DNA from: Bacteroidota bacterium
Lineage (GTDB): Bacteria; Bacteroidota; Bacteroidia; 2-12-FULL-35-15
NCBI GenBank assembly: GCA_947504725.1
Contig: CANNHN010000004.1
Coordinates: forward strand, 62,001-126,000
Reading direction: 5' to 3'
DNA length: 64,000 nucleotides
The translations under genes and the position numbers were made by a program. This document shows, piece after piece, positions 1-64,000 of the stretch (within the stretch, counting starts at the first letter, position 1; each line of letters begins with the position of its first letter). The notes under the pieces were generated by a model. That model was not told where the DNA came from, ran no database searches, and was given only the letters and a program-made list of their open reading frames with translations.

Positions 1-255
1 GCATATAGTAGTTTAGGGTATATTGTGATTTTGGCAGTTTTCGGAACAGCCCTTTCGGTAATAATTTTTAATGTTCTTATTCGTAATACAAATGCCTTAT
101 TTGCCTCATCCGTTACCTACTTAATTCCAATTGTAGCATTAATGTGGGGTATTTTAGATGGAGAATACGTTCAACTTCTTCATTTTGTGTGGATTACAAT
201 AATTTTGTTGGGGGTTTATTTGGTCAACAAAAAGGCTCCTACCTCCAAAAAATAA
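1..255 (+). CDS. EamA/DMT-family transporter, C-terminal fragment (5' end outside window)
   Basis: The frame is open from base 1, so this is the last roughly 84 residues of a gene that begins before the window. A GTG at 25 is only an internal codon. Three hydrophobic segments alternate with short polar turns and the chain ends in a Lys-rich tail, as in the last helices of a ten-helix drug/metabolite transporter. The motif ASSVTYLIPIVALMWG followed by GE is the typical helix 9 of the EamA repeat. Such proteins are inner-membrane exporters of small metabolites; the substrate cannot be read from the fragment. Membership of the family is fairly certain, function is not. Confidence 0.75.
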   Translation, partial: AYSSLGYIVILAVFGTALSVIIFNVLIRNTNALFASSVTYLIPIVALMWGILDGEYVQLLHFVWITIILLGVYLVNKKAPTSKK

Positions 256-287
256 GGTTTTTTTAGGAAAATTACCCTAAAACCTTT
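254..287 (+). terminator. Possible weak terminator after the EamA gene
   Basis: An imperfect inverted repeat (AAGGTTTT..AGG against CCTAAAACCTT) follows the EamA stop codon directly. The T-run lies inside the left arm rather than after the stem, so this may only be a weak terminator. Confidence 0.3.
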
Positions 288-315
288 GCCACATTCAAAT
301 AAATTCTTAATTTCG
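285..315 (+). promoter_or_regulatory. Candidate Bacteroidota promoter for rplU-rpmA
   Basis: TTTG at 285-288 and TAATTTCG at 308-315 are separated by 19 bases. This matches the known Bacteroidota -33 (TTTG) and -7 (TANNTTTG) elements with one mismatch in the -7. Transcription would begin near 322 and leave a leader of about 45 bases before the rplU start at 368. Large-subunit ribosomal proteins often regulate their own mRNA through such leaders, but I see no clear fold here. Confidence 0.5.
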
Positions 316-367
316 TGCCCCCAAGAAAATAATGTCTTGGAATTATAAACAAATAAAACCCTATACA

Positions 368-850
368 ATGTATGCAATCGTAGAAATAGCAGGGCAACAA
401 TTTAAGGTTGAACGTGGAGTTAAAGTTTACGTACACCGCCTAGATGCTAACGAAGGGGCTAAAGTTGAATTCGACAAAGTTTTGTTGGTTGACAATGGCG
501 GAAAAGTTCAAATTGGAACTCCTTCAATTGATGGTGCAAAAGTGGCTGCAACAGTCCTTTCACACTTAAAAGGTGACAAAGTCATCGTATTTAAAAAGAA
601 ACGCAGAAAAGGTTACCAAAAATCAAATGGTCACCGTCAGCAATTAACTCAAATTCTTGTACAAGGAATTTTAGGAAAAGGCGAAACGTTGAAAGATGAG
701 ATTAAGGTAGAGAAAAAAGCGCCAAAAGCAGATGCTCCAGTAGTAGAAGCAAAAAAGGCAGCTCCTAAAAAAGCAGCAGCTAAGTCTGAAGAGGCTCCTG
801 CAAAAAAGAAAGCAGCTCCTAAAAAAGCAGCTAAGAAAACAGAAGAGTAA
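368..850 (+). CDS. rplU: 50S ribosomal protein L21 with a long Lys/Ala tail
   Basis: Ribosomal protein L21 binds 23S rRNA in the large subunit. The family start [15 protein letters not shown] is found at 368; an in-frame ATG at 332 would add twelve residues with no match to the family and lies very close to the predicted transcription start, so 368 is preferred. The RNA-binding C-terminal part ([16 protein letters not shown]) is intact at about residues 77-92. L21 normally stops near residue 100-105, but this protein has 160 residues: the last 50 or so are repeats of Lys, Ala, Pro and Glu ([17 protein letters not shown]). Such basic low-complexity tails occur on L21 of several Bacteroidota and may touch rRNA. 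rpmA follows 67 bases downstream, the usual pairing. Confidence 0.97.
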
Positions 851-880
851 TTTTTAATAATATTTTAAAGCCTAGAAGTA

Positions 881-914
881 CTTTAACTTTTAAACTTTAA
901 ACTTTAAACTTAAA
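881..914. repeat. Short tandem heptamer repeat (CTTTAAA) before rpmA
   Basis: Consecutive copies CTTTTAAA (887-894), CTTTAAA (895-901) and CTTTAAA (902-908), followed by a degenerate copy, end a few bases before the rpmA ATG. The repeat occupies the place of a ribosome binding site. It could change the spacing or unfolded state of the rpmA leader through slipped-strand changes, though this is not shown. Confidence 0.6.
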
Positions 915-917
915 AAA

Positions 918-1184
918 ATGGCACATAAAAAAGGTGCGGGTAGTTCTAAGAACGGTCGCGAATCTCATAGCAAACGCCTAGGCGTTAAAATTTTTGGTGG
1001 TCAATTAGCTATCTCTGGTAACATCATTGTTCGCCAAAGAGGTACTAAACACAATCCAGGTGAAAACGTGGGTATTGGTAAAGACCATACTTTATTTGCA
1101 TTGGTAGATGGTACAGTGGAATTCAAAAGAAAACGTAATGATAGATCATATGTTTCGATTGTTCCATTTTCTACTGAAGCATAA
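918..1184 (+). CDS. rpmA: 50S ribosomal protein L27
   Basis: L27 sits near the peptidyl-transferase centre, where its N-terminal tail reaches the tRNA ends. The protein has 88 residues, the normal length, and begins [16 protein letters not shown], the conserved flexible N-terminus. It starts directly at MAHKKG and so lacks the cleavable N-terminal extension known from Firmicutes L27. The body motif LGVKIFGGQ and [19 protein letters not shown] are family hallmarks. It is almost certainly co-transcribed with rplU and followed by a hairpin terminator. The upstream leader is an A/T-rich tandem repeat without a Shine-Dalgarno sequence, normal for this phylum. Confidence 0.98.
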
Positions 1185-1205
1185 TAGGAAATATAATTTA
1201 TAATT

Positions 1206-1240
1206 ATCTCCCGGCTTCCAACGAGGTTCGGGAGATTTTT
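1206..1240 (+). terminator. Intrinsic terminator of rplU-rpmA
   Basis: ATCTCCCG (1206-1213) pairs with CGGGAGAT (1229-1236), followed by a T run. It lies 22 bases after the rpmA stop and separates the ribosomal pair from serS. Confidence 0.8.
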
Positions 1241-1299
1241 ATTTAATTCAAGTGAATATTACATCTTCCATCTAACATCATACATTTTACATCTCATTT

Positions 1300-2571
1300 A
1301 TGTTACAACTTAATTATATCCGTGAAAATAAAGACGAAGCAATTGCTCGTTTAGCAATCAAAAATTTTGACGCAAAAAACATTCTAGAAAATGTTCTAGA
1401 AATGGATGTTACACGCAAAAAAATTCAAAATGAATTGGATGCTATCTTAAATGAAGCAAACGTTCTTGCTAAACAAGTAGGTGATTTATACAAGCAAGGA
1501 AAAAAAGCGGAAGGCGATGATTTAAAAAGTAAAAGCGCACAGCTAAAAGAAAATTCTAAAAAATTAGAAGAGCAGTTAACAATCATTGAAAAAGAGCAAC
1601 ACGATTTATTAGTTCAAGTTCCGAATGCGCCAAGTACAAAAGTTCCAAAAGGAAAAACTCCGGAAGACAATGAGAATGTTTATGAAGAAGGAGAAATTCC
1701 AAAACTATACGATGGAGCAAAACCACATTGGGAACTTACTACAAAATATGATTTGATTGATTTTGAATTGGGAGTTAAATTAACTGGTGCTGGGTTTCCC
1801 GTATACAAAGGAAAAGGAGCTCGTTTACAAAGAGCATTGATTAATTTCTTTTTAGACAGAGCAACTGCTGCTGGATATTTAGAAATTCAACCACCCATTT
1901 TAGTAAACGAAGCATCAGGTTATGCAACAGGACAACTTCCGGATAAGGAAGGACAAATGTATCATTCAACAATTGATAATTTATATTTGATTCCTACTGC
2001 TGAAGTTCCCATCACAAATATTTACCGTGATGTCATTTTAAAAGCGGATCAATTGCCGATTAAAAATTGTGGTTACACTCCTTGTTTCAGAAGAGAAGCA
2101 GGAAGTTACGGAGCACATGTACGTGGATTAAATCGTTTACATCAATTTGATAAAGTAGAAATTGTACAAATTGCTCATCCTGATAAATCTTATGAAACAT
2201 TGGAAGATATGCGTAATTATGTTGCAGGATTATTGCGTGAATTGGAATTGCCTTTCAGAATATTGAAACTATGCGGAGGTGATATGAGTTTTGCTTCTGC
2301 ATTAACATACGATTTCGAAACATATTCTACAGCGCAACAAAAATGGTTGGAAGTAAGTTCTGTTTCTAATTTCGAAACTTTCCAAAGTAATAGATTGAAA
2401 TTACGTTTCAAAGATGGTGATGCAAAGCCTGTATTGGCGCATACTCTAAACGGAAGTGCATTGGCATTACCAAGAATTGTTGCAACGATGTTAGAAAATA
2501 ATCAAACAGCAGAAGGAATTAAAATTCCGAAAGTGTTGGTTCCTTATTGTGGGTTTGATATGATAAAGTAA
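1300..2571 (+). CDS. serS: Serine--tRNA ligase
   Basis: Cytoplasmic class II synthetase charging tRNA-Ser with serine. At 423 residues it has the usual length. Residues 1-110 form the long antiparallel coiled-coil arm that grips the tRNA variable arm, shown by Lys/Glu-rich heptads such as LAKQVGDLYKQGKKAEGDDL. The catalytic core shows motif 1 around GKGARLQRALINFFLD, motif 2 at CFRREAGSYG, and motif 3 at LNGSALALPRIVATMLENNQ. The C-terminus GIKIPKVLVPYCG is typical. It stands alone, flanked by terminators on both sides. No unusual feature. Confidence 0.97.
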   Translation: MLQLNYIRENKDEAIARLAIKNFDAKNILENVLEMDVTRKKIQNELDAILNEANVLAKQVGDLYKQGKKAEGDDLKSKSAQLKENSKKLEEQLTIIEKEQHDLLVQVPNAPSTKVPKGKTPEDNENVYEEGEIPKLYDGAKPHWELTTKYDLIDFELGVKLTGAGFPVYKGKGARLQRALINFFLDRATAAGYLEIQPPILVNEASGYATGQLPDKEGQMYHSTIDNLYLIPTAEVPITNIYRDVILKADQLPIKNCGYTPCFRREAGSYGAHVRGLNRLHQFDKVEIVQIAHPDKSYETLEDMRNYVAGLLRELELPFRILKLCGGDMSFASALTYDFETYSTAQQKWLEVSSVSNFETFQSNRLKLRFKDGDAKPVLAHTLNGSALALPRIVATMLENNQTAEGIKIPKVLVPYCGFDMIK

Positions 2572-2588
2572 AATTTGAAAGTTTTAAA

Positions 2589-2804
2589 TCATTTGCCCAG
2601 GAATTCAAACCTGGGCATTTTTTTTCCTTCTATCTCAACTTCTTCTAAAAACATTTCCAAAGGTCGCACCCACAAACTTTCTCCTTCTGTCTGATACAAG
2701 GCTTTGTAAACAACTAATTCTTCTAGTGTTTCGCTGTGGAGTGCAATTCCTATTACTTCGTATTGTTTGCCTTTGTAGTGTTTGTATTTTCCGAGTTTGA
2801 TCAT
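2589..2804 (-). CDS. DUF1653 family protein
   Basis: A 71-residue protein of the DUF1653 family, short SH3-like beta-barrel proteins of unknown function common in bacteria. The family pattern G-x-Y-x-H-[YF]-K-G-x-x-Y is visible as [13 protein letters not shown], then [17 protein letters not shown] and ending MPRFEFLG. I chose the start at 2804 ([13 protein letters not shown]) because this begins the conserved domain; an in-frame upstream ATG at 2834 would add ten unconserved residues. The 3' end overlaps the serS terminator. No partner gene is suggested by the neighbours. Confidence 0.85.
2595..2625 (+). terminator. serS terminator buried in the convergent DUF1653 gene
   Basis: GCCCAGG (2595-2601) pairs with CCTGGGC (2610-2616) across an eight-base loop and is followed by an eight-T run on the plus strand. 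This is a strong intrinsic terminator for serS. On the minus strand the same bases encode the last residues (MPRFEFLGK) of the DUF1653 protein, so one sequence serves both purposes. Confidence 0.8.
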
Positions 2805-2854
2805 CTTTTTAATATTGGTTGGATTTACTAACAATGATAGTCATCATCCCCCTG

Positions 2855-2870
2855 CCCCCTTCAAAGGGGG
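2855..2870. repeat. Palindrome CCCCCTTCAAAGGGGG
   Basis: A perfect 16-base hairpin (seven-base stem, two-base loop) preceded by a further C-run at 2848-2852. I remember C-rich/G-rich palindromes of this type as dispersed intergenic repeats in Bacteroidota genomes. It lies between the divergently placed DUF1653 start and the MBL hydrolase stop. Confidence 0.6.
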
Positions 2871-2916
2871 AATGGATCCGTCTTACATCAAAATACTAGT
2901 CAAAATATAAAATTTT

Positions 2917-2942
2917 ATCTGTGAAAATCTGTGTAATCTGTG
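2917..2942. repeat. Triple ATCTGTG direct repeat
   Basis: Three copies of ATCTGTG start at 2917, 2927 and 2936 (spacing 10 and 9 bases), just 3' of the minus-strand MBL gene. I recognise this near-helical-pitch motif as a recurrent intergenic element in Bacteroidota and related genomes, of unknown role. Confidence 0.6.
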
Positions 2943-2949
2943 GTGAAAA

Positions 2950-3588
2950 TTATGTCAAAAACGGATTATGCTTTTTCTCAAAACCAATCGTAGTTGGTTG
3001 CCCATGCCCGCTATACACTTTAAAATCATCTCCCAGTGGAAATAATTTTGTTTTAATGTTATTAATTAACGTTTCATGATTTCCTCCAGGTAAATCGGTT
3101 CTTCCAATGCTGCCGTAAAATAAAACATCACCCGCAATCATAAATTTTTCTTCCCGATTATAGAATGTAATGCTTCCAGGTGAATGTCCAGGTGTAAATA
3201 AAATTTCCAATTTCGAGTTTCCGAATTCAATAAGATCTCCTTCTTCTAAAAAAACAGAAGGTTGAGGTGAAGGGTCGCAATTCATTCCGTAAAGGTCACA
3301 AGTCATCTGAAAAGCATCCAAAATGCGCTGGTCATTCTTGTTCATTTCCAGTTTCAACTTATACGTATCCGCCACAAATCGATTTCCGAAAATATGGTCC
3401 AAATGACAGTGGGTATTTAGTAGTTTTACAGGTTTTAGTCCCTTATCAGCTATGAATTTTGCCAAAATAGCCCTTTCCGAATCGTCATAACAACCTGGGT
3501 CAATGATAATACAGTCCTTGGTTTCGTCCCAAAGGAGATACATGTTTTCTTGAATTGGATTAAATGTGAACGAATGGATTGAAATCAT
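2950..3588 (-). CDS. Metallo-beta-lactamase fold hydrolase (glyoxalase II-like)
   Basis: Cytoplasmic binuclear-metal hydrolase of the YcbL/GloB-like group, which often cleave thioesters. The 212-residue chain carries THCHLDH at about 60-66 (first metal motif), FTPGHSPGSITFY (next metal His), AGDVLF (bridging Asp) and GHGQPT near the C-terminus (last His), so all metal ligands appear present. I chose the start at 3588 (MISIHSFTFNPIQENMY), which matches how the family begins; the frame stays open to 3657 but those residues are unlike the family. It lacks the C-terminal substrate domain of true glyoxalase II, so the exact substrate is unknown. It is transcribed alone and divergent from the propeller-barrel gene. 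Confidence 0.9.
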   Translation of the reverse strand: MISIHSFTFNPIQENMYLLWDETKDCIIIDPGCYDDSERAILAKFIADKGLKPVKLLNTHCHLDHIFGNRFVADTYKLKLEMNKNDQRILDAFQMTCDLYGMNCDPSPQPSVFLEEGDLIEFGNSKLEILFTPGHSPGSITFYNREEKFMIAGDVLFYGSIGRTDLPGGNHETLINNIKTKLFPLGDDFKVYSGHGQPTTIGFEKKHNPFLT

Positions 3589-3612
3589 AATAAAGTCGTT
3601 AAAATTACGTTT

Positions 3613-3620
3613 CAAAAGTA
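3613..3620 (-). promoter_or_regulatory. Candidate -7 element for the MBL hydrolase
   Basis: On the minus strand TACTTTTG matches the Bacteroidota -7 consensus TANNTTTG exactly, 25 bases before the chosen start at 3588, which supports that start. I could not find a convincing -33 TTTG at the right distance. Confidence 0.35.
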
Positions 3621-3691
3621 GCAAAAATACAGGTTTGTCCCTTGTTATTGCCTTCATTATTTAGTAATTTAGCATTCTAATCAGATTTTAC

Positions 3692-6600
3692 GTGAGTTCG
3701 ATTTTTACCTCTACATATAAAAAAGGATTTCTAAAGCTTATCTTGGTATTCGTTGTTTTTTCGAATACAAATCTATCTGCACAATTTTACAGTGGTTCCC
3801 AAACCGATTTCGGAAAAAATCGTGTTAAATACGATAACTATTTCTGGACCTATTATTCTTATCCTAAATACGAAGTTTATTTTTACGAGCAAGGGAGAGA
3901 ATTGTCTAACTATGTTTCTGTTTCTGCAAAAACACAGATGGAAAAAGTAGAAAAACTATTTGATTATTCGTTTGAAGATAAAGTTCAATTTATCGTTTAC
4001 AATAAACAATCTGATTACAAACAAAGTAACATCGGACTTTCCTCTGAAGAAGATTATAATACAGGTGGTGTCACACGAGTGGTTGGCTCAAAGGTGATTT
4101 TGTTTTACGAGGGAGACCATGCGAAACTTGATGCACAAATTCGTTCAGGATTGGCAGAGGTGCTAATTAATGAAATGATGTACGGTGGGAATGTGCGTGA
4201 GATGGTGAAAAATAGCACGCTTTTAAATTTACCAGATTGGTATATTAAAGGTTTAGTAGATTATGTTGCTTGTGATTGGAATTCAGATATTGATAGTCGG
4301 GTTAGAGATGGAATTACAAGTGGAAGATATAAAAACATTAATCGTTTGGAAGGTAACGATGCGAAGTATGCTGGACATGCATTGTGGAAACATATAGCTG
4401 ATAATTATGGAGAAGCTGTTATCTCCAATATTTTGTACATGACAAAAGTTAGTCGAAACATTGATAATTCTTCATTGTTTGTTTTGGGAATCTCGGTGAA
4501 AAACCTTTGGAGTGAATGCTACGATTCTTATACAGGTAAATATGTAGAGAGAGATACTGCTTCCACAATGCCGAAACAAATTCCTTTAAAAGTTAAAAAA
4601 CCGAAGGCAGCGCGTGTATATGGTCAAATGAAATTGAGTCCAGATGGTAATTATGTTTTATATACAACTAATGAAATGGGACAATACAAAATTTGGTTGT
4701 ATGATATTCAAAAAAACAAAGCAAAACGAATTTTAAAATCAGGACAAAAAATTGATCGTCCGAGTGACTATTCTTTTCCATTAGTGGCATGGCATCCAAG
4801 TGGAAAATTATTTTCCTATATCATTGAGCGAAAAAGTTATTTGGTTTTAACAACATATGAATTAGAGACAAAGGACCGGACAGAACGTAACATTACGGGT
4901 TTCGAAAAAATATTGGATTATTCGTATAACAATGAAGGTAAAAAGTTTGTAATGTCTGCAGTTAAAAAGGGGCAGACTGACATTTTTGTTTTTATTGCAG
5001 CATCTAGTGGTTACGATCAAATCACAAATGATATTTATGATGATCTAACACCTCGTTTTGTACATAATTCAAAAGAAATTGTTTTCTCTTCTAATCGCCC
5101 ATTGGATACTTTGTTTTATGATCCAAAAAGAAAATCAGAACCAGCAATGGCCAATAAAGATTTGTTTGTCTTTGACAATGTCGCTAAATCCAGAGTTTTG
5201 AAACGTGTCACGAATACGCCATATATAGATGAAATTTACCCTGCTGACTATGATAGCACTCACATTTCTTATCTGAGTGATTTGAATGGTATACGTAATC
5301 GATATATTGCTCGTTTTGATAGTGTAATTGCTTTTGTGGATACATCAGAGCATTATCGCACGGTTGTATCTTCTTATCCGATCACAAATTACAAACGCAA
5401 TATTATTGAGCAGGATGTAAACTCGATTGGGAATAAGTATTCAGAAATAATTTTTGAAAATGGGAAGTATAAATTATATGTAGCTCCGTTAATTCCATCT
5501 GATCAAGTTACAAAACTTAAACTTAAGAATACATCATATCGTGATTACAAAAATAGAATTGAGCATAAAGAAGAAGTTGAAGCGCAGACAAAAGATAAAA
5601 ATTTAAAGGAAACTCCTAAAGCTGAAAATGTAAAAATTGTAATCAGCATAAGTGAGCCAGTTAAAAAGAAAGATTCTACTGAAGTAGATATTAATAACTA
5701 CACGTTTGAAAACGAACAACCGAAAGTAGGCAAAGATGGTATTGTTCAGCCACCTTTAAATGTTGACACATCTAGCAAAGCAATAGCAAACCCAAGTGCA
5801 GATTTTGTTTTATCTAAACAAAAAAATTATAACATTAATTATTCTGTTGATTATGTTGTTTCGCAAATCGACAATTCTTTTTTAAACGCAAACTATCAAA
5901 AATTTGCTGGTGGCGGAAGCCCGATTTATTTGAATCCAGGTATCAATGCTTTTTTTAAAGTAGGGGTAAGTGATTTATTTGAGGATTATAGAATTGTTGG
6001 TGGTGTTCGATTTTCTGGCGATTTAAATAGTAATGAATTCTTTTTAAGTCGCGAGAATAGGATAAAAAATATTGACAAGCAAGTTGTCTTACATCGTCAA
6101 TCATTATTAGATATAGTTGATAATAGTTCACTTGTTAAAATATACACGCATGGGGCTAAATTCATTTTGAAATATCCATTCAATGAGGTGACTAGTTTGC
6201 GTGGAAGTTTGAACTATCGTAATGATAAAATTGTTTACACAGGGACTGATTTAAATAATTTACAACGAAAGAATTCGTATGAAAATTGGGGGTCATTAAA
6301 ATTGGAATGGATTTTTGATAATACTATTAAAAAAGGATTGAATCTATTTAATGGCACTCGAGCAAAAGTATTTGGTGAATATTATAATCGTGTGGATAGA
6401 TTAGTAAAGGCTTACTATTTGAAAGAAGTTCCAAAAGTAGATTTCTTTGTTTTAGGGTTAGATGTTCGTAATTACAAGAAAATACATCGTGATTTAATTT
6501 GGGCTAATCGATTAGCTGCTAGTACTTCTTTCGGAAATAATAAATTGATTTATTACATGGGCGGAGTTGATAATTGGTTCAACCCTAAATTTGATAATAC

Positions 6601-7051
6601 AACTAATATTGCGACAGATCAAAACTATACTTATCAAACGTTAGCAACGAACATGCGAGGATTTTTTCAGAACGCAAGAAACGGGAACAGCTTTGTCGTA
6701 CTAAATAGTGAATTGCGTTTCCCGATTTTTAAATATTTTTTTAAGAGACCAATTCGTTCCGATTTTATTCAGAATTTCCAGGTAATTGGATTTGGTGATT
6801 TGGGAACTGCATGGACTGGCAACTCACCATATTCAGAAAACAATGCTTTGAACACCACAATCGTTGGTAGTTCAATCACTCCATTAATTATTACTCTAAA
6901 AAATCAACACAATCCAATAGTGGGAGGTTATGGTTGGGGTGTAAGAAGTAGAGTATTCGGTTATTTTATTCGCGTAGACAGAGCTTGGGGTGTACAAGAT
7001 GGAATTGTACTCAAGCCAATTTGGTATTTATCGCTCTCACTTGATTTCTAA
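3692..7051 (+). CDS. TolB-like propeller fused to an outer-membrane beta-barrel
   Basis: A 1,119-residue envelope protein starting with GTG. A signal peptide (LKLILVFVVFSNTNLSAQ) ends near residue 31. Residues about 40-290 resemble the peptidase-MA (gluzincin) fold: LPDWYIKGLVDYVA corresponds to the conserved third-ligand region, but the expected HExxH reads LAEVL, so it is probably inactive. Residues about 300-600 are WD40/PD40-type propeller blades (KLSPDGNYVLYTTN, WHPSGKLFSYI, FVHNSKEIVFSSNRP) like TolB. After a charged linker (about 620-700), residues 720-1119 look like a BamA/TamA-type surface-antigen barrel: alternating beta strands, GFGDLGTAW, and a terminal aromatic residue (LSLSLDF). 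It probably sits in the outer membrane with periplasmic N-domains. Substrate or partner unknown; the downstream TauE gene follows closely. Confidence 0.8.
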   Translation: MSSIFTSTYKKGFLKLILVFVVFSNTNLSAQFYSGSQTDFGKNRVKYDNYFWTYYSYPKYEVYFYEQGRELSNYVSVSAKTQMEKVEKLFDYSFEDKVQFIVYNKQSDYKQSNIGLSSEEDYNTGGVTRVVGSKVILFYEGDHAKLDAQIRSGLAEVLINEMMYGGNVREMVKNSTLLNLPDWYIKGLVDYVACDWNSDIDSRVRDGITSGRYKNINRLEGNDAKYAGHALWKHIADNYGEAVISNILYMTKVSRNIDNSSLFVLGISVKNLWSECYDSYTGKYVERDTASTMPKQIPLKVKKPKAARVYGQMKLSPDGNYVLYTTNEMGQYKIWLYDIQKNKAKRILKSGQKIDRPSDYSFPLVAWHPSGKLFSYIIERKSYLVLTTYELETKDRTERNITGFEKILDYSYNNEGKKFVMSAVKKGQTDIFVFIAASSGYDQITNDIYDDLTPRFVHNSKEIVFSSNRPLDTLFYDPKRKSEPAMANKDLFVFDNVAKSRVLKRVTNTPYIDEIYPADYDSTHISYLSDLNGIRNRYIARFDSVIAFVDTSEHYRTVVSSYPITNYKRNIIEQDVNSIGNKYSEIIFENGKYKLYVAPLIPSDQVTKLKLKNTSYRDYKNRIEHKEEVEAQTKDKNLKETPKAENVKIVISISEPVKKKDSTEVDINNYTFENEQPKVGKDGIVQPPLNVDTSSKAIANPSADFVLSKQKNYNINYSVDYVVSQIDNSFLNANYQKFAGGGSPIYLNPGINAFFKVGVSDLFEDYRIVGGVRFSGDLNSNEFFLSRENRIKNIDKQVVLHRQSLLDIVDNSSLVKIYTHGAKFILKYPFNEVTSLRGSLNYRNDKIVYTGTDLNNLQRKNSYENWGSLKLEWIFDNTIKKGLNLFNGTRAKVFGEYYNRVDRLVKAYYLKEVPKVDFFVLGLDVRNYKKIHRDLIWANRLAASTSFGNNKLIYYMGGVDNWFNPKFDNTTNIATDQNYTYQTLATNMRGFFQNARNGNSFVVLNSELRFPIFKYFFKRPIRSDFIQNFQVIGFGDLGTAWTGNSPYSENNALNTTIVGSSITPLIITLKNQHNPIVGGYGWGVRSRVFGYFIRVDRAWGVQDGIVLKPIWYLSLSLDF

Positions 7052-7084
7052 GTTTTAAGACTCTTGAAAAAATCTGAATTACAT

Positions 7085-7447
7085 ATGACAACAATAATTA
7101 TTTTGCTGTGCCTCGGCTTAGTTGCAGGTATGTTAAGCGGTTTGGTGGGTATTGGTGGAGGGATTGTTATTGTTCCCGCGTTAGTTTATTTTTTAGGATA
7201 TTCTCAGCATCAAGCACAAGGAACAGTTTTGTTTATGTTTTTGTTGCCAATCGGAATTTTAGGTGTTTTTAATTATTATCAAGCAGGTCATATTGAGTGG
7301 AAAACTGCATTTATAATTGCAAGTACATTTTTAATCGGTAGTTATTTCGGCTCTAAAATTTCTATTGCAATTGACCAAACAACGTTGAAAAAAGTATTCG
7401 GAGTAATTATTTTATTACTCTCTTTAAAAATGATTTTTGGTAAATAG
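7085..7447 (+). CDS. TauE/SafE-like membrane protein, half-size
   Basis: Inner-membrane protein of the TauE/SafE (sulfite/organic anion exporter) family. The 120 residues carry one family repeat: AGMLSGLVGIGGGIVIVPAL in helix 1, followed by three more hydrophobic helices, LIGSYFGSKI in the third, and LKKVFGVIILLLSLKMIFG at the end. Typical TauE proteins have about 250 residues and two such repeats, so this one would need to dimerise; half-size versions are common in Bacteroidota. I chose the ATG at 7085; a TTG at 7064 would add seven polar residues. The following amidohydrolase starts nine bases after the stop, suggesting one transcript. Substrate is unknown. Confidence 0.82.
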   Translation: MTTIIILLCLGLVAGMLSGLVGIGGGIVIVPALVYFLGYSQHQAQGTVLFMFLLPIGILGVFNYYQAGHIEWKTAFIIASTFLIGSYFGSKISIAIDQTTLKKVFGVIILLLSLKMIFGK

Positions 7448-7456
7448 AAAACGACT

Positions 7457-8668
7457 GTGAAAGAAAAAATAAAATCTCTTGCCAAATCTTCATTGTCTGA
7501 AGTAATTGCTATTCGTAGGCATTTACATGCCAATCCCGAACTTTCCTTCGAGGAAATTAACACTTCAAATTATATTGCATCTAAACTTAAAGAATACAAT
7601 ATTCCTTTTCAACAAGGAATTGTAAAAACAGGAATTGTTGCATTGATTGAAGGGAAAAATCCCTCTAAGAAAGTAGTTGCTTTACGTGGAGATATGGATG
7701 CACTTCCTATTCTTGAAAAAAATACGGTCGATTATAAGTCAAAAAATGAAGGGGTTATGCATGCTTGTGGGCACGATGTTCACAGTTCTTCATTGTTAGG
7801 TGTTGCGAAAATATTGAATGAATTAAAAGGAGAGTTTGAAGGAACCATTAAATTGATTTTTCAACCAGGAGAAGAAAAATTACCTGGTGGTGCCTCTTTA
7901 ATGATTAAAGAAGGTGTTCTAGAAAATCCAAAACCAACAAGTATTTTTGCTCAACATGTTTTTCCAAGTATGGAAGTCGGCAAAGTTGGTTTTAGAACAG
8001 GAATGTACATGGCTAGTACAGATGAAATTTATGTGACTGTAAAAGGCAAAGGGGGGCATGCTGCGATGTCCAATGAATACAATAACCCTTTATTAATCGC
8101 TTCTGCAATTTTAATAGAGTTAAATAAGGCATTCATGATTCAGGCTCCTTCATTTTCTACTTTAGAGGGAGACAATGAAAGACCACCAAGAGTTTTAGCA
8201 TTTGGTAAAATTATTGGGAACGGAGCGACAAATGTGATTCCTGATGAAGTTAAGCTGGAAGGGACTTTTAGAACCATGGATGAAGTGTGGAGAAAAGAAG
8301 CACACATAAAAATGAAATCAATTGCGGAAGAGGTTGCAAAAAATATGGGCGGATCGTGTGATTTTGTTGTTGAACATGGTTACCCTTTTTTAGTGAATGA
8401 CGAAGCAACTACAAAAAAAGCTATAGCGGCTGCGGAAGATTATTTAGGTAAAGAAAATGTAGAAGAATTGCCATTGCGAATGACAGCAGAAGATTTTGCG
8501 TTTTTCTCACAACAAATACCTGCTTGTTTTTATCGATTAGGGACAGGCAATAAATCAAAAGGAATTACAAGTGGTGTTCATACTGCCACCTTTGATATCG
8601 ATGAACAAGCCTTGGAAATTGGCGTTGGTTTAATGGCTTGGTTGGCTGTAAATGAATTGAAAAGCTAA
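7457..8668 (+). CDS. M20 family amidohydrolase
   Basis: Cytoplasmic metal-dependent amidohydrolase of the M20D group (relatives of IAA-amino-acid, hippurate and N-acyl-amino-acid hydrolases). The start is GTG. Of 403 residues, the metal motifs are clear: LRGDMDALPI, HACGHDVHSS, FQPGEEKLPGG with the catalytic Glu pair, AQHVFPS, and MTAEDFAFF near the C-terminus. The lid/dimerisation domain lies at about 180-300 (VKGKGGHAAMS). It probably releases amino acids from N-acyl or N-acetyl amino acids, but the acyl group cannot be told from sequence. Its last bases overlap the remnant of a VOC gene, pointing to a deletion at its 3' side. Confidence 0.92.
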   Translation: MKEKIKSLAKSSLSEVIAIRRHLHANPELSFEEINTSNYIASKLKEYNIPFQQGIVKTGIVALIEGKNPSKKVVALRGDMDALPILEKNTVDYKSKNEGVMHACGHDVHSSSLLGVAKILNELKGEFEGTIKLIFQPGEEKLPGGASLMIKEGVLENPKPTSIFAQHVFPSMEVGKVGFRTGMYMASTDEIYVTVKGKGGHAAMSNEYNNPLLIASAILIELNKAFMIQAPSFSTLEGDNERPPRVLAFGKIIGNGATNVIPDEVKLEGTFRTMDEVWRKEAHIKMKSIAEEVAKNMGGSCDFVVEHGYPFLVNDEATTKKAIAAAEDYLGKENVEELPLRMTAEDFAFFSQQIPACFYRLGTGNKSKGITSGVHTATFDIDEQALEIGVGLMAWLAVNELKS

Positions 8669-8897
8669 ATATTTCCAACCTTCAAAAAATGATTATATGA
8701 TTAATTATCGGGTCGATAATCTGGAAGCAATGTTGAAAAAGTTAAAAGCAAACAAAGTAACAGTGCTTGATACAATTGAAACTTACGACTACGGAAAATT
8801 TCTTTACATACTAGATTGCGATAGCAATAAAGTAGTGCTTTGGGAGCCTGTTGATGGGTCTTTTACAAAGTTGTATGAAGGAAAAACGACAAAATAA
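8661..8897 (+). pseudogene. VOC/glyoxalase-family gene, N-terminal half lost
   Basis: The ATG-initiated frame 8697-8897 encodes 66 residues equal to the C-terminal half of a vicinal-oxygen-chelate protein (MINYRVDNLEAMLKKLK, then YDYGKFLYILDCDSNKVVLWEP, where the Glu is a metal ligand). The homology continues upstream of that ATG: reading the same frame back gives KYFQPSKNDY, which is what normally precedes this segment in the family, until a TGA at 8658. The N-terminal metal-binding repeat is absent and the 5' edge runs into the end of the amidohydrolase gene. I read this as a gene decapitated by deletion. A functional half-length homodimeric VOC protein is less likely since the start falls within a conserved strand. 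Confidence 0.7.
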
Positions 8898-8928
8898 AAA
8901 AAGCCTCTCAGTTACGAGAGGCTTTTTA
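8898..8928. terminator. Bidirectional terminator between the VOC remnant and recQ
   Basis: AAAAAGCCTCTC and GAGAGGCTTTTT form a perfect stem with an A run on one side and a T run on the other, so it can stop both the plus-strand amidohydrolase transcript and the convergent recQ transcript. Confidence 0.85.
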
Positions 8929-8946
8929 ATTATTCACAAACAAAAA

Positions 8947-11157
8947 TTAATTTCCGAATTCGCTCATAAATTTAATGTGCATCAATCGAACTTCTTCTTC
9001 AGTATATTCATCTTCTCCCAATTCTTTTAAGGCATCAGCAATTGAATCTGAATTTGATTCTTTGAAATAAGCCATTGCTTCTTCCTGTTTGTCGTCATCT
9101 ATAATATCATTTATATAATAACTGATATTGACTTTTGTTCCAGAGTGAACAATACTTTCAATCTCCATTATTAAATCCGACAAACTCAAGCCTTTTGCTT
9201 TTGCAACATCCTCTAAAGGCAGCTTTCTGTCGATGTTTTGAATGATATATACTTTTAATCCTGATTTGTTAACGATTGATTTCACTACCATATCCAATGG
9301 TCGTTCAATTTCGTTTTCTTCTACATATTTAGAAATTAAATCAAGAAATGCTTTTCCAAATTTTTGTGCTTTTCCTTGACCAACACCAGTAATGTTTACC
9401 AATTCATCCATTTTAATTGGATATTGAATCGCCATTTCTTCTAAAGAAACTTCTTGGAAAATTACGTAAGGAGGTAATTTTAATTTGTTGGCAGTTTGTT
9501 TTAACAAATCTTTTAATGCAGAAAACAAAACTGCATCTGCTCCTGATCCACCTTTTCCACCGCCTCCAGCTCCGTCATCATCATCTGTTTCCGTACCTTC
9601 GTAATCGTGATCTTTGGTTACCATCATACTATATGGTTTGTCCAAAAACTTTTCTCCTTCTTTGGTCACTTTCAATAATCCGTAATTTTCTACGTCTTTT
9701 GACATTAATCCAGAAACCAATGCTTGACGGAAAATAGCATTCCAATATTTTTCGTTCTTATCGTCCTCAGTTCCTTTTCCGAAACATTCTAATTCATTTT
9801 GTTTGTATGCTTTTACTGTAGATGTAATATTGCCTAATAGAATATTGATAACATCTTTTGTTTTGAATTTCTCTTTTACATCGGTAACCACTTCAATTGC
9901 CAATGCAATGTCATCCATTCCATCAAATTTTTGTTTCGGGTTACGACAGTTGTCGCACATGCCACCACATCCTTTTTCATCAAACTCTTCACCGAAGTAA
10001 TGCAATAAAAATTTTCTTCTGCAGCTAGATGTTTCAGCGTATGAAACCGTTTCAGTTAATAATTGCTTTCCAATTTCTTGCTCAGCAACAGGTTTGCCTT
10101 TCATAAACTTCTCTAATTTCACAATATCATCATGACTGTAAAAAGTAACACAATTTCCTTCTCCACCATCTCTTCCGCCACGACCAGTTTCTTGATAATA
10201 ACCTTCCAATGATTTTGGTATATCGTGGTGAATAACAAAACGAACATCGGGCTTGTCGATTCCCATTCCGAATGCAATGGTTGCAACAATTACGTCAATA
10301 TCTTCCATTAAGAAAGCATCTTGTGTTTTTGCTCTTTCTTTGGCTTCAAGTCCCGCGTGATAAGGCAATGCTTTAATTCCGTTTACTTGTAATGTTTGTG
10401 CAAGCTCTTCAACTTTCTTTCTGCTCAAACAATATACAATTCCCGATTTGCCTTGTTGTGTTTTTACGTATTTAATAATCTCTTTAATCACATTTACTTT
10501 CGGACGAACTTCATAATACAAGTTGGAGCGGTTGAAAGATGATTTAAAAAGATTGGCACTGCTCATGCCTAAATTTTTCTGAATGTCTTGTTGAACTTTT
10601 GGAGTTGCAGTTGCAGTTAATGCAATGATTGGAACCTTCCCTATTTCTTCAATGATTGGTCTTAGTCTTCTGTACTCGGGACGGAAATCATGTCCCCATT
10701 CTGAAATACAATGTGCTTCGTCAATCGCAAAAAAGGAAATTTTTATTTCGTTGAAAAATGCAATGTTATCTTCTTTGGTTAAACTTTCGGGAGCAACATA
10801 TAAAAGTTTTGTTTTTCCGTCAGTAATATCTTTTTTCACTTTCGTGATTTCAGCTTTTGTAAGAGATGAATTTAAAAAGTGTGCAATACCTTCTTCGTTT
10901 CCGAAATTGCGTAAAGCATCTACTTGATTTTTCATTAAAGCAATTAGTGGAGAAATAATAATTGCAGTTCCTTCGCTAACTAAAGCCGGTAATTGGTAGC
11001 ATAATGATTTGCCACCACCAGTCGGCATAATTACAAAGGTGTCTTTTCCTTCCATCAAACTTGCTATAATAGCTTCTTGAGGTCCTTTGAATTTTTTGAA
11101 TCCAAAATATTTCTGTAAGCAGTCTAGAAGAGATGTTTCAACATCGAGCGTTTTCAA
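8947..11157 (-). CDS. recQ: ATP-dependent DNA helicase RecQ
   Basis: A 3'-5' superfamily 2 helicase acting in recombination repair and fork rescue. In 736 residues: Walker [12 protein letters not shown] (Lys50), DEAH box 146-149 followed by the aromatic loop [10 protein letters not shown], motif [12 protein letters not shown], and the RecQ zinc site ([14 protein letters not shown] then CGGMCDNC, about 375-405). A winged-helix domain follows, then an HRDC domain (about 550-620). Between these is an acidic/glycine-rich linker ([19 protein letters not shown]). The protein extends about 120 residues past HRDC with a helical domain ([19 protein letters not shown]) seen in Bacteroidota RecQ proteins. 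It is divergent from the isomerase gene and stands alone. Confidence 0.96.
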
Positions 11158-11333
11158 TTCCTGTTTTTTTTAATTAATGATTATAATGAGATTATCTTTA
11201 AAATGTACTATTTTTATACCTTTATATATAGAAATCAACAAACAATCGTTTTCTAAATATCTAATGTAAATATATAATAAAAAATTGTTACACAGACAAA
11301 CATTTCTCTACTTTATTTTAAATACCCTACGAA

Positions 11334-12302
11334 GTGAATAAATCTATCGATAAAATAAAAGACCTAGCTATAACTACCTTAAATATTGAGGCAGATTCGG
11401 TTAGAAACCTCCAAAAATACATCAATGACGATTTTGTAGCTACCGTAAAGCTTATTTATGAGTCTAAAGGAAGAGTAGTTGTGACTGGCATTGGAAAGAG
11501 CGCAATTATTGCTCAAAAAATTGTAGCAACAATGAATTCAACAGGTACTCCATCCATTTTTATGCATGCTGCGGATGCCATTCATGGTGATTTAGGGACG
11601 ATACAAAAAGAGGATGTAGTTATTTGCATTTCTAAGAGTGGAAATACACCCGAAATAAAAGTGCTCGTTCCTTTATTAAAAACGGGTGGCAACAAATTAA
11701 TTGCTTTGGTTGGAAATATGGATTCATATTTAGCAAAGCAATCGGATTATGTTTTAAATTCTACTGTAGAAAAAGAAGCTTGTCCGAACAACTTAGCGCC
11801 AACTTCCAGCACAACAGCTCAACTCGCAATGGGTGATGCATTGGCTGTTTGTTTATTGGATTGCAGAGATTTTACCAGTAGCGATTTTGCAAAATATCAT
11901 CCAGGTGGAGCACTCGGAAAAAAACTATATTTGAAAGTAGGGGACATAGCATCACAAAATCAAAAACCAGTTGTGAAGCCAGATGATTCAATAAAGACAG
12001 TTATTATGGAGATTTCTTCTAAGCGATTGGGTGCGACTGCAGTAGTTGACAATGGAATTCTAGTTGGTGTAATTACAGATGGAGATTTGCGTAGAATGCT
12101 TGAAAAAACAGATGCAATTAGCTCTTTGAAAGCATCCGATATTATGAATAAAACTCCTAAACAAATCGAAGCAGGAGAATTGGCAGTAAATGCAATGCAA
12201 TTATTGGAGCAATATAATATTACACAACTTATAGTTACCGACAAAGGCAAATACCATGGCTTTGTTCATTTGCATGATTTGTTGAAAGAAGGAATTATCT
12301 AG
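11334..12302 (+). CDS. kdsD: KpsF/GutQ family sugar-phosphate isomerase (arabinose-5-phosphate isomerase)
   Basis: Converts ribulose-5-phosphate to arabinose-5-phosphate, the first step toward Kdo for lipopolysaccharide. The 322-residue chain has an N-terminal SIS domain (GKSAIIAQKIVATMNSTGTP, ISKSGNTPEI, and the family signature LAPTSSTTAQLAMGDALAV then FHPGG-like YHPGGALGKKL) and two CBS domains (about 205-322, with LGVITDGDLRR-type sequence GVITDGDLRRML and LHDLL). The start codon is GTG. Full length and intact residues make it probably active. It faces recQ across 176 bases of A/T-rich sequence and precedes a glycosyltransferase. Confidence 0.92.
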   Translation: MNKSIDKIKDLAITTLNIEADSVRNLQKYINDDFVATVKLIYESKGRVVVTGIGKSAIIAQKIVATMNSTGTPSIFMHAADAIHGDLGTIQKEDVVICISKSGNTPEIKVLVPLLKTGGNKLIALVGNMDSYLAKQSDYVLNSTVEKEACPNNLAPTSSTTAQLAMGDALAVCLLDCRDFTSSDFAKYHPGGALGKKLYLKVGDIASQNQKPVVKPDDSIKTVIMEISSKRLGATAVVDNGILVGVITDGDLRRMLEKTDAISSLKASDIMNKTPKQIEAGELAVNAMQLLEQYNITQLIVTDKGKYHGFVHLHDLLKEGII

Positions 12303-12392
12303 AAGTTATAAGGTTAGAAAGTTGAAATGTTTAAAGGTTAAAACTAATCAGAATATTAATGCAACTTTCGAACCTTTCAACCTTACAACTTT
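12303..12392. repeat. Imperfect inverted repeat, AAGTT-TAAGGTT type
   Basis: The 5' arm AAGTTATAAGGTT (from 12303) pairs with AACCTTACAACTT (to 12391) with one mismatch, and the flanking arms are loosely complementary too. It occupies nearly all of the 99-base gap between the isomerase and glycosyltransferase genes. Similar AACTTT/AACCTT-rich elements are frequent between Bacteroidota genes; it could act as an attenuator. Confidence 0.5.
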
Positions 12393-12401
12393 AAAACAAA
12401 A

Positions 12402-13118
12402 ATGAACCATATAGCAGCAATAGTCCCCGCTTATAATGAAGAGAAGGCAATTACAGCTGTTGTAAATGATATTCTTCAAACTGCTCAATCACAAAATCTA
12501 TCCATCACCGTTATTGTTGTCAACGATTGCTCTAAAGATTCTACTTTCGAAATTATTTCTAAATTAAATTGTATTGCATTGGACTTGCCAGTGAATTTAG
12601 GTATTGGCGGTGCTGTGCAGACAGGATTCAAATATGCTTTTGAAAATGGATTTGATTATGCTATTCAAATTGACGGTGACGGACAACATCCTGCATCAGA
12701 GATTCCAAAACTTATAAACGCGGCAAAAGAAAATAATTTAGATGTTGTAATTGGTTCGCGATTTATTTCTAAAGAAGGGTTTCAATCTTCGGCAGTCAGA
12801 CGAATGGGAATAAATTATTTTAAATGGCTGAATCGTTTTTTGGTGGGTGTTACTGTAAATGATAGTACTTCGGGCTTTCGGCTAATCAATAAAAAAGTTT
12901 TGGAAATAGTGAGCGACTATTACCCCGATGAATATCCGGAGCCGGAAGCAATCATTTTATATTCATTGAACAAATTAAAAATTGGAGAAGTTTCTGTAAG
13001 TATGAGAGAGCGCCAAGGGGGTGTTTCTTCTATTGGTGCAACATCTTCTATTTATTATATGTTTAAAGTTTCGTTGGCAATTTTTTATACATTTATAAGA
13101 ATCAAATTCAAAAAATAA
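12402..13118 (+). CDS. Family 2 glycosyltransferase (dolichol-phosphate mannosyltransferase-like)
   Basis: A 238-residue GT-A enzyme expected to transfer a sugar from a nucleotide donor to a polyprenyl phosphate or a glycan. Visible motifs: VPAYNEEKAI at the N-terminus, VVNDCSKD with the first Asp, GIGGAVQTGFKYA, the metal-binding IDGDGQHP, and GSRF. There is no C-terminal membrane domain, only a hydrophobic stretch at 220-235 (YMFKVSLAIFYTFI). The DUF2304 membrane protein follows four bases after its stop; this GT2-DUF2304 pair is a recurring arrangement in polysaccharide loci, suggesting that DUF2304 anchors or assists the enzyme. Product is unknown. Confidence 0.9.
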   Translation: MNHIAAIVPAYNEEKAITAVVNDILQTAQSQNLSITVIVVNDCSKDSTFEIISKLNCIALDLPVNLGIGGAVQTGFKYAFENGFDYAIQIDGDGQHPASEIPKLINAAKENNLDVVIGSRFISKEGFQSSAVRRMGINYFKWLNRFLVGVTVNDSTSGFRLINKKVLEIVSDYYPDEYPEPEAIILYSLNKLKIGEVSVSMRERQGGVSSIGATSSIYYMFKVSLAIFYTFIRIKFKK

Positions 13119-13122
13119 AATC

Positions 13123-13461
13123 ATGGCTAGAATTCAGATCATCGCAATTGCAATCAGTATATTGTTTTTGTTTTATATCGTCAGACTGATCATTAAAGGG
13201 AAGCTTCGTGAAGAATATTCTATAGTATGGATTGTGTGTACAGTTATTCTGGTACTCTTTTCTTTTTGGAGAGATGGCTTGGAAGTAGTTTCCAACTTGG
13301 TAGGAATTTTATCACCACCAAATTTGGTTTTTACTGCTGCGATTTTCGCCATCTTTATTTATTTACTTCACTTGAGTGTAGTGGTTTCTAAACTGCATTC
13401 ACAGAATAAACAATTAGCGCAGGATATTGCTTTATTGAAGGAGAAAATGGAGAAAAAGTGA
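13123..13461 (+). CDS. DUF2304 family membrane protein
   Basis: 112 residues with three predicted membrane helices (about 5-24, 34-50, 68-88) and a C-terminal coiled coil (LHSQNKQLAQDIALLKEKMEKK). The pattern GKLREEYSIVWIVCTVILVLF is characteristic of DUF2304. The family has no assigned activity but lies next to DPM1-like glycosyltransferases in many bacteria, as here (four-base gap), so it is probably a small membrane partner. End of the operon. Confidence 0.85.
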   Translation: MARIQIIAIAISILFLFYIVRLIIKGKLREEYSIVWIVCTVILVLFSFWRDGLEVVSNLVGILSPPNLVFTAAIFAIFIYLLHLSVVVSKLHSQNKQLAQDIALLKEKMEKK

Positions 13462-13511
13462 ATATGAAAATTTCTTTTTAATGAAAATTCTTGGATGTAA
13501 TAATTAATTTA

Positions 13512-13802
13512 TTAAATTAGAACATCAACAATCCTTCTGATAGGTATGAAAATTCCTGCTTTCAAAACAATATTCTTTTCACATGTTGCCCAAATTGTTG
13601 TTTCCACAACTTTTAATTCTTCCGAATCTCTGAAAAAGATCCGACATTTAATCTTCTCCATATTTCCAAGAATAGTTGCAACCTTTAATTTAATCAATAA
13701 ATTACTCACCTCCGTAGTTGATAATTGAATTTTTTCATTTGGAAACTTGCAATCTTTAATTGCATGTTTATCGACTAATGTTGCTTGAATTTCTTTTGTC
13801 AT
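13512..13802 (-). CDS. Conserved hypothetical protein, 96 residues
   Basis: Not recognised with confidence. I chose MTKEIQATLVDKH at 13802 as the start, because the upstream in-frame extension to 13853 looks random. The protein is soluble, mixed alpha/beta, with one cysteine pair far apart (Cys in IKCRIFF and WATCEKN), and ends with IPIRRIVDVLI. It resembles small Bacteroidota proteins that sit near signalling genes; a role is not evident. It lies downstream of the short membrane peptide on the same strand, separated by 60 bases, and could share its transcript. Confidence 0.55.
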   Translation of the reverse strand: MTKEIQATLVDKHAIKDCKFPNEKIQLSTTEVSNLLIKLKVATILGNMEKIKCRIFFRDSEELKVVETTIWATCEKNIVLKAGIFIPIRRIVDVLI

Positions 13803-13862
13803 AATTATAAGAATTTGTTTAAAGTTCCAATAGGTGATCAATAAAATATGCAATTGCTATCT

Positions 13863-13985
13863 TTAAAGAATATGAAAAACATACCGGCAACTAAAAGCGA
13901 CAAGAGTAATAACCACCACTACAATACCAGCATAGCCAGTCATTTTTAAATCTGATTCCTTATTTTTTTTGATTGAAGTTTTCAT
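13863..13985 (-). CDS. Predicted 40-residue single-helix membrane peptide
   Basis: The minus-strand reading frame MKTSIKKNKESDLKMTGYAG... ends at TAA (13863-13865). It has a positively charged N-terminus (five Lys in the first 14 residues) and one hydrophobic helix (about residues 19-31), so it would insert with the N-terminus inside. The sequence is short and could be chance, but the charge distribution is that of real small membrane peptides, and Bacteroidota carry many of these. It lies 125 bases beyond the end of the LytTR gene, on the same strand. Function unknown. Confidence 0.45.
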   Translation of the reverse strand: MKTSIKKNKESDLKMTGYAGIVVVVITLVAFSCRYVFHIL

Positions 13986-14110
13986 GATATTTTGTTTTTA
14001 AGGTTTATACACCTAGTTAAACGCAACAAAATATCAGAATTATAGAAATTCGAAGAAAGTATTCAAAATAGGGCAAAAAGAAAGAAAAATGTAGACGAAC
14101 GGAAATAATG

Positions 14111-14800
14111 CTACATAATATTTAACCGTTTATAAACTTCACTTTTATATGTTTTACCAATAGGTACAAGCTTTTCTCCAAAAGCGATAGTATCATCTTC
14201 AATGTCCTCAATTGCATCAAAACGAATAATATAAGACCGGTGAACCCTAATATAGTCAGGGTCTTTAAATCTATTTTCCATTTCCTTCATTGTCGAATGA
14301 ACAATATATTTTTTCCCATTACAATAAAGCGTTACATAATCGCCAATGCACTCAATAAGTTTTATTTCCTTTAGTAGGATTTTGACAATAGTTTTTCCAT
14401 CTTTTACGAAAACTATATTATCATTAAATTTAATTGTACTTTCTGTTGATGTTTTGTTTAAAACCTTTTTAACGGCAAGTGAAAAGTTTTCAAAATTGAT
14501 CGGTTTAACTAAATACCCTGAAACATTATATTTGAATGCTTCAATAGCGAAATCTTTGTGTGAGGTTGTAAGTATAACCTTAGGTAGTTTTTCAGCAAAG
14601 TAAGTGATGAATTCTATTCCTGTCATTTGAGGCATTTCAACGTCAAGAAATATCAAATCAATTTTATTCAATTTCAGAAATGAAATAGCCTCTGTTGCGT
14701 TTTCGAAGGAGTTTATTAGAGCTAGTCCCGGAAATTTTGCAATCAATTGTTGCAGAATATCCCTGGCCATTTTCTCATCATCTATAATTATACATTTCAT
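14111..14800 (-). CDS. LytTR-family response regulator
   Basis: A 229-residue two-component regulator: receiver domain 1-120 with phosphoacceptor Asp53 (IFLDVEMPQMTG), acidic pair DDE near residue 7-9, and Lys in LVKPINFE; then a LytTR DNA-binding domain (about 125-229) with KEIKLIECIGDYVTLY, STMKEMENRF, and YIRVHRSYII, the family signature. It begins four bases after the hybrid kinase stop, so the three genes H-NOX, kinase and regulator form one operon. LytTR regulators usually bind imperfect direct repeats upstream of target genes. Function follows from context: output of a nitric-oxide signal. Confidence 0.93.
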   Translation of the reverse strand: MKCIIIDDEKMARDILQQLIAKFPGLALINSFENATEAISFLKLNKIDLIFLDVEMPQMTGIEFITYFAEKLPKVILTTSHKDFAIEAFKYNVSGYLVKPINFENFSLAVKKVLNKTSTESTIKFNDNIVFVKDGKTIVKILLKEIKLIECIGDYVTLYCNGKKYIVHSTMKEMENRFKDPDYIRVHRSYIIRFDAIEDIEDDTIAFGEKLVPIGKTYKSEVYKRLNIM

Positions 14801-14804
14801 ATTT

Positions 14805-17207
14805 TTATTTTTTTAATTCTGTTTTCAATTCGGAATAGGCCAACTCACAGCTAAATTCAAGTTCAGTAACCATTTCTGGTAATAAATTTAAATGTTGCTT
14901 TTTTAGGCAATTTGATTCTATTTCCGTAACTTTTTTAATAAATAGTGGAGTGCCTATAAATGAGATTCGCCCTTTTAATTTGTGAGCAGATTCACTCATT
15001 TTTGGCCAGTCACCTTTATGCATTTCACGTTTTAGTTGACTTATAATTTCTGGAGTCTGTATCAGGAACTCTTCAATTAATTTTTCGAAAAAAGGTGTAT
15101 CGCCTGAGGCAACAGATTTAAGATAGGCCAAATCAATTACAGACACTCTTTCTGCATTGTTCTTAACTAATAAATCTTTAATTTTCTCTAATAATTCATT
15201 TTCTTGGAAAGGTTTGCTTAAGTATGCGTTCATTCCGATTTCAATGCATTTTTCTTTTTCTCCATTTAAAATATTTGCTGTCACTGCAATTATTGGCGTT
15301 TTTGAATTCGTACCTAATTTATTTTTTCTGATTGCCTCTGTTGTTTTATATCCATCTAAAATAGGCATTTGTAGATCCATTAGAATTAGGTCGTAGGAAT
15401 TTGTTTTTAATTTTTCAAGTGCAATTTTACCATTATCAGCTGTTTCAGTTTGGGCGCCATATTTCTCAAGCATTGAATTAGTGATCATTTGATTGAATTT
15501 GTCGTCTTCAACAACAAGTATCTTCTTTGATTTTAAGTCTACAGGAGTTGATTTTGAAATCTGGATTGCTGGTTTTTCGATATGTTCAATTATTTCGTAA
15601 GGAATAGTTACGAAAAATGTTGTCCCCAAACCTTCCTTACTCTTTACCTTTATTGTCCCTTTCTGAAGCTCAACCAAGTTTTTTACAATGGTTAATCCCA
15701 ATCCGGTTCCTGCTGAAAAATTACTAGTTTCTGAATTAACCTGAGAATATCTGTTGAAGATATTTGTTAGATTTTCTTCGGAAATTCCAATTCCGGTATC
15801 TTTAATTTCGATATTAATAAATTTTATCATCCCACTATTTTCCTCCATTGTTATCTTTATATCTATGTTGCCAGATTCGGTAAATTTTATTGCGTTATTT
15901 ACTAAGTTGAAAAGGATTTGCTTCAATCTGAAAGGATCTCCCGCAACATGATGTGTTTTTAAGAAATCATCTGTTCTTAAATTAAGTTTAAGATTTTTGT
16001 TTTCAGCCAAGTATTTCATTGAGTTGTAAACTTCATTTACAACTTTAAAAATGTCAAAAGGTAAAATTTGAAATTTAATTTTTTTTGCCTGAATTTTTTC
16101 GAAATCGAGAATGTCATTTACGAGATAGAGCAGATTTTCTGACGCAGTTTTAATAATCCCTAAGTATTCATTTTGTTTCCCTGATAAGTTTGTTTCAGCC
16201 AATAATCCTGTGATACCGGTTATAATATTTATTGGATTTCGTAATTCATGGCTCATATTCGCTAAGAACTGTTCTTTAGTTTTTTTAGAAATGATTGCTT
16301 CTTCTTTTGCATTTATTAGCTCAATTTCATTTTTCTTTCTTTGTGTAATATTTCTGTAAATCCATAAATGCCCATTATATTCATTGTCGGAAAAAATTGG
16401 AACAAAATCGCGTTCTAAGAAATCTCCATTTGCCAATTCTAATTCTTCATTCAAGACAAGGTCCTTGTTTGTCAGCGTTTTTTCTAATTGTTTTACAAAT
16501 AAATTAGGATTTTTAAAGTTATGTTTTGATTCCTCTGCAGATTTCTTGCAATCATAACCGATTAGTTGTTCTGGCTTCACTGGAATGTTCAATAATTCAC
16601 AAAATATTTTATTTGTTAATACAATTTTTCGTTCTTTATTTTCAAGCAAAATTCCACTTTGCATGTTTTGAATGAGTGCTGAAAATCTTTTATTGCTATA
16701 CTTTAATTCATATTCGGATTTTTCAATTTCTAATTTCTGTTTTTTGAGATTCTCAACAAGAGATAAAATGTCTTTCGACATGATTTCTTTATTGTTGATT
16801 AGCTGAATCATATCTGTAGTAGAGTCGTGAATTGCAAAATCTGGAATTGTGAGATTGAATTTAAGCAAGTCTTCAGGAGTGGTAATCCATGGACTACCTA
16901 TAAATATGATGTTATCGTTGCTTGATTTCAATATTTGGCCTCTGAATAGTATATCAGGGACTTTTTTTGAAATTAAAATTATTACTTGGTTACAATATTC
17001 TTGTATTGAATTAAATGTATAGGATACACTGAACGGTCTCTTAAACTCAAATTCATTTTTGAAATCGGAATTGACAATATTCGGAATAAGTTTTAAAATG
17101 CTATTTCCTGCAGAAACAATTTTCAGAGAATTATTAATTGCGAAATAAAATGGAAATAGTAGTGTTATTTCCGAATTATTAAAGGATATTTTATTTTGTT
17201 CACTCAT
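14805..17207 (-). CDS. H-NOX-associated hybrid histidine kinase (HNOBA, PAS, HisKA, HATPase, REC, Hpt)
   Basis: An 800-residue cytoplasmic kinase without membrane helices. Residues 1-140 form a heme-NO-binding-associated (HNOBA) domain: ITLLFPFYFAINNSLKI, ILFRGQILKS, and LTIPDFAIHDSTTDMIQL are typical. A coiled coil (150-175) leads to a PAS domain (about 175-295, SGILLENKERKIVLTN, ERDFVPIFSD). The HisKA His is about 320 (NMSHELRNPIN); the ATPase shows NLVNNAIKFT, DTGIGI and SAGTGLGLTIVKN. A receiver follows with Asp611 (LMDLQMP), then an Hpt domain with His742 (AHKLKG). This gives a full H-D-H relay to a final Asp, presumably that of the LytTR regulator. It starts three bases after the H-NOX stop, indicating that it is the H-NOX partner. 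Confidence 0.94.
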   Translation of the reverse strand: MSEQNKISFNNSEITLLFPFYFAINNSLKIVSAGNSILKLIPNIVNSDFKNEFEFKRPFSVSYTFNSIQEYCNQVIILISKKVPDILFRGQILKSSNDNIIFIGSPWITTPEDLLKFNLTIPDFAIHDSTTDMIQLINNKEIMSKDILSLVENLKKQKLEIEKSEYELKYSNKRFSALIQNMQSGILLENKERKIVLTNKIFCELLNIPVKPEQLIGYDCKKSAEESKHNFKNPNLFVKQLEKTLTNKDLVLNEELELANGDFLERDFVPIFSDNEYNGHLWIYRNITQRKKNEIELINAKEEAIISKKTKEQFLANMSHELRNPINIITGITGLLAETNLSGKQNEYLGIIKTASENLLYLVNDILDFEKIQAKKIKFQILPFDIFKVVNEVYNSMKYLAENKNLKLNLRTDDFLKTHHVAGDPFRLKQILFNLVNNAIKFTESGNIDIKITMEENSGMIKFINIEIKDTGIGISEENLTNIFNRYSQVNSETSNFSAGTGLGLTIVKNLVELQKGTIKVKSKEGLGTTFFVTIPYEIIEHIEKPAIQISKSTPVDLKSKKILVVEDDKFNQMITNSMLEKYGAQTETADNGKIALEKLKTNSYDLILMDLQMPILDGYKTTEAIRKNKLGTNSKTPIIAVTANILNGEKEKCIEIGMNAYLSKPFQENELLEKIKDLLVKNNAERVSVIDLAYLKSVASGDTPFFEKLIEEFLIQTPEIISQLKREMHKGDWPKMSESAHKLKGRISFIGTPLFIKKVTEIESNCLKKQHLNLLPEMVTELEFSCELAYSELKTELKK

Positions 17208-17210
17208 AAT

Positions 17211-17756
17211 TTAGGACCAACTAACCCGAAAGATGTCATTATATGCTCCGTCCGTTTTCAAAGCTTTTACTTCAATCTTTGTTTCTACTTTATACATTTT
17301 TCCTAATCCTTGAAGTAAGCCATACATAAAATAGTGAAGGCCATTTCTTGTAGAAAAATAGTGCACATCCAAAGAGTTTTCTTCAATATTACTGATTTTG
17401 AATTCTGGTGGTGTAAGGTTTGGATATATGAGCATTACACGGCTATGGAAGTTCGGAAGATTTATAAGGAAAGATTTTAAATTTTCACCACCAGCTTTCA
17501 TTAATGCACCATAACTTTCTTGTCCTGTTTTTAAAACCCAGTACTCGCCAAATGAAATTAAAACATCTTTCAGTTCTATTTTTAAGATTTCAGATGCTGC
17601 AATGGCTAAATCAAAAGTTGTTTGATCTGGGTAAGGTTCGTTGCTGAGAAATCCATCAACTGAAACACCACTTTGTTTTTTTATTTTTTCCCAGGAATCC
17701 AATCCAAAATTTTCGATTACTAATCCCTGGATTGCTTTATTTACTATTCCGTACAT
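17211..17756 (-). CDS. H-NOX (heme nitric oxide-binding) sensor protein
   Basis: A 181-residue standalone H-NOX protein that binds ferrous heme and senses NO. It starts MYGIVNKAIQ, as the family does. The heme-ligand histidine is His104 (PNFHSRV) and the propionate-binding Y-x-S-x-R motif is Tyr133-Ser135-Arg137 (HYFSTR). PYPDQTTFDLAIAASEIL covers the distal helices. In known systems, ferrous-NO H-NOX inhibits an associated histidine kinase. Here the kinase gene follows three bases later and carries an HNOBA domain, so direct interaction is likely. Whether it can also bind oxygen depends on a distal tyrosine that I cannot place confidently. First gene of the operon. Confidence 0.95.
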   Translation of the reverse strand: MYGIVNKAIQGLVIENFGLDSWEKIKKQSGVSVDGFLSNEPYPDQTTFDLAIAASEILKIELKDVLISFGEYWVLKTGQESYGALMKAGGENLKSFLINLPNFHSRVMLIYPNLTPPEFKISNIEENSLDVHYFSTRNGLHYFMYGLLQGLGKMYKVETKIEVKALKTDGAYNDIFRVSWS

Positions 17757-17905
17757 ATATTTAATATTTTTATTTATACTGAGTTATACGATTATTTAAT
17801 TAAAAGGTTCTTACTATTTTCGTCCTAAGATAATTTAATTTTTTGAGCTTCCATTTGTGAGTTTAGTTCAAATATCATCTATTATCAATATGTCGATTTC
17901 CGTTC

Positions 17906-17932
17906 TTCGATAAATTCGCCTCCTTTATCGAA
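17906..17932. promoter_or_regulatory. Perfect 9+9 inverted repeat, candidate operator
   Basis: TTCGATAAA (17906-17914), nine-base spacer, TTTATCGAA (17924-17932). The arms are about 1.7 helical turns apart, centre to centre, suiting a dimeric regulator. It lies 150 bases upstream of the H-NOX start. No T run follows, so it is not a terminator. Which protein binds is unknown. Confidence 0.45.
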
Positions 17933-18432
17933 AATATTACAATTTCTAAGTATTAGACGTTTAAGAATATATAAACAACGGTTTTGTATTCATTCTCAAA
18001 GTGTTGTACCATGAAAAATTCTTTAAAAGCTCTAAAAGTATTAATGGAAAGGTTTAGTTTCTTATCCTCTAGTTCAGTTCAAGCAGAAGATATAGGTATT
18101 GCTGAAGGTACTGTGCAAACTTATAAATGGTTGAAAGACTTTGGGGCATTAAAGGATATAGTATTTTCATTGATTATTTCCTCTGTTTTTTGTTCGTTTT
18201 TATACCTTGCTATAAATTCCTGATTTTTTCTACACCAGATTGGTCAATCCGTATTTCCTTCCTATCCTTACTACACCTCTTCAAGCAAACTCTGCCTTAT
18301 TTATTATTGTTTTTGCGATTTAAATTTCCTTCAATCGAACCTTTTCCACTCTTGGTTTACATTGTTTGGCTGGCTATACAACTTAATATTCGACATTTCC
18401 ATTCTCCGTCCAAAAAGCGCCATTCTTCGAAA

Positions 18433-18474
18433 GTTTCTTAACGCGTTATTTTTCTCCGTTAAACTAAGAAGTTA
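18433..18474. promoter_or_regulatory. Phased GTT(A) repeats before the giant T9SS gene
   Basis: GTTT at 18433 and GTTA at 18445, 18458 and 18471 are spaced 12, 13 and 13 bases. They end 37 bases before the start codon at 18511. Regular phasing suggests repeated contacts by one protein. The spacing does not equal the roughly 21-base period of known LytTR sites, so the link to the LytTR regulator is only a guess. Confidence 0.3.
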
Positions 18475-18510
18475 ACAGGTATTTATTATTAAAAGAAAGG
18501 GCTACTCTGT

Positions 18511-21500
18511 ATGAAAAAAAATCTACAAATTCAGAAACTTTGTAATTCAATTTTAAAATTATTGGATTTCGGTTCAAATGTGAATGTTAATTCACCAGAA
18601 GAAATGAAAAATAAAAATAAAAAAATCGAAATACATTATTTACGAAAAGTCTGGTTTGCCGCTCTGCGTCTTTCCTTAATTTTTATTTTCTCTGGAAATT
18701 TCAAAGCAACCGCACAAAATACTTGTGCGGCACCGCAGGTTATAGCCGCTTTGCCTTACACGCTGGCCTCAGGTACTACATGTGGAACAGTTAATAATTA
18801 CACCACAACAATTGGAGGGAGTACATCGTATCTTTCCGGTGAGGACAGAATCTTTAGATTTGTACCTTCTACATCCGGAAGTATTACAATTTCTGTGACT
18901 CAACCTACCGGTGCATACTTAGGAATGTATTTGTACACAGGTTGCCCCTTCACTGCTTACATAGGAGGAGTTCAAAATAACACGGCTACAAAGAGTTTTA
19001 CTGCAACAGTTACTGCAGGAGCAACATATTTTCTAATGTTGGATACTTGGGCAGCACCTTCGTGTACTGCTTTTACAAATTTGACTATTACGGCACCAGC
19101 AGCAGCTTACAACCCTTGTACAACTATCCCTACATTAACTTGCGGTGCTGCTGCTACTACCTATAGTATGGCTGCATCTGCAGGGGCTTGGAATACTTAT
19201 GGTGGTACATTTAGTGTACCAGGTCAGGAAAAATTATTTCAGTTCACCCCTACAGTTACTGGTTCTTATGCCGTAACAATGTCGGTATCAACTGGCTATA
19301 ACGACTTTTTCTGGAAAGCTGCATCCGTTGGATGTAATTCAACTAGTTGGACGTATGTTAACGATATCTTTGGTACAGGAGAAACCTGGAATGTTAATTT
19401 AACTGCGGGTGTAGCATATTATTTTATGATGGATGATGAAGATATTTCAGCAAATACTGGAACAATAAGAGTTGCTTGTATATCAGCAGCTCCTGGGAAT
19501 GACTTAGTAGCCAATGCTCCACTCATTTCGTGTGGTTCAAATACAGCTGGAACAACTATTGGAGCAACATTGTCGGGGACCTATGAGGGCTTAACTTGTG
19601 GAACTGCACAAACTCAGCCTGGAGTATGGTATAAGGTTAATGGCGATGGATCCACTATGACAGCTTCCTTATGTGCAACTGCATGGGATAGTAAAATAAA
19701 TGTTTATCAAGGAGCAACTTCGTCATCTTTAGTTTGTGTTGGTGGAATAGATGATGACGGCCCAGCTTGCCTTAGTTCATCCGCATCTTACTCATGGGCT
19801 TCTGTTTCGGGTCAAATTTATTGGATATGCGTTAGTGGTTTTAATTCAAATGCTGCTTTTAATATTGCATTAACGTGTGTTGCACCAGCTTGTGCAGGAT
19901 CACCAAGTGCTCTTGCTTCTTCTGCAGTTTCAGCTTCAGCCGCAACAATTTCTTGGACAGCAGGTTCTCCTGCTCCGGCTAGCGGTTATCAGTATTATTT
20001 GTCAACATCAGCTACTGCGCCAATTTCAACAACTGTCCCTACCGGAAGTGTTAGTGCTGGAGTTCTATCAGCAAGCCTAACAGGTCTATTAGCAAATACA
20101 ACCTATTATTTTTGGGTTCGATCAAATTGCGGTGCCTCACAACTAGGTTGGATAGGTTCAGGATCGTTTTTAACTTTATGTAATTCATCAACTGTAAGTA
20201 CAAGTGCTTTTGTAACTGAAACCATGAATACTACCTCGTCTTCCATTGGATGTTGGCGTTTGCAAGGTTCCGGCATTAGTCTGGAAACTGCTGGAACGTT
20301 TCCAACTTGCGCCACTCAAGAAGGGGATAGAATGATACAATTTAATTCATATAATTTATCGGCAGGTACAACTGCTAGATTGTTTTCTATGCCATTGAAT
20401 ACAATTGGAACAACAGGATTAGCAGTAGATTTTTATTGGTTAAATGAGAATAGTCCTTTATATACGATGACAACCGAAGGTGTTCAAGTTCAATATTCAT
20501 TAGATGGTGGAACAACGTGGACAAATAGTGGAAGTTTTTTTCCTAGACAAGATGCAACCCTTGCTTCTGGAGCAATTCAATGGAATTTGAAAACTGTTGA
20601 AATAGGAAGTGCTGCAGTTGGTGCGAATGTTTTGGTAGGATTTTTATTTACCTCTCAATATGGAGATAATTGTTTCTTGGATAATTTAAAAATACGACAA
20701 GCGAAACCTATTATTTCAAGCTTTTCACCAACTTCAATTTGCTCTGGTTCAACAATTACAATAAATGGTTCTCACTTCCTAAATACTACAGCTGTTCAGT
20801 TCAATGGAATAAATGCTGCAAGCTTTTCAATTGTTAGCTCTACACAATTAACAGCAGTTGTGCCTTCAGGTAGCGCTTCCGGAACAATATCGGTAACTAC
20901 ATTAACCGGTGGCACAGGAACAAGTACCACTTCTCTTACTGTGAATCCGCTTCCAATAATTAGTTGCCCTTCAAACATTATTGTTAGTGCAACAAGTGGT
21001 TCATGCAGCGCGATTGTAACTTATAGCGCAAGTTCATCAACAATACCTTTACCAACAATAACTTATTCTCAAGCATCTGGGTCTTCTTTTAATATCGGAA
21101 CTACTATCGTAACAGCAACTGCAACAACTAGTGGTGGTTGTACTACTTCATGTACATTTTCTGTAACTGTGAATTCATCTGGAACAAGTAATTGGTTAGG
21201 AAGTATTAGTACTGATTGGTTTAACTCAGGCAACTGGTGTGGAGGAATTCCTACTTCAACTTCAGATGTGGTTATTTCTACAGGCGCTTCTTATATGCCA
21301 ATCATTTCGAGTGCAGGAGCAATTGCAAAAAACATTACAATCAACTCTGGCGCTAGCTTAACCATGAACGGAAATGGATATTTAACAGTTGTTGGTAATT
21401 GGATAAATAATGGAACATTTGTAGCCACCGGAGGCGATGTGAATTTTAATGGGAGTTCTTCGCAAACGATTGCGGGGGTGACAACTTTCTTTAACCTAAA

Positions 21501-23985
21501 TTTAAATAATCCAAGTGGACTAACAATAAATTCAAATGTAAATGTAAATGGGGGGTGCCAATTGGTTTCAGGAATCCTTACCACTGGTTCAAATGTTTTA
21601 CAGATAACAAACGGTGCCTCCCTTTCATATTTTGCAGGTTATGTAAATGGGTATTTAAAGAAATATGTTGATGCACTTAACCCATTTGTAATTTTTGAGA
21701 TTGGAAATTTAAGTGGATTTACTCCCGCTAATATTTATTTCAATAGTGTTATAACTGATGGATATTTAACTGTAAATACAATTTCGAATGATCATCCTTC
21801 TATTGCTTCATCTGGGTTAGATTCAACGAAGACAATAAACCGCTATTGGAATTTGGTGGGCAGCGGATTAACATTTGATTATTATAGTTTGGATTTGGAA
21901 TTTGTTAATTCTGATAAAGATCTTGGATTTAATGAAGTTTATGCCGGTGCTAAAGTATTTTCTGGATCTTCATGGGTAAATACTGATCAAGGATCTTACA
22001 ACAATAATATTTTATCAGTAGAAAATATTTCAACCTTTGGCGCTGTTCAAATTGGAATTTTCAATCCAACTCCGTTAGCAATTTCTCTTTCTCCTAATTA
22101 TGGATATATTGGATTAACATCAACTGTTGTTTTTAGTGGAAGAGGATTTATCAGCGGAGCAACCAGTGTAAATTCTGTTGCAGGTGTAACTATAAATTCA
22201 ACAACAATTAATAATGACAGCACTTTGACACTTAATGTTTCTGTCAGTTCAACAGCTATAGCAGGAATAAGAAAATTTGCTATTACTAACGTTGTAAATG
22301 CCCCGGGATTAGGTGGCACAAGTTATGATTCTTTATCATTTGAAATTAGAAATCCGCCAGTTGCCAGTTTTTTTCCAAGTGCTACAACGCTAATTTGCAA
22401 TGTGAGTGGAAGTATAATGTTTCATAATTATTCAACTGGTGGCGTTTCTTATTTATGGAATTTTGGCGCTGGAGCTTCCCCTGCAACTTCAACTAGCTCG
22501 GGATCTCAAACAGTAAGCTATTCTACAACAGGGACAAAAATAATTAAATTACTTGTTTTTAGTCCAGCAGGTAATGATTCAATTATAAAAAGTATTGTAG
22601 TTACTGCAAATCCACCTTCTAAACCAGCGTCTATAAGTGGGCCCTTAAATTTGACTTGTACTTCATCCATTGTAACAGGTGTTTATACTGCACCACTACT
22701 AACGGATGTGTCTTATAATTGGACAGTTCCTTCTGGAGCAACAATAACAAGTGGTTTAGGAACAAGAACAATTGTTGTTTCTTTTAGTGGAACATTTACA
22801 ACAGGTGTAATTTCATTAACTGAATCAAACGGCTGTGGAACGAGTTTAGCACGAACAATTACCGTTACAACAGCACCTCTTGCTCCATCTTTAATTTCAG
22901 GTAGTACAATTATTTGTGGGCTTACTTCCACAACATATACTGCTGCCGCTGTACCTGGTGCCACTTCCTATACATGGACATTGCCTGCAGGTGTTACATC
23001 AACAGTGGGTCTTTCACCAATAACAACAGTGGGGGCTTCTTTAACAGTAAATTTTGCTTCAACATTTAATAGTGGTTCAATTTCAGTAAGAGCTAACAAT
23101 TTATGTACAAGTGGATTTGCAAGAACACTGGCCATAAGCAGGGCTCCTGCAGCTCCTGCATCAATTTCGGGGACTACACTTATATGTGGTTTATCAAGCA
23201 CTACCTATACTGTTGCTGCAACAGTTGGAGCAACATCTTATACTTGGATTTTGCCAACTGGAATTACCTCAGCACTTGGAGCTTCTCCAATAACAACTGC
23301 TGGGACAACATTGACTGTGAATATATCCTCTGCTTTTTCCTCTGGATCAATTTCTGTAAAAGCAAATAATTCCTGTTCAAGTAGCGGTCTTAGATCATTG
23401 GCATTAAAATTAACACCGAACACTCCGGGAACAATATCAGGGCCAAGCAACATTTGCTCATTGACCTCGGCTACCTATAGTATTGCAGCTGTTGCTGGTT
23501 CAACTTCCTATACTTGGACTTTACCTTTAGGAGTTACAAGTACGCTTGGGTCATCACCTATTACTACTACTAGTACATCAATTTCAGTTTTAATTTCACC
23601 GGGAGTTGCGACAGGTAATATTACTGTTGTTTCAAATAACACATGTGGCGTTAGTGGAGTTAGATCCAAAGTTTTAGCAGGTTGTCATAGTTTTGTATCT
23701 GCAATTGCAGATTCTGTTTCTCAAATTCCATTTGAAATTAAAATTTATCCTAATCCAGCTATTGAAAAATTTAGTATCGAGTTTGTTTCAAACATTAATT
23801 CTGAAATAGTAATTGAAATATATGATATGAACGGAAATAGAATTACTGTCAGAAAAGAAATAGTAACTGAAGGCAATAATCTTTTAGAGTGCAATGTATC
23901 TGAATTTACAAAAGGAATTTATTTAATAAAGTTAGTGGATGAATTAAATCAAATGGTTGTTACAAAAAAATTGGTTGTTCAATAA
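18511..23985 (+). CDS. Giant T9SS-secreted multidomain adhesin-like protein
   Basis: 1,824 residues, secreted through Sec and then T9SS. The signal peptide lies at about residues 43-68 (LRLSLIFIFSGNFKATAQ) after a long polar N-terminus; an internal ATG at 18604 would give a normal-length signal peptide and may be the true start. In order: PPC-like beta domains (75-460), a fibronectin-III-like domain (465-555, TISWTAGSPAPASGYQYYL), a jelly-roll segment (560-730), an IPT/TIG domain (735-815), a HYR domain (815-895), more beta regions, a PKD-like domain (about 1290-1365), four Ig-like repeats (1368-1724), and a T9SS type-A sorting domain (KIYPNPAIEKF to the end, about 1744-1824). No catalytic motif is visible, so it is probably an adhesin or matrix protein. 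It is transcribed away from the NO-sensing operon. Confidence 0.88.
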   Translation: MKKNLQIQKLCNSILKLLDFGSNVNVNSPEEMKNKNKKIEIHYLRKVWFAALRLSLIFIFSGNFKATAQNTCAAPQVIAALPYTLASGTTCGTVNNYTTTIGGSTSYLSGEDRIFRFVPSTSGSITISVTQPTGAYLGMYLYTGCPFTAYIGGVQNNTATKSFTATVTAGATYFLMLDTWAAPSCTAFTNLTITAPAAAYNPCTTIPTLTCGAAATTYSMAASAGAWNTYGGTFSVPGQEKLFQFTPTVTGSYAVTMSVSTGYNDFFWKAASVGCNSTSWTYVNDIFGTGETWNVNLTAGVAYYFMMDDEDISANTGTIRVACISAAPGNDLVANAPLISCGSNTAGTTIGATLSGTYEGLTCGTAQTQPGVWYKVNGDGSTMTASLCATAWDSKINVYQGATSSSLVCVGGIDDDGPACLSSSASYSWASVSGQIYWICVSGFNSNAAFNIALTCVAPACAGSPSALASSAVSASAATISWTAGSPAPASGYQYYLSTSATAPISTTVPTGSVSAGVLSASLTGLLANTTYYFWVRSNCGASQLGWIGSGSFLTLCNSSTVSTSAFVTETMNTTSSSIGCWRLQGSGISLETAGTFPTCATQEGDRMIQFNSYNLSAGTTARLFSMPLNTIGTTGLAVDFYWLNENSPLYTMTTEGVQVQYSLDGGTTWTNSGSFFPRQDATLASGAIQWNLKTVEIGSAAVGANVLVGFLFTSQYGDNCFLDNLKIRQAKPIISSFSPTSICSGSTITINGSHFLNTTAVQFNGINAASFSIVSSTQLTAVVPSGSASGTISVTTLTGGTGTSTTSLTVNPLPIISCPSNIIVSATSGSCSAIVTYSASSSTIPLPTITYSQASGSSFNIGTTIVTATATTSGGCTTSCTFSVTVNSSGTSNWLGSISTDWFNSGNWCGGIPTSTSDVVISTGASYMPIISSAGAIAKNITINSGASLTMNGNGYLTVVGNWINNGTFVATGGDVNFNGSSSQTIAGVTTFFNLNLNNPSGLTINSNVNVNGGCQLVSGILTTGSNVLQITNGASLSYFAGYVNGYLKKYVDALNPFVIFEIGNLSGFTPANIYFNSVITDGYLTVNTISNDHPSIASSGLDSTKTINRYWNLVGSGLTFDYYSLDLEFVNSDKDLGFNEVYAGAKVFSGSSWVNTDQGSYNNNILSVENISTFGAVQIGIFNPTPLAISLSPNYGYIGLTSTVVFSGRGFISGATSVNSVAGVTINSTTINNDSTLTLNVSVSSTAIAGIRKFAITNVVNAPGLGGTSYDSLSFEIRNPPVASFFPSATTLICNVSGSIMFHNYSTGGVSYLWNFGAGASPATSTSSGSQTVSYSTTGTKIIKLLVFSPAGNDSIIKSIVVTANPPSKPASISGPLNLTCTSSIVTGVYTAPLLTDVSYNWTVPSGATITSGLGTRTIVVSFSGTFTTGVISLTESNGCGTSLARTITVTTAPLAPSLISGSTIICGLTSTTYTAAAVPGATSYTWTLPAGVTSTVGLSPITTVGASLTVNFASTFNSGSISVRANNLCTSGFARTLAISRAPAAPASISGTTLICGLSSTTYTVAATVGATSYTWILPTGITSALGASPITTAGTTLTVNISSAFSSGSISVKANNSCSSSGLRSLALKLTPNTPGTISGPSNICSLTSATYSIAAVAGSTSYTWTLPLGVTSTLGSSPITTTSTSISVLISPGVATGNITVVSNNTCGVSGVRSKVLAGCHSFVSAIADSVSQIPFEIKIYPNPAIEKFSIEFVSNINSEIVIEIYDMNGNRITVRKEIVTEGNNLLECNVSEFTKGIYLIKLVDELNQMVVTKKLVVQ
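22612..23682 (+). repeat. Four tandem Ig-like repeats inside the giant protein
   Basis: Repeats begin near 22612, 22873, 23143 and 23413. The last three are exactly 270 bases (90 residues) apart; the first is 87 residues and more diverged. Each contains a Cys after ISG, then SYTWTLP, SPITT, and a final ANN-x-C stretch. Unit identity falls with distance, suggesting successive duplication. Long conserved blocks at the DNA level could permit recombination and change of copy number. Confidence 0.85.
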
Positions 23986-24072
23986 AGAAGAAAATAAACA
24001 AACATACCTACGTGAATTTTTTATAGAGAGCAAAAAATTTACTTTATTATGATTTGTAATGGACAATCAATT

Positions 24073-24105
24073 AAGAAATGCAGCCTAGTGCTGCTTTCTT
24101 TTTTT
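24073..24105. terminator. Terminator shared by the giant T9SS gene and the SDR gene
   Basis: AAGAAATGCAGC pairs with GCTGCTTTCTT (one bulged base) and is followed by a T run. It lies between the two convergent genes, touching the SDR stop codon. Confidence 0.7.
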
Positions 24106-24781
24106 AAACCAATCCTCCGTTCAAATCCAAGCAAGCTCCATTTAAATAAGGCGTATTTCGAATATATTGAATTGTAGAAAAAATATTTTCAGGGTCACCG
24201 AATTCGTTAGAAGCAATTTTGGATTTTATCTTTTCTTGAATTTCTTTTGGAACAGTGTTAATCATTCCAACTTTAAAATATCCAAGATTAATATTGTTGA
24301 TTGTAATTCCTTTTTTTGCGTTTTCTAATGCGATGCTTTTTATCATACCGTTAATTCCTGCCTTGGAAGCCGCATAAGCACTGGTCCCCATTACTCCGGT
24401 TTGAGAAACAATAGAAGATAAATTAATGATGCGTCCGAAATTCTGTTCGCGCATAAAGGGTAATGTTGCACGAACTAAATGAAATGTTCCTGTTAAATTG
24501 ACTTGAATTACATTCGTCCATTCTTCCACACTTGATTTATGAGCAAATGCATTGGCGCTAACCCCCGCACAATTAATCAAAGTAATCTCTTTTGCTTTAA
24601 TGGATGAGATAAATTTTTCTACTTGTGAAAAATCAGTGATGTCTAATGCAACTGTATTTTCATAAATTTTACCTTCTGATTTATTCAAATGATAAGTGCC
24701 AATAATTTCTTCTCCAGATTGTAAAAACTTATTGAATAAAAAATTGCCGATTCCGCCTGTAATTCCTGTAATGATTATCAT
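24104..24781 (-). CDS. Short-chain dehydrogenase/reductase
   Basis: A cytoplasmic NAD(P)-dependent oxidoreductase, 225 residues, FabG-like. The cofactor motif is TGITGGIG (residues 6-13); the catalytic set is Ser (INLSSIVSQ), Tyr and Lys (SAYAASKAG), and Asn in the preceding helix (VNLTGTFH). NCAGVS and the C-terminal GACLDLNGGLV are usual for the family. I chose the start at 24781 (MIIITGITGG), since the longer frame to 24844 adds residues that do not match the fold and runs over a likely operator. It is divergent from the deacetylase operon with an inverted repeat between them, so it may act in the same pathway. Substrate unknown. Confidence 0.9.
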   Translation of the reverse strand: MIIITGITGGIGNFLFNKFLQSGEEIIGTYHLNKSEGKIYENTVALDITDFSQVEKFISSIKAKEITLINCAGVSANAFAHKSSVEEWTNVIQVNLTGTFHLVRATLPFMREQNFGRIINLSSIVSQTGVMGTSAYAASKAGINGMIKSIALENAKKGITINNINLGYFKVGMINTVPKEIQEKIKSKIASNEFGDPENIFSTIQYIRNTPYLNGACLDLNGGLV

Positions 24782-24810
24782 TTTTAATTGTTTTATTATG
24801 CTAAATTTTC

Positions 24811-24852
24811 CGTAATTTTTCACTAATTTTAAGCAAAATAACAAAAATTACG
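24811..24852. promoter_or_regulatory. Perfect 10+10 inverted repeat in the SDR/deacetylase divergent promoter
   Basis: CGTAATTTTT (24811-24820) and AAAAATTACG (24843-24852) are perfect inverse copies with a 22-base spacer, placed midway between the two start codons (24781 and 24863). Centre-to-centre spacing of 32 bases is three helical turns, suiting a regulator bound on one face. Candidate operator controlling both directions. Confidence 0.45.
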
Positions 24853-24862
24853 CGATAGTAGA

Positions 24863-25705
24863 ATGGCGAACACCGCTAAAAATATATTTTTGTTTAGTGT
24901 AGATCTGGAAGACGTTCGGCTGAGAATGCAGGATGGCTTGCAATACAAGTCCAGAGTGGAAAAGATGGTGGAACAATACCTTCAATTTCTTGATAAGCAC
25001 AAGTCCAAAGCTACCTTTTTTACCGTTGGAGATATTCCCGAGCATTACCCCAGTCTGATAAAAACCATCATTTCTGCAGGACACGAAATTGCCTGTCATT
25101 CTAATAAGCACGTTCCTGTTACGGAACAAACCAAAGAAGCCTTTAAATCCGATTTATTACAAAATTTGGAAAATTTAAACAAGGCAGGTGCTGCCAATAT
25201 TTGTGGGTATCGTGCTCCAGTTTATTCAATCACAGAAAAAACTCCATGGGCATTTGATATTTTATCTGAATTAGGTTTTACATATTCCAGCTCAGTTCTT
25301 CCTGCAAAAAATCCATTGTTTGGTTGGGACGGATTTGGAGAAAAACCAAGAATGATGAATGATAAGCTTTTGGAAATTCCAGTAAGTGTAAGAGGAACCA
25401 GTTTTTTGAATGTTCCTTTTTCGGGTGGAGTCTATTTCAGAGTTTTGCCAATGTCGATAATCAAAAAAGGATTTGATAAACATTTTTCAAATGGATTAGC
25501 TGTTACAAGTTATTTTCATCCTTACGACAGTGATGTCGAGCAGGAAAAATTTATGCATCCTGGAATCAATAACAGCTGGTTCTATAATAAACTGATGTAT
25601 TACAATCGTGAAAGCATGTTTGATAGATTGGATACAATCATGGAAACATTTGATTGTAAAATAATAACCTACAAAGAATACGCTGATAGTTTCAATGGAA
25701 AATAA
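24863..25705 (+). CDS. Polysaccharide deacetylase family protein
   Basis: A 280-residue NodB-fold (carbohydrate esterase 4-like) enzyme that removes N- or O-acetyl groups from a glycan. The catalytic Asp pair is in FSVDLEDV, the metal histidines in HEIACHSNKH, and CGYRAPVYSI carries the third motif. TSYFHPYDSD matches the C-terminal motif in the subgroup linked to exopolysaccharide loci. No signal peptide is visible, so it probably acts on a lipid-linked intermediate in the cytoplasm. First gene of a six-gene operon; its end overlaps the next gene by 11 bases. Confidence 0.9.
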   Translation: MANTAKNIFLFSVDLEDVRLRMQDGLQYKSRVEKMVEQYLQFLDKHKSKATFFTVGDIPEHYPSLIKTIISAGHEIACHSNKHVPVTEQTKEAFKSDLLQNLENLNKAGAANICGYRAPVYSITEKTPWAFDILSELGFTYSSSVLPAKNPLFGWDGFGEKPRMMNDKLLEIPVSVRGTSFLNVPFSGGVYFRVLPMSIIKKGFDKHFSNGLAVTSYFHPYDSDVEQEKFMHPGINNSWFYNKLMYYNRESMFDRLDTIMETFDCKIITYKEYADSFNGK

Positions 25706-26105
25706 AAGTGTACATATTTTTGAAGCTGAACGAATAGGGAATTATTTGTTGGGTATTAATGTTCAGGATTCTGAAAAGAATACGTATGCGGATGCAATGC
25801 AAAAATTGAACATTCAGTTTTCAAAGTATGAACAAGCACTTTGGGAGAAGATGATTAAGAGTAAGAGTAAAATGGCCTGTATTGATGCTGCTTTGGCAAT
25901 GAAGGAACCAAACAACAATGTGCGTAGGAAATTATTTACGATGCTTGCTATTTTGGAAGCGTCTCCCAATTACACTTCTTATTTTCTTTCACGTAATTTT
26001 TCTTTCTTCTACATATTTAAAATCGGACTTGTAGGAATACGAGCAGTCTGGAGAGCAGCAATCGGAATTTTCATCATCAACTCTATAAAACGAAAATGCA
26101 ATTAA
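25695..26105 (+). CDS. Unknown protein between deacetylase and GMC oxidoreductase
   Basis: 136 residues, not recognised. The first 95 are polar and helical (ADAMQKLNIQFSKYEQALWEKMIKS, ACIDAALAMKEPNNNVRRKLFTMLAILEAS), the last 40 hydrophobic and basic (FFYIFKIGLVGIRAVWRAAIGIFIINSIKRK), so it may attach to the inner membrane by its C-terminus. Its start overlaps the deacetylase end and its stop overlaps the oxidoreductase start by 10 bases, so translation is probably coupled and the protein most likely works with the oxidoreductase. Small partners of this size accompany some GMC enzymes (gluconate dehydrogenase subunit 3 type), but I do not see that family's motifs or signal peptide. Confidence 0.75.
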   Translation: MENKSVHIFEAERIGNYLLGINVQDSEKNTYADAMQKLNIQFSKYEQALWEKMIKSKSKMACIDAALAMKEPNNNVRRKLFTMLAILEASPNYTSYFLSRNFSFFYIFKIGLVGIRAVWRAAIGIFIINSIKRKCN

Positions 26106-27712
26106 GCTACGATTATATTGTTGTTGGCTCAGGTGCTACAGGTGCCATTGTTGCAAATTCACTTGTTGAAGCTGGAGTAAATATTGCTGTCTTGGATGTT
26201 GGAGTAGAAGATGAACTGTACAAAGAAATTATTCCGAACAAAGATTTTATTTCCATTCGTAAAGAAGATGAAAATCAACAGGATTATTTTTTAGGAAAAC
26301 AATTTGAAGGCATTCCTTGGGAAACATCTAAAGTGGGTTCACAATTAACTCCACCGAGAAATTTTTTAACACAACTCACTGAAAAATTAATTCCGTTCGA
26401 GTCCGATTCTTTTAAACCGATGGAGAGTATGGCTAAAGGCGGATTAGGTGGTGGCTGGGGGCTTGGTTGTTATGAATTTTCAAAACCCGAATTGGATGCA
26501 ATTGGATTAAAAGAATCTGAAATGTTGCCTGCTTATGATGCTGTTGCAAATCATATTGGTGTATCAGGAATAAAAGATGATGCTGCTCCGTATTGTTTGC
26601 GAGATTTAAAAAATGTTCAGCCTGTTTCGGAGCTGGAGCAAAATTTGAGTGGCGTTTTTACTTCTTATAACAAGCAAAAAAAGAATTTAAACAACAAAGG
26701 AATATTTGTCGGGCGTTCTGCTTTGGCTGTTATTACAAAAGAAAGAGACAATCGGTCGGCAGTTCAATACAAGGATATGGATTTTTGGAGCGATACAGAT
26801 AAATCGTCATACCGTTCTTGGATGACTATTGATCAATTAAAGGGTAAATCGAATTTTGTTTACCATAAAAATTGTTTGGTGTTGAAATTCAAAGAACATG
26901 ATTTAGGAGTTGATGTAATTGTAAAAAGAACAGATACAAGCGAAGAACAAATCTTTTCTTGTAAAAAATTAATTTTATCTCCGGGAGTTTTAGGTACAGC
27001 CAGAATTGTGATTCGCTCATTCGATTATAAAAAAGAACAACTGCCTGTCATTTGCAATCCTTATTGCTACATCCCTTGTTTGCAATGGCGAATGCTTGGG
27101 AAGGAGATAGAACAAAAGAAAACGAGTTTAGGGCAATTGGTAATGTATTTGGATGAGAAGAATGATAATTTTGATGTAGGTATGGCTGCATTGTTTAGTT
27201 ATCGTTCGTTATTGTTGTTTAAGCTAATTAAAGAAACGCCTCTTAATTATGCGGATGCTCGCATCATTATGCAATACTTACAATCATCCTTTACCATTGC
27301 AGGGATTCATCATCCGGAGAAAGGCTCGGCCTCTAAATTTATTCGTATGGAACAAAATGCAAATACATATACAGGTGATATATTAACGGGTCAATATATT
27401 TTATCTGAACAAGAGATAAAAACGAATGAAAGCCGAGAGAAGAAAATTAAATCGGCATTAAATTCACTAGGTTGCAAGCCACTCAAGACTATTTATACTC
27501 CACATGGAGGAAGTATTCATTATGCAGGAACATTGCCTTTTAATGATAATGGAGAAAATTTTTCAATTCATTCTAATGGAAAATTGGGTGGAACAAAAAA
27601 TGTATTTGTTGCCGATGGTTCTGGATTCAAATATCTTCCAGCAAAAGGGTTGACTTTTACATTAATGGCAAATGCTTACAATGTTGCAAAAAATGTTTTG
27701 AAAAATGGTTAA
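26096..27712 (+). CDS. GMC-family (FAD) oxidoreductase
   Basis: 538 residues of the glucose-methanol-choline oxidoreductase superfamily. The FAD-binding fold starts YDYIVVGSGATGAIVANSL (GxGxxG at 10-15), followed by MAKGGLGGGWGLG, which sits at the flavin. LILSPGVLGTARIVIRS is the GMC signature-2 region. The C-terminal active-site area has PHGGSIHYAGTLPF (candidate catalytic His) and FVADGSGFKYLPAKGLTFTLMANAYNVA. No signal peptide. The enzyme should oxidise an alcohol, perhaps a sugar hydroxyl, within a pathway also using deacetylase, epimerase, acyltransferase and methyltransferase. It overlaps both neighbours. Confidence 0.88.
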   Translation: MQLSYDYIVVGSGATGAIVANSLVEAGVNIAVLDVGVEDELYKEIIPNKDFISIRKEDENQQDYFLGKQFEGIPWETSKVGSQLTPPRNFLTQLTEKLIPFESDSFKPMESMAKGGLGGGWGLGCYEFSKPELDAIGLKESEMLPAYDAVANHIGVSGIKDDAAPYCLRDLKNVQPVSELEQNLSGVFTSYNKQKKNLNNKGIFVGRSALAVITKERDNRSAVQYKDMDFWSDTDKSSYRSWMTIDQLKGKSNFVYHKNCLVLKFKEHDLGVDVIVKRTDTSEEQIFSCKKLILSPGVLGTARIVIRSFDYKKEQLPVICNPYCYIPCLQWRMLGKEIEQKKTSLGQLVMYLDEKNDNFDVGMAALFSYRSLLLFKLIKETPLNYADARIIMQYLQSSFTIAGIHHPEKGSASKFIRMEQNANTYTGDILTGQYILSEQEIKTNESREKKIKSALNSLGCKPLKTIYTPHGGSIHYAGTLPFNDNGENFSIHSNGKLGGTKNVFVADGSGFKYLPAKGLTFTLMANAYNVAKNVLKNG

Positions 27713-28568
27713 ACCTACTATAGTTATTACTGGAGCAAATGGGTTTATCGGTGAAGAACTGGTTCATTATTTTTTTGAAAATGGATGGCATGTGAAAGCA
27801 CTTGTTCGAAATGTTCCGAAAGAAATTGTGAGAGATGTAGAATACATTGAATATGATTTAAATCGAATACCTGATGAGACAATTTTTGATTCGGTCGATT
27901 ATCTTGTCCACGCTGCCTACATGCGTTATGATAAAAGTAATAATGCTGATCTAATCAATGTTGAAGGGACAAAAATAATTGTCAATATTTGTCGCAAAAA
28001 AAATATTAAACCCTTGTTTCTTTCCTCCTTTTCTGCACATAAATACGCTGAATCTCATTATGGACGAACAAAGTTGGAGTGTGAAAAATTATTCGATATC
28101 TCAACAGATGTTGTTTTAAAACCGGGATTGGTTATCGGTAAAAAAGGATTGGCTTCGGAACTTGTTAAAACTATAAATAATTCTTCTTTCTTTCCCTTAA
28201 TCGGTGGTGGCGATCAGCCTCTTCAAACGATACATGTGGATGATCTTTGTCTTATTATTGAGCAGGTTTTTGAAAGAAATGTAACAGGATTATATCATGT
28301 TGCTGAAGTGGAAGCTATTTCAATGAAACAATTTTATCAAGAAATTGCAATACAGTTAAAAAAGAAAATAACTTTTATCCCATTTCCACTTCCTTTATTA
28401 TTTTTCATTTGTAAGATTGCTGAAGCAATTGGTATGCATGTGCCAGTTTCTTCTGAAAGTGTATTGGGATTAAAGCAATTAATTGAATTTGATACAAAAG
28501 CTGATCTAGGTAAATTGGATGTTACTTTGAAAAATTATTCTGAAAGTATAAAATCAATTTTGATATAA
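27705..28568 (+). CDS. NAD-dependent epimerase/dehydratase family protein
   Basis: A 287-residue extended SDR. TGANGFIGEELVHYFFENG is the NAD(P) motif near the N-terminus; DYLVHAAYM is the second motif. The usual YxxxK is seen as HYGRTKLECE. FLSSFSAHKY provides the catalytic Ser. A substrate-domain part follows with LQTIHVDDLCLIIEQV and the GLYHVAE segment. It likely acts on a nucleotide-sugar or related precursor. The start overlaps the GMC gene by eight bases, and the next gene starts one base after its stop. Which sugar it uses cannot be read. Confidence 0.88.
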   Translation: MVKPTIVITGANGFIGEELVHYFFENGWHVKALVRNVPKEIVRDVEYIEYDLNRIPDETIFDSVDYLVHAAYMRYDKSNNADLINVEGTKIIVNICRKKNIKPLFLSSFSAHKYAESHYGRTKLECEKLFDISTDVVLKPGLVIGKKGLASELVKTINNSSFFPLIGGGDQPLQTIHVDDLCLIIEQVFERNVTGLYHVAEVEAISMKQFYQEIAIQLKKKITFIPFPLPLLFFICKIAEAIGMHVPVSSESVLGLKQLIEFDTKADLGKLDVTLKNYSESIKSILI

Positions 28569-28569
28569 G

Positions 28570-29412
28570 ATGAGTTACGAATATAAACAAGTTGAAACCA
28601 GTAATCACGCAATTAGAGAAATTGCTAATTTGCTGCGACTTGTTTTTCCAAAAACGAAAAAATATTCAGAAGCGTTTATCAACTGGCAATATGCAAACAA
28701 CCCCAATGGAAAGGTTTGCGGATGCAATGCTTATGAAAATGGACAATTGGTTGCTCATTATGCTGTGATTCCAATTTTTGCAAATGTATTTGGGAAGCTT
28801 GAAAAAGGTTTTTTGTCGTTAAACACTGCAACACATCCAAATCATCAAGGGAAGAAATTATTTACTACACTTGCAGATATGACATATAAATCTGCAGCTG
28901 CTGAAGGTGGTGGTTTTGTTATAGGTGTAGCAAATGCAAATAGCACTCCTGGATTTGTTAATAAATTGGGTTTTCAATTGGTTGGTTCATTAGATGCTAA
29001 GTTGGGATTTGGAAAAATACCTGCAATTGCAAAACTTGAAGGAATACAATTTATTACAGATTGGAACAAAGAGCTGGTTCAATGGAAATTAGCTAACCCT
29101 GAATCAATCTATAAAATTTTGGATGGTGTAATTTATTCTGTAACTGATAAACCATTAATAGAAGCAGTTTTGCTCGATTGTTCGGATGTGTATGCATTGC
29201 CAAATAATAATGTTAATATTGGATTCCGACCTGTGAAAATGTGGATGGGTATTGACTCATCTTTAGATTGGAGTACATCGATGTATATGAATATTCCGAA
29301 TAGTTTGCGTCCGTCACCTTTAAATTTAATTTTCAAAGATCTTACTGGCGCAAATAGGAAATTAGAAAAAATAAAAGTTCGATTTTATGCTTTTGATTTT
29401 GATGCATATTAA
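28570..29412 (+). CDS. GNAT-family N-acetyltransferase
   Basis: 280 residues. The GNAT acyl-CoA fold occupies about residues 1-150: YKQVETSNHAIREIANLL (beta 1/alpha 1), then LNTATHPNHQGKKLFTTLADM, whose NHQGKKL corresponds to the acyl-CoA-binding Q/R-x-x-G-x-G/A loop, and FVIGVANANSTPGFVNKLGF, a typical 'G-F-x-x-x-G-F' strand. The C-terminal half (150-280) is an extension of unknown fold, as seen in GNAT proteins from polysaccharide loci. It probably acylates an amino group, perhaps one freed by the deacetylase encoded in the same operon. Eleven bases separate it from the methyltransferase. Confidence 0.8.
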   Translation: MSYEYKQVETSNHAIREIANLLRLVFPKTKKYSEAFINWQYANNPNGKVCGCNAYENGQLVAHYAVIPIFANVFGKLEKGFLSLNTATHPNHQGKKLFTTLADMTYKSAAAEGGGFVIGVANANSTPGFVNKLGFQLVGSLDAKLGFGKIPAIAKLEGIQFITDWNKELVQWKLANPESIYKILDGVIYSVTDKPLIEAVLLDCSDVYALPNNNVNIGFRPVKMWMGIDSSLDWSTSMYMNIPNSLRPSPLNLIFKDLTGANRKLEKIKVRFYAFDFDAY

Positions 29413-29423
29413 ATTTTAGATAT

Positions 29424-30227
29424 ATGAGCATATTTAAAAACGTAAGAACCTGGTTGCAGGAACCCCGCTTAATTGGTGTGAATCCGGATAGTGAGGAAAT
29501 GTTGGAGATTCATAGTAAGGTGTTGTATGAAAAACCAATGATGAAGGAGGTTTTCTCTGAATTTTATGATACGTGTATCCAATTAGATGATAAATACTTT
29601 TCTCAAACAAAAGCCAAGCGTGTGGAGATTGGTGCAGGTGTGAGTTTTTTTAAAAAGATGTATCCAGAAATTATTTCAACAGACATTAAAAAAGCAGAGA
29701 ATCTCGATATGGTTGTAGATGCTCAAAATATGCCATTTGAAAATAATAGCGTGAGAGCAATTTATGGTATAAACTGTTTTCATCATTTTCCAAATCCAAA
29801 TTTATTTTTTAATGAATTAGATAGAGTTTTAGAAAAAGGCTGCGGTTGTGTTTTGATAGATCCTTATTATGGAACAATCGCAAAACGTTTTTATAAAAAA
29901 ATATTTGACACCGAAACGTTTGATATGACTCAAAAGGAATGGGTAAATGAATCGTTAGGATTTATGAATGGAGCTAATCAAGCGCTTTCATATGTTGTTT
30001 TTATTCGCGACAAAGAGAAGTTTGAAAAAATGTATCCTAATTTAGAAGTTGTGGTACAAAGACCGTTGAATAATTACATGAGATATGTTTTGTCTGGCGG
30101 ATTAAATTTTAGACAAATTCTTCCTTCTTTCTTTTCTCCAATTATTAAGTTCTTCGAATTTTTGTTTATTCCTTTCAGTTCGATTTTTGCTTTGCATCAT
30201 ATTATTGTAATTAGGAAGAAAAATTAG
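29424..30227 (+). CDS. Class I SAM-dependent methyltransferase
   Basis: 267 residues. The SAM motif I is RVEIGAGVSFFKKMYP, motif II is NLDMVVDAQNMPFENNSVRAIYGINCFHHFPN, the usual Methyltransf_11 layout with an acidic residue binding ribose. The C-terminal 70 residues include an amphipathic or membrane-touching segment (FFSPIIKFFEFLFIPFSSIFALHHIIVI), suggesting a lipid-linked substrate. Last gene of the six-gene operon; a 26-base inverted repeat follows the stop. Acceptor unknown. Confidence 0.85.
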   Translation: MSIFKNVRTWLQEPRLIGVNPDSEEMLEIHSKVLYEKPMMKEVFSEFYDTCIQLDDKYFSQTKAKRVEIGAGVSFFKKMYPEIISTDIKKAENLDMVVDAQNMPFENNSVRAIYGINCFHHFPNPNLFFNELDRVLEKGCGCVLIDPYYGTIAKRFYKKIFDTETFDMTQKEWVNESLGFMNGANQALSYVVFIRDKEKFEKMYPNLEVVVQRPLNNYMRYVLSGGLNFRQILPSFFSPIIKFFEFLFIPFSSIFALHHIIVIRKKN

Positions 30228-30235
30228 TTTTAGAA

Positions 30236-30314
30236 CGTCATTGCGAGGAACGAAGCAATCTCTTGCGGAGGAAAATTATCACTACGAAAGATTGCTTCGT
30301 TCCTCGCAATGACG
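30236..30314. repeat. 26+26 perfect inverted repeat element
   Basis: CGTCATTGCGAGGAACGAAG... (30236-30261) is repeated perfectly in inverse orientation at 30289-30314, with a 27-base spacer. It starts nine bases after the methyltransferase stop and separates two convergent genes, so transcripts from either side can fold into a very stable stem. I recognise the core TTGCGAGGAACGAAGCAATC as a palindromic repeat dispersed in many Bacteroidota and other bacterial genomes. It has no coding capacity; it may be a MITE-like or REP-like element. Confidence 0.85.
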
Positions 30315-30336
30315 CTCCGTAAACATGATGAAATTA

Positions 30337-32589
30337 TTAATTCCCAGCTTTCCCTCTCCTAGAAACTTCTAAATTGTTTCTCAGTAATTGATTATTTGGA
30401 TTTATTTTCAATCCCTTTTCTCCGGCTTCAATGGCCTTGTCCCAAAGCTTTAACATGTTGTATGCAGAACAGATATTATTATAACCACTTTCCGAATTAG
30501 GATTTATTTTTACTGCTTGTTCAGCAGCATCAGCACATTTTTGAAACTGTCCTAAATTGTAATATTCCAAACTCAAATTAATATAACTTGCTTCCGATGG
30601 ATCCTTTTGAATAAGTGCTAGTGCGTTTTTTTCTTTTTCTTTTCTTGCTAAACCATCTGCTAAATTGTTTTTCGCCAACTGATAGTTCGGGTCAATCTTT
30701 AATGCTTGCTCTCCAGCTTTTACGGCTTCGTCATAATTTCCTAAAAGATTCTGTGCAGAACAAATGTTGTTATAGGCTTCAATGCAATCAGCTTTTAATT
30801 TGATCGCTTCAGTTGAAGCGTCAATGCATTTTTGGTATTGTTGTTTTTGATAATACAATAAACTCAAAGCAATATAATTATCTACTGTAGGTTTGTCTTT
30901 AGCAACTTGTTCTGCAATTTGAATTTGATTGCTTTCGTTTGCAGCTAATAACATTAAGTCGTTGTAAAGCAATTTATTTCCTGAGTGGCCTGGACTTACT
31001 TTTAATCCTTGGGTAGCTTGTTCTAAAGCTTCTTTAAATTTTCCTTGTGAGCGAAGCCAGTTTGCGTAAAAATAGTAACACTCTGGGTTGCCTGGGTTTA
31101 AAAATTGTGCTTGCTTAAAGTTCGCTTCTGCTTCTTGTTGATTGCCCATTGCGCTTTTTAATACGCCCATGTTTACGTACAAGTATGAATAGTTCGGGAG
31201 GATTTTTAATGCACGTTCAAAATAATTTAACGCAGCTGGATAATCTTTTTTACCCATCATTGCCAGTCCGTAATTCATTAATCCTCTGCCATTGTTTGGA
31301 CTTTTTTGAATCACATCTAGCCACAGCGTTTCACCATTAAGCCAAACTTTATTTCTTTCATGCGTTCCATATGCATGTGCCGATACAAGTAAAATTGGTA
31401 ATGCAAAAAACAGAAACTTAATCTGGATTTTAGTTTCAATTCGTTCTTGAAATCGAATTGCTATTAAACCAAGTAGCCATGCTGTAGAAATTACTAAACC
31501 AATGTATGGAAAAAAGGTACGGTGGTCATTTAATACTTCAGATAGCGGAATGATAGAAGTTGGAAGTAGCGCTAATAGAAACCAGCATATCCCAAATGCA
31601 ATTGGATATAGAATTCTTTTTGTTGAACAATAAACTGCAGTAGCAATCAATCCTAAAATGAAAATACTTCCAGTTATTACTCTGTCGTCAAAAATATTTG
31701 AGATTGGTAACCAATCTGTATCAGCCGACAAATTTAACGGAATAAGAAAATTGTTGAAATAATGAACAATTACAAAAGGTTGAGATAAAATATATTCATA
31801 TCGTGATCCCCCACCTGGAATAAATGTTTCAGAGGCCATCGACTTTGATAACATGAAAAGTAATACAGCTAAAATAAATAGCGGAAGTAATGTGATTAAA
31901 GAATTAAAACTCTCTTTTATTCCATTTAATGAAAACCATTTTAGTATTGAAAGATTTTTGAAATATAATAACGCATAAATTAAAAGTAATGGAGCAATCA
32001 TAATAGTTGGTTCTTTTACAAAGAATCCAATAACAACGGGGATTAAATAAATCAACTTGTTTCTCCAAACTGGTTTGTATAAATATATCAGTAATGAAAG
32101 AACAATCATTAACGTTGAAAAAGAATCGGAGCGAGCAATGACATAATTAACAGTTTCAGCATTTGCAGTGTGTAAACTGTAAAAAGTAGCACCAAATAAT
32201 GCAAAGTACTTATTCCACTTATGCTCAAAGCTATCATTAAATAATTTTACAAATAAAAAATACAGCAAGACACCCAATAAAATGTAAAAGATAAAAATAG
32301 AACGATGATAGACTTTTGGAATAGGGTTTGGCTCGCCTCCCAACCAAAAATCAATTGCATTTAAAGTAGTAAGTCCTGGACGATAAATTTGGTTAGCTGG
32401 CAACGAACTGGTAGTTGATGCATCCGTGAAAAATGTAGGTATATTCTTGAGGCTTTTAATCGCTTCATTGTTTAAAATTGTGTGAGCATCGTCAAATTGA
32501 AACCCATTCTCGTAATGATTCGAGTAAGCTCCAATTAACAATATTAGTGCAAATACTGCTAAAACGTAAAACTTGAGTTGTTTCTGCAT
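30337..32589 (-). CDS. TMTC-like polytopic membrane protein with TPR repeats
   Basis: 750 residues. An N-terminal membrane helix is followed by HYENGFQFDDAHTILNN, the luminal-loop motif (F-x-x-D-D) common to TMTC/GT-C mannosyltransferase-like proteins, with the Asp pair as likely catalytic residues. About ten membrane helices span residues 1-410. The C-terminal 330 residues are tetratricopeptide repeats (for instance AALNYFERALKILPNYSYLYVNMGVL, and ADAAEQAVKINPNSESGYNNICSAYNML) in the periplasm. TMTC relatives in eukaryotes O-mannosylate proteins; bacterial homologues are largely untested. It could glycosylate exported proteins. Single gene, divergent from tatC. Confidence 0.82.
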   Translation of the reverse strand: MQKQLKFYVLAVFALILLIGAYSNHYENGFQFDDAHTILNNEAIKSLKNIPTFFTDASTTSSLPANQIYRPGLTTLNAIDFWLGGEPNPIPKVYHRSIFIFYILLGVLLYFLFVKLFNDSFEHKWNKYFALFGATFYSLHTANAETVNYVIARSDSFSTLMIVLSLLIYLYKPVWRNKLIYLIPVVIGFFVKEPTIMIAPLLLIYALLYFKNLSILKWFSLNGIKESFNSLITLLPLFILAVLLFMLSKSMASETFIPGGGSRYEYILSQPFVIVHYFNNFLIPLNLSADTDWLPISNIFDDRVITGSIFILGLIATAVYCSTKRILYPIAFGICWFLLALLPTSIIPLSEVLNDHRTFFPYIGLVISTAWLLGLIAIRFQERIETKIQIKFLFFALPILLVSAHAYGTHERNKVWLNGETLWLDVIQKSPNNGRGLMNYGLAMMGKKDYPAALNYFERALKILPNYSYLYVNMGVLKSAMGNQQEAEANFKQAQFLNPGNPECYYFYANWLRSQGKFKEALEQATQGLKVSPGHSGNKLLYNDLMLLAANESNQIQIAEQVAKDKPTVDNYIALSLLYYQKQQYQKCIDASTEAIKLKADCIEAYNNICSAQNLLGNYDEAVKAGEQALKIDPNYQLAKNNLADGLARKEKEKNALALIQKDPSEASYINLSLEYYNLGQFQKCADAAEQAVKINPNSESGYNNICSAYNMLKLWDKAIEAGEKGLKINPNNQLLRNNLEVSRRGKAGN

Positions 32590-32677
32590 ATCAAATAAAA
32601 CTTAAAAACACCATTCTGGCTATCAAAAATACATATTTTTCTTTCGATTTATAAGAAACTGGCAAGCTAAATAGTAT

Positions 32678-32685
32678 TAACTTTG
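32678..32685 (+). promoter_or_regulatory. Candidate -7 element for tatC
   Basis: TAACTTTG matches the Bacteroidota -7 consensus TANNTTTG exactly and ends ten bases before the tatC ATG, implying a very short or absent leader. No -33 TTTG is found at the expected distance. Confidence 0.35.
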
Positions 32686-32695
32686 TCCTTTCTAT

Positions 32696-33538
32696 ATGGC
32701 ACTATTCGGACTTTTTAATATATCGGGAAAAAACAAAGGCGAAATGTCTTTTTGGGGGCATATTGATGCTTTGCGAGGACATCTTTTTCGTTCTGCCATA
32801 GTTGTTGTTCTTATTGCAATAGTGCTTTTTTGTTTTCCTGAATTTCTATTCGATACTATTCTTTTTGGTCCGATGGAAGAAAATTTCCCTACGTACCGAG
32901 CATTCTGTAAGTTAGGTCATTTCCTGAACTTAGGAGAAGATTTGTGTTTTGGGAAAGCGACTTTTCATCTTCAGAGTATAGGCCTTTCCGATCAGTTTAC
33001 TTCTCAGATGTGGATTGCTTTCATTGGAGGATTGATTCTTGGGTCTCCTTACGTTTTATGGGAGGTATGGCGCTTTATCAAACCTGCTTTAAAAGAAAAA
33101 GAGAGAAAAGCATCTACTTTTTTTATCAGTTCAGCTTCAATGTTGTTTGTTTTAGGTACTTGTTTCAGTTACTTTATCATTGCCCCTCTGATGATTAATT
33201 TTCTTGGTAATTACAGAGTGAGCGACAAGATAGAGAACAATTTTACCATGGATTCATACATTTCTACCGTTACCACGCTCACCCTTTGCACTGGTCTTAT
33301 ATTCGAATTGCCAATTCTAGTATATTTTTTAACAAGATTCGGATTAATTAGTCCCCAATTCATGAGAAAATACCGTAAACATGCGGTTATTGTTATCTTA
33401 ATTGTTGCCGGAATAATCACCCCTTCCCCAGATGTAACCTCACAATTACTGGTTGCATTTCCCTTGTATTTCTTGTACGAAGCGAGTATCTTTGTTTCTT
33501 ACTTTGTAGTAAAGAGAAAAGAAAAATCAGTTGATTAA
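32696..33538 (+). CDS. tatC: Twin-arginine translocase subunit TatC
   Basis: Inner-membrane receptor for folded proteins with twin-arginine signals. 280 residues with six membrane helices. Motifs: SFWGHIDALRGHLFRSAI (the conserved H-L/I-x-E/D-L-R N-terminal site that recognises signals), LWEVWRFIKPALKEKERK in the first cytoplasmic loop, FxLP-like FELPILVYFL, and PSPDVTSQLLVAFPLYFLYE near the C-terminus. An insertion of about 35 residues (FGPMEENFPTYRAFCKLGHFLNLGEDLCFGKA) lies in the first periplasmic loop, which is longer than in E. coli and usual for Bacteroidota. No tatA is adjacent; the partner must lie elsewhere. Confidence 0.95.
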   Translation: MALFGLFNISGKNKGEMSFWGHIDALRGHLFRSAIVVVLIAIVLFCFPEFLFDTILFGPMEENFPTYRAFCKLGHFLNLGEDLCFGKATFHLQSIGLSDQFTSQMWIAFIGGLILGSPYVLWEVWRFIKPALKEKERKASTFFISSASMLFVLGTCFSYFIIAPLMINFLGNYRVSDKIENNFTMDSYISTVTTLTLCTGLIFELPILVYFLTRFGLISPQFMRKYRKHAVIVILIVAGIITPSPDVTSQLLVAFPLYFLYEASIFVSYFVVKRKEKSVD

Positions 33539-33595
33539 GTCAATAAGTAAATAGGTGAAATATGGGCGACCTGATTTCCTTTACCCTTAATCAAC
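33530..33595. repeat. Inverted repeat GTTGATTAAG after tatC
   Basis: GTTGATTAAG (33530-33539, overlapping the tatC stop) and CTTAATCAAC (33586-33595) are perfect inverse copies 46 bases apart. With no T run it is a poor terminator; it may lower read-through or stabilise the 3' end. Confidence 0.35.
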
Positions 33596-33622
33596 CCATT
33601 TAATCCAATTAACTTAATTTCT

Positions 33623-33964
33623 ATGTCTTCAATAAAAGAATTCAATGATTATCGTGCTAAAATGAATGAAAAAATCATGGCAGCTGATAATATCGTTTTA
33701 AAACGACTGTTTAATTTAGATACAAATACCTATGCAGAAGGCGCTTTGCCCGTTAAAACAAAAGAAATGTTGGGTTTAGTGGCTTCAATGGTTTTGCGGT
33801 GCGATGATTGTATTAAATATCACTTGGAAAAATGTAAAGACAATAATGTGAGTTCTGAAGAAGTTTTTGAGGTGTTTGCTATTGCAAACATTGTTGGTGG
33901 TACAATTGTTATTCCTCATACTCGCAGAGCGGTTGAATTTTGGGAAGAATTAAATAATGCATAA
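33623..33964 (+). CDS. Carboxymuconolactone decarboxylase (AhpD-like) family protein
   Basis: 113 residues, all helical. It carries the AhpD-type redox motif C-x-x-C-x-x-x-H (RCDDCIKYHLE, with Cys about residues 52 and 55), so a thiol-disulfide role in peroxide defence is more likely than true decarboxylation. TKEMLGLVASMVLRC and VFAIANIVGGTIVIPHTRRAVEF fit the family. It stands between tatC and the DUF5686 gene, five bases before the latter; the neighbours do not show a partner. Confidence 0.88.
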   Translation: MSSIKEFNDYRAKMNEKIMAADNIVLKRLFNLDTNTYAEGALPVKTKEMLGLVASMVLRCDDCIKYHLEKCKDNNVSSEEVFEVFAIANIVGGTIVIPHTRRAVEFWEELNNA

Positions 33965-33968
33965 TTGA

Positions 33969-36464
33969 TTGAAAAATAAGTTCAAATATTTTTTTTTACA
34001 AACAACATTGCTTTTTGTTTTGTTGTTCTCCTCTTTTTCGATTTTTTCGCAATCAACTGTAGTAAGCGGAAAAATTGTTGACGCAATTACTCGTGAGCCT
34101 TTACCATTTGTAAATGTTGTATTTAAAGGAACAGTAATTGGTGGAGCAAGTGACATTGAAGGAAACTATACTATTTCTATTTCAAATACACGTGTTGATT
34201 CCATATCCATTTCTTATGTAGGATATAATAAGTTAACCCGTTTTGTGAAAAATGGTCAAACCCAAATTGCAAACATTGGATTGAGCCAAGGAGTGGATTT
34301 AACCGTTGTTGAAATTCGACCTGGTGACAATCCAGCTCATCGCATTCTTCGAAAAATTATAGCCCATAAAGATGACAATGATCGAGAAAAATTAGAATCG
34401 TATGAATATGAAGTTTACAATAAAGTAGAATTCGATTTAAATAATTTGAGCGAAGATTTCAAAAGCAATAAACTTCTACACCCTTTTTCATTTATTTTCG
34501 ACAATATTGATACTACTAACGCTAAGGAAAAGCCTTATTTGCCTGTATTTATGACAGAGGCATTGTCGGATTTTTATTACAGAAAATCACCTCAGGCTAG
34601 AAATGAAGTCATTAAAGCTAGTAAAGTTACAGGATTGGAAAATTCCAGTGTATCACAATTTATGGGTGATATGTACCAAAATGTAAATATTTACGACAAC
34701 ACCATTTTAGTTTTCGGGAAAAATTTTGTCAGCCCGATTTCTGATAACGCATTATTGTTTTACAAATTTTATTTGATTGATAGTATGGTTATTGATGGTC
34801 ACAAATGTTATCAATTGCAATTTAAACCAAAAAGAAAACAGGAATTAGCATTTGTTGGAAATCTTTGGGCGGCTGATACAACATTTGGAATTAAACAAAT
34901 TGAAATGAGTATTGCGGATGATGCAAATATCAACTTTATTAATTCAACGGCTGTTGTTCAAACATATAAATACATTGATAGCGTCTGGATGATGCAAAAA
35001 GAGCGTTTGGTTATTGATTTTAATCCTTTTCCAATCGACCAAAAGAAAAAAAATACGATGGGTGTTTATGGTCGTAAAACTGCTGACTACAGCAATTTTA
35101 AAATCAATCAACTACATGAGGATAAATTTTATTCGATGACGGAAAATTTAAAAGTGAATGACGATGCTTTTAAAAAAACAGAAGCCTATTGGGATGAACA
35201 TCGACATGATACGTTGTCGAAAAACGAAAAGCAAATTTACAAAATGGTGGATACTTTGCAGTCGCTTCCCATTTATAGAACATGGATTGATGTGATTACC
35301 ATTTTTGTTACGGGCTATAAAGTAAAAGGAAATTTTGAATATGGTCCGTATTACAACATGTTTAGTACTAATGAAATTGAAGGAAATCGTTTTAGATTTG
35401 GTGGAAGAACAAGCAATCAATTTAGCAAGTGGTACGAGTTAAGTGGTTATGTAGCTTACGGCACAAGAGATGAGAAATTCAAATACAGTTTAGGGATTCG
35501 TTCCTTTATAACTAAGAAGCCGCGCGCAATGGTGGGGATGTATTATAAAAACGATAACGAAATTTTAGGGCAAAGTCAGAATGGATTTACAACAGATAAT
35601 ATTCTAGCATCCGTATTTAGAGTCACTCCATTGCGAAATTTGACAAATGTAAAACAAGTTCATGCTTATTATGAGCGTTTTTGGTTTTCTGGTTTTAGTA
35701 CCAAATTGAGTTTTTATAATCGTACGATGATGCCTTTAGCAGATTTTCGGTATGAATTTCAAAAAACAACAAACACTACAGCATTTAAAGAAAGCATTAC
35801 CACTTCTGAAATTCGATTGATGGTAAGATTGGCTTACAACGAAAAATATTTAGATGGAGAATTTACTCGAATTAGTTTAAGTACACGCTATCCTATAGTG
35901 CAGGCGCAATATACAATGGGCATTAAAAATTTATTTCACAGCGATTATGATTATCACAAGCTGACAGTAAACGTGGATGATCGAATTCGAATTAATCCAA
36001 TTGGATATTTCGATTATATTTTATCATATGGAAAAACATGGAACCCTGTTTCTTATCCTTTGCTTGAAATTCATGGTGGTAATGAAACATATGTTTTTGA
36101 TTTGTATGCTTACAATTCAATGAATTACTATGAATTTGTAAGCGATGAATTTGCCTCAGCAACTATTTCACATCACTTCGATGGGTTTTTCTTAAATCGA
36201 ATTCCATTAATGCGGAAATTGAAATGGCGTGAGGTTGTTGGTGCCAAAGCACTTGTTGGAAGAGTAAGTGACGCCAATAGGAATCTATTGATTTTTCCAG
36301 AACATTTGTATTCTTTAAATCGCGGACCGTATCTTGAAGCAACAACAGGAATAGAAAATATTTTCAAAATATTTAGAGTTGATGCTGTTTGGCGTTTGAC
36401 TTATTTAGATAATCCTAAAGCAGTTCCATTTAGTATTAAAGCTTCTATGCAGTTTACATTTTAA
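33969..36464 (+). CDS. DUF5686/CarboxypepD_reg-like outer-membrane protein
   Basis: 831 residues starting with TTG right after the AhpD-like gene. The signal peptide ([15 protein letters not shown]) ends near residue 28. Residues 30-115 form a CarboxypepD_reg-like beta domain ([48 protein letters not shown]), as found at the N-terminus of TonB-dependent receptors. The remaining 700 residues match the DUF5686 family, large outer-membrane beta-barrels of Bacteroidota with unknown role, ending in aromatic strands ([10 protein letters not shown]). There is no TonB box or plug domain. lptB follows 13 bases later, so the pair may be co-transcribed and linked to outer-membrane assembly. Confidence 0.87.
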
Positions 36465-36477
36465 AAAACGTATTATT

Positions 36478-37287
36478 ATGATTTTACGTACCGAAAATTT
36501 AGTTAAAAAATACAAGAGCAGAACTGTTGCAAAAATGGTAACTGTAAATGTTAAGCAAGGAGAAATTGTTGGTTTGCTCGGCCCAAATGGTGCTGGTAAA
36601 ACAACTTCTTTTTATATGATTGTAGGGATGATAAAACCCAATGAAGGAAAAATATATTTAGACGATAAAGACATTACTGATGAACCAATGTATAAGCGTG
36701 CTCAATTAGGAATAGGTTATTTAGCTCAAGAGGCATCAGTTTTTAGAAAACTAAGTGTAGAAGATAATATTCGTGCAATTTTGGAAATGACAAAATTGAA
36801 TAAGCAGGAACAAGGTTTGAAGTTAGAAAGTTTATTGGATGAATTTCACTTGCAACACATTCGTAAAAATTTAGGAGATAGATTATCAGGCGGAGAAAGA
36901 AGAAGAACAGAAATTGCAAGATGTTTAGCTGCTGACCCGAAGTTTATATTATTGGATGAACCATTTGCAGGAGTTGATCCAATTGCCGTTGAAGATATTC
37001 AAAGCATTGTTGCAAAGTTGAAGAAAAAAAATATCGGAATTTTAATTACCGATCATAATGTGCAAGAAACACTGCAAATTACCGATAGAGCGTATTTGCT
37101 TTTCGAAGGAAGTATTCTAAAAGCAGGAACGGCAGAAGAACTTGCGAACGATGAACAAGTTAGACGAGTTTACCTTGGAAAGAATTTTGAACTAAGAAGT
37201 AAAAAAAAGGAAGAGACTGATTCTACTAGCGATACATTGGAATTATTAGGCGGAATTGCAGATAATATAGTTGACGGTATAAACTAA
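36478..37287 (+). CDS. lptB: LPS export ABC transporter ATP-binding protein
   Basis: LptB powers extraction of lipopolysaccharide from the inner membrane with LptFG. 269 residues. Walker A GPNGAGKT (35-42), Q-loop [17 protein letters not shown], signature [13 protein letters not shown], Walker [17 protein letters not shown], and H-loop [10 protein letters not shown]; the pattern [10 protein letters not shown] is specific for LptB. A 25-residue C-terminal extension ([22 protein letters not shown]) follows the usual end. Its stop codon overlaps the convergent downstream gene by four bases. No other lpt gene is nearby. Confidence 0.94.
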
Positions 37288-38165
37288 TTATATTTAAAGC
37301 TTAATAATGTTGGCTTTCCTTTTTGCGCTTCATTACTAATTAGCATTGTACCATCCGATAAAAACGACAAGCCTTCAGGTTTGTTAAATACTTTAGGGTC
37401 TAGTTTTATCAAATTTTTAATTCCCCCCGATTTATTAATCATTAATAGTAATTTATCGTTGGATGATAAAATGTAAATATTTTTATTGATTGGGTGAACA
37501 GCTATTTCTGAAGGTCTGAAATTAAATGCATCCACTTTTTCGCTCGTTTGTTTATTGATACGATAAGGAATTGGAATGTTTAATTTGCGGGCAAATGCTT
37601 CAATCTCATTTACATCTAATTTTATGATTGGGATATTGTTGGGAGCTCTAGTTTTTAAATCGAAGTTGTAGATGTAACGAAGATCTTTGTTTTCAATTTC
37701 TTTTCCTGGTTTAATTTTAGCAGCAATTAACAAGCGATAATTTTCCATATCATAGCACAAGCCTTCATTGTTAAGTGATGGTAAATTCAAAAAATATTCT
37801 TTGATTTTCATGTTAGGCGCTCTGAAATCTGGATACTCAACCAAAACGCCATCGCTTCTTAAAAGAAAAATGGTATTTCCAACCAAGGTGATTCCTTCAT
37901 AATCTCCAATTAAACCGGTTTTATATTCTTTTGTGATTTTACCTTCTTTCAGGTTGTATATGTATATTATTCCAAGTTCATCTTGTACACAGGCAATTTC
38001 ATTCTCATTCAAAAAGGTAATTCCTGAAATTTCATTTAAAGAAGGTGGAAGAGTATAAGATTTATCAGGTGAGGATAATTGATAATTTTGTTGAACAATA
38101 CAAAAAGCAAAAAATGACAAGCAGCAAATGCCTACTAAAAGTGAATATTTAGTTTTTGTATACAT
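37284..38165 (-). CDS. SdiA-regulated-type exported protein
   Basis: 293 residues. An N-terminal membrane segment or signal peptide ([19 protein letters not shown]) is followed by a beta-propeller-like domain: [83 protein letters not shown], and [17 protein letters not shown]. These repeats match the SdiA-regulated domain family (PF06977-like), exported propellers of unknown activity. A cysteine sits near the signal end but without a canonical lipobox. It is convergent with lptB with a four-base overlap. Confidence 0.8.
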
Positions 38166-38201
38166 ATTACGAAGGTACGATGTTTTAGTTAACGGTCATC
38201 C

Positions 38202-38256
38202 CATCCCCCGACACAGGATCTCCTCATTTGGAAGATTGTATCTTCAACAGGGGATG
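38202..38256. repeat. Compound palindrome, CATCCCC...GGGGATG with inner hairpin
   Basis: Outer arms CATCCCC (38202-38208) and GGGGATG (38250-38256) enclose an inner hairpin GAAGAT-TGT-ATCTTC (38231-38245). It adjoins the next inverted repeat at 38262. I think such nested elements are dispersed intergenic repeats in this phylum. Confidence 0.6.
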
Positions 38257-38261
38257 CCGCC

Positions 38262-38315
38262 CTTCGACTCCGCTCAGGGTGACATCACGTGGCGTCACAC
38301 TGAGCGGAGTCGAAG
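38262..38315. repeat. 22+22 inverted repeat, CTTCGACTCCGCTCA type
   Basis: CTTCGACTCCGCTCAGGGT(GAC) at 38262-38283 and its inverse at 38294-38315 match in 21 of 22 positions, with a short spacer. I recognise the core CTTCGACTCCGCTCA as a widespread dispersed palindrome in Bacteroidota. Together with the neighbouring elements it fills most of the 235-base gap between the SdiA-regulated-type gene and purS. Confidence 0.8.
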
Positions 38316-38316
38316 T

Positions 38317-38383
38317 GTTTGAAAATGTTTGGCTCCGTTTTCAAACAAAAAACCCATCACGAATCATCATGACGGGTTTCTTT
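38317..38383 (-). terminator. Terminator of the pssA-purS operon (plus a second hairpin)
   Basis: On the minus strand AAACCCGTCA pairs with TGATGGGTTT (one mismatch), followed by a T run (38348-38380): a classic intrinsic terminator after purS. A further stem, GTTTGAAAATG with CGTTTTCAAAC (38317-38347), lies just beyond it. Confidence 0.8.
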
Positions 38384-38400
38384 ATTAAAGAATAATCTTA

Positions 38401-38652
38401 TTAATTCTCAAACAATTCAAATTCATAAAATTCCATGATTTGATTTGCTAATAATTTTTTACATGCTTCATCTACTTTTGTTGTTGCTGCATCTTTTGAA
38501 TCAGCTTCAATTTCTAAAGTGATGTGTTTGCCAATTCTAACGTTTTCAATTTCAGGTAATCCTAAGTTTTTCATGCTTCCTGTTACTGCTTTTCCTTGTG
38601 GATCTAATAATGCCTTTAATGGCATCACATCAATTTCTGCTCTGAATTTCAT
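38401..38652 (-). CDS. purS: Phosphoribosylformylglycinamidine synthase subunit PurS
   Basis: 83 residues, the normal size. PurS bridges PurL and PurQ in the FGAM synthase complex of purine synthesis. KFRAEIDVMPLKALLDPQGKAV is the hallmark N-terminus, and GKHITLEIEADSKDAATTKVDEACKKLLANQIMEFYEFEL the rest. Its presence means the small-PurL multi-subunit enzyme is used in place of one long PurL. It lies 12 bases after pssA with no purine gene nearby. Confidence 0.93.
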   Translation of the reverse strand: MKFRAEIDVMPLKALLDPQGKAVTGSMKNLGLPEIENVRIGKHITLEIEADSKDAATTKVDEACKKLLANQIMEFYEFELFEN

Positions 38653-38664
38653 ATGGTTTGATTT

Positions 38665-39438
38665 TTAATGTTCAACGGTTTTGTTTTTATTCATCATATT
38701 ATTGATGATGGATAAAACGATGTACAAAAATATAATAAAAGGGATTGCAATGAACTGAAATAGTATTAACAAAATCACGGAAATTATCAAAAATGAGTAG
38801 CGAATCTTATTGTCGGCCCATCCGAAATTTTTGAACTTCATAGCAAATAAAGGGAGTTCAGCGATTAGGAGGTAGGACATGATTATTGTAAGCCCGATGT
38901 ATAAATATGGATTTAGGAGAAATTCATGAAACTTTCCATAGTCATTTCTGTGAAATTCCATAATTAATGGTAAAGAACAAATTAGGATTGTATTTGCTGG
39001 AGTTGGAACTCCGATAAAAGAATTGGTCTGGCGAGTATCAATATTAAACTTTGCTAAACGGAGACATGAAAAAATGGTAATAAGAAATCCAAAATATGGT
39101 AAAAATCGGGCAATCATCCCAATTGTTGAAGTGTCCTGAATTCCTTGAGAAAAATACTCTTTGTATTTAATGCTCTGTTCTATAAGATGAAAAACTACAA
39201 TCCCCGGCACAACCCCAAAAGTCACCATGTCCGCCAACGAATCCAACTGCTTTCCCAATTCACCACCTACTTTTAATAGTCTAGCAACAAAACCATCAAA
39301 AAAGTCCAAAACTGCTGCAATTCCAACTAAATAAGCTGTCATAACCAAGTTCCCTTTGAAGGCTGCAACAATTGCTAAGCAACCGCAAAATAAGTTGCCG
39401 CAAGTAATAGCATTTGGTATATGTTTTTTGATATTCAT
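38665..39438 (-). CDS. pssA: CDP-diacylglycerol--serine O-phosphatidyltransferase
   Basis: Inner-membrane enzyme making phosphatidylserine, precursor of phosphatidylethanolamine. 257 residues with about eight hydrophobic helices. The CDP-alcohol phosphotransferase motif D-G-x2-A-R-x8-G-x3-D-x3-D is complete (Asp48 to Asp70, seen as DGFVARLLKVGGELGKQLD). NAITCGNLFCGCLAI and FGVVPGIVVF are specific for PssA type II. It forms an operon with purS. Confidence 0.93.
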   Translation of the reverse strand: MNIKKHIPNAITCGNLFCGCLAIVAAFKGNLVMTAYLVGIAAVLDFFDGFVARLLKVGGELGKQLDSLADMVTFGVVPGIVVFHLIEQSIKYKEYFSQGIQDTSTIGMIARFLPYFGFLITIFSCLRLAKFNIDTRQTNSFIGVPTPANTILICSLPLIMEFHRNDYGKFHEFLLNPYLYIGLTIIMSYLLIAELPLFAMKFKNFGWADNKIRYSFLIISVILLILFQFIAIPFIIFLYIVLSIINNMMNKNKTVEH

Positions 39439-39518
39439 TCCAAGCGAAATTACTAAAAATTATTGAGGTTTGATGATGCAACATTCTTACCATTAGCAAA
39501 AATTAATACCTTTATCCT

Positions 39519-40955
39519 ATGCAATTCCTTTTGCCACTTACTTACGCCACCCTTTTCATTTTTTTGATATTAAAACTCAAATTTTTTAGTATCGGAGAGT
39601 TATCCAAATTTCAATTGATCGGTTTGTTTGTTTTAAAAGGAATTGCTGGAATAATTGGCTTTTATATTTACACATATTATTACCCTCAATCTGATTCTTA
39701 TCTTTATTTAGAAGGCAGTAAAAATATTTTCGATCAATTTATGGGAAATGCCAATTCAACTGCTGTAATGGGTTGGGATTCGAGTTTTGATGATGCATTT
39801 TATAACAACTCTCGAATAATTATCTACATCAATTTTTTTATTCAATTCATTTCTTTTAATAATCCATTTGTACATATTCTGTTCTTTTGCTTTTTTTCCT
39901 TTGTAGGATTAACAGCATTGTATAATTCATTTTACAACTATTTTCCGACAAAGAAAAACATTCTTGTACTTGGAATTTACATTGTTCCTTCTGTCTTGTT
40001 TTGGACATCAGGAATTTATAAAGAAGCAATAGCAATCATGTGTGTTGGCTTAATTATATATGTTTCCGATTTTGGGCTGGCTAAGTTATATTCAATCAAA
40101 AGTTTAGTGTTGCTGACTTTGTTAATTGTGCTGTTGTTCTTTTTGAAAATATATGTTTTAGCATGTTTGCTTCCTTTGCTACTGATTCATTTTTGTATTT
40201 CTAAAATGGAAAATAAAAATTACGCTCTTAAATTTATAGCAGGTTTTATTCTTTTTGTCGGCATTTTTCATTTGATTTCTAAAATGAGTGACAAGACTAA
40301 TTTCTATCAATTGATTGCCGATAAACAAGCAAAGGCAATAAGTGAATCAAAAGGCGGAATATTTTTAGCAAACGAAAGCAATTTTATTTGTTTGAATTAT
40401 AACGACTCTACTTTTTTATTGATGAAACCCGATTCTACATTTTTGATTCAGCCTGGAAGTGCTCATTTGTCGTGGAAGTTGGATAATATGATGGATACAA
40501 CTTTTGTTGTGAGCTCGACAGACACGAATGCGTATAAACTATTGTATAAAATAAAACCGGCCAATTCAACGCTTGGAATGGAGAAGATGGATCCTTCTTT
40601 TTTAGGAATGCTGAAAAATATTCCCAAAGCAATTGTTAATGTGTTTTTTCAGCCAACGTTATTTAAAATTAAGAATAGCTTACAATTATTTGCATGGCTG
40701 GAAAATATTTGGTTGTTGTTATTGCTTGTCTTAGCAATTTTATTTTTCGATAAAAAAATTCTTGAACACAAACAAGTACTTGTATTTTGTATCGTATTTG
40801 CGATTTTACAATTTGCAATGATTGGATTGGTAACACCTGCTATTGGTGCAATGGTGCGTTACAAGGTTGTAGCGCTACCGTTTTTATTTGCTATTTGTAT
40901 GCTTTGTATTGACGGAGAAAAGCTTTCTAGAAAATTAAAGCGAACTAAAAATTAG
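39519..40955 (+). CDS. Polytopic membrane protein, EpsG/O-antigen-polymerase-like
   Basis: 478 residues, about eleven membrane helices with a large soluble loop at about 275-370 (SESKGGIFLANESNFICLNYNDSTF and following). No named family is certain. The layout, with YYPQSDSYLYLEGSKNIFDQF in the first outer loop and a long periplasmic loop before the last helices, recalls EpsG/Wzy-like polymerases or GT-C enzymes. FWTSGIYKEAIAIMCVGLIIY resembles a motif of such uncharacterised Bacteroidota proteins. A TACCTTTA box eight bases before the ATG may be its -7 element, implying a leaderless message. It converges on the next gene with an 11-base overlap. Confidence 0.6.
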   Translation: MQFLLPLTYATLFIFLILKLKFFSIGELSKFQLIGLFVLKGIAGIIGFYIYTYYYPQSDSYLYLEGSKNIFDQFMGNANSTAVMGWDSSFDDAFYNNSRIIIYINFFIQFISFNNPFVHILFFCFFSFVGLTALYNSFYNYFPTKKNILVLGIYIVPSVLFWTSGIYKEAIAIMCVGLIIYVSDFGLAKLYSIKSLVLLTLLIVLLFFLKIYVLACLLPLLLIHFCISKMENKNYALKFIAGFILFVGIFHLISKMSDKTNFYQLIADKQAKAISESKGGIFLANESNFICLNYNDSTFLLMKPDSTFLIQPGSAHLSWKLDNMMDTTFVVSSTDTNAYKLLYKIKPANSTLGMEKMDPSFLGMLKNIPKAIVNVFFQPTLFKIKNSLQLFAWLENIWLLLLLVLAILFFDKKILEHKQVLVFCIVFAILQFAMIGLVTPAIGAMVRYKVVALPFLFAICMLCIDGEKLSRKLKRTKN

Positions 40956-42333
40956 GATTCTTATACAGAATAAGTTCCACCATTCCGCTTTTTATTTCTT
41001 TTTCTACAAACCAATTCTTTTTAATGTTCTCAAGATCATCCATTCTTCCCGAGTTAATAATGTTGCTGTATAAAAAATAAGCAAAGTTGTTTATTGAATT
41101 GGTTTCAATGTCAGTATAAGGCTTGTTCGGATCATTATTCAGAGTGGAGTTGTGAAAATCATTTGTTAATGGAAACTGTGTGCCAATTGTTTCGGGAGCA
41201 ATGTGATTCATATTAGTGTAATGTCTCATTCGATGCTCCATTTCGAAATAAGGAATAATTTTTAAGGATGAATCCCATGCATTTCCATAACGTTGTGGAT
41301 AAATGATGAAATTGCCAGCTATCAAGCATGTTGCTAGCATTATAAATAATAGTCTTCTGATGTTTTGTTTTTCTATATGCTGAATAAAATAACAAGTTGC
41401 AATAATCAGCATACTACACACAACCAAAAAATATTTATGCCCAATTGGATTTTTGATTAAAATCATGAAGAATGCTAAAACAAAAAAAGGAACACAAAGA
41501 TTTCTTATGATTTCTTTATGTTGTATAGATTTTATTTTCTTAATATTATACAAAAAAAAGTAACCCAGGGTCATCCAAAGCGCTACTCTTCCCATGTCTA
41601 GATTCTTCCAGAGGATGTATATAAATTGATGAAACATCATTCTTATTCCTGAAAATTGTTCTGCGTTACCTTCCCGGATAGGTGAAAAAATATACCAGCC
41701 GGTTTGTTGTTTGTGATAAATTGCCCAAAGCAATAAGGTTAGAAATGCAGGAATGTAATTTCGTAAAAAATGAAAGTTGAGTTTTCTGTTATATAATAAG
41801 TCGAGAATAAATACTGCTGATGCTAACATAATTCCGCGAATACTTATTAAACAGAGTAAAACTAAAGCAATTGAGAGTAGATTGTTTTTGTTGTTGTACA
41901 ATGCATTTAGAGAAAGCAAAAAGAAATAAGCGATAATAATGTCGTAACCCATTAATATCGATTGAGTAATAAATACAGGTTCTAAAATCAATAAAACAAT
42001 TGCGATAACAATTGTTTTGTCGCTCAGATAACGTTTGGCAAGTTTAAAAAACTCATAAACCACTCCGAATAAAAAAGGAAGAATTGCTAAATGTGATACA
42101 AGTAGTGTTTTTTCAAAACATTTCCATAGCATCGTTAAATATATTGAGTATAAAGGGAATCCGCCTGTGTCAAATGATTCAGGTGCGATGAATCCATTCA
42201 TTCCTGAATTATAGAAATTGACAGATAAGGCAGAAAAAAAAGTGCTATCCCAAAAAAATGGAATTTGATAGCTGAAAAAGGTCAGAAGAGTAAGTAGAAT
42301 AAAAAAAGGAAGAAGAATTTTAGTGTTCGTCAT
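40945..42333 (-). CDS. Polytopic GT-C-like glycosyltransferase (ArnT/PMT type)
   Basis: 462 residues, about ten to eleven membrane helices. The first periplasmic loop YQIPFFWDSTFFSALSVNFYNSGMNGF resembles the catalytic-Asp loop of ArnT/PMT-type GT-C enzymes (here Asp in FWDS). The C-terminal 100 residues are soluble and periplasmic. The start overlaps the upstream GT2 gene by 14 bases, so both are probably translated together: the GT2 would make a polyprenyl-phosphate sugar and this protein would use it as donor. The acceptor is unknown. Confidence 0.7.
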   Translation of the reverse strand: MTNTKILLPFFILLTLLTFFSYQIPFFWDSTFFSALSVNFYNSGMNGFIAPESFDTGGFPLYSIYLTMLWKCFEKTLLVSHLAILPFLFGVVYEFFKLAKRYLSDKTIVIAIVLLILEPVFITQSILMGYDIIIAYFFLLSLNALYNNKNNLLSIALVLLCLISIRGIMLASAVFILDLLYNRKLNFHFLRNYIPAFLTLLLWAIYHKQQTGWYIFSPIREGNAEQFSGIRMMFHQFIYILWKNLDMGRVALWMTLGYFFLYNIKKIKSIQHKEIIRNLCVPFFVLAFFMILIKNPIGHKYFLVVCSMLIIATCYFIQHIEKQNIRRLLFIMLATCLIAGNFIIYPQRYGNAWDSSLKIIPYFEMEHRMRHYTNMNHIAPETIGTQFPLTNDFHNSTLNNDPNKPYTDIETNSINNFAYFLYSNIINSGRMDDLENIKKNWFVEKEIKSGMVELILYKNPNF

Positions 42334-43252
42334 CGCTTTTTACAATTTCAGAAATACTGTATTGTGGTTTGTTGTTTAACGTTAAGTACATTCTGCCGAT
42401 GTATTCTCCAATAATTCCGAGTGTGATTAAAATCAATCCACCAAAAAGAATGATCAGAACAACAACTGTTGTCCAGCCTTCGATGAAATTTTTAGCAATA
42501 AAATAATCGTATAAGTATTTTATTAATAAAATAATTCCTGTAAATGTAGCAATACAACCTATGATGGTAGCTAATCTTAATGGTAGCACAGAAAAGCCTG
42601 TGAACAATTTCATAAAGACAGTAGCTGATTTCGAAAATGTATAATTACTTTTTCCGCTATGTCGTACTTGGTGTTCTACATTAACTTGACATAAATTTTG
42701 TGTGATGGTTAAAATTATTCCGTCTATATATGGATATGGTCCAGCAAATTTTGCAACTTCTAAAACTGTTGATTTATTTATGATTTTAAATGGAGAGAGG
42801 TAAATTCCTTTTGGTTTGGATACTAGTAATTCCGCCATTTTTCCGTTCGTGCTGCTTCCGATATTTTTTACAGTTGTTTGTTTTAGCGATGTAAAATTGG
42901 CATAACAAACATCAAAACCTTTTTTACATTCGTTGTGTAAAATTAAAATGTCAATAGGATTGTGTTGCAAATCATCATCCATAATCACACAATAATTTCC
43001 TTTCGCTATTCTAAGTCCAGCAAGCAATGCATTGTCTTGTCCGCTATTTTTTCTGAGATTAATTCCAGTAATGTGCTTGTTTTGCTTGCTTAGTGAAATA
43101 ATTTTTTTCCAACTATCATCTATGCTGCAATCGTTAACAAAAATAATTTCGTACGAAACAGTCATCGCTTCTGCAATTTGTTTATGCAGTTCTTCAATTA
43201 TAGAAGAACTGTTATAAACTGGAATCACTATGCTTATTTCTATTTCTTTCAT
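42320..43252 (-). CDS. Family 2 glycosyltransferase with C-terminal membrane helices (GtrB/ArnC-like)
   Basis: 310 residues. GT-A domain 1-225: ISIVIPVYNSSSIIEELHKQ, FVNDCSIDDSW, LRKNSGQDNALLAGLRIAKG, and the metal motif MDDDLQHNP (D-x-D). Two membrane helices follow (about 225-250 and 265-295, ILFGGLILITLGIIGEYIGRMYL), the standard architecture of polyprenyl-phosphate glycosyltransferases such as GtrB and ArnC. It begins four bases inside the methyltransferase gene and ends inside the GT-C gene: one tight operon of three. Confidence 0.9.
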   Translation of the reverse strand: MKEIEISIVIPVYNSSSIIEELHKQIAEAMTVSYEIIFVNDCSIDDSWKKIISLSKQNKHITGINLRKNSGQDNALLAGLRIAKGNYCVIMDDDLQHNPIDILILHNECKKGFDVCYANFTSLKQTTVKNIGSSTNGKMAELLVSKPKGIYLSPFKIINKSTVLEVAKFAGPYPYIDGIILTITQNLCQVNVEHQVRHSGKSNYTFSKSATVFMKLFTGFSVLPLRLATIIGCIATFTGIILLIKYLYDYFIAKNFIEGWTTVVVLIILFGGLILITLGIIGEYIGRMYLTLNNKPQYSISEIVKSDDEH

Positions 43253-43845
43253 TTTTTAATAACGATGATTAAATCTTTTTCGAATCGATCAACAATAGAA
43301 TATTCAAACTTTAATTTTTCTTTCAAATGATTCAATGCAGCTAATAATGTTTCCTCAGTAAATCGAAATGCTTGTTTTTTTCCATTCACATTGGCAGATG
43401 CTTTTGCCAATTTACCAATTATTCCTTTATTGTTGGATAGATTTAAAACCGGCTCCGAAATTATTATTAGTGGAGCGGATTCAAGCATTTTTGTAAATAG
43501 GCTTTCCAGACTTATATTGAAATGATACAAAGAGCCACAAATGATACACGTATCTGCTTCAGGCAATTTTGCGATGCTTAAAATGTCGTTTCGTTCAGCT
43601 GAAAGCCCTTTTTTTAAAGCATTTGTTACAAAAACTTCGTTTATGTCAATGCCTTTCCATTCGATTGATTTTTTTCTACAATATTCAGCTATAATGGTAT
43701 CTCCAAAACAGATTTCTGTTACTTTTTTGCCAGAAATTCGGTTCAATATTGGCTCGAACCGCTTGTAATAGTTGCCTTTGTATAGCAGCGACATTACAAA
43801 CCGATAATACTTGATGTTACTATATATGAAACTTGTTTTGGCCAA
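43249..43845 (-). CDS. Class I SAM-dependent methyltransferase-like protein
   Basis: 198 residues. The SAM site is less canonical than usual: KKVTEICFGDTIIAEYC replaces the glycine-rich E/DxGxGxG with few glycines; IEWKGIDINEVFVTNAL gives the acidic residue, ADTCIICGSLYHF the next strand. It belongs with O-linked sugar or lipid methyltransferases, but binding of SAM is inferred. First gene of the three-gene glycosyltransferase operon, divergent from porV2. Confidence 0.65.
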   Translation of the reverse strand: MAKTSFIYSNIKYYRFVMSLLYKGNYYKRFEPILNRISGKKVTEICFGDTIIAEYCRKKSIEWKGIDINEVFVTNALKKGLSAERNDILSIAKLPEADTCIICGSLYHFNISLESLFTKMLESAPLIIISEPVLNLSNNKGIIGKLAKASANVNGKKQAFRFTEETLLAALNHLKEKLKFEYSIVDRFEKDLIIVIKK

Positions 43846-43944
43846 ATTATTTTTATTTTAACAAATATAGGTGATTCAAGCAATATTTGAGGTGAAATTT
43901 CGTTCTCAAAAGGTTTGGAATTCAATGTAAATTAGTTTAATTTT

Positions 43945-45033
43945 ATGGTAATTATGAATAAGAAATTTTCTACTACTTCAATCGCTTTATTTAGCTTTTT
44001 ATCGATAATAGTTGCACAAGCTCCGAAATACAGTAACGAGTTTTTAAGCATTGGAGTGGGCGCTAGAGCCCTGGGTATGTCTAATTCCTACATAACTTCT
44101 GTTAACGATGTTACTGCAGGTTATTGGAATCCAGCTGGATTGTTGGGAATCAAAAATCAACATCAAGTTGCGCTAATGCACAGCGAATATTTTGCTGGAA
44201 TTGCTAAATACGATTATGGTGCTTTTGCTACAAGACTGGATTCCGCTAGTGTTTTGGGAGTTAGTATTATTCGCTTTGGTGTAGATGATATTCCTAACAC
44301 TACCGAATTAATTGATGCTAATGGAAATGTGAATTACGATCGAATCACTACTTTTTCTGCAGTTGACTATGCATTCTTAGTTTCTTATGCTAAACAATTA
44401 AAAATTCCGGGATTGCGTTTAGGTGCAAATGTTAAAATTATTCGCAGAAAAGTTGGTGATTTTGCTGGTGCTTGGGGATTTGGATTGGATGCAGGTGCTC
44501 AATACGATTATAAGAAATGGAAGTTTGCTGCGATGGCTCGTGATGTAACTTCTACATTCAATGCATGGAGCACAAATTTATCAGAAGAAACAAAACAAGT
44601 TTTTATTGCTACTGGAAATGAAATTCCAGGAAACTCTGTAGAAATTACCTTACCAAAATTATTATTAGGTGGCGCTCGTAAATTTGATTTTACTGAAAAA
44701 ATTTCTCTGCTCGCTGAAGTGAATTTGGATGCAACATTTGATGGCAAAAGAAATGTGCTTATAAAAAGTAAAGCAATCAGTATAGATCCTCACATGGGTT
44801 TAGAAGCATCGTACATGAATATTATTTTCTTACGTGCTGGTATTGGAAACTATCAAACGTATACCGATGCGGCAGGAAAAAAAATAAATACGATACAGCC
44901 TAATATTGGAGTAGGAGTGAAAATCAAATCTGTTTATATCGATTATGCTTTAACTGACATTGGCGACAAATCTGTCGCGTTGTATTCAAACGTATTCTCA
45001 ATTAAAGTCGACATCAACAAAAAGCCAAAATGA
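43945..45033 (+). CDS. porV2: Type IX secretion-associated outer-membrane protein PorV2
   Basis: 362 residues; an outer-membrane FadL-fold barrel of the PorV/PorQ group. A signal peptide (IALFSFLSIIVAQA) is followed by the hallmark FLSIGVGARALGMSNSYITSVNDVTAGYWNPAGL. PorV escorts T9SS cargo to the sortase PorU; the paralogue lying next to a C25 peptidase is usually called PorV2. Translation may start at 43945 or at 43954 (MNKKFSTTS, more usual for a signal peptide). It overlaps the following peptidase gene by four bases (ATGA), so the two products are made together. Confidence 0.85.
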   Translation: MVIMNKKFSTTSIALFSFLSIIVAQAPKYSNEFLSIGVGARALGMSNSYITSVNDVTAGYWNPAGLLGIKNQHQVALMHSEYFAGIAKYDYGAFATRLDSASVLGVSIIRFGVDDIPNTTELIDANGNVNYDRITTFSAVDYAFLVSYAKQLKIPGLRLGANVKIIRRKVGDFAGAWGFGLDAGAQYDYKKWKFAAMARDVTSTFNAWSTNLSEETKQVFIATGNEIPGNSVEITLPKLLLGGARKFDFTEKISLLAEVNLDATFDGKRNVLIKSKAISIDPHMGLEASYMNIIFLRAGIGNYQTYTDAAGKKINTIQPNIGVGVKIKSVYIDYALTDIGDKSVALYSNVFSIKVDINKKPK

Positions 45034-48000
45034 TTAAACGTTTACTTGTTGTATGTTTAATTGTGTTCACCACTTTTCAAGTGAAAGCGCAAACATATGG
45101 CAACGAATGGATTAATTACTCTCAGTTTTATTACAAAATTAAAATCGCTCAAAATGGAGTTTATCGTATCGACTCCGCAACTTTAGCTGCAGCTGGAATT
45201 CCACTCAGCAGTATCAACCCCAAAAATTTTCAGATTTTTAACAAAGGAATTCAGCAATACATTTATGTAGAAGGAGAAAGTGATAACATTTTTAATAGCT
45301 CCGATTTCATCGAGTTTTATGCTCAGAAAAATGATGGTTCTCTTGATTCACTTTTGTATGTGAATTCCAATTTTGTACCTAACCCATATTACAGTTTGAT
45401 AAACGACACGGCTGTTTATTTTTTAACATGGAATGGATTAACAACAAATAATCGAATGCTTGTTGACACGGCAAGTGATTTCATCTCATACATTCCAGAT
45501 AATTATTTTTTCAAAAAGGCAGTCACCGAATTTCATAATGAATATTATGAAGGAGCCACAGACAATGTTGGTGGAACGGATTCGCGATACACAAAAGCTG
45601 AAGGATGGTTTGGCGGTGTGATAAACTTAGGTGGAACTGGTAATTATTTTGTAAGCACTCCGAATATTTATTCTACTGGTCCAAATGCTCGAATACAAAC
45701 TGTAGTGTTGGGGGCTTCCAAAAATTCTTTGTTATCTCCTGATCATCAATTGCAAATTGTCTGTAATTCTACAATGTTGGTAGATACAACATTTACAGGT
45801 TATGAAGCTAATCGGTTTACTTATGCTGTTCCTCTAACAACACTTGTGAGTGGTTCCAATTCATTTAATTTTACAAGTGTTACTTCAACTTTTACTTCCA
45901 ATCGTACTGTTGTGTCTTACATTGATGTAAAATACCCTCACACGGTAGATTTAGAAGGAAGCTCGAATTTTACCATGTATGTTCCTGAAAATTTGGGACA
46001 ACCGAAAACATTTTTCATGTTTACAAATTTTAATACATCTGGAACAATTCATTTGTATGATTTAACAAATGCTAAGAGAATAAAAGTTTTTAGTGATGGA
46101 ACATTGGATAGTGTTTTGATTGCAAATAATAGTGCAGAAAAAAAATGCTATATAACATCCGATGGTTTTATTTCAAGCATTACTACAATGCAACCTGTTA
46201 GTCCAACCGCACAGTTTGTTGATTATACTTCTACTGCCGCAGATTCAGCATTTGTTATCGTAACAAATAAAGTATTAATGTCTTCTGCATCAAGTTATCA
46301 AGCATATAGAAGTTCTGCAGCTGGAGGATTTCACAATGTGATAGTTGCCGACATCGATCAACTGTATGATCAGTTTGCATATGGAATTATAAAAAGTCCA
46401 TTATCCATAAGAGGATTTAGTAATTATCTAGTAAATACACTTCCAACTAAACCGTCCAATTTATTTCTTCTTGGAAAATCCTATCATATGGTTATAGCGA
46501 GAACCGATCCTACGTATTATCCACTTGATCTGGTTCCTTCATTTGGTAACCCCTCTAGTGATAACTTGCTTACGTCAAGCATAACGAGTGGAAGTATTGT
46601 TCCTGTAATACCAGTAGGCAGATTGGCTGCAAAAACAACAACAGATGTTGCTGATTATTTACAAAAGGTAACAGACTATGAAAGCCAAGTTCCTGCCGAA
46701 TGGATGAAACATGTATTGCATTTTGGTGGTGGAACAAGTTCTTTCGAACAAATAAATTTTCAAAATTATTTGAATAGTTATGAAACAACAATTGAGGATA
46801 CATTATTTGGAGGTGAAGTAAGTAGTTTTTTTAAAACTAGTTCTTCTCCAATTAGTATTAATACTTCCGATACTTTGGAGCAGTTTATGAATGAAGGCGT
46901 TTCTTTAATGACATTTTTTGGTCATGCTTCTGGCAGTGGATTTGATTTAAGTATTGATGATATTGATTCATACAATCCAATTGCAGGTCATTATCCTTTT
47001 ATGCTGGCGAATGGTTGTTATTCAGGTGATATTCATTCCACTGAGCTTACAACATCTGAAGATTATGTGATCAAAGCGAACAAGGGGATGATTGGTTATT
47101 TGGCATCTGTAAGTTTGGGTGTGCCTTACGCATTGGATAAATATTCTTCTGAATTTTATCGTCAAACTGCTCTGAGCAATTATGGGAAATCGGTTGGAAG
47201 TACGATAAAAAATATAATAACGCTTGAAGAACCATTCGCACTTATTGATCCGATACGAATGGCTAACTGTAACGAAATGACGTTGCATGGAGATCCTGCA
47301 ATTGTTATCAATGCTCATCAGAAACCTGATTATGCAATTACGAACAGTGATGTGTATTTTGATTTGACACAGGTAAGTGATTCCATTAGAATTTATGTTG
47401 TTCGCACAAACCTCGGAAGAGCTACCGGTGATAGTATTTTTACACAAGCTTATAGAACATTTCCGGATGGAAGTAATCAAACGTACTTATCTTTTTCCTT
47501 AGCTCCACAATTTAAAGATACTGTCTTAATTAAAATTCCTTGGGACTTTTCAAAAGACATTGGGTTAAACAAAGTTAGAATCACATTGGATTATTTTAAT
47601 CGTGTTGATGAGTTAAACGAAATGAACAATGTAACTACTGATATTAATTTTATTATCAATGGTGGAGACGTTGTCCCTGTTTATCCATATGAGTTTGCAA
47701 TTATTCCGAAAGATACAATAACACTAAAAGCATCTACAGCAGATATGTTTGCTCCGCTCCGCAATTATGTTTTTCAGATAGATACTACGGATACGTTTAA
47801 TAGTCCTTTTATGCAAAGTTCATTTCCGATTAGTTCTATCGGAGGAGTCATTACTTGGAAACCACCATTTAGTTTTAATCCTCTTACAGTTTATTATTGG
47901 CGTGTGAGTCCGGATTCAACCAGCGTAACGAGTGGTTATAAATGGAGAGAAAGTTCTTTTCAATACATTCCAAATAAACGTGGTTGGGAGCAAGCGCATT

Positions 48001-50024
48001 TTTTTCAATTTAAAAATGATGGTTATCAATTCGTGAATTTCAATCGCCCAATGCGTAGATTTGATTTTGTCAACGATATAAAAAATTTGCAATGCAAAAA
48101 TGGAATTTATCCTTATATTAATTGGGTTGATATTGGTTATAAAATTAATGGGAGTGCAAAATATGTTTGGAGTTTCACTATTCCTGGATTTACTTTTGCG
48201 GTTTTCAATCCTATTAGTGGTGATAATTGGGAATCGATTGCAACGGGACCACCACTTTACGAATCGCAATATGGTAGTGTTACATTTGAAAATACTCCAG
48301 GAAAAAGAGACAATGCTTTTGATTTCAATGAAAACGATTCTGTTAATAGATTAAAAATAACAAATTTTATTAATAGTGTAATTCCAACAGGTTATAATGT
48401 ATTGGCCTATTCTCAAGGATTTCATTCAATTCCATCGTATGAAAATTCTGTTTACACCGCTTTTGAAAGTTTAGGTGCAGGACAAATTAGGACTGTTCCT
48501 TCCCAACGTTCCTATATTTTGTTTGGAACAAAAGGTGCTGCAATTGGTTCAGCAGCAGAAGTAATTGGCGATTCTTTAAACTCTATTCTTCAATTTGATA
48601 CAACTATTGTAAGTAACTGGAACGAAGGGTCTATTTCTTCTCCAGTTATTGGTCCTGCATTAACTTGGGATTCTCTGTCGTGGAAACAACATCACATTGA
48701 TGGTGCATCAACGTATGATAGTATTTATGTGAAATTAATAGGAATTATGGCAGATGGTTCAGAAGATACTTTAGCAGATTTTAATTCTACTCAAGTTGAC
48801 ATTCCAAATTTGAGCACGTATGCGAATGCAGCCATCTATCCAAATATTAGATTGGTGGCGTATATGAAAGATGATACATTAAATACTCCTCCGCAAATTG
48901 AACGCTGGCAAGTGATTTACACCCCCGTCCCAGAAGCAGCTATTAATCCTGTGTTAGGATATTCTGCAATTGACTCTGTTCAAGAAGGTGATAATGTTAC
49001 CATACAATTGCCTATTCAAAATATTAGTGAATATGTTTTTGCAGATAGTTTATTAATTACATATTGGATAGAAGATGCAAATAGTATAAATCATCCATTG
49101 CCTTCTAAATTAAAAAAGAATGGTTTTGCTCCAAATGAAATGATTTTCGATACTATAAATGTAAACACAGAAGGTTATCCGGGTGTAAATGCTTTGTGGG
49201 TAGAAGTAAACCCAGTTACTCCAATAGATACATTGGATTTACCAAAAACACAATTAGAACAATATCATTTTAATAATATTGTTCGTATTCCATTTAATAC
49301 TTCAACGGATAGAGTAAATCCGTTGCTAGATGTCACGTTTGATGGAATACATATTTTAAATAGTGATATCGTTTCTTCAAAACCAAATATTTTAATTCAA
49401 CTAAAAGATGAGAATCAATTTTTAGCTTTAAATGATACGAATGATTTTAAAATTTTTATTCAAAGTCCTTCAGCATCTGTTCCTGTTCGAATCTTTTTTG
49501 GTTCTATATTAACCTTTACTCCAGCTGTTTTGCCGAACAATAGTTGTAAACTTAATTATACACCAGTGTTGTATGAAGATGGGAAGTATCAGCTAATTGT
49601 GCAGGCAAAAGATAAATCGGATAATCAATCAGGTGCAATCGATTATAAAATCCATTTTGAGGTTATCAATAAAGCTACTATCACTGAAGTGATGAATTAT
49701 CCGAATCCGTTTTCTACAGCTACACATTTTGTGTTTACTTTAACCGGTTCAGAAGTGCCAACCTATTTTAAAATTCAAATTTTAACAATAACAGGAAAAG
49801 TAATTCGTGAAATTACAAATGATGAACTAGGCTTGTTGCACGTGGGTAGAAACATTACAGATTACGCTTGGGATGGAAAAGATGAGTTTGGAGACCAATT
49901 AGCAAATGGAGTTTATTTGTATAGAGTTGTAACAACTTTGCGTGGTGATGATATTGAGAAACGCGAGAGTGGAGCCGATCAATATTTTAAAAAAGGATTT
50001 GGTAAAATGTATTTGATACGCTAA
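45030..50024 (+). CDS. porU2: Type IX secretion sortase-like C25 peptidase PorU2
   Basis: 1,664 residues. A signal peptide (LLVVCLIVFTTFQVKAQ) leads to an N-terminal beta region (YGNEWINYSQFYYKIKIAQNGVYRI, typical of PorU). The gingipain-type C25 domain spans about 400-760, with catalytic His632 (FFGHASGSG) and Cys663 (NGCYSGD), so it looks active. Beta-sandwich domains follow (PVIPV...), and the last 100 residues form a FlgD-Ig-like C-terminal domain (NYPNPFSTATHF, AWDGKDEFGDQLANGVYLYRV). The expected role is cleavage of the sorting signal of T9SS cargo and its attachment to the surface. PorU of the core system is shorter (about 1,150-1,250), so the PorU2 paralogue is the better assignment. 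It ends directly against the convergent gene (no gap). Confidence 0.87.
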   Translation: MIKRLLVVCLIVFTTFQVKAQTYGNEWINYSQFYYKIKIAQNGVYRIDSATLAAAGIPLSSINPKNFQIFNKGIQQYIYVEGESDNIFNSSDFIEFYAQKNDGSLDSLLYVNSNFVPNPYYSLINDTAVYFLTWNGLTTNNRMLVDTASDFISYIPDNYFFKKAVTEFHNEYYEGATDNVGGTDSRYTKAEGWFGGVINLGGTGNYFVSTPNIYSTGPNARIQTVVLGASKNSLLSPDHQLQIVCNSTMLVDTTFTGYEANRFTYAVPLTTLVSGSNSFNFTSVTSTFTSNRTVVSYIDVKYPHTVDLEGSSNFTMYVPENLGQPKTFFMFTNFNTSGTIHLYDLTNAKRIKVFSDGTLDSVLIANNSAEKKCYITSDGFISSITTMQPVSPTAQFVDYTSTAADSAFVIVTNKVLMSSASSYQAYRSSAAGGFHNVIVADIDQLYDQFAYGIIKSPLSIRGFSNYLVNTLPTKPSNLFLLGKSYHMVIARTDPTYYPLDLVPSFGNPSSDNLLTSSITSGSIVPVIPVGRLAAKTTTDVADYLQKVTDYESQVPAEWMKHVLHFGGGTSSFEQINFQNYLNSYETTIEDTLFGGEVSSFFKTSSSPISINTSDTLEQFMNEGVSLMTFFGHASGSGFDLSIDDIDSYNPIAGHYPFMLANGCYSGDIHSTELTTSEDYVIKANKGMIGYLASVSLGVPYALDKYSSEFYRQTALSNYGKSVGSTIKNIITLEEPFALIDPIRMANCNEMTLHGDPAIVINAHQKPDYAITNSDVYFDLTQVSDSIRIYVVRTNLGRATGDSIFTQAYRTFPDGSNQTYLSFSLAPQFKDTVLIKIPWDFSKDIGLNKVRITLDYFNRVDELNEMNNVTTDINFIINGGDVVPVYPYEFAIIPKDTITLKASTADMFAPLRNYVFQIDTTDTFNSPFMQSSFPISSIGGVITWKPPFSFNPLTVYYWRVSPDSTSVTSGYKWRESSFQYIPNKRGWEQAHFFQFKNDGYQFVNFNRPMRRFDFVNDIKNLQCKNGIYPYINWVDIGYKINGSAKYVWSFTIPGFTFAVFNPISGDNWESIATGPPLYESQYGSVTFENTPGKRDNAFDFNENDSVNRLKITNFINSVIPTGYNVLAYSQGFHSIPSYENSVYTAFESLGAGQIRTVPSQRSYILFGTKGAAIGSAAEVIGDSLNSILQFDTTIVSNWNEGSISSPVIGPALTWDSLSWKQHHIDGASTYDSIYVKLIGIMADGSEDTLADFNSTQVDIPNLSTYANAAIYPNIRLVAYMKDDTLNTPPQIERWQVIYTPVPEAAINPVLGYSAIDSVQEGDNVTIQLPIQNISEYVFADSLLITYWIEDANSINHPLPSKLKKNGFAPNEMIFDTINVNTEGYPGVNALWVEVNPVTPIDTLDLPKTQLEQYHFNNIVRIPFNTSTDRVNPLLDVTFDGIHILNSDIVSSKPNILIQLKDENQFLALNDTNDFKIFIQSPSASVPVRIFFGSILTFTPAVLPNNSCKLNYTPVLYEDGKYQLIVQAKDKSDNQSGAIDYKIHFEVINKATITEVMNYPNPFSTATHFVFTLTGSEVPTYFKIQILTITGKVIREITNDELGLLHVGRNITDYAWDGKDEFGDQLANGVYLYRVVTTLRGDDIEKRESGADQYFKKGFGKMYLIR

Positions 50025-51560
50025 TTATTTCACTTTCCTATAAATCAAAAGGTTTCCTGAATCGTATTCTTTTTTCCATTCAGCTGTATTTTTTAAAACA
50101 TAATCCGGAGTTTCTACTTCCTCAGTATTTACTATCACGAAAAGATTGGATACTTCGTTTATTGAATCATATTTACAAAAAGGGTAAAATTTTAAATTTA
50201 AATATTCTTGAAACTGATTGTAAATAATATGATTTTCAACAAAGCCATCTTCGCATAAAACAGTTTTCTTGCCAGAAGCATTTAGGCGTTCAATTTCATT
50301 TCTTAACAATTCTCCCGATTGCAAAGAACTGACCCTGTAATTTGAATTTCCCCAAACAAAACGAATAGCCAAAAGAGTAAATGGCAGCAATAATAAATAT
50401 TTCCAGTGTTTGTTTTTTCGACTTAAATAATATGTTACGAGTGTTGTTGCAAAAAATAATGCAAACAATGTTCCTCTCTTGTAATCAAAAGCATTAAAAT
50501 TGTAAATAGTCAAAATTGTAAATAGGATAATAAGTACTACGCAAAAATGCTGATGCATGTTGGTAATGAAGTAGGCTGTAAGAATACAAAACGAAGGAAT
50601 GAGTAATATCCACATTCTGCTTAACATAAATAATGGAGCATATTTATCAGAATAAAAAAAGCTAACAAATAGTAATAAAGTTGAAAAAGAATAAACAGCA
50701 ATAAAGTTCATGAACTTACTCAAGTCGTATTTTCTTATTGTCAATAAAGTTGAAATAGCAAATAAAAATATAAAAACAAGACCAACTTCAGAATTCAACC
50801 ATTTAAAAATATTAGAACTAAAATTGTCGCGTATGTAGGTTTCGGCTTCTTCATTCAATAGTTGATTGTTAAATTGGAACAATGACTTGATTCGAAAAAG
50901 TGCATCCCCTGTAATAAAATAATACATTAATAAAATTAGTACAACAGAGCAAAATCCAAATACAAGAGTTCTTTTCCAGAAAAGTGTGTTTTCCTTTTTG
51001 AATAAATCGTAACATAAGATAATCAGCATAAATGGAAATATCAATACTATTGTTTCTTTAGTAAGAAAACCAATGAGCAGAAATATATTTAATAATATAG
51101 GGTATAATATTTTTTGATTTTTATGCTGTCTTCCATAATGGAGTAAAAGTATAGCGCCAATACAATAAAAGGAAACAATCAGATCAGGAAAGATAGCAGC
51201 GGAATAATTGATTTGTATAGTGTTTATAGAAATTAAAAAAGCACTTAGTAATGCGATAGTGGTATCAGCTATTTTGTTTACGAATATAAATACAATCGCA
51301 ATAGTAAAAGAGCTTATGATAATTGGCCAAAGTGCAATTGAATAGGGGTTGGTGCCAAACAAGTAAAAAAAGAAACTTGCAGGAACGTAAACTCCAAACC
51401 TATTTTGAAATTGGTTGTAAGTCAAATTCAAGTGCCCCTCCAAAAGGTTGTGAGCATGATAGGCATAACAATAATCATCGCTGAAAGGCCAGACAGGCTT
51501 TAGTGCTAGCCAAGCTAGTATATGCAATGCGATGATGAAAAGTATGAATTTATTATTCAT
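50025..51560 (-). CDS. Polytopic GT-C family glycosyltransferase-like protein
   Basis: 511 residues with about eleven membrane helices. The first loop KPVWPFSDDYCYAYHAHNLLEGHLNL has the Asp pair (SDDY) expected for GT-C catalytic residues, placed like that of ArnT/PMT. FPDLIVSFYCIGAILLLHYG and FLTKETIVLIFPFMLIILCYD are further family-like features. The C-terminal 100 residues are soluble (NASGKKTVLCEDGFVENHIIY), probably periplasmic. It stands alone next to porU2 with zero gap. Donor would be a polyprenyl-linked sugar; target unknown, perhaps proteins or lipid A. Confidence 0.75.
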   Translation of the reverse strand: MNNKFILFIIALHILAWLALKPVWPFSDDYCYAYHAHNLLEGHLNLTYNQFQNRFGVYVPASFFFYLFGTNPYSIALWPIIISSFTIAIVFIFVNKIADTTIALLSAFLISINTIQINYSAAIFPDLIVSFYCIGAILLLHYGRQHKNQKILYPILLNIFLLIGFLTKETIVLIFPFMLIILCYDLFKKENTLFWKRTLVFGFCSVVLILLMYYFITGDALFRIKSLFQFNNQLLNEEAETYIRDNFSSNIFKWLNSEVGLVFIFLFAISTLLTIRKYDLSKFMNFIAVYSFSTLLLFVSFFYSDKYAPLFMLSRMWILLIPSFCILTAYFITNMHQHFCVVLIILFTILTIYNFNAFDYKRGTLFALFFATTLVTYYLSRKNKHWKYLLLLPFTLLAIRFVWGNSNYRVSSLQSGELLRNEIERLNASGKKTVLCEDGFVENHIIYNQFQEYLNLKFYPFCKYDSINEVSNLFVIVNTEEVETPDYVLKNTAEWKKEYDSGNLLIYRKVK

Positions 51561-51628
51561 GGTATTATTATATCCCTACAAATGTAATTAATATTAATTT
51601 TGTTATAGATTAAAGGAATTAAGGCAAA

Positions 51629-52240
51629 ATGTATAAGCTAGTAATCATATTATTCTTTCTGTTTTTTAGTTCTATGTTGATGGGGCAATCGTCTTTCAGA
51701 AAATTATCTCGTCCCGAAAAATGTTGGGCGATTTGCCATCCTTTTAAAGCAACAAAGGCAGCTAAAGTTACTCGAGAAGTGCAGGCCGTAGTTGATTCGG
51801 TAAAGCGTTCCGGCATAATTGGCTCAGATAATAATGGAGGAAATTTGGATGCTTTTAAACATGCTTATTGGATGGCTTCCGTTGCCTTAGTAATTGGTCG
51901 AAGACAAGCATTGAAACTTGGAAAAGCTCACGAAAAAGGAAACTATTTTCAATTCAAAAAGCAAGAATTAGAAGATGCTGCCATGCCAGACTCTATCAGC
52001 ACAGTTATGGATTTAAAGAACAATGAGTTTGGTGTTTCAGCCGTTGATAAAAGTGGAAGTTTGTCAGAAATATCCATTCAGAAAAAAATAATGGATGGAT
52101 TGTCAACAGGAAAATTGACAATTATAAAAAAAGATGAATTTGGTAATTTCCTCACTTGTGACGGAGCTGTTATTTCTTTAAAAGAATGGAAAGGGAGATG
52201 GGGGAATCCAAAATGTTTGATTCCTCTTGTCTATCATTGA
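51629..52240 (+). CDS. DUF6973 domain-containing exported protein
   Basis: 203 residues with a signal peptide (LVIILFFLFFSSMLMGQ, about 1-20). The core EKCWAICHPFKATKAAKVTREV and GGNLDAFKHAYWMASVALVIG, with a His in a helix (FKHAYW) followed by KAHEKGN, matches the DUF6973 family, small exported proteins of unknown function. The arrangement of conserved Asp, His and Glu residues suggests an enzyme, but none is proven. It precedes lnt by 30 bases. Confidence 0.75.
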   Translation: MYKLVIILFFLFFSSMLMGQSSFRKLSRPEKCWAICHPFKATKAAKVTREVQAVVDSVKRSGIIGSDNNGGNLDAFKHAYWMASVALVIGRRQALKLGKAHEKGNYFQFKKQELEDAAMPDSISTVMDLKNNEFGVSAVDKSGSLSEISIQKKIMDGLSTGKLTIIKKDEFGNFLTCDGAVISLKEWKGRWGNPKCLIPLVYH

Positions 52241-52269
52241 TTTTGCTAACTTTACAACAAATATTTTTT

Positions 52270-53886
52270 TTGAAAAAACACAACTTATACTTCTTACCAA
52301 TACTAACAGGATTGATGTTAGCACTTGCTTGGTTCCCACATGGCTGGCTTCCTTTGCTATTTATTGCATTTATTCCCTTGATGGCAGTTGAATACATCGT
52401 TTTTCATAATCCCGACAAATACAAAGGACGAACAGTTTATTTTTCTGCCTTTATAGCATTTTTTATTTGGAATTTGCTTACTACTTGGTGGTTGGTAAAT
52501 GCATCCTGGGGTGGAGCTATAATTGCTATTGGATTAAACTCTTTTCTAATGTCTCTTGTTTTCTTGTTTTTTCATAAAATTAAAAAAAGAGTAGGAGAAA
52601 AATGGGGGTATTTAGTGTTTATTTCCATCTGGATTACGTTTGAATTTGTTTACCACGGAGATCAAATAACATGGCCATGGTTAACGCTTGGAAATGCTTT
52701 TGCAGATACTACTAGTATTGTTCAATGGTATGAATACACTGGGGTGTTTGGTGGAAGTTTATGGGTGCTGGTTATTAATTGTATATTTTTTTCTTGCCTC
52801 ACCGAGAGTTTTACAAGAAAAAAATTCATTTCAGCAATAGCGCTTATCATTCTTCCTATTGGAATTTCAATTCTATTGCTCTTTTCTTCTAGCCCTACTT
52901 CTGAAACGGAGTTACATAAAATTGTTATCGTTCAGCCTAACATCGATCCATACAACGAAAAATTTTCAGGAACCTACGAGCATCAATTACAAAAAATGTT
53001 GGACCTCGCACTTGAAAAAACTGATTCCACAACAGAATATGTTGTTTTGCCTGAAACTGCATTGGTAGAAGATATTTGGGAGGACGAGTTGGAGCAATCA
53101 AGCTCCATTATAACAATCAGAAAGTTTCTTGAGAAATATCCAAAACTAAAAATAATTATAGGAGCGTCTACTGCAAAGGCATTCAAACCAGGAGAAGCAT
53201 TGTCAGAAACGGCACGCAAGTTTTATAAATCTGAAAATTACTATGACGCTTATAATACAGCCTTTCATTTTGAAAATTCTGAAGCTATTCAGAAATATCA
53301 TAAATCGAAACTTGTTCCAGGGGTAGAGCAAATGCCTTTGCAATTTATTTTTAAATACTTTGAGCAATTTGCACTTGAAATGGGAGGTACAACTGGAAGC
53401 TTAGGTTTTCAATCCACTCGAACGGTTTTTTCCTCTACTGATAGTGAAGTAAAATTTGCCCCCGTTATTTGTTACGAAAGTGTTTATGGTGAATATGTAA
53501 CTGAATATGTTAAGAATGGAGCAAATGTTATTTCTGTGATTACAAATGATGGTTGGTGGGGAAATAGTCCTGGACATATTCAGCATTTAAAACTTTCCAA
53601 ATTAAGAGCGATAGAAAATAGAAGATGGGTTGTACGGTCAGCTAATACAGGAATTTCCTGTTTTATTAGTCCACAAGGAGTCGTTTCTCAAGCTACGGAA
53701 TATTGGGTTCCTGCTTCAATTGCTGGAACGGTTGAATTAAACAATGAGTTTACTTTTTATACTCGTTTTGGAGATTATATTGGCCGCATAGCGATGTACT
53801 TAGCATTTATGCTAATTATTTATTCTTGGTTAATTCGTTTTAGAATTATTAAAACAAGTAACTTTATGAATGATAATTTGAAATAA
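52270..53886 (+). CDS. lnt: Apolipoprotein N-acyltransferase
   Basis: Inner-membrane enzyme that adds the third acyl chain to lipoproteins. From the TTG at 52270 it has 538 residues; the frame is open from an ATG at 52186, but those 28 residues overlap the DUF6973 gene and lack similarity, so I prefer the TTG (KKHNLYFLPILTGLMLALAWFPHG). Six to seven helices come first (1-220), then a nitrilase-fold domain. The catalytic triad is visible: Glu in VLPETALVED, Lys in KYHKSKLVPGVEQMPL, Cys in APVICYESVYGEYV. ITNDGWWGNSPGHIQHL is the family signature. A further helix closes the chain. Confidence 0.93.
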   Translation: MKKHNLYFLPILTGLMLALAWFPHGWLPLLFIAFIPLMAVEYIVFHNPDKYKGRTVYFSAFIAFFIWNLLTTWWLVNASWGGAIIAIGLNSFLMSLVFLFFHKIKKRVGEKWGYLVFISIWITFEFVYHGDQITWPWLTLGNAFADTTSIVQWYEYTGVFGGSLWVLVINCIFFSCLTESFTRKKFISAIALIILPIGISILLLFSSSPTSETELHKIVIVQPNIDPYNEKFSGTYEHQLQKMLDLALEKTDSTTEYVVLPETALVEDIWEDELEQSSSIITIRKFLEKYPKLKIIIGASTAKAFKPGEALSETARKFYKSENYYDAYNTAFHFENSEAIQKYHKSKLVPGVEQMPLQFIFKYFEQFALEMGGTTGSLGFQSTRTVFSSTDSEVKFAPVICYESVYGEYVTEYVKNGANVISVITNDGWWGNSPGHIQHLKLSKLRAIENRRWVVRSANTGISCFISPQGVVSQATEYWVPASIAGTVELNNEFTFYTRFGDYIGRIAMYLAFMLIIYSWLIRFRIIKTSNFMNDNLK

Positions 53887-53972
53887 TGAAAGTAAAAAGG
53901 GCAATATATATAATTGATGATTTTGTAACCCTAAATTTTTCAATTCTCTAAATCTTCAATTCACCGATTTTT

Positions 53973-54992
53973 ATGAAAACAGGCGTACTATTAATAAATT
54001 TAGGCACACCAGATAGTCCAAGCACTTCTGACGTTAGAAAATATTTAACTCAATTTTTGAATGACCCTCGTGTAATAGATATCAATCCAATTGCACGATT
54101 TATTTTGGTGAATGGAATTATTGTTCCTTTTCGTTCATCTAAATCCGCAAAATTATACAAACATATATGGACAAAAGAAGGTTCCCCTTTATTGACGAAT
54201 AGCAATAAAATGAAAAATTTATTGCAAAAAGAACTTGGAGATGATTTTGTTGTTGAATTGGGAATGCGTTATCAAAATCCGAGTTTAGAATCTGCATTAA
54301 ATAAATTGAAAGCAGCGCAGGTAGAAAAAATTATTATGATTCCATTATATCCGCAATACGCATCATCTAGTACAGGTTCGTCCGTTGCGGAAGCTATTCG
54401 ACTGATACAAAAATGGGAAGTTACTCCATCGGTTGAAGTGATTTCAAAGTTTTATGATAATCCCGATTTTATTGACGCTTGTGTTGATGTAGCAGGGAAG
54501 TATGATATTAGTAAATACGATTATGTAATATTCTCATATCATGGTTTGCCTGAAAGACATATTATGAAAGGCTCTGCTCATTACGGAGCGAATTCTTGTA
54601 AGCTAGGAAGTTGCTGTGACACAATAACAAAAAATAATCAATATTGTTATCGTGCTAATTGTTTTGAAACGACTCGTCAATTAGTAAAAAGATTAAATAT
54701 TCCAGAAGGAAAATACCAATCTACCTTCCAAAGTCGATTGGATGATAAATGGATAAAACCATATAGTGATAAGGTAGTTGAAGAGAAAGCAAAAGAAGGA
54801 AAGAAAAATATTCTAGTTTTTTCACCAGCCTTTGTTGCCGACTGCTTGGAAACTATTTACGAAATAGGAGTGGAATACGATGAGATTTTCAAAGAGAACG
54901 GTGGTGAAAAAATTACGTTAGTAGAAAGCTTGAATGATTCACCAAAATGGATTGATGCTTTGAAAAAGATGGTGTTGAAAGCAAACGGATAA
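53973..54992 (+). CDS. hemH: Ferrochelatase
   Basis: Inserts ferrous iron into protoporphyrin IX, the last step of this heme route. 339 residues. VLLINLGTPDSPSTSDVRKYL is the standard N-terminus; the catalytic His is in FSYHGLPERH and the conserved Glu in SPAFVADCLETIYEIGVEY. RLDDKWIKPY is also family-like. A cysteine-rich insert follows the His motif (SCKLGSCCDTITKNNQYCYR, five Cys in about 25 residues), as known in some Bacteroidota ferrochelatases; it might hold a metal or disulfide. It stands alone and could supply heme for the H-NOX protein among others. Confidence 0.95.
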   Translation: MKTGVLLINLGTPDSPSTSDVRKYLTQFLNDPRVIDINPIARFILVNGIIVPFRSSKSAKLYKHIWTKEGSPLLTNSNKMKNLLQKELGDDFVVELGMRYQNPSLESALNKLKAAQVEKIIMIPLYPQYASSSTGSSVAEAIRLIQKWEVTPSVEVISKFYDNPDFIDACVDVAGKYDISKYDYVIFSYHGLPERHIMKGSAHYGANSCKLGSCCDTITKNNQYCYRANCFETTRQLVKRLNIPEGKYQSTFQSRLDDKWIKPYSDKVVEEKAKEGKKNILVFSPAFVADCLETIYEIGVEYDEIFKENGGEKITLVESLNDSPKWIDALKKMVLKANG

Positions 54993-54994
54993 TT

Positions 54995-56911
54995 CTACTT
55001 CTTAATAACCAATTTCTGGCTATAGAATGCATCGTTGCTAGAAGCAGTTACCATATAAATTCCTGGAGCAAGAGTGTTTTCTGTATCAATCGCTTCAATT
55101 TTATTTCCATCTGTTTCTGTTACAAAAACTTTAGAATAAAATTCTCTTCCAGCAATGTCTCTTACCACAACTAAAATGTTTTGTCCTTTTGCAGCAGTCA
55201 ACTCAATTTTTATATCTTTTGCTTCACCTGGATTTGGGAATAAAGAGAATCCAAAGTTTCCATTAGGTTGGTATCTAACAGGAACAATGCTTGAATAAAT
55301 AACGACACTATTAAAATCTCTTTGTTTTAATCGGTAATAAGAAACACCTACAATTGGATGGTAATCCACTTCAAAATAATTAATAATTGAAGTGCTATTT
55401 CCTGCTCCATCAACTCTAAGAACTTCTTCAAAAACAATCCCATCTTTGCTGCGTTCAACACTAAAATAATCATTGTTTAATTCAGAAGCAGTTGCCCAAG
55501 AAATATCAACTTTATTAGAATTAACTATAGCATTAAAACTTAACAGTTCAACAGGAAGTGGAGTACATCCTAATGTTGCTCCAGCTGTAAGTGTCCAATC
55601 TAAAGTGAAAGGGGAGAATGAACCTGTATAGTTGTCAACTACCAAAACATACTGATCGCCAGCAGTTGCATAGATGGCATCAACAAAGCTATTACCAAAC
55701 ATGCCTTCTGTTGTTTGTGGAGATTCAGCTGTTGTCAATCCCGTTATTCCTGTACCTATTGCCCAAGAGCATCTTATTGGTGCTCCTATAGGCGGACAAG
55801 CTATTGTTCCAGGACCCCAAATTGCAAAATCATAATCGTCAGCTGCAGAAGGAGTAATATTTAATGAAATTGTTCCAGTTGTAGTAGCTGCAAAATAATA
55901 CCAAGATGATTGATTTTCGCCACCTAAACAGCCATCATTATTAGTGTTCAAATCAGCAACGTTGCCTGCGCCAGTACTGCTTCCTACAAAAGATGCATCT
56001 GTACAAACAGTAGTTGCTCCAGAACAATCAGCAGCTGTTGGAGAAGCAGCAGCAGCACATGTAATGGCTAATGTATAGCTGCCCGTAGCACCACCAAAAC
56101 CATTTACGAAAATATAATAATTATAACCTATTGAAGTTGGAAAAGTTACTTCTGAGCTTGTTCCACAGAAATCATCATTCCCATCAATGCAAGTCAATCC
56201 AGCACAGGAACCTGAATAAAGATTTAATTCTGTATCATACGAAGAGCCGCACAAACTTGCAGTAATAACATTTCCGTCTCCAGCAAAAACATACCATACA
56301 CCATTTCCTGCGGGAGTGACTCCGCACAAAGCAGAAGGGTCACTCGCACTAGTCGCAGTAGCTGTAGATCCAGTATAGGTCCCAGCACAAGCTGTTGTAA
56401 TCGCGCCAGCACATAAATCATTTGCTGGAGCAGCTGCAGGTGTTGTAATGCAAATAGTAAAATCTCCAAATCCCCCTCCAGCTGGTGCAACAAAATCGTG
56501 TACTGAAATAAAATAGGTATTTCCAATGGTTAAACCCGAAAGCGATAATGTTTCAATTCCATTACCTGCCGTTACATCTACACAAGTTCCACCTGTAGGT
56601 TGAGTTCCTCCGCATGTATTGTATGCTCCAATTACTGCATCAAAATTTGCAGCACCATCTATGGTAATTGTATGTGAAGTTGCTGTTGCAATAAATTTAA
56701 AAAATCCGTCATCATTTTCATTACCAGCCGTACATCCTAGATTACTATCTGTAAATGCAGCAGTAGTACTTCCCGCAACAGGTGCGCATGCAGCTCCCAC
56801 AGCTCCAGGAGTTAGTAAGGTAGAACCTGCTCCGCAACCATCCGTTTGACTAAATATTAATTTAGTAGTCAAAAAAAGTATCGTGAGTAGGAGTGTTTTT
56901 TTTATTCGCAT
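54995..56911 (-). CDS. T9SS-secreted protein with PPC-like domains
   Basis: 638 residues. Signal peptide LLTILFLTTKLIFSQ. Three repeats of bacterial pre-peptidase C-terminal type beta-sandwiches (about 25-430), recognised by FFKFIATATSHTITIDG, GVWYVFAGDGNVITASLCG and SSWYYFAATTTGTISLNI. Then CTPLPVELLSFNA and WATASELNNDYFSVERSKDG, a module shared with two neighbouring proteins, and a type-A sorting domain (FSLFPNPGEAKDIKIELTAAK to the end). No enzymatic motif; it is probably a surface or matrix protein. The small secreted protein encoded six bases upstream is part of the same operon. Confidence 0.87.
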   Translation of the reverse strand: MRIKKTLLLTILFLTTKLIFSQTDGCGAGSTLLTPGAVGAACAPVAGSTTAAFTDSNLGCTAGNENDDGFFKFIATATSHTITIDGAANFDAVIGAYNTCGGTQPTGGTCVDVTAGNGIETLSLSGLTIGNTYFISVHDFVAPAGGGFGDFTICITTPAAAPANDLCAGAITTACAGTYTGSTATATSASDPSALCGVTPAGNGVWYVFAGDGNVITASLCGSSYDTELNLYSGSCAGLTCIDGNDDFCGTSSEVTFPTSIGYNYYIFVNGFGGATGSYTLAITCAAAASPTAADCSGATTVCTDASFVGSSTGAGNVADLNTNNDGCLGGENQSSWYYFAATTTGTISLNITPSAADDYDFAIWGPGTIACPPIGAPIRCSWAIGTGITGLTTAESPQTTEGMFGNSFVDAIYATAGDQYVLVVDNYTGSFSPFTLDWTLTAGATLGCTPLPVELLSFNAIVNSNKVDISWATASELNNDYFSVERSKDGIVFEEVLRVDGAGNSTSIINYFEVDYHPIVGVSYYRLKQRDFNSVVIYSSIVPVRYQPNGNFGFSLFPNPGEAKDIKIELTAAKGQNILVVVRDIAGREFYSKVFVTETDGNKIEAIDTENTLAPGIYMVTASSNDAFYSQKLVIKK

Positions 56912-56917
56912 CAGTCT

Positions 56918-57301
56918 TTATCTTACTGGTTCGTATAGCATTTCATCTTTTGAAAGTAATGTAAGTTTATAGCCATATTTGGTATAAATTCTCACATACC
57001 GTTCACTCTGTTTTCGAAATTGCTCGAATTGAGAAACATCAAATGTTGCTTTGTTAAAAGTTCTGCACTGGTTACAAGCAATGCTGTCTAGAATAAATGA
57101 TTCAGTGTAATAATAATTTATTGCAGTTAGCTTTTTTGGAATTACACTTTGAAGTTCCGCCAAAGTATAATGCGATAAAATAACAGGATTTAGAAAAGGA
57201 TCACATGGTTTCACAACAGCAGTTCCTTGCGAAAATCCATTTGAAAAAACAAACATTCCTAACAAAATGAGTAGGATTTTAAAACTAAAAAATTGCTTCA
57301 T
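56918..57301 (-). CDS. Small secreted protein A (paralogue of the 131-residue protein at 62 kb)
   Basis: 127 residues from the ATG at 57301 (MKQFFSFKILLILLGMFVFSNGFSQ, a signal peptide); an open frame to 57358 adds nothing typical. The mature part has a Cys pair (ACNQCRTF) and FDVSQFEQFRKQSERYVRIY. It aligns without gaps to the C-terminal part of the protein at 61871-62266 (about 10 identities in 35 positions), and both lie directly upstream of a T9SS gene. A function is not known; likely periplasmic or secreted, perhaps a chaperone or partner for the downstream product. Confidence 0.75.
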   Translation of the reverse strand: MKQFFSFKILLILLGMFVFSNGFSQGTAVVKPCDPFLNPVILSHYTLAELQSVIPKKLTAINYYYTESFILDSIACNQCRTFNKATFDVSQFEQFRKQSERYVRIYTKYGYKLTLLSKDEMLYEPVR

Positions 57302-57356
57302 AATGGAGTAAGTCATTAATCGTAATACAAATATAACATTAATTTTACTCAAAAAC

Positions 57357-57389
57357 AAAAGTCCGATAGTTAATTCTATCGGACTTTTA
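57357..57389 (-). terminator. Terminator between two secreted-protein transcripts
   Basis: AAAAGTCCGATAG (57357-57369) and CTATCGGACTTTT (57376-57388) form a perfect 13-base stem with a six-base loop and T/A runs on both sides. It ends the transcript of the 57452-58723 gene and separates it from the small secreted protein gene. Confidence 0.85.
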
Positions 57390-57451
57390 GACGGATTATG
57401 TAATAAATAAGATGAAAAAGGTGATTTTTGTCGTTTTTTATTAAGAAACGA

Positions 57452-58723
57452 TTAATTCATAACAAAAATCTTCTTCGTAGTCTTCTCTTTTCCATTATCT
57501 ATGGAAATGAAATAAATTCCCGAATTTATGTTAGTAATATCGATGTTAAATTGATTGTTTCCTTTAGCAGTTTTTAGTTCAGTTGAACTTATTTTTTTTC
57601 CAATGGCATCAAATAAAGTTGCAGTATAAACAGCATTGATTTCATCGTCAATCACAATTGAAATATTTCCATTTTGATTATTGAATGCATTGATGTTAAC
57701 GAAAGAAGTTGTTGCACAATTTTCTGAAGTCAGAATGTTAAAAGTTGCTGAATTGCCATCGTAATTGGTTTGTCTCAAACGATAATAGATTGTTCCAGCT
57801 AATGTATTATTGTCTGTGAATGAATAATTTAATGTACTACTACTCGTCCCTGCTCCGCTAACTGTTCCTATTGCAATAAAATTTATTCCGTCAGTGCTTT
57901 TTTCAATGGTGAAAAAATTGTTGTTTGTTTCGGATGCGGTAGACCATTCAATAACAACATTACTGCCATCACAAGTAGCTGTATTACTCAATAATTCAAT
58001 TGGAAGTGGAGTGAGAAAATCTACCAATGTCCACGCACCAAAAAAATCGGCAGCAGGCGCAATGGCCCCAGAAACAACATTTGTAACGGTATTAGCAGTT
58101 CCAATAGGTGGAAATAAAAATCCATCCCAATCTCCAACAGTAGTGTTCCAACGTTGTGCTCTTAAGTTCGCTTCAGCTAATGTATTGGGTGCAGCATTTT
58201 CAGCATCAATGTATGTGAAACTAATATTAACAGCAGGACGAGTAGCATGATTTGCATCCAGAACCCAAAAACGATCGGTTACTTGTAAAGAGTTATTTGC
58301 TGCAGGAACAGTTACGTTACCCATATTAGTTACTCCTGAAGGCATATAAGTAGCATTGTCCGACCCACCATCGTATGTAGAGAAATCAATTCTATTTGTT
58401 GCTCCTGCAGTTCCAGCTCCTGTAATAGTTGCTGTAACTGGAATTTCAACAGCCTCTCCATTTTCATAAAAGGGAACAGTATAAGCTCCAGTTGCATTAC
58501 TCACCATCCAACGCACTTTATTTCCTTCAGCTTCTGAAATAATTCTTCCATCTCCTGCTGCTATTTGCGTTATCGCATTTGCATTGCTATTGCCAATTAC
58601 CAAGAAAGCACTATTTGATATAACAATATAAGCATCGCCACCAAATACAAGCCTTGCTTGTGAAAATGCAAAAACTGGGCAAGCAAGAGCAAATAAAAAA
58701 AGTATATTTTTAATAAATTTCAT
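57452..58723 (-). CDS. T9SS-secreted surface protein
   Basis: 423 residues from the ATG at 58723 (MKFIKNILFLFALACPVFAFSQ, a clear signal peptide; an ATG at 58768 would add 15 polar residues). The middle (about 30-235) is a beta region without recognised domain, with GDAYIVISNSAFLVIGN at its beginning. TPLPIELLSNTATCDGSNVVIEWSTASETNN is the module shared with the proteins at 55 kb and 60.3 kb. The C-terminus (VNINAFNNQNGNISIVI to the end, including GNNQFNIDITNINSGIYFISIDNG) is a type-A sorting domain. The next gene upstream (58734-60053) ends 10 bases before this start, so they form one transcript. Confidence 0.85.
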   Translation of the reverse strand: MKFIKNILFLFALACPVFAFSQARLVFGGDAYIVISNSAFLVIGNSNANAITQIAAGDGRIISEAEGNKVRWMVSNATGAYTVPFYENGEAVEIPVTATITGAGTAGATNRIDFSTYDGGSDNATYMPSGVTNMGNVTVPAANNSLQVTDRFWVLDANHATRPAVNISFTYIDAENAAPNTLAEANLRAQRWNTTVGDWDGFLFPPIGTANTVTNVVSGAIAPAADFFGAWTLVDFLTPLPIELLSNTATCDGSNVVIEWSTASETNNNFFTIEKSTDGINFIAIGTVSGAGTSSSTLNYSFTDNNTLAGTIYYRLRQTNYDGNSATFNILTSENCATTSFVNINAFNNQNGNISIVIDDEINAVYTATLFDAIGKKISSTELKTAKGNNQFNIDITNINSGIYFISIDNGKEKTTKKIFVMN

Positions 58724-58733
58724 TTGATGAAAA

Positions 58734-60053
58734 TTATTTTTGTTTTTGTGATTTAGAAATTTGCTCAACTGTTTTCATGTCAAGAGCTTCGGGCGCAATT
58801 GGGAATCTTACGTCTTCACTTTTTGAAATAAGTTCATTTGTAACTGGGTTAACGTAGTCAGCTCGATTTGCGTTTACAAACCATGAAAATTCAATATTAG
58901 AATTTCCACCATTCAACTCAATAACATCAAACCCTGTTTGTGTTTTATTTGTAACATAAACACCTTTGCAATCCCCCTCCAACTGAACATACACACGTAA
59001 AGGATGTTTTTCATTTACAACAATATTTTTTGCAAAAATTGGATCTAATTCGATGTGGATTTTGCCATTAACTAACTTTCCAGAGCCGTGATCTTGGAAA
59101 AATATTTCTGGTGCTTCTGGACAAAACATAATTCTTCTGTCTTTGTCTGCATTTAATCCCCAAACATCTGTGGAAACACTTCCTCCAAATGCACCCATAT
59201 TAATGATTTTATAATTTGTTCCTCCTGTTCTGTATGCAACCGCAACTCCAACATTTGAAGTTGTTGAAGCAATAAAATATCCAGCACCAGTCCCGTTTGC
59301 CAGCGCGCCATTTTTCCAAGCAGCTAATCCGATAGAGGATCCAGAAAATGTACCACCACTTCCTGTTCCAAGGTATGTTCCACCTAAATTATTTCCAACC
59401 CCGAACACTCCAGTACCATTTGCATTAACGTTTCCTCCGTAAGCGCCAAAACCTGTCGCACCAGCTGTAACACCCAAAACTCCAGAACCAGCACCAGCAA
59501 CTGAATTTTCTCCGTAAACTCCTATTCCGCCAGCAACATTTGAATAACCATTTATTCCGTATGTACCGTATCCTGCTATTACGTCTCCTGCAAAAGCTGT
59601 AGTGCTACCTACAACAAACTCTCCCCCGCTTACAAATCGGCCTCTATCTGTATTGTTTGTTCTGAACACAAAATCAATTGCATCCGTTGTTCCAATAAAA
59701 TTTGTTGTAGCTACTGTTCCATCGTTTCCAGTTAATCCCCAGCCACCACTATTTGTACTCCAAGGCACCCAAGCAGCTCCGTTATAAAAATAGAAACCGA
59801 TTCCAAGTGTTCCTGCATCTGTTTGATAAACGATCAATCCCGTTGCTGGTGTACCAATTGCTCCACGTTGAGCAGCAGTCATTCTAGGAACTAATAATCC
59901 AGAAGTTGTTGATGTTATATCTAACATAGCTGATGCAACAGCTGCCGTTCCAGTTGAATTGATTGCAATATTTTGAGCAACTACTTTGCTGTTGGAAAAC
60001 ATTAGCAAGATTGCGAATACTGTAAATCCGTTTAGTAAAAGTTTTTTGTTCAT
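58734..60053 (-). CDS. Secreted protein with tail-fibre-like repeats, no sorting domain
   Basis: 439 residues. Signal peptide LLLNGFTVFAILLMFSNSKVVAQ. NIAINSTGTAAVASAMLDI and LLVPRMTAAQRGAIGTPATG begin a Bacteroidota module with resemblance to phage tail-fibre heads. Glycine-rich repeats fill 140-290 (GYGTYGINGYSNVAGGIGVYG, GVLGVTAGATGFGAYGG), likely a trimeric beta structure. The C-terminal 150 residues (DHGSGKLVNGKIHIELDPIFAKNI, LEGDCKGVYVTNKTQTGFDVIELNGG) form a conserved domain seen at the end of many uncharacterised extracellular proteins. It lacks the T9SS sorting domain of its partner gene and could be retained or use another route. Confidence 0.75.
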   Translation of the reverse strand: MNKKLLLNGFTVFAILLMFSNSKVVAQNIAINSTGTAAVASAMLDITSTTSGLLVPRMTAAQRGAIGTPATGLIVYQTDAGTLGIGFYFYNGAAWVPWSTNSGGWGLTGNDGTVATTNFIGTTDAIDFVFRTNNTDRGRFVSGGEFVVGSTTAFAGDVIAGYGTYGINGYSNVAGGIGVYGENSVAGAGSGVLGVTAGATGFGAYGGNVNANGTGVFGVGNNLGGTYLGTGSGGTFSGSSIGLAAWKNGALANGTGAGYFIASTTSNVGVAVAYRTGGTNYKIINMGAFGGSVSTDVWGLNADKDRRIMFCPEAPEIFFQDHGSGKLVNGKIHIELDPIFAKNIVVNEKHPLRVYVQLEGDCKGVYVTNKTQTGFDVIELNGGNSNIEFSWFVNANRADYVNPVTNELISKSEDVRFPIAPEALDMKTVEQISKSQKQK

Positions 60054-60329
60054 TTTTGAGTAGATTGTAATTTCGTAACTATTTTATCTAAAACATTACA
60101 TGAGTAACATTTATATACCAAAAATACGAAAAAATAAGATAAAATGATTCTTTTAAAAGGGATTTTGTCCGAAAAAATGGCAAATTCACCTATTTTTTTG
60201 AAGTGTTTGTCTAAAAGTGCTTTCTAGAAAGGGAGTTCGCTGCTTTATTATAGCAAAAATATAAAAGAGTGGAGATTGCCTTTATTGAGCAATCTAAATT
60301 GTAAGATGTGGAAAAATTTTGGAATGAAT
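60054..60329. other. 276-bp intergenic region upstream of the tail-fibre-like gene
   Basis: No gene seen. It contains the perfect palindrome CTTTCTAGAAAG (60220-60231) and a hairpin AGATTGC-nine-base loop-GCAATCT (60273-60295) that may act as a weak terminator of the minus-strand gene at 60330. The promoter of the 58734-60053 gene must lie at its low-coordinate end, but I cannot identify a clear -7 box. Confidence 0.5.
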
Positions 60330-61874
60330 TTACTCCTTTACAAAAGTTGTCTTTAGTTGATCAACTTTATCTGATAATGTTACAAAGTAAATTCCTTTTG
60401 AAAAACCTGTTAAATCAAGCGGAACAATATTCTTTCCTTTTACTGAAGTAAATTTATGAGAAAGAATTAGTCTAGCAGTATAGTCATAAATATTAAGGAT
60501 ACATTCATTTTCATAAGGGATGTTGAATTCTATAGAAGCACTTTCGCCAGCAGGATTGGGATAAATACTAAATTGAGAAACAGGATCGCTTATGAATACG
60601 GCAACGGAATTAAAAATTTTGATTTGACCATCAAAATCAACTTGCTTTAAACGATAATAATTAATCTCTCCTGGAAAAGGATTGTGATCAACACTTATAT
60701 AAGAATGTTGTTGAGAGGTTGTTCCAGATCCATCAATTACATCAATTTGCTCCCAAACAACTCCATCCATAGAACGCTCAATTGTAAAATAATCGTTGTT
60801 GGTTTCACTTGCTGTTTTCCAATCAATAAAAACGGATTTATTCTCTTGTTGATACTTTGCATTTAATGTAATAAGTTCAACTGGTAAAGGTGTACAACTA
60901 ATACTAGCAGTGCCAGTAAAATTTAAATTATAACCTGCTCCGGTAGGTGTCCATTCATCCACCATAATGTAATAAACATCGCCAGCAGTTGCTGCAATTT
61001 CAGCCGTAAATCTATCGCCATTCACATCTTCTGAAACATCAACTGCAGCAGCACTCAATCCCGTATTACCTGTTAATCCCGCATCACTACATCTGATAGA
61101 AGCACCCAATGTTCCACAACTTGCGGCTGGTCCGTATACTGCGTAATCATAATCATCTGTTCCAACTGTTGGAACAATTGTAAACCCAAATGTTCCACTT
61201 GCTGCTATTGATACCGCAAACCAATTGCTGTAATTTTCTCCACCTGCTGGACAACTTACACCACCACATCCTTCTGCTAGAATGCCTGGTCCCGTCCTGT
61301 TTGAAGCCACAGGTGTACTGGCACAAACTTGTGTGAAATTTGCACAATCATTATTGCTAGTTCCTGTTGGTCCGCCCGCACAAGGTGCACAACTAAATGT
61401 TGCTGCCCATCCAGCACGATTGACAGAGCCATCCGACCAAAATCGAAATCCCAAACAACCATTTATAGTTCCTGTAAATGGACCAATAGCACCTGTTCCG
61501 CATCCTCCAAAAAGTGCTGGACTGTTTTGTGTTGAACCATTAGAAACAACAAAATAATCAAATGGACAACCAAAGCCTCCTTCGGTACTGAATTGTGTGA
61601 AGGTTGCTGTTAGACATTGTCCCGCTACATCTGGACAAAATACTCGATAAATTCCACCAATGTTGTTGGAATAGTTTCCTGCTACACCACTCGCAACAGT
61701 GCTTCCACCAACTCCGCCATTATCATAAAATGTTCCTGCGCAAGTTGCAACTTGGCAAGATCCTACAAATTCATTTGCAATTCCTGTTGTTGGATGCGTA
61801 TAAACTTGTGCTTGGATTGTTAAATCACAAACCAAAAAATAGAAAATCGATAAAATAAATATCCGTTTTTTCAT
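60330..61874 (-). CDS. T9SS-secreted protein with a CUB-like and a PPC-like domain
   Basis: 514 residues. Signal peptide ILSIFYFLVCDLTIQAQ. Residues about 35-175 form a CUB-like domain (CAGTFYDNGGVGGSTVASG, YRVFCPDVAGQCLTATF, CPFDYFVVSNGS, GCLGFRFWSDGSVNRAGWAATFSC) with the Cys pairs expected. A PPC-like domain follows (180-330, FAVSIAASGTFGFTIVP). CTPLPVELITLNAKYQQ and WKTASETNNDYFTIERSMDG form the shared module, then a type-A sorting domain (FSIYPNPAGESASIEFNIP to the end). The start overlaps the stop of the preceding small secreted protein gene by four bases. Confidence 0.88.
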   Translation of the reverse strand: MKKRIFILSIFYFLVCDLTIQAQVYTHPTTGIANEFVGSCQVATCAGTFYDNGGVGGSTVASGVAGNYSNNIGGIYRVFCPDVAGQCLTATFTQFSTEGGFGCPFDYFVVSNGSTQNSPALFGGCGTGAIGPFTGTINGCLGFRFWSDGSVNRAGWAATFSCAPCAGGPTGTSNNDCANFTQVCASTPVASNRTGPGILAEGCGGVSCPAGGENYSNWFAVSIAASGTFGFTIVPTVGTDDYDYAVYGPAASCGTLGASIRCSDAGLTGNTGLSAAAVDVSEDVNGDRFTAEIAATAGDVYYIMVDEWTPTGAGYNLNFTGTASISCTPLPVELITLNAKYQQENKSVFIDWKTASETNNDYFTIERSMDGVVWEQIDVIDGSGTTSQQHSYISVDHNPFPGEINYYRLKQVDFDGQIKIFNSVAVFISDPVSQFSIYPNPAGESASIEFNIPYENECILNIYDYTARLILSHKFTSVKGKNIVPLDLTGFSKGIYFVTLSDKVDQLKTTFVKE

Positions 61875-62266
61875 GGAGTTGTTTTTATAGTATCTCTTGT
61901 ATAACCTGTTGGCATTATGATTAGAAAGTCGCCAGCATTTAAGAAGTCTTTGGTTTCTTCTTGTGAGTATAAAATAAGAGTTACGTTGAGTGTTGAATCG
62001 TAAACCTCAGTGCGTTCTGTTTTTTTTGCTAATCCCCAATACTTTGAAACATCAATTTCAGAAAGTAATTTTTTATCAGGATTAGCAAAGTTTTTTATTT
62101 CAAATGTTTTTTTGTATTCATCAAGTTTGCTTCCATCAGCAAGGTAGATACCCGATTTGCTAGTTTTGTTACTATTGGTTTGGCCAACTGATATCGCTGG
62201 TAAAATTTGAAATAGAGTGAAACAGAGGATTCCAATCTTTAAAAATTTGCTACAATATTTTTTCAT
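61871..62266 (-). CDS. Small secreted protein B (paralogue of the 127-residue protein at 57 kb)
   Basis: 131 residues with a signal peptide (LKIGILCFTLFQILPAISVGQ). The mature part contains IDVSKYWGLAKKTERTEVYD, which aligns to FDVSQFEQFRKQSERYVRIY of the small protein at 57 kb. The two have the same size, same location directly before a T9SS gene, and (here) an overlapping stop/start (ATGA), so the pair was probably duplicated as a unit. Its function is unknown. Confidence 0.75.
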   Translation of the reverse strand: MKKYCSKFLKIGILCFTLFQILPAISVGQTNSNKTSKSGIYLADGSKLDEYKKTFEIKNFANPDKKLLSEIDVSKYWGLAKKTERTEVYDSTLNVTLILYSQEETKDFLNAGDFLIIMPTGYTRDTIKTTP

Positions 62267-62418
62267 AAAGGATAATTATTTATGATATTTCTATTTGGTT
62301 TTAAATGGTAAATATTATTATTGTAATATTATGCCATAATGTGATTTTAACCCAACCCTAGTTGTTGGATGCATTACTAGAGTAAGAAATTTTGAAACTT
62401 TGTATGAAATAATAAACG

Positions 62419-63081
62419 ATGTCACTTCTAAGAGCTATTGGTATATTAGTAATTGCGTACTTTTTTGTGGGTTTTTCACAGAAGAGTCCAAAAGATAATT
62501 GGGAACTTAAAAAAATCGAAAATGGTATCACCATTTATACACGTGCCACCGAAACATCTAAATACAAAGAGCTAAAAGCTATTTTTCAAATAAAATCATC
62601 CCTATCTAGCGTGATAGCACTTCTCAATGATGTTGAAACGTATCCGCAGTGGGTATATCGTTGCGAAACTTCCAAGGTTCTTAAAAAAAATTCAGACCAA
62701 CATTTAATTCGTTATCAAACAATTGTTGCTCCATGGCCAGTGGATAATCGTGATGTGGTTGTTGAAGTGAATTCTTACCAAGATGCAAAAACAAAAATTG
62801 TATACCAAAAAGTAACCCCATTACCCGATTATTCTCCACAGCTAAAAGGTCATGTTCGAATTCGAGAATTTCGTGCAACATGGACACTTAAACCACTTAA
62901 AAATGGAATCGTAGAAATAGAATACGAATTGCTTGTAAACCCTGCTGGTGCTATTCCTGCTTGGGTTGTAAATATGGCGTTAGTGGATGGTCCGTACGAA
63001 ACATCAATGAAAATGAAAGAACGTATTCTGTATGAAAAATATCAAAAAACAACTTATCCATTTATAGTAAATCCTGAATAG
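62419..63081 (+). CDS. START-domain lipid-binding protein
   Basis: 220 residues. An N-terminal hydrophobic segment (AIGILVIAYFFVGFSQ) suggests a signal peptide. The remainder is a START/polyketide-cyclase-like fold: WELKKIENGITIYTRATETSKYKELKA, VIALLNDVETYPQWVYRCETSKVL, DNRDVVVEVNSYQD, and NPAGAIPAWVVNMALVDGPYETSMKMKERI. Such proteins hold a lipid or other hydrophobic ligand in a deep cavity. Export suggests a periplasmic lipid carrier or a lipoprotein-like role. The acyltransferase gene follows 54 bases downstream in the same direction, so lipid metabolism is the likely context. Confidence 0.82.
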   Translation: MSLLRAIGILVIAYFFVGFSQKSPKDNWELKKIENGITIYTRATETSKYKELKAIFQIKSSLSSVIALLNDVETYPQWVYRCETSKVLKKNSDQHLIRYQTIVAPWPVDNRDVVVEVNSYQDAKTKIVYQKVTPLPDYSPQLKGHVRIREFRATWTLKPLKNGIVEIEYELLVNPAGAIPAWVVNMALVDGPYETSMKMKERILYEKYQKTTYPFIVNPE

Positions 63082-63135
63082 ATTTTCGGTTTTGCGAATA
63101 TTCCTTATTTTTACCCTGAATAGTAAATACCCATC

Positions 63136-64000
63136 ATGACTGAATCAGCATCAAATACTCTTTCCGAAAAATTTATTGATGTAAAAAAAGCAATTGGTGG
63201 CAAGAACCCTAGATTGTTAAAATTATTACCCAATTTTATTCTTAACTATATTATTCGAACTGTTCATCAAGATGAATTGAATGTCGCTGTTGAAAGAAAT
63301 AAGAACCGTTTTGGACACGATTTTGTGGATGCAGCAATGGAGGAGTTTAGAGCAAAGCCTATTGTTATTGGAGCAGAAAACATTCCTAAAAGCGGAGGTG
63401 TGATTATGGCTGCCAATCATCCGCTTGGTGGCTTGGATGGAATTGCTTTTATGGATGTTGTGGGTGAGCATCGTAAAGACATTAAATTTTTTGTTAACGA
63501 TTTATTAATGGCTTTTAAAAATTTAGCGCCTATTCTTGTCCCTGTAAATAAACACGGAAAAAACTCTACAGAATACTCTAAAAAATTTGAAGAAACATAT
63601 GCTTCAGACGAGTGTTTATTGCTATTTCCGGCTGGATTAGTTTCTCGAAAACAAAATGATGGAAGAATAGAAGATTTGGTGTGGAAAAAAAGTTTTATTG
63701 CAAAATCAATTCAATACAAAAAAAATGTAGTTCCTGTTTTTATTGATGGAACTAATTCCAAGTTCTTTTACAATTTAGCATATTGGAGAAAAAAAATTGG
63801 AATAAAGGCAAATATCGAAATGTTTTATTTGGTTGATGAAATGTACAAACAGAGAGGTAAAACACTTATCTTTACAATCGGTGAAGCAATTTCGTGGGAA
63901 ACATTCACAAAAGACAAAACAGCTGAATATTGGTCGGAGAGAGTAAAGCAACATGTTTATGCTTTGAAATCAGGAGATAAGGCGAAAATGCTTCCTACTT
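63136..64000 (+). CDS. PlsC-like lysophospholipid acyltransferase (3' end outside window)
   Basis: The frame starts with ATG at 63136 and is open to the window end (288 residues). The acyltransferase signature H-x4-D is present as NHPLGGLDG, followed by LVPVNKHGKNS, LFPAGLVSRK (the EGTRS-like glycerol-phosphate-binding motif), and VPVFIDGTNSKFFYNLA. Residues 1-75 (KFIDVKKAIGGKNPRLLKLLP) match the N-terminal part of the group containing GlsA/OlsA-type O-acyltransferases of aminolipid synthesis, common in Bacteroidota. Inner-membrane-associated. Whether it makes glycerophospholipid or a glycine lipid is not settled by the sequence. Confidence 0.85.
   Translation, partial: MTESASNTLSEKFIDVKKAIGGKNPRLLKLLPNFILNYIIRTVHQDELNVAVERNKNRFGHDFVDAAMEEFRAKPIVIGAENIPKSGGVIMAANHPLGGLDGIAFMDVVGEHRKDIKFFVNDLLMAFKNLAPILVPVNKHGKNSTEYSKKFEETYASDECLLLFPAGLVSRKQNDGRIEDLVWKKSFIAKSIQYKKNVVPVFIDGTNSKFFYNLAYWRKKIGIKANIEMFYLVDEMYKQRGKTLIFTIGEAISWETFTKDKTAEYWSERVKQHVYALKSGDKAKMLPT

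Follow-up and report, generated by a model that had tools for sequence, protein, structure and literature searches.

An H-NOX operon with a LytTR regulator in a Bacteroidota bacterium: a probable route from nitric oxide to transcription

The operon and its proteins

Within the window, by which we mean the whole 64,000-nucleotide stretch of DNA that was analysed, three minus-strand ORFs separated by gaps of 3 and 4 bases encode an sGC-like H-NOX heme sensor (sGC, soluble guanylate cyclase), a hybrid histidine kinase and a response regulator, in that order (Table 1). A first-pass annotation had placed the three genes here and the ORFs agree with it exactly. Moreover, every domain that it named (H-NOX, HNOBA, HisKA, receiver, Hpt and LytTR) scores above the Pfam curated cut-off.

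Table 1. Features of the operon, with positions in the window
Feature	Positions	Strand	Basis
H-NOX (HNOB) heme sensor, 181 aa	17211..17756	-	Pfam HNOB 154.5 bits; His104, YxSxR, Trp73, Phe143
Hybrid histidine kinase HNOBA-(coil)-PAS-HisKA-HATPase-REC-Hpt, 800 aa	14805..17207	-	Pfam (PAS below cut-off); His320, Asp611, His742
HNOBA PAS domain and 46-residue helix (residues 129-174), predicted H-NOX docking and relay part	16683..17207	-	Profile, AlphaFold, Foldseek
REC-LytTR response regulator, 229 aa	14111..14800	-	Pfam Response_reg and LytTR above cut-off; Asp53
Leader 5' of operon, presumed promoter	17757..18126	-	370 bases up to next listed ORF

The HNOB match (cut-off 25.5 bits) covers positions 1-163 of the 163 in the profile. 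His104 and the Y-x-S-x-R motif, both claimed previously, are present, the latter as Tyr133, Ser135 and Arg137, and His104 is found in all 134 aligned H-NOX sequences, near-duplicates counted. In the PDB the protein matches 25 distinct sequences, of which the best is the Nostoc Alr2278 H-NOX (E 3.9e-45).

In the kinase, HisKA (67), HATPase_c (96.9), Response_reg (101.1) and Hpt (32.9, cut-off 24.6) all exceed their cut-offs, as does HNOBA, whose match (86.7 bits against 23.4) is split into two stretches. A second PAS region at about residues 171-300, absent from the first-pass annotation, scores 19.9 and falls below its cut-off of 22.6. His320 lies in the sequence HELRNP, whilst the N box of the HATPase begins at 434 and the G boxes at 470 and 500. 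The regulator scores 75.2 for Response_reg and 60.1 for LytTR, both above cut-off. As had been proposed from the sequence, the candidate phosphorelay has all of its parts in one operon, with a full His-Asp-His-Asp set in His320, the receiver Asp611, the Hpt His742 and Asp53 of the regulator.

All 51 aligned relatives match HNOBA at E <= 0.001, and the profile also finds the beta-1 subunit of soluble guanylate cyclase (sGC; E 5.1e-24) and a Nostoc kinase PAS domain (E 1.2e-23). The AlphaFold model of the HNOBA PAS domain and helix has a mean pLDDT of 89.2. When it was submitted to Foldseek the top hits were sGC subunits, followed by 2p08 and 2p04; the region has an sGC-like PAS fold and then a helix. 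HNOBA-type histidine kinases are an already known kind, with a Nostoc member whose PAS domain is solved. To mark H-NOX dependence we tried the strict HNOBA motif HD-x-T-x-D and dropped it, as it occurs in 13/86 H-NOX-adjacent and 1/10 orphan HNOBA proteins. Column by column, position 122 is Ala, Pro or Ser in 84/84 H-NOX-adjacent proteins and in 7/10 orphans, a weak difference.

No motif was identified in the leader. Moreover, six loci were aligned and the 370 bases upstream scanned for a LytTR direct repeat (10-base repeats, spacing 20-23, at most one mismatch, at least three G or C) and none was found, so that no regulon could be proposed.

A proposed signalling route and its alternatives

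We consider it likely that this operon turns nitric oxide (NO) into changed gene expression, the H-NOX heme acting on the HNOBA kinase and the kinase delivering phosphate to the LytTR regulator. Ferrous H-NOX, which is similar to Alr2278 and has at the aligned site no distal tyrosine, would favour NO over O2 as its ligand, with the heme held by His104. Once NO is bound, the protein would make contact with the PAS domain of HNOBA and the 46-residue helix that follows, a contact suggested by the homology and fold shared with soluble guanylate cyclase. By analogy with characterised H-NOX/kinase pairs, autophosphorylation of His320 would then change and most likely fall; the sign of the effect is the least certain step because NO activates guanylate cyclase. 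Phosphate would travel from His320 through Asp611 and His742 to Asp53, given the residues that are in place, and the phosphorylated LytTR protein would bind promoters. The locus had been described as a complete NO-sensing operon. The parts list is supported; however, the sensing of NO is a prediction, and in 3/5 orthologous kinase-LytTR pairs there is no adjacent H-NOX.

These pairs fit a different account, in which the kinase and LytTR form the real unit, one that mainly reads a ligand or redox state through the PAS domains of the kinase itself, with H-NOX as an optional extra, specific to certain lineages, for trimming the response. The LytTR gene accompanies the kinase in all five orthologs and H-NOX is adjacent in two. 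Two genomes with such a pair, G006 and G031 (92% and 90% complete), contain no H-NOX match anywhere; neither does G004 (99% complete), which has two HNOBA-kinase/LytTR loci. Moreover, H-NOX is absent from the immediate neighbourhood of 8 of the 14 HNOBA loci retrieved from relatives. Therefore, the kinase can answer to something else. When the window is compared with G025 and with the pair G031/G006, the second PAS region shows much the same conservation as the HATPase (62-69% against 59-72% identity). However, among named-record loci, which were picked by their H-NOX, 55/58 have an HNOBA protein next to it, the three misses being at contig ends, and so the pairing is not due to chance. Furthermore, conservation of HNOBA and the coil is lower in the absence of H-NOX, a divergence resting on one pair of sister genomes: two orthologs from genomes without H-NOX share 44-46% identity with the window in HNOBA, 39-48% in the coil and 72% in the HATPase, compared with 59%, 71% and 59%, respectively, for G025, which has H-NOX. 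Taken together, the pairing and the divergence suggest that H-NOX is the main reason for keeping HNOBA and the coil, and we regard a kinase governed chiefly by its own PAS ligands as unlikely, at roughly one chance in four.

A second question is whether the H-NOX might be a sensor of O2 or of redox state instead of NO. Searches of this genome for three NO-related families gave no match to nirK, RIC (ytfE) or NO synthase, and it therefore has no obvious NO source or target. Moreover, the distal tyrosine that stabilises O2 in the Thermoanaerobacter H-NOX presumably aligns one residue away from Tyr142. Against this, the residue that aligns with the Alr2278 methionine is Phe143. Among 85 HNOBA-linked H-NOX sequences position 143 is Phe or Met in 84 and Phe, Met or Val in all, never Tyr, whilst Tyr142 occurs in just six; Trp73 is present in 84/85 and position 73 is likewise never Tyr. 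A sensor of O2 or redox state is, in our estimation, improbable.

As for the final step, the genome holds six other LytTR genes, four of which adjoin PF06580 kinases and one a HisKA_2 kinase, and the operon kinase is unlike these partners. In a LytTR protein tree, drawn to see whether the LytTR proteins that accompany H-NOX kinases make up a single clade, the paralogs L190, L192 and L195 fall outside these proteins and L191 and L194 inside them with weak support; the entry L193, grouped with the paralogs, is in fact the gene of the window itself, which inflates the change count of the tree. The kinase has the LytTR gene next to it in the window and also in 4/4 orthologs of 58-62% identity. One Hpt domain can serve several receivers, and stand-alone receivers are present at many H-NOX loci of the class, but we think it very improbable that the Hpt serves another regulator elsewhere in the genome, such as a stand-alone receiver, and the adjoining LytTR gene belongs to a different kinase, given the 4-base gap, the five of five orthologs, the retention of LytTR with the kinase in changed orders at more distant loci (upstream in L043, divergent in L094) and the offsets of the 19 LytTR genes in 74 H-NOX stretches, which run exclusively from -2 to +5.

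In the favoured route from NO to the LytTR protein the output is probably transcription in place of cyclic di-GMP. A domain search of this genome returned zero GGDEF and zero EAL domains, from which we draw this conclusion, and the Pfam domains of the operon include no GGDEF, EAL or HD-GYP.

H-NOX loci across the class

In a survey of 395 genomes from the class, which we take to be Bacteroidia, H-NOX was found in 72, GGDEF in 9 and EAL in 1. Three H-NOX matches were left out when the loci were retrieved: G265, whose frame is broken, G090, which scores below the cut-off, and the fragment G246:C18. The labels for LytTR, REC, Hpt, HNOBA, sigma-54, export and NO synthase come not from Pfam but from profiles grown from single window or locus proteins, which may catch too much or too little, and some loci have flanks cut off by contig ends. 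A survey of the three-gene order had been suggested with the first-pass annotation. LytTR proved recurrent, at 17 of the 74 H-NOX loci. A further 14 loci carry a sigma-54 regulator and none carries both. In a first count LytTR genes made up 15/539 genes within four genes of H-NOX and 4/402 farther away (p 0.06). The four far genes are all at offset +5 on the same strand, and the limit was raised from four to five genes after they were seen.

Hpt is found at 16 of the 17 LytTR loci, fused or as its own gene. Among kinase-bearing H-NOX loci it is present in 29/30 with LytTR or sigma-54, compared with 6/32 without, counts that are not corrected for kinship. Tested in independent pairs on the H-NOX tree, the association of Hpt with a regulator is not significant: 3.1 pairs are concordant and 0.1 opposed (median p 0.25), the pairs being few. 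The tree and the pair test use the four-gene LytTR labels, with L131, L167 and L175 entered as lacking LytTR, and the tree omits L135, which comes from the stretch already represented by L032, and L182, which is shorter than 130 aa and has a stop in its match. The scarcity of GGDEF and EAL, the presence of LytTR or sigma-54 and the association with Hpt make H-NOX in this class look wired to transcription via Hpt relays with exchangeable regulators. We also considered NO-detoxification genes beside relatives and rejected them: at L123, the one locus run through Pfam, the neighbours of 245 aa and 777 aa that had prompted the idea turned out to be polysaccharide-export and chain-length proteins.

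Comparison with known systems

The characterised bacterial H-NOX circuits that we found described, in the portions of the literature available, are from Proteobacteria and are mostly told via cyclic di-GMP and biofilms. In those portions of the open-licence literature, which include papers that mention LytTR together with H-NOX or NO and a paper on signalling in Bacteroidetes, we found no report of a LytTR end point, and in this respect the contrast drawn by the first-pass annotation, that known circuits mostly have EAL or HD-GYP outputs, survives. It must be qualified in that transcription-factor ends are known from the same texts: HnoC in Shewanella, LuxU/LuxO in Vibrio and SypG, which controls a polysaccharide locus, in V. 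fischeri (PMC8738867, PMC6769237, PMC12369376). In Shewanella oneidensis, as described in PMC8738867, the H-NOX HnoX lies beside a kinase, HnoK, that feeds response regulators, HnoC being the transcription factor. That system, with HnoB, HnoC and HnoD, is not known to include a LytTR, whereas the operon here has LytTR in a genome with no GGDEF or EAL found. EAL and HD-GYP regulators belong to the Shewanella circuit.

The Vibrio H-NOX/HqsK-LuxU-LuxO and V. fischeri HnoX/HahK-SypF/LuxU-SypG circuits resemble the operon in combining NO, H-NOX, a hybrid kinase, Hpt and a transcription factor. They differ in that a separate protein, LuxU or SypF, bears the Hpt and in that the transcription factor is of another family; moreover, their kinases are presumably not of the HNOBA type. 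The Nostoc proteins give the best solved H-NOX match (Alr2278) and the solved bacterial HNOBA PAS match (2p04/2p08, from a Nostoc punctiforme kinase), although these structures are single domains, unlike the full operon proteins. The H-NOX and HNOBA kinase genes are neighbours in Nostoc. Soluble guanylate cyclase shares H-NOX, the HNOBA PAS domain, the signalling helix and, where that helix begins, a similar D-x-x-x-H-D-x-T-x-D stretch; in the operon, however, these domains are divided between separate proteins, and a histidine kinase relay takes the place of the cyclase as output. Lastly, pairs of LytTR and PF06580 kinases use the same DNA-binding family, whilst in the operon LytTR is partnered by a hybrid kinase of the HisKA type that carries a receiver and an Hpt.

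Conclusions

What is new here is the LytTR end point and its spread through the class. More tentatively, and at somewhat less than even chances, we suggest that Bacteroidia have H-NOX signalling free of cyclic di-GMP, in which an Hpt relay leads to an exchangeable factor: LytTR in some lineages and in others a sigma-54 activator, which sometimes has polysaccharide-export genes next to it. In one genus, NO synthase beside H-NOX, kinase and LytTR would close the loop. The operon is compact, with three proteins, and each step of its relay is open to reconstitution; the orthologs without H-NOX provide a natural control for the purpose of the HNOBA domain. Cyclic di-GMP is the second messenger of many known H-NOX circuits, and GGDEF and EAL were not found in this genome; given the class-wide counts of H-NOX, GGDEF and EAL, in most of the class the sensor can be expected to work through a different route.

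The operon and its predicted pathway

The three genes and narrow spacing proposed in the first-pass annotation were confirmed, with intergenic gaps of 3 and 4 bases, and the domains it had assigned all matched Pfam above curated cut-offs. A second PAS region in the kinase scores under the Pfam cut-off. The claimed His104 and Y-x-S-x-R motif (Tyr133/Ser135/Arg137), expected to ligate heme in the H-NOX, are present, as are the predicted relay residues His320, Asp611 and His742 of the kinase and the predicted phosphate-receiving Asp53 of the regulator. The operon is real and its parts are well identified. From these parts, and from comparison with related loci, it seems reasonably likely that an NO signal passes via H-NOX to the HNOBA kinase and by phosphorelay to the LytTR regulator. 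Divergent from the operon (window 18511-23985) is a gene for an 1824-aa repeat-rich protein, apparently secreted, whose end resembles, by eye, a type IX secretion sorting domain.

Genes of the H-NOX operon in the window
Feature	Position	Strand	Description
H-NOX	17756-17211	minus	181 aa; Pfam HNOB above curated cut-off
Kinase	17207-14805	minus	800 aa; Pfam HNOBA, HisKA, HATPase_c, Response_reg and Hpt above curated cut-offs
Regulator	14800-14111	minus	229 aa; Pfam Response_reg and LytTR above curated cut-offs

The sensor and its partner domain

An HNOBA profile, built from 51 of 84 available N-terminal regions, matched both subunits of soluble guanylate cyclase (sGC), beta-1 (E 5.1e-24) and alpha-1, as well as a histidine kinase PAS domain from Nostoc punctiforme (2p04; E 1.2e-23). 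The domain is predicted to form a PAS fold followed by a 46-residue helix (mean pLDDT 89.2, pTM 0.69), for which the top Foldseek matches were sGC subunits, then 2p08 and 2p04. Whereas sGC carries H-NOX and HNOBA in one chain, these matches therefore point to the same pairing divided between two proteins in the window. In cyanobacteria, H-NOX and HNOBA likewise reside on separate proteins.

The best solved-structure match of the H-NOX was Nostoc Alr2278 (E 3.9e-45). Among named records with similar H-NOX, 56/58 carry Bacteroidota names, the remaining two being labelled as a Leptospiraceae MAG and as 'uncultured bacterium'; on this basis the window probably comes from a Bacteroidota, and its class is probably Bacteroidia. 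We aligned 134 H-NOX sequences from the gathered loci. Those adjoining an HNOBA protein (85) have Trp73 in 84 cases and Phe or Met143 in 84, whilst 42 of the 49 without one have a gap at position 73; by their sequences, the HNOBA-linked proteins look like a distinct type. Phe143 of the window H-NOX aligns with a methionine of Alr2278, at a site where the Thermoanaerobacter protein has a tyrosine that stabilises O2. The lack of tyrosine here argues against O2 and for NO as the predicted ligand, with the caveat that Tyr142 neighbours this position.

Orthologous kinases with and without H-NOX

The kinase was found full-length in 5/36 genomes of the genus, namely that of the window and, at 58-62% identity, G025, G031, G006 and G007. 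The three-gene order, whose conservation had been left to a survey, holds only in part across these five loci: a LytTR gene lies at the kinase end in all five, but H-NOX adjoins the kinase in only two (window and G025). In G007 the flanking DUF2304 gene is retained (by eye) and H-NOX is missing at that place; an H-NOX occurs at another site with its own HNOBA protein. G031 and G006 (90% and 92% complete) gave no H-NOX match in the genome, and tblastn of H-NOX against these loci returned nothing convincing; kinase and LytTR regulator can thus persist without H-NOX. Identity between the window and G025 kinases is 59% over HNOBA, 71% over the coil and 59% over HATPase, compared with 46%, 39% and 72% to G031, and the coil lacks 12 residues in both G031 and G006. 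Such divergence of HNOBA and coil, in one lineage, is what one expects if these segments would contact H-NOX and drift in its absence. HNOBA stood without adjoining H-NOX in 8/14 relative loci, which slightly lowers our confidence in the proposed NO pathway.

Two other arrangements were observed. G004 (99% complete) has two HNOBA kinases (L095, L096), each divergent from a LytTR regulator, and no H-NOX match, yet a NO synthase was found. G025 and G007 each hold an H-NOX module of a different kind within the window's genus (L103, G025:C43; L102, G007:C6), in which another H-NOX occurs with an HNOBA-HATPase protein of 530 aa and a pair of stand-alone receivers.

Recurrence of the LytTR end point

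In 58 named-record loci chosen by similar H-NOX, an HNOBA protein adjoins H-NOX in 55 (the three exceptions lie at contig ends), and a LytTR regulator is among the listed genes in four (L034, L043, L049, L053). As a less biased survey we drew 395 genomes evenly from the class. H-NOX was matched in 72 (above cut-off in 71), and 74 loci were fetched from 70 of the H-NOX genomes. Within five genes of H-NOX, 17/74 contained LytTR, 14/74 a sigma-54 activator and none both; a four-gene limit gave 14 and 14. Our HNOBA profile matched in 6/17 LytTR loci. The stretches contain 19 LytTR genes, none further from H-NOX than offsets -2 to +5, and 16 are on its strand and downstream of it. From the window genome alone (7 LytTR matches in 3.4 Mb), ~0.02 would be expected per median 9-kb stretch.

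When LytTR was mapped onto a quick tree of 77 H-NOX proteins, the label fell in the HNOBA-linked main branch as well as in the other one. It requires at least 12 changes (gains or losses alike), of which well-supported branches force 7, and clusters more than by chance (3/500 shuffles as low). The window H-NOX joins G025 (support 99) and, at the next step, G040 (90); LytTR is present in both. As an output of H-NOX-kinase signalling, the LytTR end point is a new form that recurs in the class.

Hpt tends to accompany a transcription factor. Among 62 kinase-bearing class loci, Hpt was found in 29/30 with a LytTR or sigma-54 factor versus 6/32 without (Fisher p 1e-10, counting loci without regard to kinship); independent pairs on the tree gave the same direction without significance. 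For LytTR alone the figures are 16/17 and 19/45. Hpt is either fused to the kinase, as in the window, or encoded on its own by a small gene that separates kinase and LytTR (L169, L170, L173), that of L169 being matched by our profile and missed by Pfam. A sigma-54 regulator lies near H-NOX and kinase in L123, L126, L140, L144, L160 and L164; these 6/74 loci also have genes that match our profiles for polysaccharide export or Wzc-like proteins, with Pfam confirmation in L123 only, and recall HahK-SypG control of syp in V. fischeri.

Relation to known outputs and to NO synthesis

The earlier view that H-NOX circuits mostly end in EAL or HD-GYP output needs qualification, since transcription-factor ends are known. 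In the portions available of the papers cited here, H-NOX may affect transcription by way of kinases and their regulators, Shewanella HnoC being such a factor (PMC8738867), and in V. fischeri the target inhibited by HnoX is HahK, a kinase that feeds SypG via SypF and LuxU (PMC12369376). Within cyclic di-GMP signalling, the available part of one review places HNOB and HNOBA only with GGDEF proteins (PMC8846402). That a LytTR output is much less described agrees with the accessible portions of the open-licence literature, where we found no report of one for H-NOX or nitric oxide signalling, Bacteroidetes included; there, the LytTR mention in PMC6769237 concerns AgrA, and in PMC8396549, PMC5395568 and PMC8776716 mentions of LytTR or H-NOX are confined to lists, tables or references.

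Neither GGDEF nor EAL was matched in the window genome, which would explain an end point other than the usual one. Across the 395 class genomes, GGDEF was found in 9 (6 above cut-off) and EAL in one; control searches were positive in 8 and 6, respectively, of 14 known genomes. H-NOX is present in two GGDEF genomes (G218, G352) and in the EAL genome (G135), with the GGDEF or EAL matches on other contigs or distant in the same contig.

NO synthase was found in 11/395 class genomes, and H-NOX is also present in 4 of the 11. In two genomes of one genus, a globin/NO-synthase/flavodoxin/FAD protein gene (L151:12365-16399, G316, NO_synthase match 475.9 bits; L157:12349-16401, G409:C23) lies ~300 bases downstream of an operon of H-NOX, PAS-kinase-REC-Hpt and LytTR. 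This arrangement suggests a cell that could both make and sense its own NO.
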